Of a stretch of 64,000 nt of DNA, positions 1 through 64,000 are shown in pieces. The position numbers were made by a program, and so were the translations under genes. Position 1 is the stretch's first letter. Every line of letters starts with the position of its first letter. Source of the DNA: Amycolatopsis japonica (GTDB lineage Bacteria; Actinomycetota; Actinomycetes; Mycobacteriales; Pseudonocardiaceae); the NCBI RefSeq assembly GCF_000732925.1, contig NZ_CP008953.1, forward strand, positions 6,324,001-6,388,000. The letters are read 5' to 3'. The notes beneath the pieces are model-generated. The model saw only the letters and a list, made by a program, of their open reading frames with translations. It was not told the origin of the DNA and did no database searches.

Positions 1-1473
1 TACCTGATCCCGCAACGCGTCGGGCTGGCCGTCCTGGCCTGGTGGTTCGACTGGCTGCCGCATCACGACCTCGGCGCGCAGCGGCAGAACCGGTTCGGCG
101 CCACCCGCGTCCGCGTCGGGCTCGAATGGCTGATGACGCCGATCATGCTGTGCCAGAACTACCACCTGGTGCACCATCTCCACCCGGCGATCCCGTTCTA
201 CCGGTATCTGCGCACGTGGCGGGACAACCGCGACGCCTACCTCGCCAGGGACGTCCCGATCGCGACCCCGTGGGGCCGCGAGCTGACGGCGGCGGAGTAC
301 CGCGAATGGCGGCGGCTCACCGGCTCGTTCGACGAGGAGCCGCCCGCGCCGCAGCCGCTGCGGCCGAGCCGGTTCCACTCGCTGCGGGTCGCCGAGGTCC
401 GGCCGCTGTGCGAGGGCGCCGTCACCGTGACGTTCGAGGTGCCGGAACGGCTGCGCGAGACCTTCCTGTTCACCCCCGGCCAGCACCTCGTCATCCGCGC
501 GGAGGTCGACGGGGAAGAGGTGCGGCGCGCCTACTCGATCTGCTCGACGCCGGACTCCGGTGAGCTGCGGATCGCGATCAAGCACCAGCTCGGCGGCGCG
601 TTCTCGACGTTCGCCACCACGGAACTCGCGGCGGGCGACGTCCTGGACGTCCTGCCGCCGGACGGCGAGTTCACGCTGACCCCGGAGCGCGGTCGCGCCG
701 GTCGTTACGTCGCGCTCGCCGCGGGCAGCGGGATCACACCGATCCTGTCGATCCTGACCGCGACCCTGCGGAACGAGCCGAACAGCAAGGCGACCTTGCT
801 GTACATCAACACCTCCGGCGCCAGCACGATGTTCGCCGACGAGCTCGGCGCGCTCGCCACCCGGCTGGGCGGACGGCTGCACGTCGTGCACTACCGCACC
901 GACGAACGCGACCCGGACCTGCGCACGCAACGGGTCGAGAAGCCGTTCGACATCGTCGGCGAGGCGCTGGCCATCTCGCACGAGCGCTACCAGCGCGGCC
1001 GTCTCGACGGCACCCGCCTCCGCGCGCTGCTGCAGGCACGGCTGCACCCGGCGAAGGTGGACGACTGGTTCCTGTGCGGCCCGCGCGACCTCGTCGACAT
1101 GGCCCGCCGGACGCTCGCCGAGCGGGACGTCCCGGAGGAGAACGTCCACTTCGAACTGTTCCAGGGCGCGCTCCCGGTCCGCCCCTCGCGGCGCCCCGGC
1201 CCGACGCTGACGGTCACCGCGGGCGGGAAGACCGTCGAAATCCCCGCGACCGTGGGCGAAACCGTGCTCAGCGCCGCGCTCCGGCACGGCGTCGACGCGC
1301 CGTACGCGTGCGTCGGCGGCGCGTGCGGCACGTGCCGGGCGACCGTGGTGCGGGGCAGCGCGCGGATGGACGTCCATTACGCGCTCGGGGACGACGAGGT
1401 CGCCGCGGGCCGGATCCTGACCTGCCGGGCGGTGGCGACGTCGCCCGAACTCGCCGTCGACTACGACCGCTGA
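1..1473 (+). CDS. Fatty acid desaturase / ferredoxin-reductase fusion, 5' truncated
   Basis: The frame is open from the first base, so the start lies upstream of the window; 490 residues are visible. The N-terminal part is the end of a membrane desaturase: an HxxHH box (HLVHH, residues 55-59) of the di-iron type follows a hydrophobic stretch. From about residue 115 it continues as an FAD/NAD(P)H reductase: RAYSICS (FAD binding), GSGITPILSI (nucleotide binding), then a C-terminal plant-type 2Fe-2S domain with Cys437, Cys442, Cys445 and Cys475. The reductase half resembles the PaaE/Hmp family. Such a fusion would feed NAD(P)H electrons straight to its own oxygenase, probably for lipid or isoprenoid desaturation or hydroxylation at the membrane. 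The substrate cannot be told from the sequence. Confidence 0.85.
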   Translation, partial: YLIPQRVGLAVLAWWFDWLPHHDLGAQRQNRFGATRVRVGLEWLMTPIMLCQNYHLVHHLHPAIPFYRYLRTWRDNRDAYLARDVPIATPWGRELTAAEYREWRRLTGSFDEEPPAPQPLRPSRFHSLRVAEVRPLCEGAVTVTFEVPERLRETFLFTPGQHLVIRAEVDGEEVRRAYSICSTPDSGELRIAIKHQLGGAFSTFATTELAAGDVLDVLPPDGEFTLTPERGRAGRYVALAAGSGITPILSILTATLRNEPNSKATLLYINTSGASTMFADELGALATRLGGRLHVVHYRTDERDPDLRTQRVEKPFDIVGEALAISHERYQRGRLDGTRLRALLQARLHPAKVDDWFLCGPRDLVDMARRTLAERDVPEENVHFELFQGALPVRPSRRPGPTLTVTAGGKTVEIPATVGETVLSAALRHGVDAPYACVGGACGTCRATVVRGSARMDVHYALGDDEVAAGRILTCRAVATSPELAVDYDR

Positions 1474-1598
1474 CCCCGGCCCGGCCACAACGGTCGATGG
1501 GGTCGTGAGTGGCGACTCGTGTTCTGGTGAACCTGTATTTGATCACCCACTCGGCTTGACGCCGTCCTGCTGCCGTGGCGGAGCCGATGTCGGCGAGT

Positions 1599-1637
1599 GG
1601 GGAGGATCGGGGACGTCCAGTGTCCGGAATCTTCCCC
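1599..1637. repeat. Imperfect inverted repeat, 16-bp arms, 7-nt loop
   Basis: Arms 1599-1614 and 1622-1637 pair at 13 of 16 positions around a 7-nt loop. The arm shares its GGAnGAT core with the larger hairpin just downstream, so the two look related. It lies about 125 nt after the reductase stop and could act at the 3' end of that transcript. Function is not shown. Confidence 0.6.
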
Positions 1638-1650
1638 GCTCGGCATGACC

Positions 1651-1703
1651 TTGATCAACGGAGGATTCGGGACATTCAACGTCCCCGATCTTCCGTTGAT
1701 CAA
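1651..1703. repeat. 53-nt inverted repeat (23-7-23), likely 3'-end hairpin
   Basis: Arms 1651-1673 and 1681-1703 pair at 20 of 23 positions with a 7-nt loop (ATTCAAC). The outer ends are TTGATCAACGG and its complement. The architecture (23-bp stem, 7-nt loop) is the same as that of the unrelated hairpins at 17526, 29846, 41114 and 47398. No gene is visible from 1474 to 1931: this spacer holds the two hairpins, a 21-bp tandem repeat and the CACA-repeat promoter. Confidence 0.7.
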
Positions 1704-1789
1704 GCTCCTCGACCCGAGCAACCCCTCGACGATGCAGGAATTAGGACACTCGGACGCGACCCGGTCCTGCCGCGAGGCGTCCGGCTGGA

Positions 1790-1852
1790 CACGCGTGTCG
1801 TCCATCGCATCACGCGTGTCGTCCGTCTGATCACCCGTGTCGTCCGATAACG
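1790..1852. repeat. Three tandem 21-bp repeats
   Basis: Units start at 1790, 1811 and 1832. The shared core is CAC[GC]CGTGTCGTCC; the last 7 bases vary. The period and the CGCGTG core match the larger arrays at 9373-9519 and 30885-31010. It lies 80-142 nt before the sensor kinase start. It could be a protein-binding array (21 bp is two helical turns) or a member of a dispersed repeat family. Confidence 0.7.
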
Positions 1853-1871
1853 CGAGTGCGGCATCGCGGCA

Positions 1872-1898
1872 CACAGCGGGCTCACAGGTGGGACACAA
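1872..1898 (+). promoter_or_regulatory. Triple 11-bp-spaced CACAG/CACAA repeat and promoter of the sensor kinase
   Basis: CACAG occurs at 1872 and 1883 and CACAA at 1894, exactly 11 bp apart. The first repeat begins 60 nt before the ATG at 1932. A -10-like hexamer CACGCT occupies -12 to -7 relative to the A of the ATG, which would give a leaderless mRNA. Direct repeats with 11-bp spacing overlapping the -35 region are typical of OmpR/PhoB-family response regulators. The same layout recurs before 3463 and 5385. Confidence 0.65.
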
Positions 1899-1931
1899 CG
1901 CGCGCATACGACGGCGGCGCACGCTCGGGTC

Positions 1932-3458
1932 ATGGCATCCGGACCGACCGCCGGCCCGCGCCGGTGGACCCGGCCCGGGCGGCTTTCCCTGCGCGCCAAG
2001 CTGACCGGCTCGATGGTGCTGCTGCTCACGTTCGTCTGCCTGGTGATCGGCGTCGCCAGCGAGATCGCGCTGCGGTCGTTCCTCACCCGCCAGATCGACG
2101 ACCAGCTCTCGGCCGCGTCGTCCCGCGCCCACGACTTCGCGAACCGGCCGCCGGAGGACGGGCTCGGTCCCAATCCGCTCAACGCGCCGGGCCAGGCCTC
2201 CGGGACGCTCAGCGTGCGGGTCTCCGGAGACCGCGTGCTCTACGCCGGAGTCCTTACCGTGCAAGGGCTTCCGCAAGGATTGTCGGCCGAGCAGGAGGCC
2301 GGGCTGTTCTCGATCCCGGCGGACCGGCCGCCGATGACGCTGACGATCGGCGGGCTGGGCGACTATCGCGTGCAGGCCGCCTCGATCCCCGGTGGCGTGG
2401 TCGTCACCGGGCTCCCGCTCGGGCCGATGCAGGACACGCTGGCCACCGTCGGGTGGATCCTGTTCGGGGTCGCGGCGGCGGGCGTCACCGGCGCCGGATT
2501 CCTCGGCGCGTTCGCCGTCCGGCGCACGTTGCGGCCGCTCGACCGGGTCGCGGCGACCGCGGGCCGGGTGTCGGCGATGCGGCTCGACCGCGGGCAGGTC
2601 GCGCTTTCCGTGCGGGTGCCCGAGATCGACACCGATCCGCGGACCGAGGTCGGCCAGGTCGGTTCGGCGCTGAACCTCATGCTCGGGCATATCGCGCGGG
2701 CGCTGGAAGCCCGGCAGGCCAGCGAGACCCGGGTCCGCCGGTTCGTCGCCGACGCGAGTCACGAACTCCGCACTCCGCTCGCGGCGATCCGCGGGTACGC
2801 CGAACTCGCCGGCCGCGGCAGCGCGCTGGCGCCGCCGGAGGTCGCGCGTTCGATGTCGCGGATCCAGTCCGAGGCGGCCCGGATGACGACACTGGTCGAG
2901 GATCTCCTCCTGCTCGCGAGACTCGACGCCGGTCGCCCGCTCGAAGCGGGCGAGGTCGACCTCACCCGGCTGGCCGCGGACGCCGTCGGCGACGCGCACG
3001 TCGCGGGCCCGGACCATCGCTGGGAACTCCGGCTCCCGCCGGTTCCCGTCCTCGTCCGCGGCGACGTCCAGCGCCTGCACCAGGTGCTGGCGAATCTGCT
3101 GTCCAACGCGCGCACGCACACCCCGCCGGGCACCACGGTGATCACCGCGCTGACCCGCTCGCACGGCGGGGCCGCGGTGCTCACCGTCACCGACGACGGC
3201 CCCGGGATCGCCCCGGAACTCCTGCCGAGCGTGTTCGAACGCTTCGCCCGCGGTGATTCCTCCCGCTCACGTGCCGCGGGCAGTACCGGGCTCGGGATGG
3301 CGATCGCGTCGGCGATCGTCGTTGCCCATCACGGCACGATCGAGGTGCACAGCCGTCCGGGCCGCACCGAATTCGCCGTCCATCTTCCGGTGATCGGATC
3401 CTCACAGCGGGTGCACAGCTTCGGCACAACCACCCCCCAGGTCGGCCCCCGACGCTGA
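1932..3458 (+). CDS. Sensor histidine kinase (EnvZ/PhoR-like)
   Basis: A 508-residue membrane sensor kinase. A first membrane segment (about 28-50, MVLLLTFVCLVIGVASEIAL) and a second (about 172-197) enclose an extracytoplasmic sensor region of roughly 120 residues. HAMP follows, then the HisKA H-box DASHELRTPL with phospho-acceptor His277, and a HATPase domain with N box (NLLSNARTHT), G1 (DDGPGIAP) and G2 (GSTGLGMAIA). No response regulator gene is in the window; it may be encoded elsewhere. The upstream CACA triple repeat suggests the gene is under the same regulator as the glycosyltransferases that follow 4 nt downstream. The start ATG is set by the exact 60-nt spacing of that repeat. Confidence 0.9.
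   Translation: MASGPTAGPRRWTRPGRLSLRAKLTGSMVLLLTFVCLVIGVASEIALRSFLTRQIDDQLSAASSRAHDFANRPPEDGLGPNPLNAPGQASGTLSVRVSGDRVLYAGVLTVQGLPQGLSAEQEAGLFSIPADRPPMTLTIGGLGDYRVQAASIPGGVVVTGLPLGPMQDTLATVGWILFGVAAAGVTGAGFLGAFAVRRTLRPLDRVAATAGRVSAMRLDRGQVALSVRVPEIDTDPRTEVGQVGSALNLMLGHIARALEARQASETRVRRFVADASHELRTPLAAIRGYAELAGRGSALAPPEVARSMSRIQSEAARMTTLVEDLLLLARLDAGRPLEAGEVDLTRLAADAVGDAHVAGPDHRWELRLPPVPVLVRGDVQRLHQVLANLLSNARTHTPPGTTVITALTRSHGGAAVLTVTDDGPGIAPELLPSVFERFARGDSSRSRAAGSTGLGMAIASAIVVAHHGTIEVHSRPGRTEFAVHLPVIGSSQRVHSFGTTTPQVGPRR
3403..3429 (+). promoter_or_regulatory. Triple 11-bp-spaced CACA repeat before the first ArnT-like gene
   Basis: CACAG at 3403 and 3414, CACAA at 3425; the first repeat begins 60 nt before the ATG at 3463. 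The hexamer GACGCT (3451-3456) sits at -12 to -7. The element lies inside the last codons of the sensor kinase, so the glycosyltransferase should have its own leaderless transcript as well as read-through. Confidence 0.65.
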
Positions 3459-3462
3459 GGCC

Positions 3463-5310
3463 ATGACCCTCCTCGCCTCCCGCGACGAAGCCGATCGAAC
3501 CGCTCCCCCCGCCCGAGGCACGCCGGCCGATCCGCGCTGGGTCCGGCCGTCGCTGGCCGCGCTTCTGCTCGCGACCGCCGTCCTGTACCTGTGGAACCTC
3601 GGGGAATCCGGCTGGGCCAACGCCTTCTACTCGGCGGCCGCGCAGGCGGGATCGCTGAGCTGGAAGGCGTTGTTCTTCGGTTCCAGCGACGCCGCGAACG
3701 CGATCACGGTCGACAAGACACCGGCCGCGTTGTGGGTGATGAGCCTTTCCGCGCGCCTGTTCGGGGTCAACGCCTGGAGTGTCCTGGTGCCGCAGGCGTT
3801 GATGGGCGTCGGCTCGGTCGCGGTGCTGTACGCCGCGGTGCGCCGGACGTCCGGCCCGGCCGCGGGGCTGCTGGCGGGCACCGTCCTCGCGCTCACCCCG
3901 GCCGCCGCGCTGATGTTCCGCTTCAACAACCCCGACGCGTTGCTCGTCCTGCTCCTGACCGCGGGCGCGTACTGCGTCGTCCGCGCCCTGGAGAAAGCGA
4001 GCCCGCGCTGGCTGGCGCTGGCCGGGGTCGCCGTCGGTTTCGGCTTCCTCGCGAAGATGCTGCAAGCGTTCCTGGTGCTGCCCGCGTTCGGGATCGCCTA
4101 TCTGATCGCCGCGCCGACGTCGCTGGGCAAACGCCTGCTGCACCTACTCGGCGCTTTGGGCGCGACCCTCATCTCCGCGGGCTGGTATCTCGCCGTCGTC
4201 GCGCTGTGGCCCGCCGCCGACCGGCCCTACATCGGCGGCTCGCAGGAGAACAGCCTGTGGGAGCTCGCTTTCGGCTACAACGGCCTCGGCCGCATCACCG
4301 GCGACGAGGTCGGCAGTGTCGGCGGGAGTCCCAACGGCGGCTGGGGAGGCACGGGCTGGGACCGGTTGTTCGGGAACGAGATGGCGGGCGGGATCGCCTG
4401 GCTCCTGCCCGCCGCCGCCGTCGCGCTGGCCGCCGGGCTGTGGTTCACGCGCCGTGCCCCGCGCACCGACGGCGGCCGGGCTGCGCTGATCCTCTGGGGC
4501 GGCTGGTTCGTGGTGACCGCCGTCGTGTTCAGCTACATGGGCGGCATCATCCACGCGTACTACACGATCGCGCTCGCCCCGGCGGTGGCCGCGCTCGTCG
4601 GGATCGCGGGCACGCAATTGTGGCGCGCACGGGGGAATCCGGCCGCCGCGGGCACGTTGAGCGCGGGGATCGGGCTGACCGCGCTGACGGCGTATCTCCT
4701 GCTGGCACGGCAATCCGACCGGCTTCCCGGGTTCGCGATCGCGGTCCTCGTGGCCGGACTCCTGTGCGCCTTCCTGGTGTTCTTCGCCTCGCGTTTGCCT
4801 GACGTGGCAAGGCGTCTGGTCGCCCTCGGCGCACTGGTCACGGTTCTCGCAGGCACCGGCGTGTACACGGTCGCGACCGCGGCCACCCCGCATTCCGGCG
4901 CGCTCCCCTCCGCCGGACCGGATACGGGCCGGGGCATGCGGATGGGCGGCGGCGGGTTGCTCGGGACGAGCCTGCCCGGCGACGAACTGGCCGCGCTGAT
5001 CCGGCGGGACAGCGCGAACTACACCTGGGCGGCGGCGACCGTCGGCTCCAACAACGCCGCGGGTTATCAGCTCGGCAGCGGCGCGCCGGTGATGGCCGTC
5101 GGCGGGTTCAACGGCACGGATCCGGCCCCCACACTCGAACAGTTCCAGGAACATGTCCGAAAAGGACGGATACACTACTTCCTCGGCGAAGGCATGATGA
5201 TGCGCGGGGAGACCGGCAGCGACGCCGCCGAGCGGATCGCCGCCTGGGTCGCGGACACCTACGAACCGACCACTGTGGACGGTGTCACCGTCTACGACCT
5301 GAGCCGGTGA
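3463..5310 (+). CDS. ArnT-like glycosyltransferase, family 39
   Basis: A 615-residue polytopic membrane protein of the PMT/ArnT (GT39, GT-C fold) group. The N-terminal loop carries FYSAAAQAG and DKTPAALW, the luminal acidic motif region of the family, followed by about ten hydrophobic segments and a roughly 150-residue soluble C-terminal domain with Gly/Met-rich linker (RGMRMGGGGLLG). Such enzymes move a sugar from a polyprenyl-phosphate donor onto an envelope acceptor on the outer face of the membrane. It starts 4 nt after the kinase. It is a close paralogue of the gene at 6642, and the polyprenyl-sugar synthase-like gene lies between them. The true acceptor is unknown. Confidence 0.85.
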   Translation: MTLLASRDEADRTAPPARGTPADPRWVRPSLAALLLATAVLYLWNLGESGWANAFYSAAAQAGSLSWKALFFGSSDAANAITVDKTPAALWVMSLSARLFGVNAWSVLVPQALMGVGSVAVLYAAVRRTSGPAAGLLAGTVLALTPAAALMFRFNNPDALLVLLLTAGAYCVVRALEKASPRWLALAGVAVGFGFLAKMLQAFLVLPAFGIAYLIAAPTSLGKRLLHLLGALGATLISAGWYLAVVALWPAADRPYIGGSQENSLWELAFGYNGLGRITGDEVGSVGGSPNGGWGGTGWDRLFGNEMAGGIAWLLPAAAVALAAGLWFTRRAPRTDGGRAALILWGGWFVVTAVVFSYMGGIIHAYYTIALAPAVAALVGIAGTQLWRARGNPAAAGTLSAGIGLTALTAYLLLARQSDRLPGFAIAVLVAGLLCAFLVFFASRLPDVARRLVALGALVTVLAGTGVYTVATAATPHSGALPSAGPDTGRGMRMGGGGLLGTSLPGDELAALIRRDSANYTWAAATVGSNNAAGYQLGSGAPVMAVGGFNGTDPAPTLEQFQEHVRKGRIHYFLGEGMMMRGETGSDAAERIAAWVADTYEPTTVDGVTVYDLSR

Positions 5311-5324
5311 ATCCCGTGACAGGA

Positions 5325-5351
5325 CACAGCGACAGCACAGCTCGGGCACAA
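5325..5351 (+). promoter_or_regulatory. Triple 11-bp-spaced CACA repeat before the GT2-GtrA gene
   Basis: CACAG at 5325 and 5336, CACAA at 5347; the first repeat is exactly 60 nt before the ATG at 5385. The hexamer GAGATT (5373-5378) lies at -12 to -7. The match to the other two promoters in spacing is the main argument that translation starts at 5385 and not at the earlier in-frame GTG (5307). Confidence 0.65.
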
Positions 5352-5384
5352 GGCGACCTCAGCGCGATGGCCGAGATTGACGTC

Positions 5385-6638
5385 ATGACAACCGCGATCC
5401 TCTCCGGCGCCGAAACCGGCCGCCGCCCCGCCATCGCCCCGGACGGCTCCCCCGTGCTCGACGTCGTCATCCCGGTCTACAACGAGGAGACCGACCTCGA
5501 ACCGTGCATCCGGAGGCTGCACGCGCACCTCGTGGAGCAGTTCCCGTACCCGTTCCGGATCACCGTCGCCGACAACGCCAGCACCGACGGCACACTGCAC
5601 GTCGCGGAACGGCTGAGCCGCGAGTTCGAGTCCGTCGAAGTCCGGCACCTCGAAGAAAAAGGCCGCGGCCGCGCGTTGCGTGCCGTTTGGTCCACTTCGG
5701 ACGCTCCGGTGCTCGCGTACATGGACGTCGACCTCTCGACCGATCTGGCCGCGCTCGGGCCGCTGATCGCGCCACTGCTGTCCGGCCACTCCGACCTCGC
5801 CATCGGCAGCAGGCTCGCCCGTGGCGCGCGGGTGGTGCGCGGGCCGAAGCGGGAGTTCATTTCCCGGTGCTACAACCTGATCCTGCGCGGCACGCTGGCG
5901 GCGAGGTTCAGCGACGCGCAATGCGGTTTCAAGGCGATCCGTGCCGACGTCGCCGAACGGCTGCTCCCCCACATCCAGGACACCGGCTGGTTCTTCGACA
6001 CCGAACTGCTCGTGCTGGCGCAGAAGGCCGGGCTGCGGATCCACGAGGTCCCGGTCGACTGGGTGGACGACCCGGATTCGTCGGTGAACATCATCGCCAC
6101 CGCCACCGCCGACCTCAAAGGCATCGCACGGCTGACCAAGGCCACGATGACCGGCCGGATCCCGATCAGCGGCCTGCGCGAGCAACTCGGCCGCGCGCCG
6201 ATCCAGGTACAGGCGCCGGGGGTGGCGCCGAGCCTGGTGCGGCAGCTGGTGCGGTTCGCCGCCGTCGGTGTCGCCAGCACCGTCGCCTACCTCGTGCTTT
6301 TCCTGTTGTTGCGGACGTTCACCGGCGCGCAGGCGGCGAACCTCGTCGCGCTGCTGGTGACGGCGATCGGCAACACCGCGCTCAACCGGCGCCTGACCTT
6401 CGGCATCCGCGGCAAGCAAGGCGCCGGGCTGCACCAGTTCCAGGGACTCATCGTGTTCGGGCTCGGGCTCGCACTCACCAGTGGCGCGCTGGCGCTGCTG
6501 CACACGATGACCGCGCCGGGGCTGACGCTGGAGATCACCGCGCTCGTGCTCGCGAACCTCGCGGCCACCGTCCTGCGTTTCCTGCTGCTGCGGGGCTGGG
6601 TGTTCCGCCGCCGCCCCGCCACCGAGATGGAGAGCTGA
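5385..6638 (+). CDS. Bifunctional GT2 glycosyltransferase / GtrA protein
   Basis: 417 residues from the chosen start. The N-terminal half is a GT-A family 2 transferase of the dolichol-phosphate-mannose-synthase type: VVIPVYNEE, ADNASTDGT, then YMDVDLSTD carrying the metal-binding Asp residues and GSRLARGAR. From about residue 280 it becomes a GtrA domain with four membrane segments (LVRFAAVGVASTVAYLVLF and following). The likely role is to make a polyprenyl-phosphate sugar inside the cell and help flip it, supplying the two flanking ArnT-like enzymes. In-frame starts exist at 5307 (GTG, overlapping the previous stop) and 5367; 5385 is preferred because of the conserved promoter geometry. Confidence 0.85.
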   Translation: MTTAILSGAETGRRPAIAPDGSPVLDVVIPVYNEETDLEPCIRRLHAHLVEQFPYPFRITVADNASTDGTLHVAERLSREFESVEVRHLEEKGRGRALRAVWSTSDAPVLAYMDVDLSTDLAALGPLIAPLLSGHSDLAIGSRLARGARVVRGPKREFISRCYNLILRGTLAARFSDAQCGFKAIRADVAERLLPHIQDTGWFFDTELLVLAQKAGLRIHEVPVDWVDDPDSSVNIIATATADLKGIARLTKATMTGRIPISGLREQLGRAPIQVQAPGVAPSLVRQLVRFAAVGVASTVAYLVLFLLLRTFTGAQAANLVALLVTAIGNTALNRRLTFGIRGKQGAGLHQFQGLIVFGLGLALTSGALALLHTMTAPGLTLEITALVLANLAATVLRFLLLRGWVFRRRPATEMES

Positions 6639-6641
6639 TCG

Positions 6642-8492
6642 ATGACCACCGCACTCGCTTCCCGGGCCGAACCCGGCCACGCCGGGGAAACCGCCACGAA
6701 ACCACCCGGCCGATGGGTCCGGCCCGCCGTGTTCGGGCTGCTCGCCGCCACCGCGCTGCTGTACTTCTGGAACCTGACCGCCTCCGGCTACGGCAACTCG
6801 TTCTACGCGGCGGCCGTGCAGTCGGGCACCCAGGACTGGAAGGCGTGGCTGTTCGGCTCACTCGACGCGGGGAACGTCCTGACGGTCGACAAACCCCCGG
6901 CCGCACTCTGGGTGACGACGGCGTTCGCCCGGATCTTCGGTTTCTCCAGTTTCACCGTGCTGGCACCGCAAGCGCTGATGGGCGTGGCTTCGGTCGGCCT
7001 TCTGTACCTGACGGTCAAGCGGACCTCCGGACCGGTCGCCGGCCTGTTCGCCGGGGCGGCGCTCGCCGTCACGCCGGTCGCCGCGCTGATGTTCAAGTTC
7101 AACAACCCGGACGCGTTGCTGACGCTGCTGCTGATCGCCGGTGGGTACTGCACGATCCGCGCGATCGAAAAGGCGAGCCCGCGCTGGCTGGCGCTGGCCG
7201 GGGTCGCCATCGGATTCGGCTTCCTGACCAAAATGATGCAGGCGTTCCTGGTGCTGCCCGCGTTCGGGCTCGCGTACCTGATCGCGGCGCCGACGTCACT
7301 CGGCAAACGCCTGCTGCACCTGTTCGGCGCAGTGGTCGCGGTGGTCGTCTCGGCGGGCTGGTTCATCGCGCTGGTCGATCTGTGGCCGACCGATTCACGG
7401 CCGTACATCGGCGGCTCGGACGGGGACAGCCTGCTCGAACTGGCCTTGGGCTACAACGGTCTCGGCCGGATCTTCGGCATGGGCGGCGGCGTGATGGTCG
7501 GTGGTCCCGGCGGTTCCGTCAGCTCCGGCGGCGGGAACGTCGGCTTCGGCGGCGAGAGCGGCCTGACCCGGATGTTCGGCGCCAGCTTCGGCAGTGAGGT
7601 GTCGTGGCTGCTGCCCGCCGCACTGATCGGGCTGGTCGCGGGGCTGTGGTTCACCCGGCGGGCGGCCGGGACCGACCGGACGAGGGCCGCGTTGATCGTG
7701 TGGGGCGGCTGGATGCTGGTCACCTCGCTGGTGTTCAGCTTCATGAGCGGGATCGTGCACCCGTACTACGCCGTCGCGCTGGCGCCGTCGATCGCCGCGG
7801 TGGTGGCGATCTCCGGGACCTCGCTATGGCGCGGCCGGGCGCATTTCGCGCCCCGGATGTTCCTGTCGCTGATGATCGCGGCCAGCGCCGTGTGGGCGTA
7901 CATCCTCTTGGACCGTGACGCGGACTGGCTGCCCGCGTTGCGCTGGATCATCGTCTGCCTCGGCCTGCTGACCGCGACCGTCGTGCTGGTGGGTGTCCCG
8001 CCGCTGCGCAAACTCGTCGCCGTCGTCGCGACGGTCTCCGTGCTGGCGATCGGCCTCGGGACCACCGCGTACGGCATCGAGACCGCTTCGCAGTCGCACT
8101 CCGGCTCGATCCCGATCTCCGGCCCGTCCACCGGGGGCGAGCGCGGAATGGGCATGGGCATGGAAGAGGGGTCCTCGGCGGAGATCGGGGCCGTGCTCGC
8201 GGCGACCACGACGAAGTGGGCGGCCGCGACGTCGAGTTCGCAGTCGGCGGCGAACCTGGAGCTCGCGAGTGGGAAGTCGGTGATCGGCATCGGCGGTTGG
8301 AGCGGCGGGGACCCCGCACCCACCCTGGCCGAGTTCCAGCAATACGTGGCGAACGGCGACATCACCTATTACGTCGAAGGCGGCCGCGGCGGCGGGCCGG
8401 GCGGCGGTTCGAACGAGATCTCCGAATGGGTCGCCGAGAACTTCCCCGCCACCACGGTCGGCGAACAGACGGTGTACCACCTGCTCTCCTGA
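6642..8492 (+). CDS. ArnT-like glycosyltransferase, family 39 (second copy)
   Basis: 616 residues, a paralogue of the gene at 3463 with near-identical blocks (DKPPAALWV, FNNPDALLTLLL, KASPRWLALAG, AAPTSLGKRLLHL). It differs by a Gly-rich loop of about 25 residues (GMGGGVMVGGPGG and on) near residue 290 and a Gly-rich C-terminus. The ATG is 3 nt after the GT2-GtrA stop, so the genes are co-transcribed; there is no CACA-repeat promoter before this copy. Expected to use a polyprenyl-phosphate sugar on the outer membrane face. The two copies could serve different acceptors or donors. Confidence 0.85.
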   Translation: MTTALASRAEPGHAGETATKPPGRWVRPAVFGLLAATALLYFWNLTASGYGNSFYAAAVQSGTQDWKAWLFGSLDAGNVLTVDKPPAALWVTTAFARIFGFSSFTVLAPQALMGVASVGLLYLTVKRTSGPVAGLFAGAALAVTPVAALMFKFNNPDALLTLLLIAGGYCTIRAIEKASPRWLALAGVAIGFGFLTKMMQAFLVLPAFGLAYLIAAPTSLGKRLLHLFGAVVAVVVSAGWFIALVDLWPTDSRPYIGGSDGDSLLELALGYNGLGRIFGMGGGVMVGGPGGSVSSGGGNVGFGGESGLTRMFGASFGSEVSWLLPAALIGLVAGLWFTRRAAGTDRTRAALIVWGGWMLVTSLVFSFMSGIVHPYYAVALAPSIAAVVAISGTSLWRGRAHFAPRMFLSLMIAASAVWAYILLDRDADWLPALRWIIVCLGLLTATVVLVGVPPLRKLVAVVATVSVLAIGLGTTAYGIETASQSHSGSIPISGPSTGGERGMGMGMEEGSSAEIGAVLAATTTKWAAATSSSQSAANLELASGKSVIGIGGWSGGDPAPTLAEFQQYVANGDITYYVEGGRGGGPGGGSNEISEWVAENFPATTVGEQTVYHLLS

Positions 8493-8536
8493 AATTGCGT
8501 CGACAAACCTTGGGGCGCACGGGAATCCTGGACGGC

Positions 8537-9358
8537 GTGAATCGGCCGTACCGCTGGGATCTCGTGCGCCCCGACCAGCTCGGGACGCTACTGGAGCGCG
8601 CCGAAGAACCGTCGTTGTGGTTCCTGGACGAATTGATCGAATGCGCCGCGAAGGTGATCGCCCGGGCGGGAGACGCGGACCTCTACTTCGTCGGCCGCTC
8701 CGCGGACAGCGTGCACGATCTGCTGAGCGGAACCCCTTGGCGGGAACGGATCCACCAGTTGCCGCTGTCGTTCGCGGGGACCCGGTCCGGACTGGCCGAG
8801 TCCGATGTGGACACTCTTCGCGGCTACCTCGCCTCGGCGGGCCTGAGCCCGCACGACCTGGCGCGCGGACGGCCGAAGGTGTTCGTCGACCTCGTCTACA
8901 CAGGACAGACGTTCACCGACCTGTACGGGCTGCTGCGGCAGTGGATCGACGACGAGCGCGAGGCGTGGAGCATCATCCGCGGACGGCTCCGGTTCCTCGG
9001 GATCACCATCCGCGAGGACACCACGCCGTCGGCGTTCCGCTGGCAGCAGCATTTCGGCTGGCCCGCCGACCTGCCCGCGAACGGCGTCCGGAACATCTCG
9101 CTCGACGAGCCGGTCTGGCTCTACTTCGGGAACACCCAGGCCAAGCTGACGGCGTCGTTCCCGAGGCCGCGCTGGTCGGACGAGAACGGCCGGGCGCCGG
9201 AGCATTCGGAGAAGCGGCTGCGGGGGCTCGCCGAGGCGGTCGCGATCGTCGAGGCAGGACGTTCGAAGGCGGGGCGGGGCCTGCTCGTGCGGCATCTGCG
9301 GAAGGAACCGGCGATGGCGGAGAGCTGGCTGCGGACGCTGATCACCCGTCTGCGCTGA
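8537..9358 (+). CDS. Conserved protein, phosphoribosyltransferase-like
   Basis: 273 residues; I do not recognise a named family. The segment KVFVDLVYTGQTFTDLYGLL (about residues 114-133) resembles the PRPP-binding loop of type I phosphoribosyltransferases (hydrophobic strand, Asp, then TGxT), and FVGRSADSVHDLLSGT earlier could be the paired strand-loop. The usual double Asp is replaced by D-L. No membrane segment or signal is seen. The start GTG at 8537 is chosen because the domain begins soon after it (NRPYRWDLVRPDQL). It stands alone between the glycosyltransferase operon and a 21-bp repeat array. The function is unknown; the PRTase fold is an inference. Confidence 0.55.
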   Translation: MNRPYRWDLVRPDQLGTLLERAEEPSLWFLDELIECAAKVIARAGDADLYFVGRSADSVHDLLSGTPWRERIHQLPLSFAGTRSGLAESDVDTLRGYLASAGLSPHDLARGRPKVFVDLVYTGQTFTDLYGLLRQWIDDEREAWSIIRGRLRFLGITIREDTTPSAFRWQQHFGWPADLPANGVRNISLDEPVWLYFGNTQAKLTASFPRPRWSDENGRAPEHSEKRLRGLAEAVAIVEAGRSKAGRGLLVRHLRKEPAMAESWLRTLITRLR

Positions 9359-9372
9359 CCGCGGCCTCGCGA

Positions 9373-9519
9373 CTCGCGTGATCAAGCACCGATCTCGCGT
9401 GATTGAAGGCGGAACTCACGTGACTGGAGGCGTAACTCGCGAGTTCCGCCTCCAATCACGCGAGTTACGGGTGTGATCACGCGAGTCGCGTCTCCGATCA
9501 CGCGGTTGCGCTGACCGAC
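9373..9519. repeat. Seven 21-bp units forming a large imperfect palindrome
   Basis: Units start at 9373, 9394, 9415, 9436, 9457, 9478 and 9499, with no slip in register. Units 1-3 begin CTCGCGTGAT or a close variant; from unit 4 on the complement (ATCACGCGAG) is seen instead. The switch point is the palindrome CTCGCGAG at 9436-9443, and the two halves pair for over 60 bp with scattered mismatches. The 9359-9606 spacer holds nothing else except the ribosome binding site of the next gene. Confidence 0.75.
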
Positions 9520-9606
9520 AGCTGCCTTTCACCTACCCCTCAGGTCACCCACAGGATTCAGGCGGATCCTGGAAGCAGGGCATCACCCAGGGGTGAGGAG
9601 TAGACG

Positions 9607-10305
9607 ATGAGGGAGCTTCCGCACTGGCACACGGCGAGCGCGCGGGGACCGCGCGAGTACAACGCGGACGCCGTCGCGGCGTACGCGGCGGCGGGCGGCC
9701 GCGGGATCGTGTTCGCGCTGGCCGATGGAGTCGGAGATCACCCGAATGCCGCACACGCGGCGCGCACGGCGGCATCGGCGGCGGCGAGGACACCGGTCGA
9801 TCAGGGGGCGGTCGGGGCCGTTCTCGCTGCTCAGCGGGCCGTGCTCGCCCTCGGCGAGGCCGGTGACTGCGTCCTCGTCGTGGCCGTCCGGACCGGCGAA
9901 GGGTATGGCATCGCGTGGGTCGGGGACGCGCGGGCGTACGCTTGGGACGGTTACACCGTGCGGCAGGTGACGAAGGACCATACGCTCGCGCAGTACTTCC
10001 GCGACCACGACCAACCCGTGACACCGCGGATGGAACACGTCGTCACCACCAGCGTCCGCACGGCCGGTGCGCACGAGATCGGCACCGCCACCGTCACGAC
10101 CGGCGGGCTTCTGCTCACCAGCGACGGTGTGCACAAGACGCTCAGCGGTCCGGCCATGCTCGACATCCTCGGGATGCCGGACGGGGCGGCCGCGGAGCTG
10201 GTGCGGACGGCGATCTCGCTCGGTGGCTCCGACAACGCCACCGCGATCGTGGTGGATCCGCCCGGCGCGGAGGTCACCACGGAAAAGTTTCGCGTCGCGG
10301 CCTGA
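9607..10305 (+). CDS. PP2C-family protein phosphatase
   Basis: 232 residues, the usual core length of a bacterial PPM/PP2C Ser/Thr phosphatase. Metal-binding motifs are visible: FALADGVGD (about 39-47), VGDARAYAW, LLLTSDGVHKTL and GGSDNATAIVV near the end. Soluble, no regulatory domain. It may counter Ser/Thr kinases such as the one at 19816, but no kinase is adjacent. A strong ribosome binding site GAGGAG ends 6 nt before the ATG. Its last codons and stop form half of a perfect palindrome shared with the convergent gene. Confidence 0.85.
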   Translation: MRELPHWHTASARGPREYNADAVAAYAAAGGRGIVFALADGVGDHPNAAHAARTAASAAARTPVDQGAVGAVLAAQRAVLALGEAGDCVLVVAVRTGEGYGIAWVGDARAYAWDGYTVRQVTKDHTLAQYFRDHDQPVTPRMEHVVTTSVRTAGAHEIGTATVTTGGLLLTSDGVHKTLSGPAMLDILGMPDGAAAELVRTAISLGGSDNATAIVVDPPGAEVTTEKFRVAA

Positions 10306-10330
10306 ACCGGGCGGTCAGGCCGCGACGCGA
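10290..10330. terminator. Perfect 16-bp stem spanning two convergent stop codons
   Basis: Arms 10290-10305 and 10315-10330 are exact complements with a 9-nt loop. Each arm contains the last codons and stop of one gene, so the phosphatase and the DUF2127 protein both end ...RVAA-stop from the same bases. It can work as a bidirectional terminator although there is no T-tract. The 9-nt gap leaves no other room for one. Confidence 0.75.
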
Positions 10331-10779
10331 TCCCTCTTCAGCTGACGGTATTCACGCAGCACCAGCACGACGATCAGGACGTCGAGCGCGGCGAAGAACG
10401 GCAGCGCGAGCGAGTGCGTGTGGATCGCGCGGAAGATCTCGTAGACCACGAACGCCGAGAGCACCACGGCGGCAACGGGGTAGGCCCGCATCACCTTCTT
10501 CGCGAGCGCCCACACCAGGCCGAGCTTGATGAGGCCGTGCGCGACGAGATACACGACGGCGAACGTCCGGCCCTCGGCGAAGTGGCCGGCGGCGAGTTCG
10601 AGGTGCCGGGCCAGCGTCCCTTCGGGGTCGCCGAGCAGGTCACGGGTGACCACGGCGTGCGCGAAACCGGAGATGACCGTCGCCGGCACGATCATCAGGA
10701 CCAGCCCGCCCACCAGCTGCAACGCGCCGTCGAGTCCCTTCAGGGCGATGGCGATCCGGAACAGCTTCTCGGTGCTCAT
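10315..10779 (-). CDS. DUF2127 family membrane protein
   Basis: 154 residues with four hydrophobic segments. Family marks: VYLVAHGLIKLGLVWAL in the middle, then AYPVAAVVLSAFVVYEIFR, HTHSLALPFFAALDVLIVVL and the closing EYRQL. DUF2127 proteins are integral membrane proteins of unknown function. Start ATG at 10779 has a GGTGAAG ribosome binding region. No partner gene is evident beyond the convergent phosphatase and the upstream hypothetical protein on the same strand, 43 nt away. Confidence 0.75.
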   Translation of the reverse strand: MSTEKLFRIAIALKGLDGALQLVGGLVLMIVPATVISGFAHAVVTRDLLGDPEGTLARHLELAAGHFAEGRTFAVVYLVAHGLIKLGLVWALAKKVMRAYPVAAVVLSAFVVYEIFRAIHTHSLALPFFAALDVLIVVLVLREYRQLKRDRVAA

Positions 10780-10822
10780 GTCACTTCACCCTGCCGCACC
10801 GGGCCGCCGCCCGCAGCCACCG

Positions 10823-11227
10823 TCACCGGAACAGGCGGTCCCGGCAGGTCGGGCACCGTTCGTGCCGGGCGGTCCGGCCGGACGGGTCCCTGCCGTAGAA
10901 CGGGAAGCACGGCGCCCCGCAGACGGCGAGATAGATCCGCCCGCACCGCAGCGGCCGCTCGCCGACGTGATGGGCCACGATCAGCGCGCGATGGCGCTCG
11001 CCCGCTTCCGGCAGCCAGCCGTCGTCGGGCAGCTTCGCGAGCACGTCCGCGTCGACGTCGTCCGAACGGGCGAGCAGCGCCGTGCCGAGGTCGGTCAGCC
11101 GCTCCCCGAGATCACGAAGGACGTCGGCGCGCGGCGCGTCGTCCTCGACCATCCGGGTGACGAAGGTGATGTCGGTACCCAGGGAGCCGTGGAGATCCCG
11201 GAGCCGGTCGAGAAGGCGGTGATCCAT
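10823..11227 (-). CDS. Hypothetical protein with C-terminal Cys cluster
   Basis: 134 residues. I do not recognise the family. The N-terminal two thirds are helical and charged; the C-terminal third has two Cys pairs (LRCGRIYLAVCGAPC and HERCPTC), which could bind zinc as a ribbon. The codon pattern is coding-like, and the start at 11227 is the only plausible ATG. It lies between the DUF2127 gene and an amidohydrolase on the same strand. Function unknown. Confidence 0.6.
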   Translation of the reverse strand: MDHRLLDRLRDLHGSLGTDITFVTRMVEDDAPRADVLRDLGERLTDLGTALLARSDDVDADVLAKLPDDGWLPEAGERHRALIVAHHVGERPLRCGRIYLAVCGAPCFPFYGRDPSGRTARHERCPTCRDRLFR

Positions 11228-11266
11228 GCCCTTCCATTAAGGCGTTGCGCCCCGGCAAGGAAAGGG

Positions 11267-12724
11267 TCACGACGCGTAGGTGACCCGGCCGTTCATGACG
11301 GTGGCGGTGACGGGGATGTCCCGCAGTCCGGCCGGGGACAGGCGCACCGGATCCACCGCGGTGACGACCAGATCCGCGACGTCGCCCACGGCCACCCCGG
11401 TCCGGCCGCCGGACGACGCCGCGAGCGCGGCCTCCAGCGGCATGGCCTGCTCGGGATGCCACGCCGGACGGTCGTCGTCGGTGCGGCTGACCGCCGACGC
11501 GATCGCGTCCCACGGGTCCAGCGGCGCGACCGGCGCGTCCGAGCCGAACTCCAGGCGTACCCCGGAGCGGTGCAGCGCGCCGTACGGGAACGCCCGATCG
11601 GTCCAGCCGTGCCAGTGCCGGTCGGCGACGTCGCGGTCGTCCGGCTGATGGGCGGGCTGCACACTCGCCACGACCCCCAGCTCGGCGAAGCGGGCGACGT
11701 CCTCGGAACGCAGCAGTTGCGCGTGCTCGATCCGGCCCGCGCAGCCGACGTTCGCGAACGCGTCGAGCGCGATCTTGTTGGCGTGGTCGCCGATCGCGTG
11801 CACCGCGGGTGAGAGACCGTGCTCGGAAGCCTTGCGCATCAACGGTTCCAGTTCCTCGGGCGGCAGTTCGAGCAGCCCGTGGGACTCGGTTCCGGCGTAG
11901 TGGCCCACGCAGTACGCGGTGCGCGTGTTCAGCGAACCGTCGACGAACAGCTTGAACGGGCCCACGGTGAGCAGCCCGCCGCTGCCCTCCAGGACGTCAC
12001 CGGAGCGGTGGCCGCGTTCGATGGCCGTGTCGAGCAGGTACTTCGCGATCACGCAGGAAACCCGGACCGGCAGCGGTTTCCGCGCCAGCCGTCGCCGCCA
12101 GTCGGTGACGGTGTCGGCGTACTCGTAGTCAACGATCTTGGTGACACCGCGGGCGGCCGCCGCGTCGAGGGCGTCGGCGACCCAGCCGTCGATGACGTCG
12201 TCGGGGGCGACCGGGAGTTCGGCCGTCGCGCTCATGCAGTCGTTTTCCAGCAGCACCCCGGTGGGATGCTCGCGGCCGATGAGCTTCAGCGCGGCGGGGC
12301 TGAGCCACAGCGTGTGGAGGTCGGCGCTGAAGAGCGCGACCGGATGCCCTGGCAGCGCCTTCTGCAGCAGATCCTTGTGCGGGGCGTCGGGCCAGAGACC
12401 GTCGCGGAACCCGGCGCCGAGCACGAGTTCGCCGGGTGGTGCCGGATTCGCCAGGAGATGGGCGAGCACGAGCTCGACCGTGTGCGCGGCGGAGGTCGCC
12501 TCCCCCAACGGGATCCGGCGGCGCGCGGCCGACCACTGAGCGGTGTGCACATGCGTGTCGACCAGACCGGGCAGCAAGGTGCCGCCGTGCCCGTCCAGGA
12601 TCTCCGACGCTTCACCCGCCTGCCCCGGGCCCGCGATGGCCGCGACCCGGCCGCCCTCGATCCGCACGTCCGACAGGGAACCCGCCAGGCCGACCCGGAC
12701 CCGGCGCAACAGAAGATCGTCCAC
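11267..12724 (-). CDS. Amidohydrolase family protein (YtcJ-like)
   Basis: 485 residues. Metal-dependent hydrolase of the amidohydrolase superfamily: LLPGLVDTHVHTAQW near residue 50 (HxH metal ligands), HAIGDHANKIALDAF and IEHAQLL in the middle, and FGSDAPVAPLDPWDAI late (the conserved Asp). The flanking beta-sandwich segments (GRVAAIAG near the start, VMNGRVTY at the end) are complete. YtcJ-like enzymes hydrolyse amide or carbamoyl bonds in the cytoplasm; the substrate cannot be told. Start is a GTG preceded by GGTGAGGG. The MarR gene lies upstream on the same strand but a strong hairpin separates them, so they are probably separate transcripts. Confidence 0.8.
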   Translation of the reverse strand: MDDLLLRRVRVGLAGSLSDVRIEGGRVAAIAGPGQAGEASEILDGHGGTLLPGLVDTHVHTAQWSAARRRIPLGEATSAAHTVELVLAHLLANPAPPGELVLGAGFRDGLWPDAPHKDLLQKALPGHPVALFSADLHTLWLSPAALKLIGREHPTGVLLENDCMSATAELPVAPDDVIDGWVADALDAAAARGVTKIVDYEYADTVTDWRRRLARKPLPVRVSCVIAKYLLDTAIERGHRSGDVLEGSGGLLTVGPFKLFVDGSLNTRTAYCVGHYAGTESHGLLELPPEELEPLMRKASEHGLSPAVHAIGDHANKIALDAFANVGCAGRIEHAQLLRSEDVARFAELGVVASVQPAHQPDDRDVADRHWHGWTDRAFPYGALHRSGVRLEFGSDAPVAPLDPWDAIASAVSRTDDDRPAWHPEQAMPLEAALAASSGGRTGVAVGDVADLVVTAVDPVRLSPAGLRDIPVTATVMNGRVTYAS

Positions 12725-12750
12725 GCCCTCACCTTGCCAGCCCGCCCGCG

Positions 12751-12806
12751 TTTAGTCCTCTGAATGCGGTCCTTGCGCGCGCAACGATCGCATTCAGAGG
12801 ACGAAA
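12751..12806 (-). terminator. Hairpin between MarR and amidohydrolase genes
   Basis: 21-nt arms 12751-12771 and 12786-12806 differ at 2 positions, around an inner self-complementary TTGCGCGCGCAA, so most of the 56 nt can pair. It starts just after the MarR stop (12816) on the minus strand and most likely ends that transcript. The core TCCTCTGAATGCG looks like another of the family-like 3'-end palindromes of this window. Confidence 0.65.
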
Positions 12807-12815
12807 TGCGGGGGG

Positions 12816-13268
12816 TCAGGAGCGGGCGAAGGTGAGCTTTCCGAGCGCGGCGACCAAAGGCGCGAGTTCGGGGAGTTCCTCGGCGGCGGCGAGCGCGTCG
12901 GAGAGGACGGTGTCGTGCGTCGGCCGCGCGGCCGCGAGCAGCTCCTGCCCCGACGGCGTGACCTCCGTGTAGATCCCCCGCCGGTCGTCCGCGCACAGGT
13001 ACCGCTGCAGCAGCCCCCGGTCCTCCAGCCGCGAGACCAGCCTCGTCGTCGCCGACTGGCTGAGCACGACGGCGTTCGACAGCTGGTTCATCCGCAGGTG
13101 GAAACCGTCCTGACGGGCGAGCACGTCCAGCACGGTGTACTCGCTCACGGACAGCGAGTGCTGCTGCGCCAGCGCGCGCTCGAGCGCGTCCTCGATCCGC
13201 GCGTGCAGCGCGGCGAGGGTCCGCCAGCCCTGCGCGCGTGCCTCCACGGCGTCGTCGGCCAGTGACAC
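12816..13268 (-). CDS. MarR family transcriptional regulator
   Basis: 150 residues, the standard MarR length. The winged helix is clear: LSVSEYTVLDVLAR, MNQLSNAVVLSQSATTRLVSRLEDRGLL (recognition helix) and the wing CADDRRGIYTEVTPSG. It is transcribed away from the MFS transporter gene, 143 nt between start codons, the usual arrangement for a repressor of a drug-efflux or detoxification operon that answers a small aromatic ligand. The transporter plus aldo-keto reductase downstream fit that role. A candidate operator is in the shared intergenic region. Confidence 0.9.
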   Translation of the reverse strand: MSLADDAVEARAQGWRTLAALHARIEDALERALAQQHSLSVSEYTVLDVLARQDGFHLRMNQLSNAVVLSQSATTRLVSRLEDRGLLQRYLCADDRRGIYTEVTPSGQELLAAARPTHDTVLSDALAAAEELPELAPLVAALGKLTFARS

Positions 13269-13341
13269 GGTTCACCTCTTCCCCGGTTGCCCGAGCTTCG
13301 TTGCGTCATGCATCATCAAGCGTGTGCAATATACGGCGCGT

Positions 13342-13368
13342 GCAACTATTTCAGACGCCCGTAGTTGC
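13342..13368. promoter_or_regulatory. Candidate MarR operator
   Basis: GCAACTA (13342-13348) and its exact complement TAGTTGC (13362-13368) are separated by 13 bp between the divergent MarR and MFS genes. A second palindromic core ATGCAT lies at 13308-13313. Either could hold a MarR dimer. The dyad is real; the binding is inference. Confidence 0.4.
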
Positions 13369-13411
13369 CAACGCCAGCCAACACCACTCTACGGGAAGAA
13401 GTGAGCCTCCA

Positions 13412-14593
13412 ATGCCTGCCGCTCTGCTCGCACTGGCGATCAGTGCCTTCGGTATCGGCACCACCGAGTTCGTGATCATGGGGCTGCTGCCCGAGGTCGC
13501 GGGCGACTTCGGCGTCTCGATCCCCTCCGCCGGGCTGCTGATCTCCGGCTACGCGCTCGGCGTCGTGGTCGGCGCGCCGCTGCTGACCGCGCTCGCGTCG
13601 CGGGTGCCGCGCAAGACGGTCCTGGTCGGCCTGATGGTCCTGTTCATCGCCGGCAACGTCGTGTCCGCGCTGGCCCCCACCTACGGCTTGCTGATGACCG
13701 GCCGCGTGGTCGCCGCGCTGTCGCACGGCGCGTTCTTCGGCGTCGGCGCGGTCGTCGCCGCCTCCCTGGTCGCGCCGACCAAACAGGCGGGCGCCATCGC
13801 GATGATGTTCACCGGCCTGACCGTCGCCAACGTGCTCGGCGTGCCCGCCGGGACCGCGCTCGGCCAGGCGCTGGGCTGGCGCTCGACGTTCTGGGCGGTC
13901 AGCGCGCTCGGCGTGATCGGCCTGATCGGGATCCTCGCGCTGGTCCCCGTGCAGGCGACGACGCAGAGCGCCGGGCTGCGCAGCGAACTGGCCGTGTTCC
14001 GGCGCCCGCAGGTATGGCTCGCGTTGGCGATGACCGCGCTCGGCTTCGCCGGGGTGTTCGCGTCCTTCACCTACATCGCCCCGATGATGACCGAGGTCGC
14101 GGGCTTCTCCCCCGGCGCGGTGACCTGGCTGCTGGTGCTGTTCGGCGGCGGCCTGTTCGTCGGCAACCTGCTCGGCGGCAAGGCGGCCGACCGGTCGCTG
14201 ATGCCCAGCCTGTACGTCATCCTCGCCGTGCTCGCGGCCGTCCTGGTCGTGTTCGTCTTCACCGCGCACGCCCAGCTCCCCGCCGCGATCACCATCGCGG
14301 TCTTCGGCGCCGCCGGTTTCGCGACCGTCGCACCGCTGCAGGCCCGCGTCATGAACAAGGCCGAAGGCGCGCCCGCGCTGGCTTCGGCGGCCAACATCGC
14401 CGCGTTCAACCTCGGCAACGCCGGGGGCGCGTGGCTCGGCGGCAAGGCCATCGACGCCGGTCTCGGCTACACCGCGCCCAACTGGATCGGCGCCGCGCTC
14501 GCGCTCGCCGGACTGCTGGTCGCGGTCATCTCAGGCATGCTCGATCACGGGCGGCGAAAGGCTCGTCGCGCCGAACTGGCCCCCGCCGCCTGA
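13412..14593 (+). CDS. MFS efflux transporter (Cmx/AraJ-like)
   Basis: 393 residues with 12 predicted membrane helices: a drug:H+ antiporter of the DHA1 group. The N-terminus reads LAISAFGIGTTEFVIMGLLPEV, typical of the Cmx/AraJ family, and loop 2-3 has the Arg-rich turn ASRVPRKTVLVG. The ATG at 13412 is preferred over upstream in-frame starts because it begins at the first helix and has GGGAAGAAGTGAG before it. It shares an operon with the aldo-keto reductase 13-28 nt downstream and is probably repressed by the divergent MarR protein. Substrate unknown. Confidence 0.85.
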   Translation: MPAALLALAISAFGIGTTEFVIMGLLPEVAGDFGVSIPSAGLLISGYALGVVVGAPLLTALASRVPRKTVLVGLMVLFIAGNVVSALAPTYGLLMTGRVVAALSHGAFFGVGAVVAASLVAPTKQAGAIAMMFTGLTVANVLGVPAGTALGQALGWRSTFWAVSALGVIGLIGILALVPVQATTQSAGLRSELAVFRRPQVWLALAMTALGFAGVFASFTYIAPMMTEVAGFSPGAVTWLLVLFGGGLFVGNLLGGKAADRSLMPSLYVILAVLAAVLVVFVFTAHAQLPAAITIAVFGAAGFATVAPLQARVMNKAEGAPALASAANIAAFNLGNAGGAWLGGKAIDAGLGYTAPNWIGAALALAGLLVAVISGMLDHGRRKARRAELAPAA

Positions 14594-14621
14594 ACCGGAA
14601 ACACCCATGAAAGGAACGCAA

Positions 14622-15455
14622 GTGACCGACATTCCCACCGTCAAGCTCAACAACGGGGTGGAGATGCCGCAGCTCGGGTTCGGCGTCTTCCAGGTGCCGG
14701 ACGAGGAGACCACCGCCGCGGTCAAGGCCGCGCTGGACGCGGGCTACCGCAGCATCGACACCGCCGCCATCTACGGCAACGAAGCGGGCGTCGGCAAGGC
14801 ACTCGCCGAGTCCGGGATCGCCCGCGACGAGCTGTTCATCACCACCAAGCTGTGGAACAGCGAACAGGGCTACGACGCCACGCTGAAGGCGTTCGACGCC
14901 AGCCTGGCCAAACTGGGCCTGGAGCACCTGGACCTCTACCTCATCCACTGGCCGACGCCTGAGCGCGATCTCTACCGCGACACGTGGAAGGCCTTCGAGA
15001 AGCTCTACGCCGACGGCCGGGTGCGCGCGATCGGCGTGTCCAACTTCCAGCCCGCGCATCTCGACCGGCTGGCCGACGCCGGTTCCGTGACCCCGGCGGT
15101 CAACCAGGTCGAGGTGCACCCGTACCTGCAGCAGGCCGAGGTGCGCGAATACGACGCGAAGCACGGCATCGCTACCGAGGCGTGGAGCCCGCTGGCCAAG
15201 GGCGGCGACCTGCTCGGCGAGGACGCGGTGAAGGCGCTGGCGTCGAAGCACGGCCGCACGCCGGCGCAGATCGTGCTGCGGTGGCATCTGCAGCTGGGCA
15301 ACGTCGTGATCCCGAAGTCCGTGACCCCGTCGCGGATCAAGGAGAACCTCGACGTCTTCGGGTTCACGCTGTCGGAGGAGGACATCGCTTCGCTGACCGT
15401 GCTGGACCGGGGCGAGCGGACCGGGCCGGATCCCGACACCTTCAACGTCGCGTAG
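14622..15455 (+). CDS. Aldo/keto reductase
   Basis: 277 residues from GTG 14622. A (beta/alpha)8 NADPH-dependent oxidoreductase of the 2,5-diketo-gluconate-reductase-like group (AKR5 type). All catalytic marks are present: SIDTAAIYGNE (Asp, Tyr), TTKLW (Lys), LIHWP (His), and the cofactor end IPKSVTPSRIKENLDVF. An ATG lies 15 nt upstream (14607), but the AAAGGAA at 14610-14616 sits at the right distance for the GTG and inside the longer reading, so GTG 14622 is favoured. Co-transcribed with the MFS pump; it probably reduces a carbonyl on a toxic compound. Confidence 0.85.
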   Translation: MTDIPTVKLNNGVEMPQLGFGVFQVPDEETTAAVKAALDAGYRSIDTAAIYGNEAGVGKALAESGIARDELFITTKLWNSEQGYDATLKAFDASLAKLGLEHLDLYLIHWPTPERDLYRDTWKAFEKLYADGRVRAIGVSNFQPAHLDRLADAGSVTPAVNQVEVHPYLQQAEVREYDAKHGIATEAWSPLAKGGDLLGEDAVKALASKHGRTPAQIVLRWHLQLGNVVIPKSVTPSRIKENLDVFGFTLSEEDIASLTVLDRGERTGPDPDTFNVA

Positions 15456-15459
15456 GCAC

Positions 15460-15518
15460 AAGTCCGTGAAGGCCTCCTTGAGGGACCCAGGGTCCCTCAA
15501 GGAGGCCTTCACGGACTT
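15460..15518 (+). terminator. Perfect 28-bp stem after the aldo/keto reductase
   Basis: Arms 15460-15487 and 15491-15518 are exact complements with a 3-nt loop. It begins 4 nt after the stop and so probably terminates the MFS/reductase mRNA. There is no T-tract. Read as codons it is open on both strands (KASLRDPGSLKEAFTD), a property shared with the other hairpin families here. Confidence 0.75.
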
Positions 15519-15622
15519 TCGCAGGTAGCGGGCGTAGCGCTTTGTTCTCGCACGAGCCCGCTGCGTAGCCGGTTACTATTCGGCCGCACAGACGGCACTT
15601 GTGCGAAAAGAGGTAACCGACG

Positions 15623-17506
15623 ATGCAGGCCCGAGGACGCGCCGTCCTCGCGACACTTCTGCTCGTGGCGTTCCCGGTGGTGGTCGTCGCGGTGGGTGTC
15701 GCCAGTGTGCTTGCGGGCCTGCGGATCCAGGGCAAGATCGGCACCTACGTCATGTTCGGCGGGCTGGCGATCATGGTCGCGCTCGCCTTCGGGCTGCTGA
15801 GCGCGTTGCGGGCGCGGCGTCCCCCGATCGAGGGGCCGCGGCTGGACCGCGACGCCCATCCCGCGTTGTGGGAGATGATCGACGACCTCGCCGCGCAGGT
15901 GAAGACGCGGCCGCCGGACGAGATCGTGCTGATCGGCGAGATCAACGCGGCGGTCAGCGAGGACGCCCGGTTCCTCGGTCTGCGGCCGGGCCGCCGCACG
16001 ATGCTGATCGGGCTGCCGCTGCTGGCGGCGATGAGCGTCAGCGAGCTGCGGTCGGTCCTCGCGCACGAACTCGGCCACTACAGCGGCGGCCACACCCGCC
16101 TGCTCGCGCTGACCTACCGCGGCACCCAGACACTCGCCTTCACCGTCGACAGGCTGGACGGCGGCCCTGCCAGGGCCTTGCTCTCCGCCTACTCGAAGCT
16201 GTACCTGCTGGTCGCGCGGTCGGCGAACCGGCGGCAGGAACTGCAGGCCGACGAGGCGTCCGTGCTCGCCGCGGGCAGCCGCACGGCGGCAGCGGCACTG
16301 CGGAAGGCCGCGACGCTGAGCCCGCTGTGGAAGGACTACGCCGAGCGCTATCTCTCGCTCGGCGCGGCGGCGCGGCGTACTCCCCCGGTGCTGCTGGGGT
16401 TCCGCTCGTACCTCAACCACCCCGTCCAGCGGGACTGGGTGGCCGAGTACGCCGAAGACGTCATCGACGGCGAAGAGCTCTCGAAGTACGACAGCCACCC
16501 GCCCACGAAACGGCGTATCGCCGCTCTGGCGGGCGTCCCGGACAACCCGGTGAAGCCGGACGCGCGACCGGGCTGGTCGCTGCTGGGCGCGCCGAAGGTC
16601 GACGTGCCGGAGGCGGAGCTGGACGTGCTGATCCGCGACGTCGGGCCGCGCGCGGACTGGGACGAGGTCGTCAAACGCGCGGGCCGTGCGTCGGTGGCGG
16701 AGGGCGCGCGGCTGCTGACCGCGGCCGGGATCGAGAGCAGGCTGGCGCCGCGCGGCACGATCGGCGAGGTCGTGCGGGTCCTGCGTGACGGCGACGCCGA
16801 CGCGCTCGCGAAACCCCTGCGGGCCCCGTCGCGCGAAGAGGGCCTGGAACTGCTGACCGAACTGTTCGCCGACACCGTCACCGCCGCGATGATCGACAAC
16901 GGTGTCGCCGCGCACCGCCTGAACTGGGGCGGCGGCTGGGAACTGTGCCTCGGCGACGGCGAGCCGTTCGACGTCGCCGAACTGGTCGGCGCGGCGGTGC
17001 GCAGCCCGCGCGCGGTCGACGAACTGGTCCACAACCTGCAGCTGCTGAGCGTGCCCGCCGCCTACTTCTGCAAACAGGAACCCCAACCGGAGCCGGATCC
17101 CGCCGAAGCCCGCATGCTCGGGCTGTTCACCGCGTTGAAGGCCAAACGGAAGCTCTACGACCTGATCGTCTGCGACACCGAAGTGGTGCTGCTGCCGATG
17201 GCGCGTTCGGTGCTGATCCGCCGCGGCCTCGCCGGCCTGATCGGGGCGCGCGGGGTGTCCGACCGCAAGCGGATCCGGAAGCTGCGGGAGCGCGGCCTCG
17301 ACGATCTGCGCGCCGAACCGGGCGCCCGGCGGATCCCGTTGTCGGACATCGTCGCGGGCGGTTTCCCGCGCCGGAAGCTGACCACGTACCTGACACTGGA
17401 ACTGTCCGACGGCGAGACCCTGGAACTGGCGATCACCGGCAACACCGAGGATTTCGGCGCCGCTCACGACGAACTGACGGCGTTCTTCGGCTCGTTGAAA
17501 GCCTGA
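15623..17506 (+). CDS. M48 family metalloprotease with long C-terminal extension
   Basis: 627 residues. Two N-terminal membrane segments (about 8-30 and 40-58) precede an M48/Ste24-HtpX peptidase domain with the zinc motif HELGH (His148) and a downstream ELQADEASVLAAG with the third ligand Glu. M48 cores end near residue 320; here a further 300 residues follow. The last 110 (YDLIVCDTEVVLLPM ... IPLSDIVAGGFPR ... YLTLELSDGETLELAI) read like a PH/YcxB-type beta-barrel. Active site predicted at the membrane. Monocistronic: hairpins flank it on both sides. RBS AAGAGG lies 11 nt before the ATG. Confidence 0.8.
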   Translation: MQARGRAVLATLLLVAFPVVVVAVGVASVLAGLRIQGKIGTYVMFGGLAIMVALAFGLLSALRARRPPIEGPRLDRDAHPALWEMIDDLAAQVKTRPPDEIVLIGEINAAVSEDARFLGLRPGRRTMLIGLPLLAAMSVSELRSVLAHELGHYSGGHTRLLALTYRGTQTLAFTVDRLDGGPARALLSAYSKLYLLVARSANRRQELQADEASVLAAGSRTAAAALRKAATLSPLWKDYAERYLSLGAAARRTPPVLLGFRSYLNHPVQRDWVAEYAEDVIDGEELSKYDSHPPTKRRIAALAGVPDNPVKPDARPGWSLLGAPKVDVPEAELDVLIRDVGPRADWDEVVKRAGRASVAEGARLLTAAGIESRLAPRGTIGEVVRVLRDGDADALAKPLRAPSREEGLELLTELFADTVTAAMIDNGVAAHRLNWGGGWELCLGDGEPFDVAELVGAAVRSPRAVDELVHNLQLLSVPAAYFCKQEPQPEPDPAEARMLGLFTALKAKRKLYDLIVCDTEVVLLPMARSVLIRRGLAGLIGARGVSDRKRIRKLRERGLDDLRAEPGARRIPLSDIVAGGFPRRKLTTYLTLELSDGETLELAITGNTEDFGAAHDELTAFFGSLKA

Positions 17507-17525
17507 CGCCGCGCGCGTTCCCGAC

Positions 17526-17578
17526 GTCGCGAAAGCCACTTTCGCGACGTCTGATGTCCCGAAAGTGGCTTTCGCGGC
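17526..17578. terminator. 53-nt hairpin (23-7-23) between convergent genes
   Basis: Arms 17526-17548 and 17556-17578 pair at 21 of 23 positions (plus one G-T) around loop GTCTGAT. It lies between the M48 gene and the convergent methyltransferase, and can serve both. The left arm can also fold on itself (10-bp stem). It is a sequence relative of the perfect hairpin at 29846. Confidence 0.75.
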
Positions 17579-17603
17579 ATGCCGCCGGCGGTCGGGCGAC
17601 CCG

Positions 17604-18434
17604 TTAAGGCTTGATCCCCACACCACCGAGGCTCAGGTGGTTCAGCTCCGTCAGCGGAGCGAGACGCGGCCCCTCCGGCCACCACTCGTGCAGGTGCACC
17701 ACGCCGGGTTCGAGGATCTCCAGCCCGTCGAACAGCGACTCGATCTCATCTCGCCCGCGATGGACCGTGCGGTGCCCGGTGCCGGCCATCAGATCGTCGA
17801 GCTTCCGGGCGAGTGCGCCACGCGAGCCCTCGCCGGGTGTGAAGTCGTGCGTGATCAGCACATAGGACCCCGGCGCGATCGCGTCGACATAGGCGCGCAC
17901 GACGGCCCGCGCCTTGCCGAGGTCTTCGATGTGGTGCAGCACCGAGTTCAGGATCACCGCGACCGGGCGGTCGAGTTCGATGTGCTCGGCGACCACCGGA
18001 TCGGCGAGGGTCCGCGCGGGATCGGTCAGATCCGCGCCGCTCACGTGGACGAGGTGGTCCTCCAGCAGCGCCAGGCCGTGCGCCTGGACCACCGGGTCGT
18101 GGTCGACGTACACGACCAGCGCGTCCGGGTTGTACCGCTGCGCCGCCTGATGGGTGTTCTCCGCGGTGGGCAGCCCGGAGCCGAGATCGAGGAACTGGTC
18201 GATACCGCGGGCGTCGGCGAGGAAGCGGACCACCCGGTTCGCCCAGGCGCGGAACTCCTTGGCCATCGCGGCGGCGTCGGGGGCGAGGGCGAGCAGGTCC
18301 ACGACGGCCTGCCTGTCGACCTCGTAGTGGTCGTGCCCGCCGAGCAGGACGTCCTTCATCCGGGCGAGATTGGGCTTGCTGTAGTCGAGGGGGAGCGGGC
18401 GCCTCGGCACAGACCGGACCTCGTCCGAAGTCAT
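17604..18434 (-). CDS. SAM-dependent methyltransferase (Methyltransf_19 type)
   Basis: 276 residues. It matches the actinobacterial group of SAM methyltransferase-like proteins (PF04672): PNLARMKDVLLGGHDHYEVDR at the start, QFLDLGSGLPTAENTHQ (SAM-binding glycine motif), VVYVDHDPVV, and ILNSVLHHI. These are common in multiple copies in actinomycetes and mostly uncharacterised. Start ATG 18434 has GGTGGAAC upstream; a longer in-frame reading adds unconvincing residues. Ends toward the M48 gene with a shared terminator. Confidence 0.8.
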   Translation of the reverse strand: MTSDEVRSVPRRPLPLDYSKPNLARMKDVLLGGHDHYEVDRQAVVDLLALAPDAAAMAKEFRAWANRVVRFLADARGIDQFLDLGSGLPTAENTHQAAQRYNPDALVVYVDHDPVVQAHGLALLEDHLVHVSGADLTDPARTLADPVVAEHIELDRPVAVILNSVLHHIEDLGKARAVVRAYVDAIAPGSYVLITHDFTPGEGSRGALARKLDDLMAGTGHRTVHRGRDEIESLFDGLEILEPGVVHLHEWWPEGPRLAPLTELNHLSLGGVGIKP

Positions 18435-18573
18435 GGACACGTTCCACCCTTCAGCCGCGCACAGGCCACGCGAACGTGCCCACGGCTCCCTCGACATCGA
18501 CGGACCGTACACAGATTACGACATGGCGTGCACCCCCGTGAACCTCCCCAAGGGCCTTGGCTACCTGCGACGA

Positions 18574-19671
18574 TCACCCGAAGCCGAGTTCGCGCCAGGT
18601 GCGTCCACCGTCGGTCGTGCGGTACACGGCGGACCCGCCATCGGCGTCCGGCAGACCGTCCACGACCACGCCGACCCGTTCGTCCGGGAAGTCCAGATCG
18701 TTGAGGCAGACCCCGCGGCCGCTGAGCACGGTCGTCGTCCAGGTCGTGCCGCCGTCGGCGGTGCTGTGCAGGAAGCCGGTGCCGCCGCCTTCCGCCGCGA
18801 CGGTCGCCGCCGTGGGTGAGGCGGCGCTGAAGCTCTGGTTGATGCCGAGGGTCGGCGCCTGCGCCGTCCCGATGAAATGCCCGCCGAGCTTCGGCGCGCG
18901 CCACAGCCGCCGGACGGTCGCGCCCGGCTGCGGTGTCCCCGGTCCCCCGCTGCACAGCGCGAGCACCTGTCCCCGCCGTACTCCGCTCAGCGAAGCCGAA
19001 CTGTCCGCCGGGCAGGGCGGCGGCGCGGTCGCGAAGGTCAAGCCGTCCGAAGAAGTCCAGTACTTCTGGACGCGGTAATCCGCCCCCATGGACACCTGGA
19101 CCCCGCCGCTCGTGGCGATGTCGCCGTAGGTCGTGGCGCCGGTGACGGTGAATCCCGGGACCGGCAGGAGAAGCCGCGTGCCGGAGATCCCGGCGTACAA
19201 CGTCGTCGTCGACGGGCTGCCGAAACCGGTGACCATCGCGAACACCCGAGGGCCCGCTTCGGTGATCTTCGAAATATAGAAGGGTTCCCGAACCCCGGCG
19301 AGCCTGACCTCGGACCAGTTGCCGCCACCGTCGTGGCTGGCGAGCAGCCTGGTGCCGTCGGAAAGGAAGACGTCGCGCTCGTCGATCACCGTGAGCTTGA
19401 CCTGATTGTGGTTGTCCGGCAACGAGATCGGCGGTTCGCCCGCGCGCCGCCACCGCTTCCCGCCGTCGGTCGTCGACAGCAGGGACGCGCACCATCCCGG
19501 TTTCCCGCACGGCGAGAACCCGAGGACGAATCCGCGCGACGGCCCGGTCCAGCTCGTCGACGCTGGGGCGAAACCCTTGGGCACCAGCGGATCGGCGACG
19601 GCGGGCGGGGTGAAGACGGCGAGGGCGGTCAGTGCGGCGGCGGCGAGCGCGGCCCACCGGTTCGGCTTCAT
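18574..19671 (-). CDS. Secreted BNR/sortilin-type beta-propeller protein
   Basis: 365 residues with a clear Sec signal peptide (residues 1-26, WAALAAAALTALAVFTPPAVA). The mature part carries Asp-box (BNR) motifs of the SxDxGxxW type: STTDGGKRW, SHDGGGNW, STADGGTTW and RTTDGGRTW, spread so as to suggest a six- or seven-blade propeller. BNR motifs occur in sialidases and in non-catalytic photosystem-stability/Vps10 proteins; no sialidase Arg triad or FRIP motif is evident, so a binding or structural role outside the cell is more likely. Transcribed away from the Ser/Thr kinase gene. Confidence 0.8.
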   Translation of the reverse strand: MKPNRWAALAAAALTALAVFTPPAVADPLVPKGFAPASTSWTGPSRGFVLGFSPCGKPGWCASLLSTTDGGKRWRRAGEPPISLPDNHNQVKLTVIDERDVFLSDGTRLLASHDGGGNWSEVRLAGVREPFYISKITEAGPRVFAMVTGFGSPSTTTLYAGISGTRLLLPVPGFTVTGATTYGDIATSGGVQVSMGADYRVQKYWTSSDGLTFATAPPPCPADSSASLSGVRRGQVLALCSGGPGTPQPGATVRRLWRAPKLGGHFIGTAQAPTLGINQSFSAASPTAATVAAEGGGTGFLHSTADGGTTWTTTVLSGRGVCLNDLDFPDERVGVVVDGLPDADGGSAVYRTTDGGRTWRELGFG

Positions 19672-19815
19672 GACCACGAGACGTACGGCCCGCGCCGGGG
19701 TTGCCCGCCGTTCGGGGTGAACCCGCGGATCTTCTCCGGTAGGCTCCCCACCCTTGTTTCGCCCGGGGCCGGACCGGGTATACGGCGTTCGGCCGGTGAG
19801 ACGGAGGTAGCACCG

Positions 19816-21135
19816 ATGGACGACGCGGGTTCGCGTGCTGGCGGTGACGAGGAGGAGGAACCCGATGCCGGGACCACTCAACGCCGGTTCAGCCTGAACG
19901 TCCACGACCCGGACCATCTCCCGCGCAAACTCGCCGGCCGCTACGAGGTCGGCGAGCTGCTCGGACGCGGCGCGACCGCACGCGTCTTCCGCGCCCGCGA
20001 CCTGCTCGAACAGCGTGAAGTGGCACTGAAGCTGTTCCACGCCGACACGATGACCCGGGACGAGCGCCGCCGCCAGCAGGAGATCCAGACGCTCAGCGCG
20101 GTCCGCCACCCCGGACTCGTCCCGCTGTACGACGCGGGCACCGACGACGGCTACACCTACCTCACGATGCGCCTGGTCGACGGGCCGAACCTGGCCCAGC
20201 GGCTGCGCTCCGGCCCGCTTCCCCAGGACGAGGTCGTCGAGCTGACCGCCCGGCTGGCCGACGCGCTCGCGCACGTCCACGCGCACGGCATCACCCACCG
20301 TGACCTCAAACCGGCGAACATCCTGATCGCCGACGACGGCCCGCTGATCGGCGACTTCGGGGTGGCGCACGCCTTCGACGCGACCAGGGTGACCGAGACC
20401 GGCGGTGTCGTCGGCACGGCGGCGTACATGGCGCCCGAACAGGTCCGCGGCGAGAACGTCGGCCCGCCCGCCGACGTCTATTCGCTCGGCCTGGTCCTGC
20501 TCGAATGCCTGTCCGGGGAACGGGAGTACACCGGGACCCCGGTCGAGGCCGCGGTCGGACGGCTGCACCGGCCGCCGCGGATCCCCTCCGGACTGTCGGC
20601 CACCATGACGACGCTGTTGCGCGGGATGACGGCGCGGAAACCGTCGCAGCGCCCGACGGCCGCGGCGATCTCCCGGATCCTGCTGGAGGATTCCACCGGT
20701 ACGAAGGTCGCCCATCTCGCGCCCGCCACCCGCAAACGGGCGGCCGTGGTCGCCGCCATCAGCGCGCCCGCCGCCGCGATCACCATCGGGGTGTTGCTCG
20801 CGATGAACCAGGCCCCGGCGGATCAGCCGGTTCAGCCTGGCGGCCTGATACCCCCTGCGGCGACCGGCTCGTCCGCCCCGGTGGCGGGCCAGGGGCCGCG
20901 GTCGTCGGAGGCGGCCGAGGTGGCCACCCGCGGCCCGAAGGCGAGCAACGCCACCGTCGTGGTGACCGAAGACGTGCCCGCCTCCTCGGATCCGTCCGGT
21001 GCCACCGAAAGCATCGACGCCACCTCGACCCCGAGGGACACGACCGCCGCCAGCGAGCGGCAGACCACCTCGGGCAAGCCGAGCAAGACCCGGCCGAGCC
21101 CGCCGACGAAGAGCAAGCCAGGCCCTCCCGGCTGA
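19816..21135 (+). CDS. Membrane Ser/Thr protein kinase (PknB type)
   Basis: 439 residues. Complete Hanks-type kinase domain (about 41-290): GRGATARVF (glycine loop), VALKLFH (Lys72), THRDLKPANI (catalytic loop), GDFGVAH (DFG) and YMAPEQ. One membrane helix follows (about 305-323, AAVVAAISAPAAAITIGVLL). The outside part is only about 115 residues, Ser/Thr/Pro-rich and without PASTA repeats, so it probably senses nothing by itself or sits in the wall. RBS GGAGGTAG lies 5 nt before the ATG. The small membrane protein at 21184 is probably in the same operon. Confidence 0.9.
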   Translation: MDDAGSRAGGDEEEEPDAGTTQRRFSLNVHDPDHLPRKLAGRYEVGELLGRGATARVFRARDLLEQREVALKLFHADTMTRDERRRQQEIQTLSAVRHPGLVPLYDAGTDDGYTYLTMRLVDGPNLAQRLRSGPLPQDEVVELTARLADALAHVHAHGITHRDLKPANILIADDGPLIGDFGVAHAFDATRVTETGGVVGTAAYMAPEQVRGENVGPPADVYSLGLVLLECLSGEREYTGTPVEAAVGRLHRPPRIPSGLSATMTTLLRGMTARKPSQRPTAAAISRILLEDSTGTKVAHLAPATRKRAAVVAAISAPAAAITIGVLLAMNQAPADQPVQPGGLIPPAATGSSAPVAGQGPRSSEAAEVATRGPKASNATVVVTEDVPASSDPSGATESIDATSTPRDTTAASERQTTSGKPSKTRPSPPTKSKPGPPG

Positions 21136-21183
21136 GCGACCGCCCGGCCGGGTGTCCACAGTGGACGATGATGGGAGACGGCG

Positions 21184-21570
21184 ATGACCTACATCAACGA
21201 CCCGCGTGAGCCACCGGAAGAGATCGTCGAACAGACGCCCGCCAGGATCCGTGTCGTGCGGATCGTCAACGCCCTCGTCCACGCGATCTGCTGGATCTTC
21301 GCGCTGGTGCTGATCGTGCACATCCTGCTGGTGTTCGGCGAAGCCAATCCGGGGAACGGGTTCGCGCAGCTGATCGACCAGTGGTCGCGAGCGGTCTCGC
21401 TCGGGCTGCGGAACCTGTTCACCCCGGAAGGGCTCAAACCCCGGACGCTGTTCAACGACGGCCTCGCCGCCCTGCTGTGGCTGATCATCGGCGGGGTGGT
21501 GACCGATCTGGTGTCGCGGATCGGCCTGCCCGGCCCGAAGCGGGTCTGGTACCGCCGACCGCTCAGTTGA
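21184..21570 (+). CDS. Small membrane protein, YggT-like
   Basis: 128 residues with two hydrophobic segments (IVNALVHAICWIFALVLIVHILLV, about 33-56; and DGLAALLWLIIGGVVTDLV, about 93-111). The first segment is of the kind seen in YggT-family proteins, but I would not insist on the family. It starts 48 nt after the Ser/Thr kinase stop, on the same strand, and its 3' end overlaps the convergent small gene by 8 nt. The role is unknown; being a kinase substrate or partner would be a guess. Confidence 0.6.
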   Translation: MTYINDPREPPEEIVEQTPARIRVVRIVNALVHAICWIFALVLIVHILLVFGEANPGNGFAQLIDQWSRAVSLGLRNLFTPEGLKPRTLFNDGLAALLWLIIGGVVTDLVSRIGLPGPKRVWYRRPLS

Positions 21571-21736
21571 GCGAACCCGGTCTCGCTTCCGGAGCGTCAC
21601 CGGCCTGGGCCTGCTCGGCCTGGACGTCGGTGACCTCCGGGGCGGCCTCGGTCTCGGCCGACGGCTGCTCCGGCTCGTGTTCGGTCTCGAAGTGCTCACG
21701 GCACCAACGGCCGTAGCGTCTGGCGTGCACGGTCAT
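21563..21736 (-). CDS. Small acidic hypothetical protein
   Basis: 57 residues starting MTVHARRYGRWCREHFETE, then a run rich in Glu, Ala and Pro. Too small to recognise, but a very strong ribosome binding site (GAGGAGGT, 7 nt before the ATG) supports real translation. It overlaps the end of the convergent membrane-protein gene by 8 nt. Function unknown. Confidence 0.55.
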   Translation of the reverse strand: MTVHARRYGRWCREHFETEHEPEQPSAETEAAPEVTDVQAEQAQAGDAPEARPGSLN

Positions 21737-21795
21737 CGCGGCACCTCCTCCTCTGCCCACCACGATCCCCCATCATTGTGACGTGCGCCACTCGT

Positions 21796-22338
21796 TTATC
21801 CGGCGAATCGGGCCACGATCGCGGCGCAGAACGCGGGCAGGTCGCCGGGGTTCCGGCTGGAGATCAGGCCGTTGTCGTCGACCACCTCCTGGTCGACGAC
21901 GGTGCCGCCGGCGTTGCGGATGTCGGTGCGCACACTCGGGTACGACGTGAGCGTGCGGCCGCGGACCACGTCGGCCTCGACCAGCGTCCACGGCCCGTGA
22001 CAGATCACCCCGACGGGCTTTCCGCTGTTCACGAAGTCGCGCACGAAGCGGACCGCGTTCTCGTCCACGCGCAGATTGTCCGGATTCATCGTGCCGCCGG
22101 GCAGGACGAGCGCGTCGAAGTCGTCGACCGTGACGTCCTTGACGACCCGGTCGACGGTGAACTTGTCCGCCTTGTCGATGTCGCCGTTCATGGCCTGGAT
22201 CTCGCCGGGTTCCAGCGAGACGATCTCGGCGGTGGCCCCGGCGTCCGTGACCGCCTTGCGGGGTTCGACCAGTTCGACCTGTTCCACGCCGTCCGCGACG
22301 AGGATGGCCACGCGGCGTCCGTTGAGCGATGTCGTCAT
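21796..22338 (-). CDS. DJ-1/PfpI family protein
   Basis: 180 residues, the standard length. PfpI subfamily of the class I glutamine-amidotransferase-like fold: VAILVADGVEQVEL at the start, DALVLPGGTMNPDNLR, and the nucleophile elbow GVICHGPW with the reactive Cys. Members act as glyoxalase, deglycase or chaperone-like stress proteins in the cytoplasm. Start ATG 22338 has AGGAGGG before it. Transcribed divergently from topoisomerase IB; the 97-nt gap should hold both promoters. Confidence 0.85.
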   Translation of the reverse strand: MTTSLNGRRVAILVADGVEQVELVEPRKAVTDAGATAEIVSLEPGEIQAMNGDIDKADKFTVDRVVKDVTVDDFDALVLPGGTMNPDNLRVDENAVRFVRDFVNSGKPVGVICHGPWTLVEADVVRGRTLTSYPSVRTDIRNAGGTVVDQEVVDDNGLISSRNPGDLPAFCAAIVARFAG

Positions 22339-22435
22339 CGGTTCCCTCCTGAAGTCGTGTTCGCCCCCGGCTACCCCGCGGCGGCCTCGCCGAACCATGG
22401 GCATGAACCGCGATCACCGGGGGTATTCGCCGCGC

Positions 22436-23443
22436 ATGCGATTGCGGCGAGCGGATCTGGGCTCCACCGGTATCGGGAGGCGGCGAAGAGGCCGGGGTTT
22501 CGGCTACCTGACGCCGGACGGCGAACCGCTGAAGGACGAGGAGACGATCGAGCGCATCGAGGCGCTGGCGATCCCGCCCGCGTGGCGGCGCGTATGGATC
22601 GCGCCGCACGAGAACGCCCACATCCAGGCCGTCGGAGTCGACGACGCGGGCCGGAAGCAGTACCTGTACCACGGAGAATGGCGACGGGCCCGCGACGAGG
22701 AGAAGCACGAGCGCGTCCTCACGCTGGCGCGGCGCCTCCCCCGGCTGCGCCGGACCATCCGGGAGGATCTCGCTTCCCGCGGCCTCACCCGCGAACGGGT
22801 CCTGGCCGGCGCGCTCCGCATGCTCGACCTCGGCGTGTTCAGGACCGGTGGCGAAAGCTACGCCGACGAGAACGGCACGCACGGGGTGGCGACCCTGCTG
22901 TGCGAGCACGTTTCGATCCGGGAAGGCTGCCTGCTTTGCGACTATCCGGCGAAAGGCGGGATCCAGCGGAAGGTCCGGCTGCGGGACGAGGGCCTCGTCC
23001 GGCTGATCCGCTCGCTCAGGCGTGCCCGCGGTGACGAGGTGCGCCTGCTCGCCTACCGGAACGGTCGCGGGTGGCAGGAGATCCGGGCCGAAGACCTCAA
23101 CGAGCGGTTCAAGGAACTCACGGGCGACGACTTCACGGCCAAGGACCTGCGCACCTGGAACGCCACCGTCCTCGCCGCTTCCGCCTTCGCGGAGACCGAA
23201 AAGCCTTCCAGTGAAAGAGGATTGAAGCGGGTCGAGAAGGCCGTGATGGCCGAAGTCGCCGAAGGACTGGGCAACACGCCGGCCGTGGCGCGACGGTCCT
23301 ATGTGGACCCTCGCGTGATCACCGCCTACCGCCGGGACCGGACGATCGCGCGTGCGACGCGACGGGCGGAGAAGATCTCCGATCCCGACGAGGCCCGCGA
23401 CATCGTGGAGCGTGCGGTGGTGCGGCTACTGAACGGGTCGTGA
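22436..23443 (+). CDS. DNA topoisomerase IB
   Basis: 335 residues, the usual length of the bacterial (poxvirus-like) type IB enzymes. The N-terminal DNA-clamp part begins GRGFGYLTPDGEPL; the catalytic part contains the KDLRTWNATVLAA motif (active-site Arg) and the nucleophile Tyr289 in RRSYVDPRVI. It relaxes DNA supercoils through a 3'-phosphotyrosyl link. An alternative in-frame ATG at 22397 would add 13 residues. The 3' end overlaps the convergent phosphatase gene by 18 nt, so no terminator fits between them. Confidence 0.9.
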   Translation: MRLRRADLGSTGIGRRRRGRGFGYLTPDGEPLKDEETIERIEALAIPPAWRRVWIAPHENAHIQAVGVDDAGRKQYLYHGEWRRARDEEKHERVLTLARRLPRLRRTIREDLASRGLTRERVLAGALRMLDLGVFRTGGESYADENGTHGVATLLCEHVSIREGCLLCDYPAKGGIQRKVRLRDEGLVRLIRSLRRARGDEVRLLAYRNGRGWQEIRAEDLNERFKELTGDDFTAKDLRTWNATVLAASAFAETEKPSSERGLKRVEKAVMAEVAEGLGNTPAVARRSYVDPRVITAYRRDRTIARATRRAEKISDPDEARDIVERAVVRLLNGS

Positions 23444-25003
23444 GGCCTCGATGGCCAGGACGGCGATGTCGTCGTGCGTCCCGCTGCCGAGCCATTCCCG
23501 CACCGCGGAGCGGACCCGGGCTACCACCTCGCGGCCGGACATCCCCTGGCAGCCGACCAGCAGTTCCCGCAACCGCTCGTCGCCGAACAGGTCCGACGGA
23601 CGCTCATGGTGACGCGCTTCGGTGATGCCGTCGGTGTAGAGCAGGCAGACGTCGCCCTCGCCCAGCCGGATGGCCGTCTCGGCGAACCGCGCCTGCGGCG
23701 AGATCCCGACCAGTGTGCCGGGCAAGGTGATCTCGTCGACGCCGCCACGACGGCGCACCACCAGCGGCGCGGGATGGCCCCCTGAGGCCAAGGTGACGCC
23801 GAGACCGTCTTCGTTCGCCAGCACCGAACCGAGCACCAGCGTGGCGAACCGGCCGCTGCCGCCGGTGATGAGCAGGGAGTTGAGCAGGCTCAGCAACGTG
23901 GTGTTGTCGTGCTCGACGAGGTCGAGCGCGGCGAGGGTCTGCCGGACCCGGCCGGTGAGCGCGGCCGCCTCGGCGCCCTTCCCGCAGACGTCGCCGAGGA
24001 CGAACATCGCACCGCCGCCTTCGCGCGGCAGGACGTCGTAGAAATCGCCGCCGACGTCGAGCAGACCGCCCGACGGCTCGTACCAGACGTCGAACTTGAC
24101 GCCGTGGACGTCCGGCGGCGGGGTCGGGCGCAGCGTGGTCTCCAGGCCGCGGGTGGCCTCTTCCTGGCGGGCGTAGCGATGCGCGTTCGCCAGCGCCGTC
24201 CCTGCCGCGCGGGCGAACTCGGTCACCGCGCGCGGGTGGTCCTCGCCGAACGCGGGCGCGCCGCGCCTGCCGAGCACCACCGCCCCGGTGACCCCGGCGC
24301 CGCCGTCGAACCCCAGTGAGACCACGGTCACGGACGGATGGACGGCGAGCCGTTCCGCGACGATCGCGGGCAGCGTCGCGATCTCCTCCTCCGGCACCGC
24401 TTTGGCTTCGAGTTCCTCGGTGGAGGCGAAGGTGCCGGCGAGCACCGGCGCGAGCTGGGCCGGCACCCGGCGGATCCGGCCGTGCCCGTGATTGGTGCGG
24501 TGATCGCAGCTCCACCATTCCCACCGGCCACGGGTGGTCGGCAGCAGCACGAACACGCAGTCGGCGAGTTCGGCGGCGGCGACCTCGGCGATCACCTTCG
24601 CCGTGCCGTGCCGCCCTCGCGCGGAGGCGAGCCTGGGTGCCGAAGCGGCGAGGAAACCGTCCACGCGGGGACCGTCGGCCGCGACCGCGGAGGTCACCGT
24701 CCACGCGTGCCAGCCGCCGGGCAGCGTCCGGATCCGGGCCGGGAACCGGCGGCCGGTGTGCTCGACATGCCCGACGTCGGGACCTTCGGCGGTCAGTATC
24801 GGGCGGCCGCCGCCGAACAGCTCGCGGGCGGCGGGATTCGACCAGCGCAACGCGCCGCCGACGTCCTGCACGAGCACCGCGTCACGGACGTCTTCCAGCA
24901 GCTCACGCCAGAACCGCCCGGATTCGGGCAGAGCGCCCTCGCTGGTCGCCGTCGACGACTCCGAGGGGAGCGACGTCGAGGCCGGGGCCGGCCGTGACAC
25001 CAT
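23426..25003 (-). CDS. RsbU-like PP2C phosphatase with PAS and GAF domains
   Basis: 525 residues. Domains in order: PAS-like (about 25-130, DVRDAVLVQDVGGALRWSNPAA), GAF-like (about 140-290), and a SpoIIE/RsbU PP2C domain (about 300-520) with GGDFYDV, FVLGDVCGKG, LLYTDGITEAR and GTHDDIAVLAIE, the metal-binding Asp motifs. Proteins of this build dephosphorylate anti-sigma-factor antagonists and so release an alternative sigma factor under stress. RBS GGAGGAGG precedes the ATG at 25003. It is transcribed away from the giant hybrid kinase, only 94-130 nt between starts, which suggests a common stress-signalling theme. Confidence 0.85.
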   Translation of the reverse strand: MVSRPAPASTSLPSESSTATSEGALPESGRFWRELLEDVRDAVLVQDVGGALRWSNPAARELFGGGRPILTAEGPDVGHVEHTGRRFPARIRTLPGGWHAWTVTSAVAADGPRVDGFLAASAPRLASARGRHGTAKVIAEVAAAELADCVFVLLPTTRGRWEWWSCDHRTNHGHGRIRRVPAQLAPVLAGTFASTEELEAKAVPEEEIATLPAIVAERLAVHPSVTVVSLGFDGGAGVTGAVVLGRRGAPAFGEDHPRAVTEFARAAGTALANAHRYARQEEATRGLETTLRPTPPPDVHGVKFDVWYEPSGGLLDVGGDFYDVLPREGGGAMFVLGDVCGKGAEAAALTGRVRQTLAALDLVEHDNTTLLSLLNSLLITGGSGRFATLVLGSVLANEDGLGVTLASGGHPAPLVVRRRGGVDEITLPGTLVGISPQARFAETAIRLGEGDVCLLYTDGITEARHHERPSDLFGDERLRELLVGCQGMSGREVVARVRSAVREWLGSGTHDDIAVLAIEASRPVQ

Positions 25004-25133
25004 TCCCGGACCTCCTCCTGCCTGGCGGGTAGCGCAGTGTGAGCGGGCGGACTGGCTCGAAGTGTAGGTCGAATCATGGCACGCTGATGCGACGACCATG
25101 GCTTGGCATGCGTGGTGGAGAGGGTCGACACAG

Positions 25134-29813
<4,680 letters not shown>

Positions 29814-29845
29814 GGCGTTGGTCGGGGGCCCCTGGTGGGCCGCGG

Positions 29846-29898
29846 GTCGCGAAAGCCACTTTCAGGACGTCAGATGTCCTGAAAGTGGCTTTCGCGAC
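29846..29898 (+). terminator. Perfect 53-nt hairpin (23-7-23) after the hybrid kinase
   Basis: Arms 29846-29868 and 29876-29898 are exact complements around loop GTCAGAT. It starts 33 nt after the kinase stop and precedes a gene on the same strand, so it probably terminates the kinase mRNA. The arm begins GTCGCGAAAGCCACTTTC, as in the hairpin at 17526. Confidence 0.75.
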
Positions 29899-29936
29899 AT
29901 CGAGTGTGCACGCGAATCTGCCAATTGTGGCCATAT

Positions 29937-29973
29937 GTAACGGCAAGACCCGGATAGTTACACGCTCCGTAAC
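29937..29973 (+). promoter_or_regulatory. Repeated GTAAC/GTTAC sites in an AT-rich promoter region
   Basis: GTAAC at 29937 and 29969 and its complement GTTAC at 29957 lie in an unusually AT-rich stretch just before the membrane-protein gene at 30025. The inner pair (29957-29973) forms a short dyad. GTAAC-type repeats are known sites for the actinobacterial regulator MtrA; that link is only a suggestion here. Confidence 0.35.
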
Positions 29974-30024
29974 ATCTAGATTCTTCGACGCGACTCCTGC
30001 GCAACTTCGACAAAGGAGTCGACC

Positions 30025-30543
30025 ATGCCGAATCCCCGGACCCTCCTGACCGGTTTCGGACTCTTGCTCGGCGGCTACTACGTCGCCTTGGACAAGGTGC
30101 ATCAGATCTGGGGCGATACCGAACCGCCGCAGATCACGGCCGACTTCAACGCGTTCGCCTTGCTCTTTGTGCTGGCGCTGGCGATCGAGCGGCTGGTACA
30201 GCCCTTCTCCCCGATTCTCGGCCCCAACACCGCCGACGCGAAGAACGAGCTCAGGAACGCTCGTTCGACGGGAACCGGCATTGACGTCGCCAAGGCCGAG
30301 ACCAAGCTGGCCGAGGCGCGAAGCAGGACAGCCATCGTGACCTGGGGCTTCGCCACTGGGCTCGCCTGCCTGCTGGCCGCCGGGGCCAACATCACCCTGC
30401 TCCGCGCCATCATCGATCCGCAAGGGACCCAGATCGCCTTCTGGCTCGACCTCCTGGTGACCGGCCTGGTCGTAGGCGCCGGAACCAAGCCGATCAACGA
30501 CCTCTGGACCCGCCTGCAGAACAAGCCCGCCGACCCCGCCTGA
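30025..30543 (+). CDS. Hypothetical membrane protein
   Basis: 172 residues, not recognised. Hydrophobic segments at about 5-23, 42-60, 103-125 and 132-152 surround a charged, Ala-rich helical stretch (about 70-100, DAKNELRNARSTGTG). RBS AAAGGAG lies 9 nt before the ATG. The gene stands alone between the hybrid-kinase terminator and a strong bidirectional terminator shared with tRNA-Gly. The AT-rich promoter region is different in base composition from its surroundings. Confidence 0.65.
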   Translation: MPNPRTLLTGFGLLLGGYYVALDKVHQIWGDTEPPQITADFNAFALLFVLALAIERLVQPFSPILGPNTADAKNELRNARSTGTGIDVAKAETKLAEARSRTAIVTWGFATGLACLLAAGANITLLRAIIDPQGTQIAFWLDLLVTGLVVGAGTKPINDLWTRLQNKPADPA

Positions 30544-30560
30544 CCGAAGCGGAAACGAAA

Positions 30561-30589
30561 GAACCCGCAGGCAAGGCGCCTGCGGGTTC
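30561..30589. terminator. Bidirectional terminator
   Basis: Perfect 12-bp arms (GAACCCGCAGGC at 30561-30572, complement 30578-30589) with loop AAGGC. It lies between the end of the hypothetical membrane protein gene and the 3' end of the convergent tRNA-Gly gene. Confidence 0.8.
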
Positions 30590-30602
30590 GGATGTGGAGC
30601 TG

Positions 30603-30676
30603 TGGAGCGGGTGACGGGAATCGAACCCGCGTAGCTAGTTTGGAAGACTAGGGCTCTACCATTGAGCTACACCCGC
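30603..30676 (-). tRNA. tRNA-Gly(UCC)
   Basis: Minus-strand cloverleaf: acceptor GCGGGTG pairs with CACCCGC, anticodon stem CTAGT/ACTAG with loop CTTCCAA gives anticodon UCC (reads GGA), T arm contains GGTTCGATTCC. CCA is encoded at 30603-30605. Divergent from tRNA-Pro. Confidence 0.95.
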
Positions 30677-30760
30677 GTGCCCCCGAAGTACCGGGTGCGA
30701 AAACAGCTTAGCGTGACCCGCTAGGCTGTGCGCACACCCCCCGGGAGATCGGGGAAGTCA

Positions 30761-30834
30761 CGGGATGTGGCGCAGCTTGGTAGCGCATCCGCTTTGGGAG
30801 CGGAGGGTCGCAGGTTCAAATCCTGTCATCCCGA
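30761..30834 (+). tRNA. tRNA-Pro(UGG)
   Basis: Acceptor CGGGATG pairs with CATCCCG, discriminator A; anticodon stem TCCGC/GCGGA with loop TTTGGGA gives anticodon UGG (reads CCA). T arm contains GGTTCAAATCC. The terminal CCA is not encoded (CTC follows). Confidence 0.95.
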
Positions 30835-30884
30835 CTCAAGGTCCTTGACCTGCGAGTTCACTTGTGTGGGCCCGGCACCCGGAT

Positions 30885-31010
30885 CTCGCGTGTTTCCAGC
30901 CGGATCTCGCGTGTCCGAAGCCGGAAGACACGCCGCGGACGCGGCTCCGGCGTGTTCCGCCTCCAATCACGCGTGTACCGGGCCTGGACACACGAGTCAC
31001 GCCGAATCCA
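30885..31010. repeat. Six 21-bp units between tRNA-Pro and GNAT gene
   Basis: Units start at 30885, 30906, 30927, 30948, 30969 and 30990. The first two share CTCGCGTGT...CCGGA; later units carry the complementary form (CAATCACGCG, ACACGAGTCACG). The period, the orientation switch and the words CGCCTCCAATCACGCG match the array at 9373. Nothing else is seen in the 30835-31042 spacer. Confidence 0.65.
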
Positions 31011-31042
31011 CTCGGGCCGGCCCTCCGTGACCCTCCGCTTTA

Positions 31043-31492
31043 ATGGCGATCATGGAGATCCGCCACGCCCGTGCCACCGACGCCCCCGCCGTGACCACCC
31101 TCCTCGCCGAGCTCGGCTACCCCGACAACAACGAGACCGACGTACGCGGCCGGCTCGAACGCTGGGCCCGCCATCCCGAAGGCGCCGCGTTCGTCGCCGA
31201 GTCCGACGGCACCGTGGTCGGGGTCATCGCGGTGGTCGCGATCCCGCTTCTCGAGCGGGAAGGCGCCGTGGGACGGATCGTGGCCCTGGTGGTGGACGAG
31301 ACCCGACGTGGTACCGGCGTCGGACGCGCACTGATCACCGCCGCCGAGGAGCAGGCGCTGCGGTGGGGCTGCGGCGCGATGGAGGTCAGCAGTTCCCGCC
31401 GCAGGACCGGCGCGCACGCCTTCTACCGGGCACGGGGGTACGAGGACCGTTGTGAACGCAGCGCCAAGTTCTTCCGCGACCTGACCGCCTGA
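31043..31492 (+). CDS. GNAT family N-acetyltransferase
   Basis: 149 residues, one GNAT domain: RHARATDAPAV at the start, VGRIVALVVDETRRGTGVGRALI (acetyl-CoA loop R-x-x-G-x-G/A region) and the closing AFYRARGYED. Acetylates an unidentified amine. ATG 31043 and 31052 are both possible starts; neither has a good ribosome binding site. Convergent or coupled neighbours are absent; the ROK gene follows 60 nt later on the same strand. Confidence 0.85.
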   Translation: MAIMEIRHARATDAPAVTTLLAELGYPDNNETDVRGRLERWARHPEGAAFVAESDGTVVGVIAVVAIPLLEREGAVGRIVALVVDETRRGTGVGRALITAAEEQALRWGCGAMEVSSSRRRTGAHAFYRARGYEDRCERSAKFFRDLTA

Positions 31493-31552
31493 CCAGCTCC
31501 CGGATGCTGAGAGCCCTAGGCCCACCGCCACCCGCTTGCGAACATCGGCACC

Positions 31553-32719
31553 GTGACCGGCAGGCGGAGCGCCAGTGCCAGCGCGGTGCTCCGCGTGGTG
31601 CTGGACGAAGGGGCGATAGCGCGCAGCACCATCGCGCGCCGCACCGGGCTGAGTGCCGCGGCCGTCACGGGGCATGTCGCGGAGCTGATGCGCCGCGGGT
31701 TCCTCATCGAGCTGCCCGAGGTCGCGGGCGCGGTCGGCAGGCCGTTTGTGCCGCTGGAGCTCGACACGGAGCGGTTCGTGGTGTGCGGAGCGCATGTCGC
31801 GGTCGACCATCTCACCGTCGGGCTGCTCGATCTGCGCGGGAAAGTGTTGGCACAGCTGGAAGCCCCGCATCACGGCGCCGAGCCCGCGGTGCAGGCCGCG
31901 CAGATCGCGGAGCTGCTCGACGACCTCCTCGTCGGACACGCGCCGGAGCGGACGCCGCTCGGGCTGGGGGTGGCGACCGGCGGGTGGGTCGACGAGGCCT
32001 CGGGAACGGTGGTGGAGCACGGGTTGCTCGGCTGGCGCGGGGTCCCGTTGCGCGAACTGCTCACGGAGGTCACCGGTCTCGACGTCCGCGTCGACGGGCA
32101 TTCGCGGGCGCTCATCCACGCCGAACGCCTGCTGGGGCAACCGCGAGCGCGGAGCAGTGTCGTGCAGTTGTTCACCGGCAACGTGGTCGACGCCGCCTTC
32201 GCGACCGGGGACACCGTCCATCATGGACCGAGGTCGGCGGCGGGCGCCGTCGCGCATTTGCGGGTCGACGACAGCGAGGAACCCTGCCGTTGCGGGCGAT
32301 CCGGCTGTCTCGAAGCGACGGTGTCCGAGCGCACGATCGCCCGTAAGGCCGTCGAAGCGCACATCATCGAAGAACCGGATTTCACCGATGTGCTCCATTT
32401 GGCGGCATCGGGAAACAAAGGCGCCATCGCCCTTTTCCGGGAACGCGCGAGAATCATCGGACAGGCCGCAGCCTTGCTGTTCGACGTCCTCAATCCGGAA
32501 ATCCTCATCGTGCTCGACCAGAGTGTACGCGACGTCGACGGCTGCCTTTCCACGATCCGGGACGAGGTCGCCCAGCGCTCCTGGATCTGCCAGGACGCGG
32601 AGAAAAACGTTGTGGCGTCGAGCTTTCCGGGCACCGAACTGGCGACGGCCGGCGCGGCGGTCATGCTGAACGCCCTCTACGAAGATCCGCTTTTCACGAA
32701 CCTCGCCAACGCATCCTGA
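31553..32719 (+). CDS. ROK family transcriptional regulator
   Basis: 388 residues from a GTG. An N-terminal winged helix (about 8-62, ARSTIARRTGLSAAAVTGHVAELMRRGFL) is joined to a ROK domain with the zinc motif CRCGRSGCLEA (about 244-254) and the PEILIVLDQS segment. The sugar-kinase ATP loop (DxGGT) is missing: the region reads CGAHVAVDHLTVGLLDL, so it is a pure regulator. It lies directly before a sulfonate-type ABC transporter operon on the same strand and is the likely regulator of it. ROK regulators usually answer sugars, so the effector could be a sugar sulfonate such as sulfoquinovose; this is a guess. Confidence 0.85.
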   Translation: MTGRRSASASAVLRVVLDEGAIARSTIARRTGLSAAAVTGHVAELMRRGFLIELPEVAGAVGRPFVPLELDTERFVVCGAHVAVDHLTVGLLDLRGKVLAQLEAPHHGAEPAVQAAQIAELLDDLLVGHAPERTPLGLGVATGGWVDEASGTVVEHGLLGWRGVPLRELLTEVTGLDVRVDGHSRALIHAERLLGQPRARSSVVQLFTGNVVDAAFATGDTVHHGPRSAAGAVAHLRVDDSEEPCRCGRSGCLEATVSERTIARKAVEAHIIEEPDFTDVLHLAASGNKGAIALFRERARIIGQAAALLFDVLNPEILIVLDQSVRDVDGCLSTIRDEVAQRSWICQDAEKNVVASSFPGTELATAGAAVMLNALYEDPLFTNLANAS

Positions 32720-32720
32720 G

Positions 32721-32771
32721 TTACTTCACTAAATCGCAAAATTGACGCTCTCCGCCGGGCCTGCGAAGAAT
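32721..32771 (+). promoter_or_regulatory. Promoter and possible ROK operator of the ABC operon
   Basis: TTACTTCACTAA (32721-32732) is a partial dyad just after the ROK stop. It is followed by TTGACG (32742-32747) and, 18 nt on, AAGAAT (32766-32771), a fair sigma-70-type -35/-10 pair for the substrate-binding-protein gene at 32809. The stretch is AT-rich relative to its surroundings. Confidence 0.45.
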
Positions 32772-32808
32772 CTTCTCAACGACGCGAACCCGAACGAAAG
32801 AGCCCACC

Positions 32809-33828
32809 GTGAAGAAACCAGTGCCCTTGATCGCCGCGCTCCTCGCCGGATTGGCGCTGTCGGGCTGCGGCGCCTCCGCGACCCCGGCGGGCGTGGCCGG
32901 GCAGCCGGAGAAACTCGAACTCCGCTACCAGGGGTCGGCGAACAACGTCACCTTCCCCGAACTCGCCGAAGACCTCGGCTACTTCGGCCCGGTCAAACTC
33001 AAATGGGTCGGCAACACGATCAGCGGACCACAGGACATCCAGTCCGCCGCGACCGACCAGACCGACTTCGGCGGCGCCTTCACCGGCGCGGTCGCCAAAC
33101 TCGTCGACGCCGGCGCCCCGATCAAGGCCGTCGTCAACTACTACGGCTCCGACGACAAGACCTTCTTGGGCTTCTACGTCAAGGAGGACAGCCCGATCCG
33201 CACCGCGCGTGACCTCATCGGCAAGAAAGTCGGCGTCAACACCGTCGGCGCGAACCTGGAGGCCGCCCTCGACACCTGGCTCAAGCGCAACGGCCTCACC
33301 GACGCCGAGATCGACCAGGTACAGCTCGTCGTCCTGCCCCCGATCAACACGGAACAGGCCCTGCGCAACGGCCAGATCGACGTCGCCGCGCTCAACGGCG
33401 TCCTGCAGGACCGTGCTCTCGCGGGAGGCGGCGTGCGGCCGATCGTGAAGGACGTCGAGGCGTTCGGACCGTACAACGGCGGGCCGTACGTGCTGCGGAC
33501 CGACTTCATCAAGAAGTACCCGGAGACCACGAAAACCTTCGTCACCGGTGTGGCCAAGGCGATCGAGTGGGCGCGTACCACTCCGCGCGAGGAGGTGATC
33601 GCCCGGTTCACCAAGATCATCCAGAACCGCGGCCGCAACGAGAACACCGAAACGCTCAAGTACTGGAAGAGCACCGGCGTCACCAAGGGCGGGCTGATCT
33701 CCGACAACGACTACACGCTCTGGACGGACTGGCTCAAGCAGTCCGGGTTCATCAAGAACGACCAGCTCGACCTCAAGAAGATCTACACCAACGAGTTCAA
33801 CCCGTACCGCGAAGGCGGTGGCGCATGA
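32809..33828 (+). CDS. ABC transporter substrate-binding lipoprotein (SsuA/TauA type)
   Basis: 339 residues. Lipoprotein signal with lipobox LALSGC (Cys20). The mature protein is an NMT1/SsuA-type periplasmic-binding fold: AEDLGYFGPVKLKWVG, QSAATDQTDFGGAF, LIGKKVGVNTVGANLEAALD, and NGQIDVAALNGV. It binds an alkanesulfonate or a similar anion outside the membrane. The GTG start overlaps nothing and follows the promoter by about 40 nt. The 3' end overlaps the ATPase gene (ATGA), so the operon is translationally coupled. Confidence 0.85.
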   Translation: MKKPVPLIAALLAGLALSGCGASATPAGVAGQPEKLELRYQGSANNVTFPELAEDLGYFGPVKLKWVGNTISGPQDIQSAATDQTDFGGAFTGAVAKLVDAGAPIKAVVNYYGSDDKTFLGFYVKEDSPIRTARDLIGKKVGVNTVGANLEAALDTWLKRNGLTDAEIDQVQLVVLPPINTEQALRNGQIDVAALNGVLQDRALAGGGVRPIVKDVEAFGPYNGGPYVLRTDFIKKYPETTKTFVTGVAKAIEWARTTPREEVIARFTKIIQNRGRNENTETLKYWKSTGVTKGGLISDNDYTLWTDWLKQSGFIKNDQLDLKKIYTNEFNPYREGGGA

Positions 33829-34586
33829 CCGCCAAGATCAGCCTGCGCTCGGTCACCAAGACCTTCGGCGCGTTGACCGCACTCGACGACGTCTCCCTCG
33901 ACATCGAGGACGGCACGTTCCTCTCCCTCGTCGGGCCGAGCGGTTCCGGCAAGTCCACGCTGCTCGATCTGCTCGGCGGGCTCGCGAAACCCACCTCCGG
34001 CGAGGTTCTGATCGACGGGAAACCCGTCACCGGGCCGGGGCTGGATCGCGGGGTCGTGTTCCAGCAGTACGCGCTGTTCCCGTGGCGCACCGCGCGGGCC
34101 AACGTCGAGTTCGGCCTCGAAGGCGGCACCCTGAACAAACGACAGCGTTCCGAGCGAGCGCGGGAATTCCTCGACCTGGTCGGGCTTTCCGGCTTCGAAG
34201 ACCACCTCCCCCATCAGCTTTCCGGTGGCATGAAACAACGTGTCGCGATCGCGAGGAGCCTCGCGTACGACCCGGACGTGCTGCTGATGGACGAGCCGTA
34301 CGCCGCACTGGACTCCCAGACCCGCGAACTCCTGCAAGAGGAGCTGCGCCGGATCTGGAAACGCACCGGCAAGACCATCGTCTTCATCACCCACAGCATC
34401 GAGGAAGCCGTCTATTTAGGACAGAAGGTCGCGGTGCTCACGTCCCGTCCGGGCAGGCTCAAGGACGTCGTCGACATCGACCTCGGTGACCGCTCGAACG
34501 ACGACCTGCGCTCGGCGCCCGCCTTCGTGGCCCATCGCCATCGGCTGTGGGAACTGCTGCACGACGAGATCCGGAGGGCCGCCTGA
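33825..34586 (+). CDS. ABC transporter ATP-binding protein (SsuB/TauB type)
   Basis: 253 residues. Complete ABC ATPase: Walker A GPSGSGKSTLL, Q loop FQQYALFPW, signature LSGGMKQRVAIAR, Walker B VLLMDEPYAALD, and switch His in FITHSIEEA. The C-terminal stretch LTSRPGRLKDVVDIDLG is typical of nitrate/sulfonate/taurine importers. ATG overlaps the previous stop by 4 nt, and its own stop overlaps the permease ATG (TGATG). Confidence 0.92.
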   Translation: MTAKISLRSVTKTFGALTALDDVSLDIEDGTFLSLVGPSGSGKSTLLDLLGGLAKPTSGEVLIDGKPVTGPGLDRGVVFQQYALFPWRTARANVEFGLEGGTLNKRQRSERAREFLDLVGLSGFEDHLPHQLSGGMKQRVAIARSLAYDPDVLLMDEPYAALDSQTRELLQEELRRIWKRTGKTIVFITHSIEEAVYLGQKVAVLTSRPGRLKDVVDIDLGDRSNDDLRSAPAFVAHRHRLWELLHDEIRRAA

Positions 34587-35425
34587 TGACCGCCACCCTC
34601 GAAGCGCCGAAAGTCCACACTGGACTGAAGGCCGCCGAGAAACCCCGCAGGAAGAAGAACCCGTTACGCAAGGCTTTCCGTAGTTCGGCGGCGATCCTGC
34701 TCTTCCTCGCCCTCTGGGAGCTCGCTCCCCAGTACCTGCTCGACGAAGGCACGAGGACCTTCCTCCCGCCGCTGTCGGAAGACCTCGTCGCGCTCTGGGA
34801 GCTGATCCTCAACGGGCAGCTGGCGGACCATCTGCTGGCGAGCCTCGGCCGGTCCGCCGCCGGATTCGTCATCGCGGTGGGCGTCTCGGTGCCGCTCGGC
34901 CTGCTGATCGCCTGGTACCGGCCGCTCGCCGAGTTCCTGAACCCGTTGCTGGAACTGGCCCGCAACACCGCCGCACTGGCCCTGCTGCCGGTGTTCACGC
35001 TCCTGCTCGGCATCGGCGAGGTGTCCAAGATCGCGCTGATCGTCTACGCCTGCGTCTGGCCGGTGCTGCTCAACACGATCGCCGGAGTGAACACCGTGGA
35101 TCCGTTGCTGGTCAAGGCCGCGCGCTCGCTCGGGCTGTCGAGCCCGAGCCTGTTCCGGAAGGTGATCCTGCCGTCGGCGGTGCCGACCATCTTCACCGGC
35201 ATCCGGATGGCGGCGGCGTACTCGATCCTCATCCTCATCGCCGCCGAAATGGTCGGCGCCAAAGCCGGGCTCGGCTATCTGATCAACAACTCGCAGGTCA
35301 ACTTCCAGATCCAGCAGATGTACGCCGCGATCATCACGGTGTCGGTGCTGGGCCTGGCCATCAACGCGGGCTTCGTCGCACTGGAGCGGCGGTTCTCCAC
35401 CTGGCGTGTCAAGGAGAAGGCGTGA
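34586..35425 (+). CDS. ABC transporter permease (SsuC/TauC type)
   Basis: 279 residues, six predicted membrane helices. The EAA loop reads SLGLSSPSLFRKVILPSAVP, which docks to the ATPase, and the BPD_transp_1 region is complete. N-terminal 30 residues are basic and cytoplasmic. Coupled to the ATPase before it and the monooxygenase after it by 1-4 nt overlaps, so all five genes from 32809 to 37643 are one operon. Confidence 0.9.
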   Translation: MTATLEAPKVHTGLKAAEKPRRKKNPLRKAFRSSAAILLFLALWELAPQYLLDEGTRTFLPPLSEDLVALWELILNGQLADHLLASLGRSAAGFVIAVGVSVPLGLLIAWYRPLAEFLNPLLELARNTAALALLPVFTLLLGIGEVSKIALIVYACVWPVLLNTIAGVNTVDPLLVKAARSLGLSSPSLFRKVILPSAVPTIFTGIRMAAAYSILILIAAEMVGAKAGLGYLINNSQVNFQIQQMYAAIITVSVLGLAINAGFVALERRFSTWRVKEKA

Positions 35426-36744
35426 AGCACTTACACCTCAACGCGTTCGTGATGCCGAACGGCCATCACGAGGCGGCGTGGCGGCATCCGAGCACGGATC
35501 CGCACCGCGCCGCGACGCTGAAGCACTACGTCGACATCGCCCGCACGGCGGAGCGCGGCAAGCTGGATTCGCTGTTCCTCGCCGACGGTGTCGCCTTGTG
35601 GGGCAACGTCCGCTACAACTCCCACACCCTGTTCGAGCCGCTGACGTTGCTTTCCGCGCTGGCCGGGGCGACCGAGCACATCGGGCTGATCGCGACCGCG
35701 TCGACGACCTACAACGAGCCGTACCACCTGGCGCGGAAGTTCGCGTCGCTCGATCACCTCAGCGGCGGGCGCGCGGGCTGGAACATCGTGACGTCGGCGG
35801 GCGAGGACGAGGCGCGCAACTTCAATCGCGACGCCCGGCCGGCGCACGCGTTGCGCTACGAACGCGCCACCGAATTCGTCGAAGTGGCCAGGAAACTCTG
35901 GGACAGCTGGGACGACGACGCGGCGGTGATCGACAAGGCGAGCGGTGTCTACGCCGACACCGACCGCATCCACCCGATCGACCACAACGGCCCGCATTTC
36001 CAGGTCCGAGGCCCGCTCAACATCCCGCGTCCGGTGCAGGGACATCCGTTGCTCGTCCAGGCTGGTTCGTCGGAGACGGGCAAGGAGTACGCGGCCCGGT
36101 TCGCCGAGGCGGTGTTCACCGCGCAGCAGACCTTCGCCGAGGGCAAGGCTTTCTACGACGACGTCAAGGGAAGGCTCGCGAAGTACGGCCGCTCGCCGGA
36201 GGAGATCAAGATCCTGCCGGGGATCAGCCCGATCCTGGGGCGCACCGAGGCCGAAGCGAAGGAACGCGAGGCCGAACTCAACGCCCTCATCACGCCCGCG
36301 TACGGCGTGCGGCAGCTGTCGAACATGCTCGACCACGACCTGACGCCGTACCCGCTCGACGGTCCGCTGCCCGACGTCGGCACGTTCACCGAGGGCGCCC
36401 AGAGCCGGTTCGAGCTGGTCACGGGCCTGGCGCGGCGCGAGAACCTCACCATCCGTCAGCTGATCGAGCGACTGGCGGGCGGCCGGGGACACCGCGTCTT
36501 CGCCGGAACCGCCACGCAAGTAGCCGACCAATTGGAGCACTGGTTCACCGAAGGCGCCGCGGACGGCTTCAACGTCATGCCGCCCACGCTGCCGGGCGGC
36601 CTCGAGGACTTCGTCGACCTCGTCGTCCCGGAACTCCAGCGACGCGGCCTGTTCCGCACCGAGTACACCGCCACGACCTTGCGCGGCCACTACGGCCTCG
36701 CCCGCCCAGCCCACCGCACCCCAGTGAAGGAGCACGCCGCATGA
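35422..36744 (+). CDS. NtaA/DmoA-family FMN-dependent monooxygenase
   Basis: 440 residues, the usual length for the NtaA/SnaA/DszA/DmoA group of bacterial luciferase-like enzymes. Marks: NAFVMPNGHHEAAWRHP at the start, DSLFLADGVALWG, ATASTTYNEPYHLARKFASLDHLSGGRAGWNIVTS (the family core) and LVQAGSSETGKEYAARFAE. These oxidise N-, S- or sulfone compounds with FMNH2 and O2; the flavin reductase must come from elsewhere. In this operon it probably cleaves an imported organosulfur compound. Confidence 0.88.
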   Translation: MKHLHLNAFVMPNGHHEAAWRHPSTDPHRAATLKHYVDIARTAERGKLDSLFLADGVALWGNVRYNSHTLFEPLTLLSALAGATEHIGLIATASTTYNEPYHLARKFASLDHLSGGRAGWNIVTSAGEDEARNFNRDARPAHALRYERATEFVEVARKLWDSWDDDAAVIDKASGVYADTDRIHPIDHNGPHFQVRGPLNIPRPVQGHPLLVQAGSSETGKEYAARFAEAVFTAQQTFAEGKAFYDDVKGRLAKYGRSPEEIKILPGISPILGRTEAEAKEREAELNALITPAYGVRQLSNMLDHDLTPYPLDGPLPDVGTFTEGAQSRFELVTGLARRENLTIRQLIERLAGGRGHRVFAGTATQVADQLEHWFTEGAADGFNVMPPTLPGGLEDFVDLVVPELQRRGLFRTEYTATTLRGHYGLARPAHRTPVKEHAA

Positions 36745-37643
36745 CCGCCCTCAACACCCAGGTCGAGGTCCGCAAGATCACCGGCAGGATCGGCGCGCAG
36801 GTCCTCGGCGTCGACCCGGCCAAGGAACTCGACGCCGCGACCGTCGCGTTCGTCACCGAGGCCCTCCACGAGCACAAGGCGCTCGTCTTCCGCGATGTCA
36901 ACCTCGACGACGCGGGCCAGCAGCGGTTCGCCGGGCATTTCGGCGGACTGACCAAGGCGCACCCGACCGTCCCGTCGGTCGACGGCGAGCCCGCGATCCT
37001 GCCGGTCGACAGCGAACAGGGCCGCGCGAACCAGTGGCACACCGACGTCACCTTCGTGCTCAACCCGCCGAAGGCCAGCACGCTGCGCAGCCTGGTCGTC
37101 CCTCCGTACGGTGGCGAGACGCTGATCGCCAACTCGGCCGCCGCGTACCGGGATCTGCCGGAGCCGCTCCGGGCGTTCGCCGACACGCTGCGCGCCGAGC
37201 ACACCAACGACTACGACTACGCGAAGGCGCCCGAGACCCTCGACGACGCGGAGCGGGAACGCCGCGAGGTGTTCGTCTCGCAGAAGTTCCGCACGGTTCA
37301 CCCGGTGGTGCGAGTGCATCCGGTCACCGGGGAACGCGGGCTGTACATCGGCGGGTTCGCGCAGCGGATCATCGGGCTGTCGAAGGGCGAGTCGCGGGAC
37401 ATCCTGCGGCTGCTGCAGTCCTACGTGACCCGGCCGGAGAACGTCGTCCGGGTGAGCTGGGAGCCGAACCAGCTGGTGCTGTTCGACAACCGCATCACCC
37501 AGCACTACGCCGTCGACAACTACGACGACCTGCCTCGCCGCCTGAACCGCGTCACCGTGGCGGGCGACGTTCCGGTGGGCATCGACGGGGTGCCGAGCGA
37601 ATCCCTCGAAGGCGACGCTTCGCACTACTCCCCCGTCGCCTGA
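36741..37643 (+). CDS. TauD/TfdA-family dioxygenase
   Basis: 300 residues. Fe(II)/2-oxoglutarate dioxygenase with the facial triad visible: His100 and Asp102 in QWHTDVTF and His255 in RITQHYAVDNY, and the 2-oxoglutarate Arg near 267-270 (PRRLNR). Close in layout to taurine and alkylsulfatase-type dioxygenases, which release sulfite or sulfate from organosulfonates or sulfate esters. It ends the operon, 27 nt before the sigma factor gene. With the ABC importer and FMN monooxygenase it makes a sulfur-scavenging set. Confidence 0.88.
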   Translation: MTALNTQVEVRKITGRIGAQVLGVDPAKELDAATVAFVTEALHEHKALVFRDVNLDDAGQQRFAGHFGGLTKAHPTVPSVDGEPAILPVDSEQGRANQWHTDVTFVLNPPKASTLRSLVVPPYGGETLIANSAAAYRDLPEPLRAFADTLRAEHTNDYDYAKAPETLDDAERERREVFVSQKFRTVHPVVRVHPVTGERGLYIGGFAQRIIGLSKGESRDILRLLQSYVTRPENVVRVSWEPNQLVLFDNRITQHYAVDNYDDLPRRLNRVTVAGDVPVGIDGVPSESLEGDASHYSPVA

Positions 37644-37670
37644 CTCCCTGAATGCGGTAAGACTGGCGTC

Positions 37671-38885
37671 GTGAAGACCGATCGTCAGGTGGAAGCGCTC
37701 CTGAGGGAGCTGGCCCCGCAGGTCATCGGGCTGCTGGTGCGCAAGCACGGGCAGTTCGACGCCTGCGAGGACGCCGTCCAGGAAGCCCTGCTCTCGGCCG
37801 CGCAGCAATGGCCGGAGCAGGGCGTCCCGGACAGCCCGAAGTCCTGGCTCGCGACGGTCGCGTCACGGCGGCTGGTCGACGAATGGCGCAGCGAAAGCGC
37901 ACGAAGGCGGCGCGAAGAGAACGACGCGCTGATGGACCCGACTCCGGCCACTGTGTCCGATTCGGACGACACGCTCACCGTCCTTTTCCTGTGCTGTCAC
38001 CCGTCTTTGTCCGCGCCGTCGCAACTCGCGCTCACCCTGCGCGCCGTCGGCGGGCTGACCACGGGTGAGATCGCGAACGCGTTCCTGGTCCCGGAATCGA
38101 CCCTCGCCCAGCGGATCAGCCGCGCGAAACAGACCATCAAGAAGGCGGGCGCCGAGTTCGTCCTGCCGCCGTCCGCGGAACTCGGCGAACGGCTCCGCGT
38201 CGTCCTCCAGGTGCTGTACCTGATCTTCAACGAGGGCTACACGACCAGCGGCGGCCCCGACCTGCACCGCGCCGACCTGACCGCGGAGGCGATCCGGCTG
38301 ACCCGGCTGCTCCGGCGGCTCATGCCCGACGAGGACGAGGTCACCGGGCTGCTCGCGCTCATGCTCCTGACCGACGCCCGCCGGGCCGCCCGCGCCGGCG
38401 ACGACGGCTCGCTCGTCCCGCTCGCCGAACAGGACCGCACGCGCTGGAACGCGGAAACGATCGCGGAAGGGGTTTCGCTGGTGAGCGAGGCTCTGGAGGC
38501 GGGCCCGGTCGGGCCGTACCAGGTGCAGGCCGCGATCGCCGCCGTCCATTCCGAGGCGGCCACCGCGGCCGACACGGACTGGCCCCAGATCCTCGCGCTC
38601 TACGACGTCCTCGAAAAGGTCTCGCCCGGGCCCGTCGTCACGCTCAACCGCGCCGTCGCGGTCGCCGAGGTCAACGGGCCCGAAGCGGGCCTGGAACTGT
38701 TGGCCACGCTCGACGACGACAGCCGGATGAGCCAGACGCACCGGCTCGATTCCGTCCGCGGGCACCTGCTGGAACTGGCCGGGGACACCGGCGCCGCGCG
38801 CGAGGCCTACCTCCGGGCCGCCGGGAAGACGGCCAGCGAACCCGAGCGGCAGTACCTGACCCGGCGCGCGGAGCGGCTCTCCTAG
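37671..38885 (+). CDS. ECF-type sigma factor with C-terminal TPR-like domain (ECF42 group)
   Basis: 404 residues. Sigma2 (about 8-78: EDAVQEALLSAAQQWP and SWLATVASRRLVDEWRS) and sigma4 (about 105-165: LTLRAVGGLTTGEIANAFLVPESTLAQRISRAK) are followed by a 230-residue helical extension of the DUF6596/TPR kind (HRADLTAEAIRLTRLL, LNRAVAVAEVNGPEAGL). This matches the ECF42 group, which has no anti-sigma factor and is usually next to a DGPF/YCII-domain gene; no such gene is present here. GTG start 27 nt after the dioxygenase. The stop overlaps the convergent SnoaL-like gene by 4 nt. Confidence 0.88.
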   Translation: MKTDRQVEALLRELAPQVIGLLVRKHGQFDACEDAVQEALLSAAQQWPEQGVPDSPKSWLATVASRRLVDEWRSESARRRREENDALMDPTPATVSDSDDTLTVLFLCCHPSLSAPSQLALTLRAVGGLTTGEIANAFLVPESTLAQRISRAKQTIKKAGAEFVLPPSAELGERLRVVLQVLYLIFNEGYTTSGGPDLHRADLTAEAIRLTRLLRRLMPDEDEVTGLLALMLLTDARRAARAGDDGSLVPLAEQDRTRWNAETIAEGVSLVSEALEAGPVGPYQVQAAIAAVHSEAATAADTDWPQILALYDVLEKVSPGPVVTLNRAVAVAEVNGPEAGLELLATLDDDSRMSQTHRLDSVRGHLLELAGDTGAAREAYLRAAGKTASEPERQYLTRRAERLS

Positions 38886-39328
38886 TCTTCGGCCTTGCGG
38901 GCCGTGGCCATGGCACGCTCGGTCTCCCAGAACGCGCGCATCGACACGATCAGCCCGTCCTCGCGCACCCGGTAGACGAACACGCCGTCGGTGTCGACGC
39001 GGTAGCCGCCGGGCAGATACGTCGTGATCGTGCCGACGTTCGCGACCTCGTCCCCGGCCGCGTGGGAATCGCGGATGGTGAACTGGAAGCGTTCGACGTT
39101 GGCGATCGTCTTGTCCCAGAAGGCGCTGATCCCGTCCTGGCCGTGATGTCCCTTGCCCTCCTCGTCGAACATCGACGGGCCGACGGGGTCTTCGACGACG
39201 GCGTCCCCGGCGAACAAGGCGAGCCAGGCGGCCTTGTCCCCGGCGGTGGCGGCGGTCATCGAGCGGAACGCGGCCTGCCGCGCGGGCGGCTGCTCGGTGG
39301 CCGGATCCCAGCAGACGTCGACACCCAT
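38882..39328 (-). CDS. SnoaL-like (NTF2-fold) protein
   Basis: 148 residues with an NTF2/ketosteroid-isomerase fold: AAFRSMTAATAGDKAAWLALFAGDAVVEDPVGPS at the start and a closing REDGLIVSMRAFWE. Such proteins are isomerases, hydratases or binding proteins for small hydrophobic molecules. It starts 3 nt after the stop of the oxidoreductase gene at 39332 on the same strand, so the two are translationally coupled and share the upstream KstR-like box. A role in steroid or fatty acid side-chain breakdown is suggested. Confidence 0.8.
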   Translation of the reverse strand: MGVDVCWDPATEQPPARQAAFRSMTAATAGDKAAWLALFAGDAVVEDPVGPSMFDEEGKGHHGQDGISAFWDKTIANVERFQFTIRDSHAAGDEVANVGTITTYLPGGYRVDTDGVFVYRVREDGLIVSMRAFWETERAMATARKAED

Positions 39329-39331
39329 GGT

Positions 39332-40207
39332 TCAGTCTCCGATCTTCGCGATGATCTCGTCGCCGAACTTCTTGATGGAATCGAGCTTCGGGCCAACCTC
39401 GGCGTCGAAACCGAGGCCGTCGAACACCCACGGCATGGTGATGATGTCGGTGACGCCGATGTCGCCCTGCTCGCGATAGCCGTCGAGACCGAACTTGTCG
39501 ATGCAGACGGCCTGGTACTCGAAGGGTTCTTCGGCGCGGCCCTGGTCGGCCAGCAGCCCGCGCAGCTTGGCGATCGTGTCGGCCAGGTCGTCGAACTTCA
39601 TCATCGCCGAAGACCAGCCGTCGGCGACGCGGGCGGCCCGGCGCAGCGCGACGTCGGTGTGACCGCCGATGTAGAACGGCACCCGCGACGGCGGTGTCGG
39701 GCTCATGCGGAGCTTGTCGAAGTCGAAGAACTCGCCGTGGAACTCGACCATCCCGCCGTCGAGGATCAGGCGCAGCACCTCGATGGCCTCGTCGACGCGC
39801 TTGCCACGCTTCTCGTACGGTGCGCCGCACCAGCGGAACTCCTCCGGCGACCAGCCGACGCCGAGCCCGAGCCCGAAACGGCCGCCGGTCAGCGCCGCGA
39901 CCGAGTTGACCTGGCGGGCGAGCAGGACCGGGTTGCGGGAGCCGAGTTTGAGCACGGAGGTGTAGAAGGTGAGCCGTTCGGTGACCGCGCCCATCGAGGC
40001 GGCCGCGACCAGCGGATCGGCCCAGGGCGTCTCCTCGGTCCAGAAGCGGCTGCCGTCGGGCGTGTACGGATAGTCGGCCGAGACCGTTTCGGAATAGAAC
40101 AGGGAATCCGGGAGCGCGATCGAGGAGAAACCCGCCTCTTCGGCGGCCCGGGCGAGCTCGCCCAGCTGATCGAGCGGATTCATCGCGATCGACAGGGTGA
40201 ACTTCAT
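39332..40207 (-). CDS. LLM-class F420-dependent oxidoreductase
   Basis: 291 residues, a luciferase-like (beta/alpha)8 oxidoreductase of the F420 type (TIGR03619-like): EEAGFSSIALPDSL, VLKLGSRNPVLLARQVNSVAALTGGRFGLGLGVGWSPEEF (family core) and PFYIGGHTDVALRRAARVADGW. From memory, the closest M. tuberculosis analogue could be Rv3520c, a KstR-regulated gene; this is not checked. The ATG lies only 8 bp from a palindrome fitting the KstR consensus, so repression by a TetR-type steroid regulator is likely. Confidence 0.85.
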   Translation of the reverse strand: MKFTLSIAMNPLDQLGELARAAEEAGFSSIALPDSLFYSETVSADYPYTPDGSRFWTEETPWADPLVAAASMGAVTERLTFYTSVLKLGSRNPVLLARQVNSVAALTGGRFGLGLGVGWSPEEFRWCGAPYEKRGKRVDEAIEVLRLILDGGMVEFHGEFFDFDKLRMSPTPPSRVPFYIGGHTDVALRRAARVADGWSSAMMKFDDLADTIAKLRGLLADQGRAEEPFEYQAVCIDKFGLDGYREQGDIGVTDIITMPWVFDGLGFDAEVGPKLDSIKKFGDEIIAKIGD

Positions 40208-40214
40208 GGAGCCG

Positions 40215-40234
40215 AACTATAACGTGTTCTAGTT
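40215..40234. promoter_or_regulatory. KstR-like TetR operator
   Basis: AACTATAACGTGTTCTAGTT is a 20-bp palindrome with one mismatched pair. Its centre (40218-40231) fits the consensus TnnAACnnGTTnnA recorded for KstR, the repressor of cholesterol catabolism in mycobacteria and rhodococci. It sits 8 bp before the ATG of the oxidoreductase gene (40207), and about 85 bp before the divergent gene at 40319. The dyad is plain; the identity of the regulator is inferred from the consensus. Confidence 0.55.
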
Positions 40235-40318
40235 TCGCCCGCCAGTGCGCGCGGGAACCCCCGGCGGGTCCGCCGCGTTGATCCGGTCAAAGGCCGAACG
40301 ATTCCTGGAGTTGAACCC

Positions 40319-41092
40319 ATGGGCACCGCGATCTTCCTGATCGTGCTCCTCGTCGTCGTGGTCGGCGGCGGCATCTACTTCGCGAAATCCCAGGCGGCGG
40401 CCAAGAAGCGCCAGCTGGACGACGCGAAGGCGGACGCACGGCGCCTCGTCGAACGACTGGGCGGTCAGGTCATGAACCTCACCGGCACGGACACCGCCTC
40501 CCAGCAGGCGATGGCGGACGCGTCCGAACGTTTCACCGCCGCCGGCTCCCAGATGGAGCAGGCGCAGACCGTCGAGCAGGCCCGGCTGGTGCGCGAGACC
40601 GCCATCGAGGGGCTCTATTACGTCCGCGCGGCGCGGCTCGCGATGGGCATGGACCCCGGTCCGGAACTGCCCGGCAGCGAAGAGCGCGATCGGGCGGGCA
40701 AGGTCACCGAGTACCGCTCGGTGGACGTCGAGGGCGAGCACTACGAGGCTTCGCCGGACCCGAGCCAGCGCACGCCGCACTACTACCCCGGTGGCCGCGT
40801 GGCGGGCCGTCCGGTGCCGCAGGGCTGGTACAGCGAGCCGTGGTGGAAGCCCGCGCTCGTCGCCGGTGCCTGGGGTCTCGGCTCGATGCTGCTGTTCAGC
40901 GCGATGTTCTCCGGGATGGCGGGGATCGCGAGCGCGTCGGCCTGGGAGTCGGGTTACGACGCGGGCCAGGAGGACGCGGGTGCCGGCGGTGACGCGGGCG
41001 ACGCCGGAGGCGACATGGGCGGGGACGCCGGTGGGTTCGACGGTGGCGGTTTCGACGGCGGCGGTTTCGACGGCGGAGGCTTCGACTTCTAG
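40319..41092 (+). CDS. Membrane-anchored protein, DUF1542-like, Gly/Asp-rich tail
   Basis: 257 residues. A membrane segment at 3-21 (AIFLIVLLVVVVGGGIYF) is followed by a helical region (22-110, probably coiled coil), a Pro/Tyr-rich linker (YYPGGRVAGRPVPQGWYSEPWW), a second hydrophobic stretch (about 180-205) and a Gly/Asp/Phe tail with four GGFD-type repeats. The layout recalls actinobacterial DUF1542-type proteins, but the match is by general look only. Function unknown. Ends 22 nt before a convergent-terminator hairpin. Confidence 0.6.
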   Translation: MGTAIFLIVLLVVVVGGGIYFAKSQAAAKKRQLDDAKADARRLVERLGGQVMNLTGTDTASQQAMADASERFTAAGSQMEQAQTVEQARLVRETAIEGLYYVRAARLAMGMDPGPELPGSEERDRAGKVTEYRSVDVEGEHYEASPDPSQRTPHYYPGGRVAGRPVPQGWYSEPWWKPALVAGAWGLGSMLLFSAMFSGMAGIASASAWESGYDAGQEDAGAGGDAGDAGGDMGGDAGGFDGGGFDGGGFDGGGFDF

Positions 41093-41113
41093 CCCGCGCC
41101 CCGCCCCGCAAAC

Positions 41114-41166
41114 GCCATGAAAGGTCCTTTCCTTGCAAATTTCGCAAGGAAAGGACCTTTCATGGC
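41114..41166. terminator. GPF-family hairpin, copy A (23-7-23)
   Basis: Perfect 23-bp arms 41114-41136 and 41144-41166, loop AAATTTC. Core TGAAAGGTCCTTTCCTTGC. It lies between the convergent DUF1542-like and Nei2 genes. Open on both strands as MKGPFLANFARKGPFMA. See copies at 47398 and 52833. Confidence 0.8.
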
Positions 41167-41180
41167 ATCCGGGAAGCCCC

Positions 41181-41990
41181 TCAGGCGGGCTGGCAGGTCG
41201 GGCACCAAAAGAGGTTCCGCGCCGCGAGATCGCTCCGCAGCACCGCCGTCCCGCATACGAGACACGGCATCCCCTCGCGGCGGTAGACGTAGACCTCGCC
41301 GCCGTGCCGGTCCTGCCGCGGCGCGCGGCCGGTGACCTCGGGCAGATGCTCCGGCGCGACCGTGTCGATCCGTCCCACCCGGACACCGTGCCGCATGAGC
41401 GTCACGAGATCCGCCCACAGGTCGTCCCACAGCCCGCGATCGAGCGCGCGGCCCGGCACGAGCGGGGCGACACCGTGCCGGAACAGCACTTCGGCGCGAT
41501 ACACGTTGCCGACGCCCGCGAGCACCGACTGGTCCATCAGCAAGGCCGCGATCGACGTCTTCGACCGCGAGATCCGCTCCCACGCCTTGTCCGGCTTGGC
41601 GTCACGCCGCAGCGGATCCGGGCCCAACCGCGCTTTGATGGCGTCGACCTGCGGCGTGTCGAGTAGTTCACACCGGGTCGGGCCGCGCAGGTCGGCGAAA
41701 TGCGTCGGGCCGGCCAGCCGCATCCGCACCTGCCCGACGGGCTCGGGAGCGGGCAGCGGCTCGTCGGAGAACGCGCCGTAGAGGCCGAGGTGGACGTGCA
41801 CCGTCCCGAGTGGACCGTAGTCGTGGAACAGGTGTTTTCCGTACGCCTCGGCCTTCACCAGCACCCGGCCGTCCAAACGGGACGCTTCGGCGGCGAACCG
41901 CCCCTGCGGGCTGGACACTTCGACCGGGTGACCGGCGAAGCGGCGTTTGTGCAGACGTGCCAAGCGATGGAGCGTATGCCCCTCGGGCAT
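41181..41990 (-). CDS. nei2: Fpg/Nei family DNA glycosylase (Nei2)
   Basis: 269 residues. The N-terminal catalytic MPEGHTLHRLA (Pro2, Glu3 after Met removal) is the Nei2/MutM-like form; the H2TH region reads LLMDQSVLAGVGNVYRAEVLFRHG; the zinc finger is complete (CLVCGTAVLRSDLAARNLFWCPTC). It removes oxidised pyrimidines and cuts the abasic site. The ATG lies 1 nt after the rpiB stop, so the two are co-translated. From memory this pair corresponds to Rv2464c-Rv2465c. Confidence 0.9.
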   Translation of the reverse strand: MPEGHTLHRLARLHKRRFAGHPVEVSSPQGRFAAEASRLDGRVLVKAEAYGKHLFHDYGPLGTVHVHLGLYGAFSDEPLPAPEPVGQVRMRLAGPTHFADLRGPTRCELLDTPQVDAIKARLGPDPLRRDAKPDKAWERISRSKTSIAALLMDQSVLAGVGNVYRAEVLFRHGVAPLVPGRALDRGLWDDLWADLVTLMRHGVRVGRIDTVAPEHLPEVTGRAPRQDRHGGEVYVYRREGMPCLVCGTAVLRSDLAARNLFWCPTCQPA

Positions 41991-41991
41991 G

Positions 41992-42465
41992 TCAGTGCTC
42001 GGGAAGCGGCGGCGGCCAGCCGGTGTTCTCGTAGTCCAGGATCTGCTGGACGCGGCGGCCGTGGCGCTCGTCCGGGCTCGGCGGGGTCGCGAGGAACGCC
42101 TCGACGATCTCCGTGGCCTCTTCGGTGGTGTGCATCCGCGCGCCGACGCCGATCAGCTGGGCGTGGTTGTGCTCGCGGGTGAGCTTCGCGGTCTCGACGC
42201 TCCACGCGAGGCCGGCGCGAGCGCCCTTCACCTTGTTGGCCGCGATCTGCTCGCCGTTGCCGGAGCCGCCGACGACGATGCCGAGGCTGCCCTCGTCCGC
42301 GACGACGCGGCGGGCCGCCTCGATGCAGAACGCCGGGTAGTCGTCGGCCGCGTCGTAGACGAAGGGGCCGACGTCCTCGACGTCGTGGCCCTGCTCCTTG
42401 AGGTGGGCCACGAGGTGGTTCTTCAGTTCGAAACCGGCATGGTCGGAGCCAAGGTAAACACGCAC
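41992..42465 (-). CDS. rpiB: Ribose-5-phosphate isomerase B
   Basis: 157 residues from GTG 42465. MRVYLGSDHAGFELK at the start, GIVVGGSGNGEQIAANKVKGARAGLAW in the middle (phosphate-binding glycines and the Glu used as base in the actinobacterial type) and NHAQLIGVGARM. It interconverts ribose-5-phosphate and ribulose-5-phosphate in the pentose phosphate pathway. Upstream of nei2 in one operon; divergent from the comB-like gene with only 45 bp between starts. Confidence 0.92.
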   Translation of the reverse strand: MRVYLGSDHAGFELKNHLVAHLKEQGHDVEDVGPFVYDAADDYPAFCIEAARRVVADEGSLGIVVGGSGNGEQIAANKVKGARAGLAWSVETAKLTREHNHAQLIGVGARMHTTEEATEIVEAFLATPPSPDERHGRRVQQILDYENTGWPPPLPEH

Positions 42466-42510
42466 AGCGCGGAGTCTGCCATCACGTTCCGGCGCGGGCA
42501 TGCTGTGGGG

Positions 42511-43230
42511 GTGGACATCAGGCTCGAATGGGGACCCGAGGGTGTCGCCGCCTTGGGCGCGGACTGCGCCGTGCTCGTCGTGGTCGACGTGCTTTCCTTC
42601 TGCACCACAACGGATCTCGTGCTGGGCAACGGCGGCCGCGTGCTGCCCGTCCGCTGGCGCGATCACCGCGGCGAGGAGGCCGCGAAAGCGCGGGGCGCCA
42701 TCCTCGCGGGTGAAAGCGAATGGACTTTGCGACCTTCGTCTGTGACGGAAATCCCTTCCGGCACGCTCCTGGCGCTGCCATCGCCCAACGGCGCCACGCT
42801 CTGCGACGCCGCCGCCACGACCGGTGCCCAAGTTCTGGCGGGCTGTCTGCGCAACGCGTCCGCCGTCGCCGCTCGCGCGGCTCACCTCGCGGACGGACGA
42901 CCGATCGGTGTCATCCCGGCCGGGGAACGCTGGGGCATCGACCTGCGCACCGAGGCCAAGACTTTCGGGCCGCTCAGGCCGTGCGTCGAGGACCAGCTCG
43001 GCGCGGGCGCGATCGTCGCGGCGCTGGACGGCTACGGCCGCCTGTCCGCCGAAGCCCGTCTCGCCGCCGTCGCGGCAAAAGCGATCGACATCGCCGAAGC
43101 ACTGACAGAGTGTTCTTCAGGGCGCGAGCTCGCCGCGGCCGGGCACGCGAACGACGTGGCCCTCGCCGCCGAGCTCGACACGAGCGGCACGGTTCCCGTG
43201 CTGCGCAACGGAATTCTGGAGGATTCGTGA
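42511..43230 (+). CDS. comB: 2-phosphosulfolactate phosphatase family protein (ComB-like)
   Basis: 239 residues from GTG 42511 (GTG 42505 also possible). ComB family marks: AVLVVVDVLSFCTTTDLVL, LPSPNGATLC, LAGCLRNASAVA, VIPAGERW and EDQLGAGAIV. The archetype makes a coenzyme M precursor in methanogens; actinomycetes do not make CoM as far as known, so the substrate here is probably another phosphate ester. The stop overlaps the start of the metallo-hydrolase (GTGA). Confidence 0.8.
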   Translation: MDIRLEWGPEGVAALGADCAVLVVVDVLSFCTTTDLVLGNGGRVLPVRWRDHRGEEAAKARGAILAGESEWTLRPSSVTEIPSGTLLALPSPNGATLCDAAATTGAQVLAGCLRNASAVAARAAHLADGRPIGVIPAGERWGIDLRTEAKTFGPLRPCVEDQLGAGAIVAALDGYGRLSAEARLAAVAAKAIDIAEALTECSSGRELAAAGHANDVALAAELDTSGTVPVLRNGILEDS

Positions 43231-44030
43231 CTTGGCTCGAACTCGCGGACGGCGTGTACGCCCGCCGTTACGAGGAGCTGGACCTGACCGTCGGCCTCGT
43301 CGTGGGCGGTGAACGCTGCCTGGTCGTCGACGTGCGCGGTGACGTCGACCAGGGTGCCGAACTGGCCGCGGCGGTGCGGGAGATCACGCCGCTGCCGTGG
43401 TCGGTCGTCTACACCCACGCGCATTTCGATCACGCCTTCGGCACGACGGCGTTCCTGCCGTGCGACGTCTGGGCGCACGAAGGGTGCCTGACCGAGCTGA
43501 CCACCTACGGCGACGGCGCACGGCTCAAATGGATTCAGCACTACCTCGGCGAGAAGCGCCCGGAGATGGCGGAGGCGCTGGAGCGCACCGAAATCACCCT
43601 GCCGGACAAACCCGTCGTCGACACCGCCGAGATCGACCTCGGTGGCCGTACCGTCGTGCTGCGCTTCCTCGGCCGGGCCCACACGGATCACGACCTGTTC
43701 GTGCACGTGCCCGACGCGGGCGTGATCTACGCGGGCGACGCCGTCGAGAACGCCGAAGCCGGCTTCAGCGCGTTCTCCTTCAACGACGGCAGCTTCCTGG
43801 CCGAATGGCCGGGCGTGATGGACGCGATCCTCGCACTGGAGCCGAAGATCATCGTCGCCGGGCACGGAGACCCCGTCGACACCGCGTTCATCGAGAAGCA
43901 CCGCGACGGCCTGCGCGAACTCGTCGCGCTCAAGAGCGGGATCGCGGCGGGAGACCTCACGACGGACGAAGCCGTCGCGAGGTCCTCCTACCCCGAAGAT
44001 GTCACCAGGGGCGCCCTGGAAACCCCTTAG
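43227..44030 (+). CDS. MBL-fold metallo-hydrolase
   Basis: 267 residues. Metallo-beta-lactamase fold with HxHxDH ([11 protein letters not shown], about 63-73), the later metal ligands in [10 protein letters not shown] and IYAGDAVEN, and [11 protein letters not shown] start overlaps the ComB stop by 4 nt with GGAGGA in front, so the two genes are a coupled pair. The substrate is unknown: possible hydrolysis of an ester or thioester. The 3' end overlaps the convergent DsbA-like gene by 4 nt. Confidence 0.85.
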
Positions 44031-44647
44031 TCGAAGTTCAGCTCACCGGACCGGGTGCGCTTCAGCTCGAAGAAGTCCGGGTAGCTCGCCAGCGCGCGGG
44101 CGCCGTCGAACACCTTGACGGCGTCCTCGCCCCGCGGGATCGAGCTGAGCACCGGGCCGAAGAACGCGACACCGTCGATGTGGATGGTCGGGGTGCCGAC
44201 GTCCATTCCGACCGGATTCATACCTTCGTAGTGACTCTTTTTGAGCGCTTCGTCGTACTCGGTCGACTCGGCGGCCTCGGCCAGCTCGGCCGGGGCACCG
44301 ATGGCCTCGAGGGTCTCCTTGATGACCTTCGGGATGTCCTTGTCGCCCTGGTTGTGGTGGCGCGTGCCGAACTCCGTGTAGAAGTCGCGCAGAGCCTCTT
44401 CGCCGTTCTTCTGCGCCAGCGCGGTGGCGACGCGGACGGGGCCCCAGCCACGCTCCAGCAGCTCCTTGTACTGCTCAGGCAGGTCCTCACGGCCGCTGTT
44501 GAGCTCGGACAGGCTCATGATCCGGAACCTCAGGTCGAGGTCGCGGTGCTTCTCCACTTCGAGGATCCAACGCGAGCTGATCCAGGCGAAGGGGCAGATC
44601 GGGTCGAAGTAGAAGTCGACCTTGGTCTTCTCGGACGGGGCGGTCAT
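44027..44647 (-). CDS. DsbA-family protein, mycothiol-dependent nitroreductase-like (Rv2466c type)
   Basis: 206 residues. Thioredoxin-like fold with helical insert; the active-site region is FDPICPFAW (Cys18), followed by [15 protein letters not shown] (cis-Pro loop). The family is FrnE/Rv2466c-like, linked to mycothiol. As I recall, Rv2466c has a CPWC pair, while this protein has only the first Cys, so it would work by a monothiol route. Position next to pepN, as in M. tuberculosis. Start ATG 44647 chosen at the first residue of a compact N-terminus with GGGAGA in front. Confidence 0.82.
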
Positions 44648-44814
44648 CAGGTTCTCCCAGTGCCATCGTCTTGGGGTGGTCCGGTACACACACAGTGCTA
44701 CACAGCGGCCAACATCGCCGCCGTCGGCGTTGTTCCCGTCGTCAGCACGGGCTCCGACATGATTGGATGCCTGTAGTTGGAAACCAAAACCGATACCGAT
44801 GACCAGAGGTGCCA

Positions 44815-47388
44815 GTGCCCGCCCCCAACCTGACCCGAGACCAAGCCAAGCTGCGCGCGGAACTGCTCGACGTCGAGTCCTACGACATCGAGCTGGATCT
44901 GACCGACGGCCGTGGCGGTCCCGGTGAGAAGACCTTCACGTCGAAGACGACGATCAAGTTCGCGAGCGCCAGAAGCGGCGAAGCGTCGTGGGTCGACATC
45001 GTCGCCGAGGGGATCGAGTCGGCCGTCCTCAACGGGACGGAACTCGACGTCAGCGGGTACGTCGAGGACAAGGGCGTCGAGCTGCCCGGGCTCGCCGAGT
45101 CGAACGAGCTCGTCGTGGACGCGGTCTGCCGGTACATGAACACCGGCGAGGGCCTGCACCGGTTCGTCGACCCGGTCGACGACGGCGTCTACCTCTACAC
45201 GCAGTTCGAGACCGCGGACGCGAAGCGCATGTTCGCCTGCTTCGACCAGCCCGACCTCAAGTCGGTCTACCGGCTCACCGTGATCGCGCCGAAGGACTGG
45301 AAGGTCATCTCGAACGCGCTGATCGAATCCACGGAGGAGACCCCGGAAGGGGCCGTCCGCACCGTGTTCAAGGTGTCCGAGCGGATCTCGACCTACCTGG
45401 TCGCGCTGATCGCGGGCCCGTACAGCGAGTGGCGCGACGAATTCTCCGACTCCCACCGCACGATCCCGCTGGGCATCTACTGCCGCGCCTCGCTCGCCGA
45501 GCACATGGACGCGGACAAGCTGTTCACCGAGACCAAGCAGGGTTTCGCCTTCTACCACGAGAAGTTCGCGACCCCGTACCCGTTCTCCAAGTACGACCAG
45601 CTGTTCGTGCCGGAGTTCAACGCGGGCGCGATGGAGAACGCCGGCGCGGTCACCTTCCTGGAGGACTACGTCTTCCGCAGCCGCGTCACCCGCTACGCCT
45701 ACGAGCGCCGCGCCGAGACGCTGCTGCACGAGATGGCGCACATGTGGTTCGGCGACCTGGTCACCATGCGCTGGTGGGACGACCTGTGGCTGAACGAGTC
45801 GTTCGCGACCTTCGCGAGCGTGCTGGCCCAGGCCGAGGCCACCGAGTACAAGAACGCGTGGACCAGCTTCGCGAACATCGAGAAGTCGTGGGCGTACCGG
45901 CAGGATCAGCTGCCCTCGACGCACCCGATCGCCGCGGACATCGTCGACCTGCACGCGGTCGAGGTGAACTTCGACGGCATCACCTACGCCAAGGGCGCGA
46001 GCGTCCTCAAGCAGCTCGTCGCCTATGTCGGGCTGGAGCACTTCCTCGAAGGCCTGAAGGTCTACTTCGGCAAGCACGCCTGGGGCAACGCGACCCTGGC
46101 GGACCTGCTGGGCGCGCTGGAAGAGGCCTCGGGCCGCGACCTGTCGTGGTGGAGCGCGCAGTGGCTGGAGACCACCGGTCTCAACTCGCTGAGCCCGCGC
46201 TACGAGATCGGCGCCGACGGCACGTACTCCGCGTTCGCCGTCACCCAGACCGGCGCCAAGCCGGGTGCCGGTGAGCTGCGCACGCACCGCGTCGCGGTCG
46301 GCGTCTACGACGAGGACGAGAACGGCAAGATCGTCCGCAAGCACCGCGTCGAGCTCGACGTGGACGGCGAGCGCACCGAGGTGCCGGGGCTGGTCGGTCT
46401 CCCGGCGGGCAAGCTCGTGCTGGTCAACGACGACGACCTGACCTACTGCACGATGCGGCTCGACCCGGCGTCGCTGACCACGCTGATCGACCGCATCGCC
46501 GACATCACCGAACCGCTGCCCCGCACGCTGTGCTGGTCGGCGGCGTGGGAGATGACGCGCGAGGCCGAGCTCAAGGCCCGCGACTTCGTCACGCTGGTGC
46601 AGCGTGGCGTGCACACCGAGACCGAGGTCGGCGTGGTGCAGCGGCTGCTGCTGCAGGCGCAGACGGCGCTGAACTCGTACGCGAAGCCGGAATGGGCGGC
46701 GGACAAGGGCTGGCCGGAGTTCTCCGCGCGGCTGCTGGAGCTGGCGCAGGGCGCCGAGGCCGGTTCGGACCACCAGCTCGCGTTCGTGAACTCGCTCGCC
46801 GGTTGCGTGCTCGACGACAAGACGCTGGCGATCATCGCGGGCTGGCTCGACGGCACGGCGCCGCTGGAGGGCCTGACCGTCGACACCGACCTGCGCTGGC
46901 GGCTGCTGCACGCGCTGGTCGCGCACGGCAAGGCCGAGAACCCCGAGATCGACGCCGAGCTCGGCAAGGACGACACCGCCGCCGGACGGCGCCAGGCGGA
47001 GCGCTCACGGGCGCTGCGGCCGACCGCCGAGGCGAAGGCCGACGCGTGGCAGCGGGCGGTGTACGACGACGAGCTGCCCAACGCGGTCAGCGACTCGCTC
47101 ATCACCGGCTTCTCCCACCCGGGCCAGAAGCACCTGCTAGGCGACTACGTGACGCGCTACTTCGAGGTCATCGACGAGGTGTGGCAGCGGCGCTCCAGCG
47201 AGCGGGCGCAGCCGACCGTGGTCGGGCTGTACCCGTCGTGGGCCGTCGAGCCGGCGACGGTCACGGCGTCGGACGAGTGGCTGGCCGGGGAGCACCCGGC
47301 GGCGCTGCGCCGTCTCGTGTCGGAAGGCCGGGCCGGGATCGTGCGGGCGCTGGCCGCCCGTGAGTTCGACTCGCAGGCCGGCAACTAG
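44815..47388 (+). CDS. pepN: Aminopeptidase N
   Basis: 857 residues from GTG 44815 (GTG 44809 also possible; AGAGG fits 44815 better). M1 family: GAMEN at about 271-275 (substrate N-terminus binding), [27 protein letters not shown] (zinc HExxH at 305 and Glu) and a long C-terminal ERAP1-like helical domain. It removes N-terminal residues from peptides in the cytoplasm. Full family length. Divergent from the DsbA-like gene and followed by the GPF hairpin. Confidence 0.93.
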
Positions 47389-47397
47389 TCCCGTAAC

Positions 47398-47450
47398 GCA
47401 ATGAAAGGTCCTTTCCTCGCAAATTTTGCGAGGAAAGGACCTTTCATTGC
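47398..47450. terminator. GPF-family hairpin, copy B (23-7-23)
   Basis: Perfect 23-bp arms 47398-47420 and 47428-47450, loop AAATTTT, 10 nt after the pepN stop and between convergent genes. Compared with copy A, two stem pairs have changed together (T-A to C-G near the loop; C-G to A-T near the base), which keeps the pairing. Confidence 0.8.
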
Positions 47451-47472
47451 ACTTGAAGCGGGTTGAAGAGCG

Positions 47473-47955
47473 TCAGTGCTGCGGAGCGCCCGCCTGGTCG
47501 CTCAGCATGCGGAGGGCGTTCACGAGGCCACCGACGAGGTCGCCTTCCTTGAACGAGGCCACCATGCTGGCCACGGCGAGCTTCGCGCCGCGGTCGGGCA
47601 GACGGTGCCGGGCCTGCGAGCCCGTCACGACCTCGATCGCCCGCTGGCCGGGCGACACGGCGATGACGACACCGTCGGCCGCGTTGTCCGTCGAGGCCAG
47701 CAGACCTTCGGCGGTGGCGCGGGTGTCCTCGCCGAGGTCACCCAGGTACACACTGAAGTCCAGGCCGGTCTCGCGGCTGGCGAGCGTCAGCGCCTCGTCC
47801 AGCCGGGCGAGCTGCTGGGTCGTGAATGGGCTGATCGGCCCAGCCGGTTCGTACATCTTGGCGGCGGAAATCCGGCCGCTCGAGGTAACGGCGGCGCCGT
47901 AACCGGGCTCTTCGTCAACAGCGGTGGACGAATGGGTCAGTTCACCAGTTGCCAC
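47473..47955 (-). CDS. DUF5130 domain protein (TPM-like)
   Basis: 160 residues. AKMYEPAGPISPFTTQQLARLDEALTLASRETG followed by SVYLGDLGEDTRATAEGLLAS and VVIAVSPGQRAIEVVTG match the DUF5130 family, which has a TPM-type fold. No membrane segment. GTG start. From memory the M. tuberculosis equivalent is Rv2468c, next to pepN. Function unknown. Confidence 0.78.
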   Translation of the reverse strand: MATGELTHSSTAVDEEPGYGAAVTSSGRISAAKMYEPAGPISPFTTQQLARLDEALTLASRETGLDFSVYLGDLGEDTRATAEGLLASTDNAADGVVIAVSPGQRAIEVVTGSQARHRLPDRGAKLAVASMVASFKEGDLVGGLVNALRMLSDQAGAPQH

Positions 47956-48205
47956 GAGCGCCTCCCGTCACCGTCGCTCCGTCCGCGGCGACGACGGCGG
48001 TCGCGCCGCCCTCGTTCGCGTGCGAATGCCTCGCGCCGACACCGTCGGGGTTGGCGCTCCACCACATGGCCGGGTACTCCCACGGCTGCCCCGGCCGGTA
48101 CCGGGCGACGCCCGCGCCCTTCGACCGCAGCGTGGCCACCCCGCACAGCGCGTAGATGGCCAAGGGGATCACCGCGAAGACCAGGATCGTCTCGACAAGG
48201 TTCAC
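47942..48205 (-). CDS. Small membrane protein
   Basis: 87 residues from GTG 48205. One N-terminal membrane helix (about 3-23, VETILVFAVIPLAIYALCGVA), then RYRPGQPWEYPAMWWSANP and a Gly/Ala-rich tail. Not a named family, though the YRPGQPWEYPPMWW-type stretch is a familiar actinobacterial one. It overlaps the start of the DUF5130 gene by 14 nt on the same strand and is probably co-transcribed. The spacer 48206-48496 upstream holds no gene that I can support. Confidence 0.65.
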   Translation of the reverse strand: MNLVETILVFAVIPLAIYALCGVATLRSKGAGVARYRPGQPWEYPAMWWSANPDGVGARHSHANEGGATAVVAADGATVTGGARGNW

Positions 48206-48496
48206 GCGCGTGAGCGTATCCGATGGCGTGGGACCGCACCCGCTCGCACGGCCTTGCGCCTCGGTACCTACCGCTCGTCGTCCGGAGGGGGCCGTCCGCC
48301 GCTTGCCGCGAAAGCGCTCCCACGTTGGGGCGAAGCCCTCAAGGCCGAAAGGTTGCAACTCAACGTACGGGCGGCCGCACCCGGCGCTGTCGTCTTGTCG
48401 CGGCCTTGAAATCCTCGTAGCTTTTTCACCTGTACGGGCCTTGCGCCCAGCTCCCCCACCCCAGCAGGTAACGCACCGGTCGCAGGAGGATATGTC

Positions 48497-48850
48497 ATGC
48501 AGAGCACCCAGACACCCGGCCAGGCGATCATCGACGACATTTCGTCACTCTTCGAAATTGGATTCGTCCCCGGTACGCGTGTGACGGCGGGCACACGGGT
48601 TACGCGCGGTACTCGTGTCACTCGCGGTACGCGGGTCACCGCCGGCACCCGGGTCACCCGCGGAACCCGCGTCACGCGTGGCACCCGCGTCACCGCCGGA
48701 ACCCGCGTCACCCGTGGCACGCGAGTCACCCGAGGCACCCGCGTGACGGCCGGCACCCGCGTCACCTGCGGCACGCGTGTCACTCGCGGCACCCGGGTCA
48801 CCCGTGGCACCCGCGTCACCTGCCAGAGCGACTTCTCTCTCGCCGCCTGA
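48497..48850 (+). CDS. Hexapeptide-repeat protein (14 x GTRVTx)
   Basis: 117 residues. A 25-residue non-repetitive head (MQSTQTPGQAIIDDISSLFE, no signal peptide) leads into 14 exact copies of GTRVTx (residues 26-109), then QSDFSLAA. The sixth residue runs A R R A R R A R R A C R R C, an 18-residue super-period. Codons for the same residues vary freely (Thr ACG/ACA/ACT/ACC; Val GTG/GTT/GTC), so the peptide is conserved and not a recent DNA duplication. Read as V-T-x-G-T-R it fits the [LIV]xxx[STAV]x rule of left-handed beta-helices, where 18 residues make one coil. Very basic (22 Arg). An AGGAGG ribosome binding site lies 6 nt before the ATG. Function unknown. Confidence 0.75.
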   Translation: MQSTQTPGQAIIDDISSLFEIGFVPGTRVTAGTRVTRGTRVTRGTRVTAGTRVTRGTRVTRGTRVTAGTRVTRGTRVTRGTRVTAGTRVTCGTRVTRGTRVTRGTRVTCQSDFSLAA

Positions 48851-48917
48851 GTCCGAGCACGACCGGTTCGTAGGGGACGGCGTACTCGTAGCGAGCTTCA
48901 CCACGGCGTCATCGGCC

Positions 48918-48947
48918 CGCCCCGGCCGCCGAAAGGCAGCCGGGGCG
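48918..48947. terminator. Bidirectional terminator
   Basis: Perfect 9-bp arms (CGCCCCGGC at 48918-48926 and complement 48939-48947) with a 12-nt loop, between the convergent hexapeptide-repeat and HNH genes. Confidence 0.7.
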
Positions 48948-48967
48948 CCGACGTGTTCAGGACCGGG

Positions 48968-49729
48968 TCAGGCCGCGGTTCCCAGGTACGGCCGCCACAA
49001 CGGGTCGGCCTCCTTCGAATGCGCGAGCAGCCGCCAGTGCGGCCCGTGCGGGGCCCTCGGCACGACGCGCAGGCGCCAGCCGATCTCGGAAAGCAGCTTG
49101 TCCGCCTTCCGGTGGTTGCACTTGGCGCAGCACGCCACGCAGTTCGTCCAGCTGTGGGGACCTCCGCGACTGCGCGGGACGACATGGTCGATGGTCTCGG
49201 CCCGCCCTCCGCAGTAGGCGCAGCGGTACCGGTCGCGGTGCATCAGCCCGGCCCGGGTCAGCGGCACCTGCGCGCGGTAGGGCACGCGCACGTAGGTGCT
49301 CAGCCGGATCACCGAAGGCACGGGCAGCGAGACCGTGGCGGCGTGCAGTTCGAGCCCCGCCGGGTCTCCGTGCACCACCTCGGCCTTGCCGCACATCACG
49401 AGGACCACCGCGCGCCGCAACGGCAGCGCCGTGAGCGGTTCGAACGTGGCGTTCAACAGCAATACCCGTCTGCGGCCCCACGACGTCGTAGTGGGTGCCG
49501 CCGTAGTCGACGGATCCCGCCCTCTACGCTGTCCGGGCGGGCGGGCAACACCCCCTGGCCGCGTTCCCGGCCCGCCCGGTGGAGCCCCGTGCGAGGGGGC
49601 ACCTCCCGGATGGGCGCGCAACACGACCTCCGGCGCCTGTCCGGCCACGGCTTGGCTCGGGACGCCGAGGGGGATGGGTTGTCGGTCTGGCACTCGACCA
49701 CCTCCACCGGTGCAGGCATAGTCGACCAC
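48968..49729 (-). CDS. HNH endonuclease
   Basis: 253 residues from the first GTG; the real start may be up to 85 residues later, since the N-terminal part is a Pro/Gly-rich stretch without fold and the domain begins at RVLLLNATFEPL. The HNH core is HRDRYRCAYCGGRAETIDHVVPRSRGGPHSWTNCVACCAKCNHRKADK: two CxxC zinc pairs around DHVVPRSRGG, the conserved form. This is the stand-alone actinobacterial type (from memory Rv2469c), present in the same gene order there. Likely a DNA nuclease; target unknown. Confidence 0.8.
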   Translation of the reverse strand: MVDYACTGGGGRVPDRQPIPLGVPSQAVAGQAPEVVLRAHPGGAPSHGAPPGGPGTRPGGVARPPGQRRGRDPSTTAAPTTTSWGRRRVLLLNATFEPLTALPLRRAVVLVMCGKAEVVHGDPAGLELHAATVSLPVPSVIRLSTYVRVPYRAQVPLTRAGLMHRDRYRCAYCGGRAETIDHVVPRSRGGPHSWTNCVACCAKCNHRKADKLLSEIGWRLRVVPRAPHGPHWRLLAHSKEADPLWRPYLGTAA

Positions 49730-49871
49730 AGATCAGCCCCAAAGTGCACGTGTGTTACTGGACGTGTCACATGCGCGCGACCCGGCGGCCACATGAAGTT
49801 GGGTGTTTCGCATCCGCCGGGGCGTGTGGCGTGACCGATCCCCGCCGAGTACGAAAGGACATTTCCTCTCC

Positions 49872-50852
49872 GTGAACCTGCTGCCCACCGAACCCCCGGC
49901 CTGCACGCGCGAAGCCGGCAGCCTGTGCTACCAGGTGTTCCAGGTCACAAAGAACGAATGGCTCTCCGCGTCGGCAGGCTGGCTGCTGACGAAGCCGCTC
50001 AGGATCCTGATGATCGTCGCCGTGGCGTTCCTGCTGCGGTACCTGGTGCGGCGTCTGATCAACCGCGTGACGCGGATGCCCGGCGGCGGCTCCTCGAAGC
50101 TGCCCGCGCTGTTGAGACCGCTGCGGGAGAGGGCTCCCGAGGTGCTCGGGTCGGCGGTGATGGAACGGCGCCGTCAGCGCGCCGCCACCATCGGCTCGGT
50201 GCTCAAGTCGATGGCCACGTTCCTGATCTACGGCCTCGCGTTCATCCTGGTGCTGGGCGAACTGGGCATCGACCTCGCGCCGATCATCGCTTCGGCGGGC
50301 ATCGTCGGCGTGGCGCTCGGGTTCGGCGCGCAGAACCTGGTCAAGGACTTCCTGTCCGGCATGTTCATGATGATCGAGGACCAGTACGGCGTCGGTGACG
50401 TCGTCGACGTCGGTGAGGCGTCCGGCACCGTCGAGGCCGTCGGCCTCCGGATCACCACCCTGCGTGACATCAACGGCACCGTCTGGTACGTCCGCAACGG
50501 CGAGGTGCTGCGGGTCGGCAACTCGAGCCAGGGCTTCGCGGTGGCCGTCGTCGACGTCCCGCTCAGCTACTCCGCCGACGTCGAGAAGGCCACCGAACTG
50601 ATGGCCGAGAAGGCGAAGACGCTCCTGGAGAGCGAAAGCCTCTCGCCGAACGTGCTGGAACCGCCGGAGATGCTCGGTGTGGAGACCGTCACGCCCGAAG
50701 GCATCAAGCTCCGGCTGACGGTGAAGGTCCGGCCGGGCAAGCAGTGGTCCGTGCAGCGCGCGCTGCGGGCGCACCTGCTCGCCGCGCTCGACGAAGCAGG
50801 CTTCGAGCCACCTCTGGGGCGCTTTATGTCGTCCGGCCCGGCCTCGCAGTAG
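49872..50852 (+). CDS. Small-conductance mechanosensitive channel (MscS family)
   Basis: 326 residues from GTG 49872. Three membrane helices (about 37-57, 108-130, 136-155), the last being the Gly/Ala-packed pore helix ([25 protein letters not shown]), then the beta domain ([28 protein letters not shown]) and the C-terminal alpha/beta part. Releases solutes on osmotic downshock. It stands before glbO with a 26-nt gap and is probably in one operon with it. In M. tuberculosis, as I recall, this gene is not at this place. Confidence 0.88.
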
Positions 50853-50878
50853 GACAAGGGCAGAATGGAGCTGTGTCC

Positions 50879-51268
50879 GTGACCGAACCTGATCCCACCA
50901 CCTTGTACGAAGCCATCGGCGGTGAACCGGTGTTCACCCGGATCGTCGCGCGGTTCTACGCCGAAGTGGCGGTCGACGAGGTGCTTCGCCCGCTGTACCC
51001 GGAGGAGGACCTCGGCCCGGCCGAGGAGCGTTTCCGGCTGTTCCTCATGCAGTACTGGGGCGGCCCGCACACCTACTCCGACCAGCGCGGTCACCCGCGG
51101 CTGAGGATGCGGCACGCCCCGTTCAAGATCGGCCCGATCGAACGCGACGCCTGGTTGCGCTGCATCAAGATCGCGGTCGACGAGGAGAACATCGAGGAGC
51201 CCTACCGCGGGCAGCTGTGGGCGTACCTGGAGATGGCCGCCAACAGCATGATGAACAGTTTCGTGTGA
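50879..51268 (+). CDS. glbO: Group II truncated hemoglobin
   Basis: 129 residues from GTG 50879, chosen over GTG 50873 because GGAG (50867-50870) lies 8 nt ahead. A TrHb[23 protein letters not shown] (helices A-B with the Tyr B10 region), [28 protein letters not shown] (with proximal His in MRHAPF) and ERDAWLRCI (Trp G8). It binds O2/NO and may protect against peroxide or NO. Its stop overlaps the alpha-glucosidase ATG (TGATG), as in the glbO-aglA pair of mycobacteria. Confidence 0.92.
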
Positions 51269-52821
51269 TGGAACGCGACGTGGCTTGGTGGGCCCAGGCG
51301 GTCTTCTACCAGGTCTACGTGCGCTCGTTCGCCGATTCGGACGGGGACGGCGTCGGTGACCTCGAAGGCATCCGCGGCAAGCTCGGGTACCTGGAGCTGC
51401 TCGGGGTCGACGCGCTGTGGCTGACGCCGTTCTACCGCTCCCCCATGGCCGACCACGGCTACGACATCGCCGACCCGCGCGACGTCGACCCGATGTTCGG
51501 CACCCTCGGCGATTTCGACGTGCTCCTGACCGAAGCGCACAAACGCGGCATCAAGGTCACCGTCGACGTCGTCCCCAACCACACCAGCAACACCCACGCC
51601 TGGTTCAAATCGGCGATGGCGGCGCCGCCGGGCAGCCCGGAGCGGGATCGCTACATCTTCCGTGACGGGCTCGGCCCGCGCGGCGACCAGCCGCCGAACA
51701 ACTGGGTCAGCTCGTTCGGCGGCCCGGCGTGGACGCGGGTGCCGGACGGCCAGTGGTACCTGCACCTGTTCTCGCCGCAGCAGCCGGATCTGAACTGGGC
51801 CAACCACGAGGTCGCCGCCGATCTGGAGCGGACCCTGCGGTTCTGGCTGGACCACGGTGTGGACGGTTTCCGCGTCGACGTCGCGCACGGTATGGCGAAA
51901 CCGCCGGGCCTGCCGGACATGGACCCGCGGGTGAACCCGCTGGGGCCGAGCGAGTTCTACGATCCGCGCTTCGACAACGACCGCGTCCACGAGATCCACC
52001 AGATGATCCGCAAGGTGCTCGACGAATACCCGGGCACCATGGCCGTCGGCGAGATCTGGGTGACCGACGAGGAACGCCTCGCCCGCTATCTGCGGCCGGA
52101 CGAACTGCACCTGGCGTTCAACTTCCGGCTCGTGCTCACGCATTTCGACGCGGACGCGCTGCGGACGGCCATCGAGCGGTCCCTGGCGGTGCCGAAGGCC
52201 GCCGGGGCCCCCGCCACCTGGACGTTGAGCAACCACGACGTCTGGCGCCAGGTCAGCCGGTACGGCGGCGGCGAACGCGGCGTCCGGCGCGCCAGGGCGA
52301 TGGCGCTCGTCGAACTGGCGCTGCCCGGAGCGGTTTATCTGTACAACGGCGAGGAACTGGGGCTCGGCAACGTCGACATCCCGCCCGACGCGGTCGCGGA
52401 TCCGCGCGCCAAGATCTCCGGTGCCGAGTTCGGCCGGGACGCGTCACGCGTGCCGCTGCCGTGGGAAGGCGACCTGCCGCCGTTCGGTTTCTCGCGCAAC
52501 CCGAGGACGTGGCTGCCGATGCCCGCCTCGTGGGCGTCGGTGACCGTCGAAGCGCAGCTGGAGGCTCCGGCGTCGACGCTGTCGCTGTACCGGCGGGCGA
52601 TCGAGATCCGCAAGTCGCACCAGGCGTTCCGCGGGGACGAGCTGGAGTGGTACGGCGCCCCGGCCGGCTGTTTCGCGTTCCGGCGGCGCGGTGGCGGGTT
52701 GGTCTGCGCGCTGAACACGTCGGCGAGCCCGATCGCGTTGCCGCCGGGCGAGGTGCTGCTGTCCAGTGTGCCGTTGGTGAACGGGAAACTGCCGCCGGAC
52801 GCGGCCGCCTGGCTCGTCTGA
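51268..52821 (+). CDS. aglA: GH13 alpha-glucosidase
   Basis: 517 residues. GH13 subfamily of oligo-1,6-/alpha-glucosidase type: QVYVRSFADSDGDGVGDL at the start, DVVPNHTS, the nucleophile Asp204 in FRVDVAHG, the acid/base Glu262 in AVGEIW and the third carboxylate Asp324 in LSNHDVW. Cytoplasmic, acts on short alpha-glucans or maltose-type sugars. Translationally coupled to glbO. The GPF-family hairpin follows 12 nt after the stop. Confidence 0.9.
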   Translation: MERDVAWWAQAVFYQVYVRSFADSDGDGVGDLEGIRGKLGYLELLGVDALWLTPFYRSPMADHGYDIADPRDVDPMFGTLGDFDVLLTEAHKRGIKVTVDVVPNHTSNTHAWFKSAMAAPPGSPERDRYIFRDGLGPRGDQPPNNWVSSFGGPAWTRVPDGQWYLHLFSPQQPDLNWANHEVAADLERTLRFWLDHGVDGFRVDVAHGMAKPPGLPDMDPRVNPLGPSEFYDPRFDNDRVHEIHQMIRKVLDEYPGTMAVGEIWVTDEERLARYLRPDELHLAFNFRLVLTHFDADALRTAIERSLAVPKAAGAPATWTLSNHDVWRQVSRYGGGERGVRRARAMALVELALPGAVYLYNGEELGLGNVDIPPDAVADPRAKISGAEFGRDASRVPLPWEGDLPPFGFSRNPRTWLPMPASWASVTVEAQLEAPASTLSLYRRAIEIRKSHQAFRGDELEWYGAPAGCFAFRRRGGGLVCALNTSASPIALPPGEVLLSSVPLVNGKLPPDAAAWLV

Positions 52822-52832
52822 GCCCCTCCCCG

Positions 52833-52891
52833 CGCGCCATGAAAGGTCCTTTCCTTGCAAAATTTGCAAGGAAAGGACCTTTCATGGCGCG
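52833..52891. terminator. GPF-family hairpin, copy C (26-7-26)
   Basis: Perfect 26-bp arms 52833-52858 and 52866-52891, loop AAAATTT, between the convergent alpha-glucosidase and LVIVD genes. Stem core identical to copy A, longer at the base. Confidence 0.8.
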
Positions 52892-52899
52892 TTACCGGG

Positions 52900-54354
<1,455 letters not shown>

Positions 54355-54441
54355 GATATGGCTCTCCTTCCACCCAGCTTTACGCGCACCTTATTCCTTA
54401 TTTAGGCTCAGCAGATACCGACCAACGGAGGAACTCCCGGG

Positions 54442-55083
54442 ATGCGAAAAAGTTTGACATCGGCGCTGGTCGCCGCCGCTTTCCTCGTCTCGGGCTGCAC
54501 CGGTGACGCGGAGCCCGCCGCACCGGCCCAGAGCGCGCCGGTGATCGCCCCCGGCAAACCCGGCGAACAGGCGAGCACCGGCTCCCGCGGTCCGGTGAAC
54601 CGCGATCAGCCCAACGAGGCCGACGTCGAGTACATGACGATGATGATCCCCCATCACCAGCAGGCGAAGGTGATGACCGACCTGGTGCCGGGCAAGACGG
54701 CCAACGAGCAGATCCGGGCGATCGCCGGGCGGATCTCGGTCGCGCAGGACGGCGAGATCACGATGATGAAGACCTGGCTGGCCGATCGCGGCAAGCCGGT
54801 GCCGGGCGAAGGGCACGCGGGCCACGGGGGCGGGCACGATCACGCGCTCATGCCAGGGATGGCGACCGAGGCCCAGCTGGCGGATCTGCGCGCGGCGAAC
54901 GGGGCGGCGTTCGAAAAGCTGTTCCTCGACCTGATGATCGCGCACCACCAGGGCGCGCTGACCATGGCCGAAGCCCAGCTCGGCAAGGGCGTGGAGATCA
55001 AGGCGCAGGAGATGGCGCAGGAGGTCATCACTGGCCAGACCGCCGAGATCGAGCGCATGAAAGCGATGCGGGGAAAGCTCTAA
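54442..55083 (+). CDS. DUF305 lipoprotein
   Basis: 213 residues. Lipobox LVSGC (Cys19). Two DUF305 halves, each with a His pair and Met cluster: YMTMMIPHHQQAKVM and LDLMIAHHQGALTM, joined by a His/Gly-rich linker (GEGHAGHGGGHDHALMP). The His/Met pattern suggests metal (copper or similar) binding at the cell surface; that is inference. RBS GGAGGA is 10 nt before the ATG. Overlaps the convergent small gene by 4 nt. Confidence 0.85.
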   Translation: MRKSLTSALVAAAFLVSGCTGDAEPAAPAQSAPVIAPGKPGEQASTGSRGPVNRDQPNEADVEYMTMMIPHHQQAKVMTDLVPGKTANEQIRAIAGRISVAQDGEITMMKTWLADRGKPVPGEGHAGHGGGHDHALMPGMATEAQLADLRAANGAAFEKLFLDLMIAHHQGALTMAEAQLGKGVEIKAQEMAQEVITGQTAEIERMKAMRGKL

Positions 55084-55358
55084 GCCTCGCCCGAGCCCAT
55101 GTCGCCGAAACCGGAGTCGCCGGAGTCGTCATCGAGGGTGCCCGAGACGATCCAGGTCGCCAGCGCGGCGGCCTGGACGTAGGGCGCCGCCTTCGCCGCG
55201 GCCCGCCCGGCGCTCTTGGCGCGGCCCCACTTCTCCGGGCGTTCGGCGCGTTCGGGCGCCTCCTCACCCGGCGGGCGCTCGGTCCGCCACGGCGTCTCCT
55301 CCGGCCGGACCTCGGCGAGGAAGTCCGCGGTGGGGTCGTCCCCGTCCTTGTCGTTCAT
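55080..55358 (-). CDS. Small hypothetical protein
   Basis: 92 residues: an acidic, Pro/Glu-rich head (DPTADFLAEVRPEETPWRTE), a basic Ala-rich helix (RAKSAGRAAAKAAPYVQAAALATWIVS) that could lie on the membrane, and an acidic Gly/Asp tail. Not recognised. Start ATG 55358, no strong ribosome binding site. It overlaps the DUF305 gene end. Confidence 0.5.
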   Translation of the reverse strand: MNDKDGDDPTADFLAEVRPEETPWRTERPPGEEAPERAERPEKWGRAKSAGRAAAKAAPYVQAAALATWIVSGTLDDDSGDSGFGDMGSGEA

Positions 55359-55421
55359 GGAGACAGCATGACGCCGCGGGCGGCCGGAAGCCACCCGCGG
55401 CGTCATGCGGTAAGAAACCCG

Positions 55422-56057
55422 TCAGAACAGCAGCGGCAGGAGCGCGTGGCGGCGCTTGAGGACGGCGCCGTACCGCGCGTCGATGCGCATCCACGAATCC
55501 GTCGCGGTCACCCGGACGACGTCGCCGTCGATCGACGAGTCCACGAAGCCCATCCCCGACAACGCGAACAGGCACCGCATCTGGACCTTGATCTCCAGCT
55601 CGTTGCCCGAAACGGTGAGCACCGCCTGGTCCATCAGCGACGCCGGCGGCGTGCCGTGCGGGCCCACGTTGTCGCGCGCGAGGGTGACCCCGCGATCGGC
55701 CAGCTCCGAGATCACCGTCGCCGGCAGTTCGTCCACCAGCTGCCAGCGGCCCGGAGCGGGCAGCTCGGAATGCCACATCAGGTCGCGGGCGGGGCCCGGA
55801 TCCATCCGCTCGCCACCGGCGACGGTCAGCGCGGCGAGCAGCTCGTTCCCGGACACGGTGATGTCCGACGGCGTGATGTCACCGGCGACGGCCCTGGTGG
55901 CCAGGACCTCGAACGGCGTCGCGCACCACGCCTCGACGACACCGTCACCGCGCTGCCGCAACCGCACCAGCGTGTTCTGGTCGAGCCGGACCGCCCTGGC
56001 CACGAACGCGCCGAGCGTTTCGCGGTCGCCCGCGTCCGGGATGACGAGCTCAGGCAT
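55422..56057 (-). CDS. Conserved hypothetical protein (Rv2474c-like position)
   Basis: 211 residues. PELVIPDAGDRETLGAFVARAVRLDQNTLVRLRQRGDGVVEAWCATPFEVLATRAV at the start, ending in SWMRIDARYGAVLKRRHALLPLLF. No domain recognised. The start overlaps the end of the thioesterase gene by 8 nt, so both belong to the NAD-GDH operon. In M. tuberculosis, as I recall, a hypothetical gene of like size (Rv2474c) holds the same place. Confidence 0.75.
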   Translation of the reverse strand: MPELVIPDAGDRETLGAFVARAVRLDQNTLVRLRQRGDGVVEAWCATPFEVLATRAVAGDITPSDITVSGNELLAALTVAGGERMDPGPARDLMWHSELPAPGRWQLVDELPATVISELADRGVTLARDNVGPHGTPPASLMDQAVLTVSGNELEIKVQMRCLFALSGMGFVDSSIDGDVVRVTATDSWMRIDARYGAVLKRRHALLPLLF

Positions 56058-56469
56058 CCGCGAACCCCTTCTCCAGGAAGGCACGTTCGTCCTCGGTCAG
56101 CCGGCGGGGCCGCTCGGACGCGGTGTCGAACGGCGCGAGCACCGTCTCGGCGGTGACCGCGACCTTGTCGGCCTCGGCGGGCCCGGAATGCACCCGGTAG
56201 CCGAGGGTGAAGCTGGCGTGCTTCAAGTCCTTCAACGAGATCTCCACCCGGATGTCCTGATCGGACACCACGATCGGCGAACGGTAATGGACGGCCAGCT
56301 TCACCACCACGATGCCCTTGGGCAGTTCGGTGAGCCCGGCGCGGACTGCGTCCCCGAACAACAGCGGGATCCGCGCCTCTTCGAGCAGGGTCACCATGTT
56401 CGCGTGGTTGACGTGCCCGTAGACGTCCATATCCGACCAGCGCGGCCGGATCAGGGAAATGTAGCTCAC
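56050..56469 (-). CDS. Acyl-CoA thioesterase (hotdog fold)
   Basis: 139 residues. 4HBT-type hotdog: RPRWSDMDVYGHVNHANMVTLLEEAR is the active-site stretch (Asp in DMDVYGHVNH), then KGIVVVKLAVHYRSPIVVSDQDIRVEI. It splits acyl-CoA thioesters. GTG start shares one base with the NAD-GDH stop (TAGTG), so it is translated by re-initiation. From memory this is the Rv2475c position. Confidence 0.85.
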   Translation of the reverse strand: MSYISLIRPRWSDMDVYGHVNHANMVTLLEEARIPLLFGDAVRAGLTELPKGIVVVKLAVHYRSPIVVSDQDIRVEISLKDLKHASFTLGYRVHSGPAEADKVAVTAETVLAPFDTASERPRRLTEDERAFLEKGFADA

Positions 56470-59400
56470 TACCTCACCGTGCTCCGGATCTGCCTCGCCG
56501 CCACCGACAGCGTCGCCAGGTCGAGCTTGCCGAACTGGCTGATCTCGTCCAGCGCGACCCGGGCCCGCTGCAGCCTCGAGGCGTTCGTCTTCTCCCAGTG
56601 GGCGATCTTCTCGTCCGGGTCGGTGCCCGAATCGCTGTGCCGCAAGGCGTCCAGCGTGATCGTCCGCAGGGAACCGTAGACGTCGTCCCGCAGCGCCAGC
56701 CGCGCGAGCGCGTGCCAGCGGTTGCCGCGTTCGAGACCGCTGATCGACGTCAGCATCTTGTCGATGCCGAGGTGGTCGGAAAGCGCGTAGTACAGGCCCG
56801 CCGTCTCCGTCGGGGTGTGCACCGCGTCGATCCCCGCCTGCTGCTCGGCCAGCTCCGCGACGTCGGTGACGTCGAGCAGGCCGTAGGTGTGCAGCAGCAG
56901 CGCCACCCGTCCGGCGAGTTCCGCCGGGACGCCCTTCCCGATCAGCCGCTCGGTGTTCGCGTCCACCGAAGCGCACTCGACACCGCGAAGCAGCTCGTGT
57001 GCCCTCGGGGCCAGCTCGCCGACGACCCGGCCGAACCGGTTGATCTCGGCGAGCGGGGCCAGCGGCTGCGGCCGGTTGGTGAGGAACCAGCGGGCGGCCC
57101 GGTCGAGCAGCCTGCGGGTCTCCAGCATCATCTCGTCGGCGACCTCGGTCGGCACGACGTTGTCCAGCGCGTCGATCTGCGCCCACAGCGAGGGCAGGTC
57201 GTACACGTGGGTGACCACGGCGTACGCGCGGACGGCGTCGGTCGCGGTCGCGTTCATCTCCTCCATCAGGCGGAAGACGTACGAGATCCCGGCGCCGTCG
57301 ACGACCTCGTTGGCCACCATCGTCGTGATGATCTCGCGCTTCAGCGGGTGCTGGAAGATCGCGTCGCCGAAGCGCTCCCGAAGCGGCTTCGGGAAGTACT
57401 CGGGCAGGCGGCGCGAGAACACCTCGGAGTCCGGCAGTTCGCTGGCGAGCAGTTCGTCCTTGAGGTCGAGCTTGACGTGCGCGAGCAGCGTCGCCAGCTC
57501 CGGCGAGGTGAGGCCCTCGCCCGCCTTCTCCAGCGCGCGGAACTCCGCCGAACTCGGCAGCGCTTCGAGCTTGCGGTCGAAGGCGCCCTTCGCGACCAGC
57601 GCCGCGACGAGCCGCTGGTGCACCGAGACCATCGGGCCGGCGTGTGCCCGGCTGACCCCGAGCACCGCGTTCTGCCGATAGTTGTCGGCCAGCACCAGCT
57701 CGCCGACCTCGTCGGTCATCTGCTCCAGCAGTTCGTTGCGCTGCTCGGCGTCCAGCGATCCGGTCGAGACCAGGTGATCCAGCAGGATCTTGATGTTGAC
57801 CTCGTGGTCGGAGCAGTCCACGCCCGCCGAGTTGTCGAGCGCGTCGGTGTTGATCTTGCCGCCCGTGCGGGCGAACTCGATCCGGCCGAGCTGGGTCAGG
57901 CCCAGGTTCCCGCCCTCGCCGACGACCTTGACGCGAAGCTGGTTGCCGTTGACGCGCAGGGCGTCGTTGGCCTTGTCGCCCGCGTCCGCGTGGGTCTCGT
58001 TCTCGGCCTTGACGTAGGTGCCGATGCCGCCGTTCCACAGCAGCTCGACCGGCGCCAGCAGGATCGCCTGCATCAGGTCGTTGGGCGCCAGCTTCGTGAC
58101 GTCCTCGCCGAGGCCGAGCGCCTCGCGGACCTGCGGGCTGACCGGGATCGTCTTCGCCGACCGCGAGTAGATCCCGCCGCCCTCGCTGATCAGCGAGCGG
58201 TCGTAGTCCTCCCACGACGAGCGCGGCAGATCGAACAGCCGACGCCGTTCGGCGAACGACGTCGCCGAATCCGGGTTCGGGTCGAGGAAGATGTGCATGT
58301 GGTTGAAGGCGGCCACGAGGCGGATGTGCTTCGAGAGCAGCATCCCGTTGCCGAAGACGTCACCCATCATGTCGCCGATGCCCACGACGGTGAAGTCCTC
58401 GGTTTGGGTGTCCTTGCCCAGCTCGCGGAAGTTGCGTTTGACGCTCTCCCAAGCGCCCTTCGCGGTGATGCCCATGGCCTTGTGGTCGTAGCCGACCGAG
58501 CCACCGGACGCGAAGGCGTCGCCGAGCCAGAAACCGTAGTTCGCCGAGACCTCGTTCGCGATGTCGGAGAATTTCGCGGTGCCCTTGTCCGCGGCGACCA
58601 CGAGGTAGCTGTCGTCGCCGTCGTGGCGGACCACGCGCGGCGCCGGGACGGTCTTGCCCTCGACGCGGTTGTCGGTCACGTCGAGCAGGCCGGAGATGAA
58701 CATCCGGTAGCAGGCGATGCCCTCGTTCAGCTGGGCGTCGCGGTCCAGGCCGGGGTCGCCCGTGGCCGTCGGCGGACGCTTCACGACGAAGCCGCCCTTC
58801 GCGCCGACAGGCACGATGACCGCGTTCTTGACCGCCTGCGCCTTGACCAGGCCGAGGATCTCCGTGCGGAAGTCCTCCCGGCGGTCGGACCACCGCAGGC
58901 CACCGCGCGCGACGTCGCCGAAGCGCAGGTGCACACCCTCGATCCGGGGCGAATACACGAAGATCTCGTATTTCGGCCGCGGCTCGGGCAGCTCGGGCAC
59001 CGCGCTCGGGTCGAGCTTGAGCGCCAGGTACTGGCGGGAGTTCCCGTCCCCGTCGGTGACGTGGTAGTTCGTCCGCAGCGTGGCGAGGATGACCGACATC
59101 AGCCGTCGCAGGATCCGGTCCTCGTCGAGGCTCGTCACCTCGTCGACCAGTTTGCCGATCTCGGTGGTGAGCTGATCGGCCTGCGACGCGCGGGCCTCGT
59201 CGCCGAGCGCGAGGTCGAAGCGGGTCTCGAACAGCCGCACCAGCGCGGTCGCGATGTCGGTGTGCGCGAGGACGGTGTTCTCGATGTACTCCTGCGAGAA
59301 CGGGATCTTCGTCTGGCGCAGGTACCGCGAATAGGCCCGCAGGATGGCCGCCTGGCGCCAGGTGAGCCCGGCGCGCAGGACGAGACCGTTGAAGCCGTCG

Positions 59401-61442
59401 ACCTCGCAGTCGCCGCGCCAGGCGGCGTGGAAGGCGTCCTGGAAGCGGGTGCGGAGATCGCTGTCCGCGTGGTCGAGGACCTGCGGGTCGATCCGCAGGC
59501 CGAAGTCGTAGATCCAGGACCGGCCGCCGTCCTCGCGGCGCAGTTCGTACGGCCGCTCGTCGACGACCTCGACACCCATCCGCTGCAGGACCGGGAGCAC
59601 CTGGGACAGGGTGACGCCCTCTCCGCGCAGGTACAGCTTGAAGCGCCGCTCCCCCGCCTCGGCGTCGGCCGGCAGGTAGAACGACATCGACAGGTCGCCC
59701 TCGTCGGTCAGCGACTCCAGGGCGCGGAGGTCCGCCAGCGCTTCGAGCGCGGTGAAGTCCTCCTTGTAGCCCTCGGGGAACACCGCGGCGAACCGCTGCC
59801 CCTGTTCGCCCGCGGACTCCTCGACCAGCAGGCCGATCGCGACGCCACTGTCCCCGGCGCGCTCGCGGCGCTCGGCGAGGATCGCCTCGACCATCCGGTC
59901 GTCCCAGCTGCGAACGGCTTCGTTGAGCCGTTCCTGGATGCGCAGGGTGTCCGGCTCGGAGCGCTGCGACGGATCGGTGTGCACGATGAAGTGCACCTGC
60001 GCGAGCACGGTCTCGCCGATGCGCGCGCTGTATTCCAGTTGCGTGCCTTCGAGTTCTTCGAGCAGGACCTCCTGCATCGCGAGCCGCGAACGGGTCGTGT
60101 AGCGGTCGCGCGGGAGGTACACGAGGCACGAGTAGAAACGGCCGTACGGGTCGCGGCGCAGGAACAGGCGCAGCCGTCTGCGATCCGAAAGCGTGATCGC
60201 GCCCGTCGTCGTCGAGTACAGCGAGTCGGTGTCGGCCGAGAACAGGTCCGCGCGCGGCCAGTTCTGCAGGACTTCGAGCATCCGCTGGCCGGAAAAGGAT
60301 TCCATCGGGAAGCCCGCGCGGTGGATGACCTCGCGGACGCGGTTGCAGACCACCGGGATGTCGAGCACGTTCTCGTGCAGCGCGGTGGTGGTGAACATGC
60401 CGAGGAACCGGTGCTCGCCGGTGACGTTCCCGTTGTCGTCGAACGTTTTCACGCCGACGTAGTACGGATACACCGGGCGGTGCACGGTGGACGGCGCGCT
60501 CGCCTGGGTCAGCACCAGCAGCGTCGGCGCGAGCGCGGAGGCCGCGGTGTCCGGCCCGGCGGTGAGGCTGCGCGCGGCCAGGCTGTCCTGGCGCAGCACG
60601 CCCAGGCCGGTGGCGAGGACCGCGCGCAGGGCGGGCTCGTCGCTGTCCGGGTGCGGGTTGTCGATCAGCTCGTAACGGCGGTAGCCCAGGAAGGTGAAGT
60701 GGCCCTCGGCCAGCCAGCGCAGCAGCCGGGCGCCTTCCGCGACCTCGTGCCCGGGCAGCCGCGGCGGGTTCCCGTCCAGCTCGTCGGCGAGACGGCGCGC
60801 CGTCTCCGTCATCTTGTCGGTGTCCTCGACGACCTCGCGGACGTCACCCAGCACCGACGACAGCCGGTTGTCCAGCTCGCGGGCCCGGTTCGGGTCCGTG
60901 ACCAGGTCGATCTCGATGTACATCCACGACTCGGCCGCCGAATTCGCCGGCGGCTCAGCCGGGTCGGCGTCCGGGTGGACCTCCAGCAGCTCGCCGGTCA
61001 GATCCCGGCTCACCACGACGATCGGGTGCACGATGCGCTGCACCTGCACCCCGTCCCGCGCGAACTCGGCCGCGACGGAATCCACCAGGTACGGCATGTC
61101 GTCCGTGACGACCTGCACAACGGTGGCCTCACGCGTCCAGCCGTCTTCGGGGCCCGTCGGGTTCAGCAACCGCACCGCGGGACGGCCGGGCATCCGGTCC
61201 TTCGCGAGCTGCAGATGCGAGCGGACGGCGCCGACGAGGTCGACCGGGTCGTCACCGAGAATCTCTTCGGCCGGGATGTGCCGGTAGTAAAGGCGGATCA
61301 GGTCGCCGATCTCCGGGGCGTACGCCGCGGCGGCGTCGATCAGGTCGTCCCGGATCTGCTCCGGGTTCGCCGACCGGCGCCGGGCGCCATCCTCGGTGCC
61401 GACATCTTTTCCGGGCAGGGACGAGACTCCCGTCGAGCTCAT
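56469..61442 (-). CDS. gdh: NAD-specific glutamate dehydrogenase, large (about 180 kDa) type
   Basis: 1657 residues, normal for the L-GDH family of actinomycetes. The N-terminal ~700 residues hold the ACT-like regulatory segments (YLVDSVAAEFARDGVQVQRIVHPIVVV); the catalytic part follows with RWSDRREDFRTEILGLVKAQAVKNAVIVPVGAKGGFVVK (substrate Lys region) and GDMMGDVFGNGMLLS; a long C-terminal helical part follows. Oxidises glutamate to 2-oxoglutarate and ammonium. ATG 61442 chosen (SSTGVSSLPGKD). First gene of an operon with the thioesterase and the hypothetical gene. Confidence 0.93.
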   Translation of the reverse strand: MSSTGVSSLPGKDVGTEDGARRRSANPEQIRDDLIDAAAAYAPEIGDLIRLYYRHIPAEEILGDDPVDLVGAVRSHLQLAKDRMPGRPAVRLLNPTGPEDGWTREATVVQVVTDDMPYLVDSVAAEFARDGVQVQRIVHPIVVVSRDLTGELLEVHPDADPAEPPANSAAESWMYIEIDLVTDPNRARELDNRLSSVLGDVREVVEDTDKMTETARRLADELDGNPPRLPGHEVAEGARLLRWLAEGHFTFLGYRRYELIDNPHPDSDEPALRAVLATGLGVLRQDSLAARSLTAGPDTAASALAPTLLVLTQASAPSTVHRPVYPYYVGVKTFDDNGNVTGEHRFLGMFTTTALHENVLDIPVVCNRVREVIHRAGFPMESFSGQRMLEVLQNWPRADLFSADTDSLYSTTTGAITLSDRRRLRLFLRRDPYGRFYSCLVYLPRDRYTTRSRLAMQEVLLEELEGTQLEYSARIGETVLAQVHFIVHTDPSQRSEPDTLRIQERLNEAVRSWDDRMVEAILAERRERAGDSGVAIGLLVEESAGEQGQRFAAVFPEGYKEDFTALEALADLRALESLTDEGDLSMSFYLPADAEAGERRFKLYLRGEGVTLSQVLPVLQRMGVEVVDERPYELRREDGGRSWIYDFGLRIDPQVLDHADSDLRTRFQDAFHAAWRGDCEVDGFNGLVLRAGLTWRQAAILRAYSRYLRQTKIPFSQEYIENTVLAHTDIATALVRLFETRFDLALGDEARASQADQLTTEIGKLVDEVTSLDEDRILRRLMSVILATLRTNYHVTDGDGNSRQYLALKLDPSAVPELPEPRPKYEIFVYSPRIEGVHLRFGDVARGGLRWSDRREDFRTEILGLVKAQAVKNAVIVPVGAKGGFVVKRPPTATGDPGLDRDAQLNEGIACYRMFISGLLDVTDNRVEGKTVPAPRVVRHDGDDSYLVVAADKGTAKFSDIANEVSANYGFWLGDAFASGGSVGYDHKAMGITAKGAWESVKRNFRELGKDTQTEDFTVVGIGDMMGDVFGNGMLLSKHIRLVAAFNHMHIFLDPNPDSATSFAERRRLFDLPRSSWEDYDRSLISEGGGIYSRSAKTIPVSPQVREALGLGEDVTKLAPNDLMQAILLAPVELLWNGGIGTYVKAENETHADAGDKANDALRVNGNQLRVKVVGEGGNLGLTQLGRIEFARTGGKINTDALDNSAGVDCSDHEVNIKILLDHLVSTGSLDAEQRNELLEQMTDEVGELVLADNYRQNAVLGVSRAHAGPMVSVHQRLVAALVAKGAFDRKLEALPSSAEFRALEKAGEGLTSPELATLLAHVKLDLKDELLASELPDSEVFSRRLPEYFPKPLRERFGDAIFQHPLKREIITTMVANEVVDGAGISYVFRLMEEMNATATDAVRAYAVVTHVYDLPSLWAQIDALDNVVPTEVADEMMLETRRLLDRAARWFLTNRPQPLAPLAEINRFGRVVGELAPRAHELLRGVECASVDANTERLIGKGVPAELAGRVALLLHTYGLLDVTDVAELAEQQAGIDAVHTPTETAGLYYALSDHLGIDKMLTSISGLERGNRWHALARLALRDDVYGSLRTITLDALRHSDSGTDPDEKIAHWEKTNASRLQRARVALDEISQFGKLDLATLSVAARQIRSTVR

Positions 61443-61457
61443 TTGAGGCAACTCTCC

Positions 61458-61463
61458 ACTGTA
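61458..61463 (-). promoter_or_regulatory. Possible -10 element of the NAD-GDH operon
   Basis: TACAGT on the minus strand, 16 nt before the ATG, fits TAnnnT. No convincing -35. The 61443-61782 spacer holds no gene that I can support, only this element and the terminator of the gene to the right. Confidence 0.35.
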
Positions 61464-61743
61464 GCGAGATTGACACCGCGACCGGCACGACTCTGTACAG
61501 GCCCAGACCCAACCTACAGCTCCGGACAGTCGGCTCCACAAGGCCGGGTCCTTCGCGCCCGTCGAAGATTTCCCTGCTCAGATACCGGAATCGCCGTGAT
61601 CGGTTCAGCTACTCGCCGGTCACATCGGCGGTCTGTCCGGACCCTCCCACGCCTCGCCGCACCGGGGTGACCAGCACCCATTGCCGCGCGATGCCCCGAC
61701 GGGCGACCTGAGCGGGTCAGCTGAATCGTTCAAGCCGAGCGCG

Positions 61744-61760
61744 GCTCCCACCGAGGGAGC
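61744..61760 (-). terminator. Possible terminator of the TPR-like gene
   Basis: GCTCCC (61744-61749) pairs with GGGAGC (61755-61760) around a 5-nt loop, 22 nt past the stop of the gene at 61783. Short and without T-tract. Confidence 0.4.
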
Positions 61761-61782
61761 AAGGGACCTTTGCTACCGCGGG

Positions 61783-64000
61783 TCAGTCGCTCCCGTTGGC
61801 GCGGTGCCGGTCGTGACCGTTGACCGGACGCTTTCCCGAGTCCTGGGAACCGAGCTGCTTCACGAGCGCGGCAGCGCTGGCGGTGCCCGCCTGGTGCTCG
61901 GCGAGCGCGCGGGCGAGCAGGTCGGCGAGACCGGCGTCCGGCGGCGGTTCCTCCTCCGCGATCGCGCGGGCGTAGCTCTCCGGGAACGGCGTGATCGGCC
62001 GCCAGGAACCGGTGTCGGTCAGCGGGTCCAGCGCGGGCGGCATCCGCAACCGCGGCAGCCACGGATCCGCGACCTCTTCCTTGGCGGCCGGACGAGCGCT
62101 TTCCTGAGTCTGCGAAGGCGCGGGATCTTCCCGCGGTGGCGGGGCGAGCGGGACGGCGGGCTCGCGGTACTCGACCGGAGGCTGTTCCCGGCGGGTCTCG
62201 GCGCGTTCTTCGGCGACGGGTTCGGGGTGCACGGGATCCGCGGCGGCGTCCGCACGACGACGTCCGCCGCCGTGTCCACCGGCGCTCGAGATCCCGAGCC
62301 GGTCCAGCACCGATTTCGCCGCCACGGAACCGTGTTCGGCGTCGTGCCGGGTCTTGCGCGAGACGGGCGCCGACGACCGGCGGGCCCGCTCTTCGGCCGC
62401 CCATTCGTCGCTCTCCCACAACGGGGCGGCGGTGCCGGGCGGACGCGGCGGCGTGGCCTCCGCCGCCATCCGCGGCCGGGGCTCGGCGGCGGGCTCGGGT
62501 GCGAGAAGCAGTTCCGGGACCACGGGTTCCGAGGCCACCACGGGCACCGGCTCCTCGGTCCGGGCGGGCGCTTCGGCTTCGGCCCGCCACCGTGCGGCCG
62601 GAGCCGGGGTTTCGGGTCGAGCGACCACGGGTTCGGCAACGGTCTCACGCGCCGCGGGTGTTTCCGGACGACGACGGCGCCCAGGCTCCGGCTCGGGACG
62701 CGACACCGGCGCGGGTTCCGGTTTCGGCGGCGGCATCAGTTTCGGCGCGGCGGGTTCGGCCTTGGGCTCGAACCTGATCGACGGCTTGGCCTTCTTCGGC
62801 ACCCGACGACGCCAGTCGCTGTCGGACTCCGCCACATCTCGTGTGGGCTCCGGACGGGACGGCGGCTTCAACACCGGTGCTTCGCTCTTTTCGGCGACCG
62901 GCGCCGCGGGCCGCTCCGCCGGACGCGGTGGCTCGGCAGGAGGCGCAGGCTCGGCGGGACGCACAGGCTCCGCGGGACGCGAAGACACAGCCGCGCGCGC
63001 AGGCTCGACCGGCGCCTGCCGCACCGGCGCGGGCTCCGGCTGCCTGCTCTGCCGCACGGGCTGCGGCTCACGACGAACCGGCGGCTCGGCCGCAGCCCGC
63101 TTTGGCGGTGCTACGTCGATCGGCGGGATCACCGCGGTCACCTCGGCCGGTTCCGGCGCCGGAACGGCCGCCGGCGTGGACGCCGCCGCGGCCGACCGCG
63201 CGGCGACGGCCCGCAAGACGTCGTCGAGGTCGACAGCGGCGTTCTCGGCCGAGCCGAACTCGCCGACCAGGACGTTGCACGCCTGCCTGCGCGCGCGGGC
63301 GTGCAGATGCTCGGCGGCCCGCGAACGGTGCAGGCAACCGATGGCCTCTTCGGCCCGGCCCAGCCGTTCCTCGATCTGCGCGAGCTCCAGCCACAGCCGT
63401 GCCGTGACGGCGTGCAGGTTGTGGTCGCCGGTCCCGGCGACCGCCTCACGGACGAGCATTCCGGCGGCCTCGCCGGATCCCGCGGGCAGCAGGACGCGGG
63501 TGGCCACCGCCAGCCGCAGCCAGGCGGCAGGCGCGATCCCCGCGGCCCGGACGGGGGCGTCGAGGATCGGCTGCGCGACCTCCAGCGCCATCTCCGTGTC
63601 GCCCCGGTCCAGCAACGTGCAGACGAGTTGCAGGATCAGCCTGATCCGGACGAGACCGCCGTCGTCGTCCGGGTTTCCGAGCTTTTCGAGCATGCCCAGC
63701 CCGGTCCGCGCGGCATCGGCGGCCGCCGTCAGGTCTCCGTGCCGACGGCGGTGCGCCGACACCCCGACCCGCAGCATCGCGCGGATCAGCAACTGCGAGT
63801 CCGCCGTCATCGAGCCGTCGCCGAGCACGAGCTTGTCCGCTTCGGCGAGCACCCGGTCCAGTTCCGCCTTCCGGCCGAACTGCGCCAGGCAGCCGACGAG
63901 GTGGCACAACGCCTCGGCCCGGTGCGACGGCGAAACCGCCGGATCCGCCAGCAACGGACGCAACGCGGCCAGCCCCGTCAACGGGATGCCGACGCTGCGC
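61783..64000 (-). CDS. TPR-like protein with long Pro/Ala/Glu-rich tail, 5' truncated
   Basis: The frame is open to the right edge, so the start is outside the window; about 739 residues are visible. The first ~260 residues are helical repeats of TPR/Sel1 type (ALCHLVGCLAQFGRKAELDRVL, LWLELAQIEERLGRAEEAIGCL). The following ~400 residues are low-complexity Pro/Ala/Glu/Arg, then an ordered C-terminus (PDAGLADLLARALAEHQAGTASAAALVKQLG). Common pattern in Pseudonocardiaceae regulators or scaffold proteins, but I do not recognise it. It might be a signalling scaffold; no firm function. Confidence 0.65.
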   Translation of the reverse strand, partial: RSVGIPLTGLAALRPLLADPAVSPSHRAEALCHLVGCLAQFGRKAELDRVLAEADKLVLGDGSMTADSQLLIRAMLRVGVSAHRRRHGDLTAAADAARTGLGMLEKLGNPDDDGGLVRIRLILQLVCTLLDRGDTEMALEVAQPILDAPVRAAGIAPAAWLRLAVATRVLLPAGSGEAAGMLVREAVAGTGDHNLHAVTARLWLELAQIEERLGRAEEAIGCLHRSRAAEHLHARARRQACNVLVGEFGSAENAAVDLDDVLRAVAARSAAAASTPAAVPAPEPAEVTAVIPPIDVAPPKRAAAEPPVRREPQPVRQSRQPEPAPVRQAPVEPARAAVSSRPAEPVRPAEPAPPAEPPRPAERPAAPVAEKSEAPVLKPPSRPEPTRDVAESDSDWRRRVPKKAKPSIRFEPKAEPAAPKLMPPPKPEPAPVSRPEPEPGRRRRPETPAARETVAEPVVARPETPAPAARWRAEAEAPARTEEPVPVVASEPVVPELLLAPEPAAEPRPRMAAEATPPRPPGTAAPLWESDEWAAEERARRSSAPVSRKTRHDAEHGSVAAKSVLDRLGISSAGGHGGGRRRADAAADPVHPEPVAEERAETRREQPPVEYREPAVPLAPPPREDPAPSQTQESARPAAKEEVADPWLPRLRMPPALDPLTDTGSWRPITPFPESYARAIAEEEPPPDAGLADLLARALAEHQAGTASAAALVKQLGSQDSGKRPVNGHDRHRANGSD

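Follow-up and report, generated by a model that had tools for sequence, protein, structure and literature searches.

A near-invariant pentapeptide array in a small protein of Amycolatopsis and related genera

The 64,000-nucleotide stretch of the Amycolatopsis japonica genome analysed here (the window) holds a small gene whose product is built largely from one pentapeptide, GTRVT, repeated 14 times. Copies of the pentamer hardly vary within any one array or lineage, and where lineages differ the whole array has switched; constraint is much looser on the leader, the tail, the number of copies, and the length of the linkers. Most of the examined genes occupy one and the same locus, and those of the gene's own family share a conserved element in the promoter region. 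As far as sequences can tell, this suggests a recognition motif rather than a structural rod, and we tentatively favour, at somewhat short of an even chance, a multivalent array of short linear motifs of the form [GS][TVI]R[VI]x whose sequence would be held by a co-evolving partner.

Architecture and locus of the array gene

The array gene (48497..48850, plus strand, stop codon included) starts with ATG and encodes 117 amino acids. A leader of 25 residues (48497..48571) is followed by the array proper (residues 26-108, 48572..48820), in which the GTRVT copies are joined by one-residue linkers (ARRARRARRACRR), and by the C-terminal tail CQSDFSLAA (48821..48847). The open reading frame with GTRVT repeats that an earlier note had picked out from the letters of the window proved real, with 14 of 14 copies exact, and the strong ribosome binding site claimed for it is the AGGAGG that we read at 48484..48489 (plus strand). 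Its further statements that codons vary between copies, that a signal peptide is lacking, and that no modifying enzymes lie nearby were also borne out: third positions differ in 58% of between-copy comparisons (L001), no signal peptide is evident by eye in a leader without a hydrophobic core, and no such enzyme occurs among the neighbours scanned.

The linker residues of the window array run A RR A RR A RR A C RR, then C. Tandem Repeats Finder (TRF) recovers periods of 18 bp (12.8 copies, 76% matches) and of 54 bp (4.3 copies, 81% matches), so the 18-residue super-period that the note had proposed is real in this gene; it is lost in relatives. DNA likeness is 0.79 for units three apart vs 0.74 for units one or two apart, slightly higher, as block duplication would give.

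The gene is present once in the genome, the sole other match being its own minus strand. Matches to it were found in 80/80 genomes of the genus Amycolatopsis, and the nearest named loci, 99-100% identical in the array protein, include those of A. oliviviridis, A. keratiniphila, and A. azurea. The array lies between ctaJ and an HNH gene in 77 of the 80 named loci; two of the others are cut by contig ends (L066 and L081) and the third, L082, is a different gene. In the window, the divergent upstream neighbour ctaJ (aa3-type cytochrome oxidase subunit; 47942..48358, minus strand) matches NCBIfam NF050118 with 95.9 bits against a cut-off of 43. Its bounds are those of a mechanical open reading frame and the match spans residues 53-138 only, so the true start is probably nearer 48200. 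Downstream and convergent is the HNH endonuclease-domain gene (48968..49729, minus strand), identified by PF14279 and PF01844 above cut-off and by synteny. The order from 44027 to 52821 is an Rv2466c-like gene, pepN, DUF5130, ctaJ, the array, HNH, mscS, a globin, and a glucosidase, the last two named by eye; we take this order to resemble Rv2466c-Rv2471 of Mycobacterium tuberculosis. One locus titled Rhodococcus rhodnii (L042) has an array and an element closely like those of Kibdelosporangium (L051, L078) and perhaps stems from a mislabelled strain.

Coding strand and selection

Arginine codons of the AGR kind, silent on the plus strand, occur in 196 of 1759 units in the GTRVT arrays of 112 distinct proteins, and they disrupt the peptide of the minus strand; the plus strand is therefore the coding one. 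The window array uses no AGR codon, so from it alone the strands are not separable in this way. A minus-strand frame with TRVPRV repeats (48268-48819) was considered as the gene and rejected on these grounds. It looks equally conserved because wobble positions coincide on both strands.

Selection was gauged by pN/pS from uncorrected pairwise counts in two groups of orthologues of equal array length, each distinct protein being represented by a single genome; duplicates (L003 and L004 among them), arrays that differed in length, and the less regular L093 (rearranged units) and L106 were set aside. Among the nine genomes of the first group, pairwise counts give 645 synonymous and 8 non-synonymous differences for the pentamers (pN/pS 0.006), 107 and 0 for the linker residues (0.000), 36 and 82 for the leader (0.686), and 38 and 38 for the tail (0.266). 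The 16 genomes of the second group give 1870 synonymous and 30 non-synonymous differences for the pentamers (0.008), 618 and 78 for the linkers (0.045), 340 and 479 for the leader (0.424), and 111 and 74 for the tail (0.177). Neighbouring genes, compared over nearly the same first group and 10 genomes of the second, gave 0.055 and 0.081 for HNH and 0.098-0.177 for DUF5130, pepN, mscS, and glbO, so constraint on the array exceeds that on these neighbours several-fold. The earlier claim that the peptide is under selection thus stands, with pentamer values of 0.006-0.008 against 0.42-0.69 for the leader: the pentamers are under extreme selection while the leader drifts. Their strictness is not absolute, since L106, a member of the genus, keeps 11 of 14 exact pentamers.

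Lineage-specific pentamers across the family

Genera that lack GTRVT proved to have this gene too, built on other pentamers, once the promoter-region element, and then the HNH gene, had been traced into them. Altogether, 158 distinct proteins from 227 loci fall into eleven types: GTRVT (112 proteins), GVRIS (22), SVRIT (11), GVRVT (3), GTRIT (3), GVRIH (2), and GVRVN, GIRVN, GVRIE, GIRVT, and GVRIN with one protein each. Arginine is the only pentamer residue constant between types. Types were assigned, once frames had been read, by matching to a preset motif, [GS][TVI]R[VI] followed by T, S, N, H, E, or V, so this consensus partly reflects how the types were defined, and arrays that depart from the motif would have escaped notice. 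Four loci were excluded from the tabulated arrays (L082, L138, L150, and L224), and L150 and L224 look like chance matches to the element.

Of the 2431 units that depart from their own type by at most one mismatch, 2383 match it exactly, although the mean difference at third codon positions within 153 arrays is 0.51. Copy number ranges from 2 to 51, with arrays of 2-4 copies at L217, L178, L211, and L245, and linkers, measured between exact copies, span 1-35 residues. Preferred linker lengths go with type (one residue in GTRVT, three to four in GVRIS and SVRIT, six in GVRVT, and two in GIRVT and GIRVN). Among longer linkers, the commonest ones vary less at their first residue than in the middle, and SVRIT linkers and four-residue GVRIS linkers do so at their last residue as well; no spacer residue is common to all types.

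Array-gene matches at E <= 0.001 occur in 122 of 200 family genomes, many of them weak (with E between about 1e-3 and 1e-5). Loci from 37 of the family sample's 46 genus codes yielded arrays on reading; g27, with matches as its evidence, and g12 belong neither to these nor to the negative codes that follow. No array was seen beside HNH in one or two genomes each of seven genus codes. The gap between ctaJ and HNH is short or nil in g3, g4, g28, g36, and g37; in g5 and g42 ctaJ was not found beside HNH, so the array could lie elsewhere. On a tree of the HNH gene with 88 rows, 76 of them with arrays, a minimum of 11 changes of pentamer type is needed, where 11 types would require no fewer than 10, which implies that types are inherited and are switched rarely and as a whole. 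This tree was built by a quick method that leaves 32 of 85 inner branches open, from 88 of 171 distinct sequences, with GTRVT subsampled to 32 and L241, L249, L251, and L256 dropped.

Promoter-region element and C-terminal tail

Cross-genus alignment shows a conserved 22-bp element (TTTCACCTGTACGGGCCTTGCG; 48424..48445, plus strand) that starts 73 nt before the ATG and runs from the border of the -10 into what are probably the first nucleotides of the mRNA. Because its reading frame shifts across genera, this element acts as DNA or RNA, not as peptide. It begins right after the hexamer TAGCTT (48418..48423), which, by comparison with the promoter consensus, we take to be the -10; TTGTCG (48395..48400), 17 bp before it, is presumably the -35. 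The likely transcription start is a purine, the ninth position of the element (48432). A second stretch, CGAAAGGTTGCAACTCAACGTACGGGCGG (48346..48374, plus strand), lies some 20 bp upstream of the putative -35 region; it contains the palindrome GTTGCAAC and is similar in Amycolatopsis, Prauserella, and near kin.

At up to two mismatches, the element occurs in 115 of 200 family genomes and its backward-read control in 18, so some single matches are chance. In the order sample it was found in 33 of 249 genomes, namely in 33 of 42 of the own family and 0 of 207 outside it. Among 30 HNH-anchored loci, from genomes mostly picked as element-negative plus seven from outside the family, the element (up to four mismatches) accompanies 11 of the 14 loci that have arrays and none of the 16 that lack them. 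An element lies near the gene for 148 distinct proteins, and for 145 of these its start is 70-75 nt from the ATG, chosen by a Shine-Dalgarno rule, although the sequence between them is not conserved. Two further roles were considered and rejected. As a regulon-wide site the element has one exact copy in the genome and one further site at three mismatches; the backward control also has one, and no regulon is therefore indicated. As for a structured RNA in the 5' leader, RNAalifold found no common fold in 66 leaders and the four Rfam matches all lie below the gathering score.

The tail of the window protein resembles the tmRNA tag of its own genome, AEPKSQREFALAA, the only tag read (ending SQREFALAA; ARAGORN on L199), so the C-terminus has the likeness to the host tag that would be expected of an ssrA-like degron. 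L039 and L043 end in RSEFALAA. Ends of the form [FYL]xLA[AG] occur in 57 of 158 proteins (47 GTRVT, 8 SVRIT, 1 GVRIH, and 1 GTRIT) and this strict form is absent from the other 101; every SVRIT protein (11 of 11) has [LVI]A[AG] at its C-terminus. Where the tail has such a sequence, it is naturally interpreted as a built-in ssrA-like degron.

Arrays beyond the family

Matches in other families reach E of about 3e-12. Among the 16 listed out-of-family match regions that were read, one of which lies inside the family, 12 contain unrelated low-complexity repeats or no array and four contain short motif arrays, all in genus code g49 (f4, another family of the order, for the three GTRVG genes); of the 17 genomes in this genus, 8 have matches at E <= 0.001, which are strong in three. 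Three of the arrays form mini-genes of GTRVG repeats: six copies in 40 residues at 571-690 of L276 (plus strand), seven in 46 residues at 580-717 of L273 (plus strand), and six on the reverse strand of L272. These genes start with MFAAR, MSAAR, or MSESR, end with the last pentamer, keep a strict hexad period, and are flanked by ctaJ and HNH, oriented as in the window. The array gene would thus be older than the family or have moved between families. At these loci the conserved element is lacking (7-9 mismatches at best), and the copies, which hardly differ in their DNA, give no selection signal. The fourth array, five GIRVS copies identical in DNA within a 68-residue open frame from about 817 on the reverse strand of a short contig (L275), shows no neighbour match within 6 kb that would tie it to the locus.

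The outlier L082, on a contig labelled as an Aeromicrobium metagenome-assembled genome, encodes two tandem proteins (1971-2753 and 2958-3608, plus strand) with 12 and 5 GTRVT copies, respectively. In both, the array follows directly after a likely Sec signal peptide (judged by eye) and its codons are varied; the first has a sub-threshold beta/gamma-crystallin match behind the array. The conserved element is absent from the fetched stretch (best 9 mismatches). Within a class sample of 394 genomes, with few candidates per genome scored, four match an L082 protein at E <= 1e-10, three via family arrays and G283 via residues 83-228, mostly behind the array. Viral contigs scanned with the array protein, a tandem pattern, and the element yielded nothing, and tblastn against phage and plasmid sequences gave no match, its low-complexity filter making that search uninformative.

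Weighing the explanations

Strict pentamers together with free spacing, number, charge, and flanks, and with coordinated switching, fit a motif array. We hypothesize a small cytosolic protein whose working unit would be one pentapeptide, [GS]-[TVI]-R-[VI]-x with x being T, S, N, H, E, or G, displayed many times along a flexible chain. Each copy could bind one co-evolving cellular partner through the invariant arginine and its two beta-branched neighbours, the array serving as a multivalent bait that titrates or clusters this partner. How much protein accumulates might depend on the conserved promoter and, in carriers of the tail, on rapid degradation of the ClpXP type. Several observations speak against this model: the one-residue linkers of Amycolatopsis are themselves constrained (pN/pS 0.000 and 0.045), linker lengths preferred by type are not required of purely independent motifs, and some relatives pass Pfam cut-offs of beta-structured families. 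The imperfect array of L106, the 101 proteins that have no strict tail, and the near-identical DNA of the GTRVG copies count on the same side. The linker constraint fits a residue that flanks two motifs at once; it fits a fold too.

A fold is the nearest competitor. The pentamer could be a short beta-strand with positions 2 and 4 inward and the arginine outward, stacking on itself into a solenoid or an amyloid-like rod; in-register stacking would demand identical copies within an array and allow joint drift between lineages. The earlier note had gone further and proposed a left-handed beta-helix with 18-residue coils, for which GTRVTx does resemble the hexapeptide rule of such proteins (PF00132). 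Scattered beta-solenoid-like profile matches among relatives and the hexad period of the GTRVG arrays speak in favour of that view. PF00132 itself has no match to the window protein at E <= 1, and of 10 relatives compared with it L207 passes the cut-off (31 vs 27) and L235 and L245 match below it. The window protein's match to an LpxD-type NCBIfam model is weak (22.8 bits against a cut-off of 207). VIA-align lists solenoids and pentapeptide-repeat proteins with Z mostly under 8, a level that its own note calls common, and its list leaves room for a family not named in it. All 9 genomes compared in the window's subgroup retain the 18-residue coil, which is lost in the sister Amycolatopsis subgroup, where 16 of 16 genomes compared have linkers of the ARRAMARRMACRRM kind. 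Hexad spacing is absent from several pentamer types, and other genera differ in both linker length and pentamer. With its period local to one subgroup, and missing from relatives, an outcome that the note itself had named as refuting, the helix as proposed is unsupported. Against self-stacking in general stand the low and inconsistent AlphaFold2 confidence for the window protein (mean pLDDT 68, five models from 68 to 46, pTM 0.60), the lack of any match at E <= 0.001 among 159 Foldseek results against the PDB, the span of linkers from 1 to 35 residues, and arrays of only 2-4 copies; an all-arginine ladder without acidic partners would moreover be repulsive in GTRVT arrays. We regard such a structure as unlikely, though still a serious contender. 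What does hold of the note's suggestion of a new family is that this is a strongly selected repeat protein for which Pfam and NCBIfam have no fitting family.

Identical cores between variable spacers, coordinated lineage-specific changes of the core, and the ssrA-like tail would also suit a multi-copy precursor, a chain cut, perhaps by ClpXP and peptidases, into pentamer peptides that serve, inside the cell or after export, as RRNPP/Phr-like signals, or that are modified as RiPPs. The array pentamers, being five residues long with an arginine, recall Phr peptides. RiPP leaders are as a rule conserved, and here the leader is the least conserved part (0.42-0.69 against 0.006-0.008) and is nearly absent from the GTRVG mini-genes. 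Among the scanned or conserved neighbours there is no RiPP maturation enzyme, no transporter, and no protease except pepN. Neither a Sec signal peptide nor a neighbouring receptor gene of the RRNPP/Phr kind was seen (neighbours ctaJ, DUF5130, HNH, and mscS), and the spacers share no residue across all types. Such a precursor seems rather improbable, though a live rival. A related idea, which we judge quite improbable, is that the high-copy array acts as a molecular password, a lineage's own pentapeptide read by a co-evolving receptor as an intracellular or cell-to-cell identity signal; it is kept in view because the L082 arrays follow likely Sec signal peptides. Binding of nucleic acids or other polyanions by an arginine-rich chain, which the earlier note had also raised, would suit the GTRVT proteins, which carry +11.7 to +22.6 net charges per 100 residues. 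As a general account it is very unlikely, since the 11 SVRIT proteins average -0.1 (range -5.9 to +9.3) and hold their pentamer about as strictly as other types (4 of 175 counted units deviate). Finally, translation of the array itself could be what is selected, as a site of ribosome pausing or a sensor of translation rate. Rare codons are indeed commoner in GTRVT arrays than in six neighbouring window genes (ACT 0.10 vs 0.01, AGG 0.11 vs 0.04); against this, the peptide is fixed while codons are free, and the locus has no co-directional downstream gene to regulate, HNH being convergent, so that we give this idea hardly any credence.

Comparison with AfsS and significance

The motif array that we favour might, for example, act on a partner that is a global regulator similar to Streptomyces AfsS. 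AfsS of Streptomyces coelicolor is a 63-residue protein with three repeats of a 12-residue segment (PMC2267785) and with its own regulated promoter (PMC2267785, PMC3733707, PMC6988585); its downstream mechanism is there called unclear (PMC2267785), and an AfsS-like sequence is reported as not found in Saccharopolyspora erythraea (PMC3733707). By these descriptions alone, it resembles the array protein as a small actinobacterial protein of short repeats, and differs from it in unit length and copy number. By analogy, AfsS shows that small repeat proteins can be global regulators in actinobacteria.

The array gene is stricter than five of its neighbours and matched throughout the sampled genomes of an antibiotic-producing genus, and neither a described family nor a function was found for it; no open-access paper was recognised as describing it. 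The pattern is unusual in that copies stay identical despite free codons and the whole array is then switched between lineages with the locus kept, which points to a sequence-specific partner. Synthetic arrays could fish this partner out, with the natural variants as specificity controls. If the partner were a global regulator, the array would bear on the control of secondary metabolism in Amycolatopsis and its kin.

Other repeats in the window

Two further repeats lie in the window. One is a 276-bp tandem repeat (25614-27734; 7.7 copies, 81% matches) inside a 1571-residue open reading frame (25098-29813, plus strand), a region in which the minus strand is also open for 1558 codons. The other is an 18-bp repeat of 5.3 copies (62913-63007) inside a 732-residue open reading frame (61783-63981, minus strand) that has a long middle part rich in proline, alanine, and glutamate.
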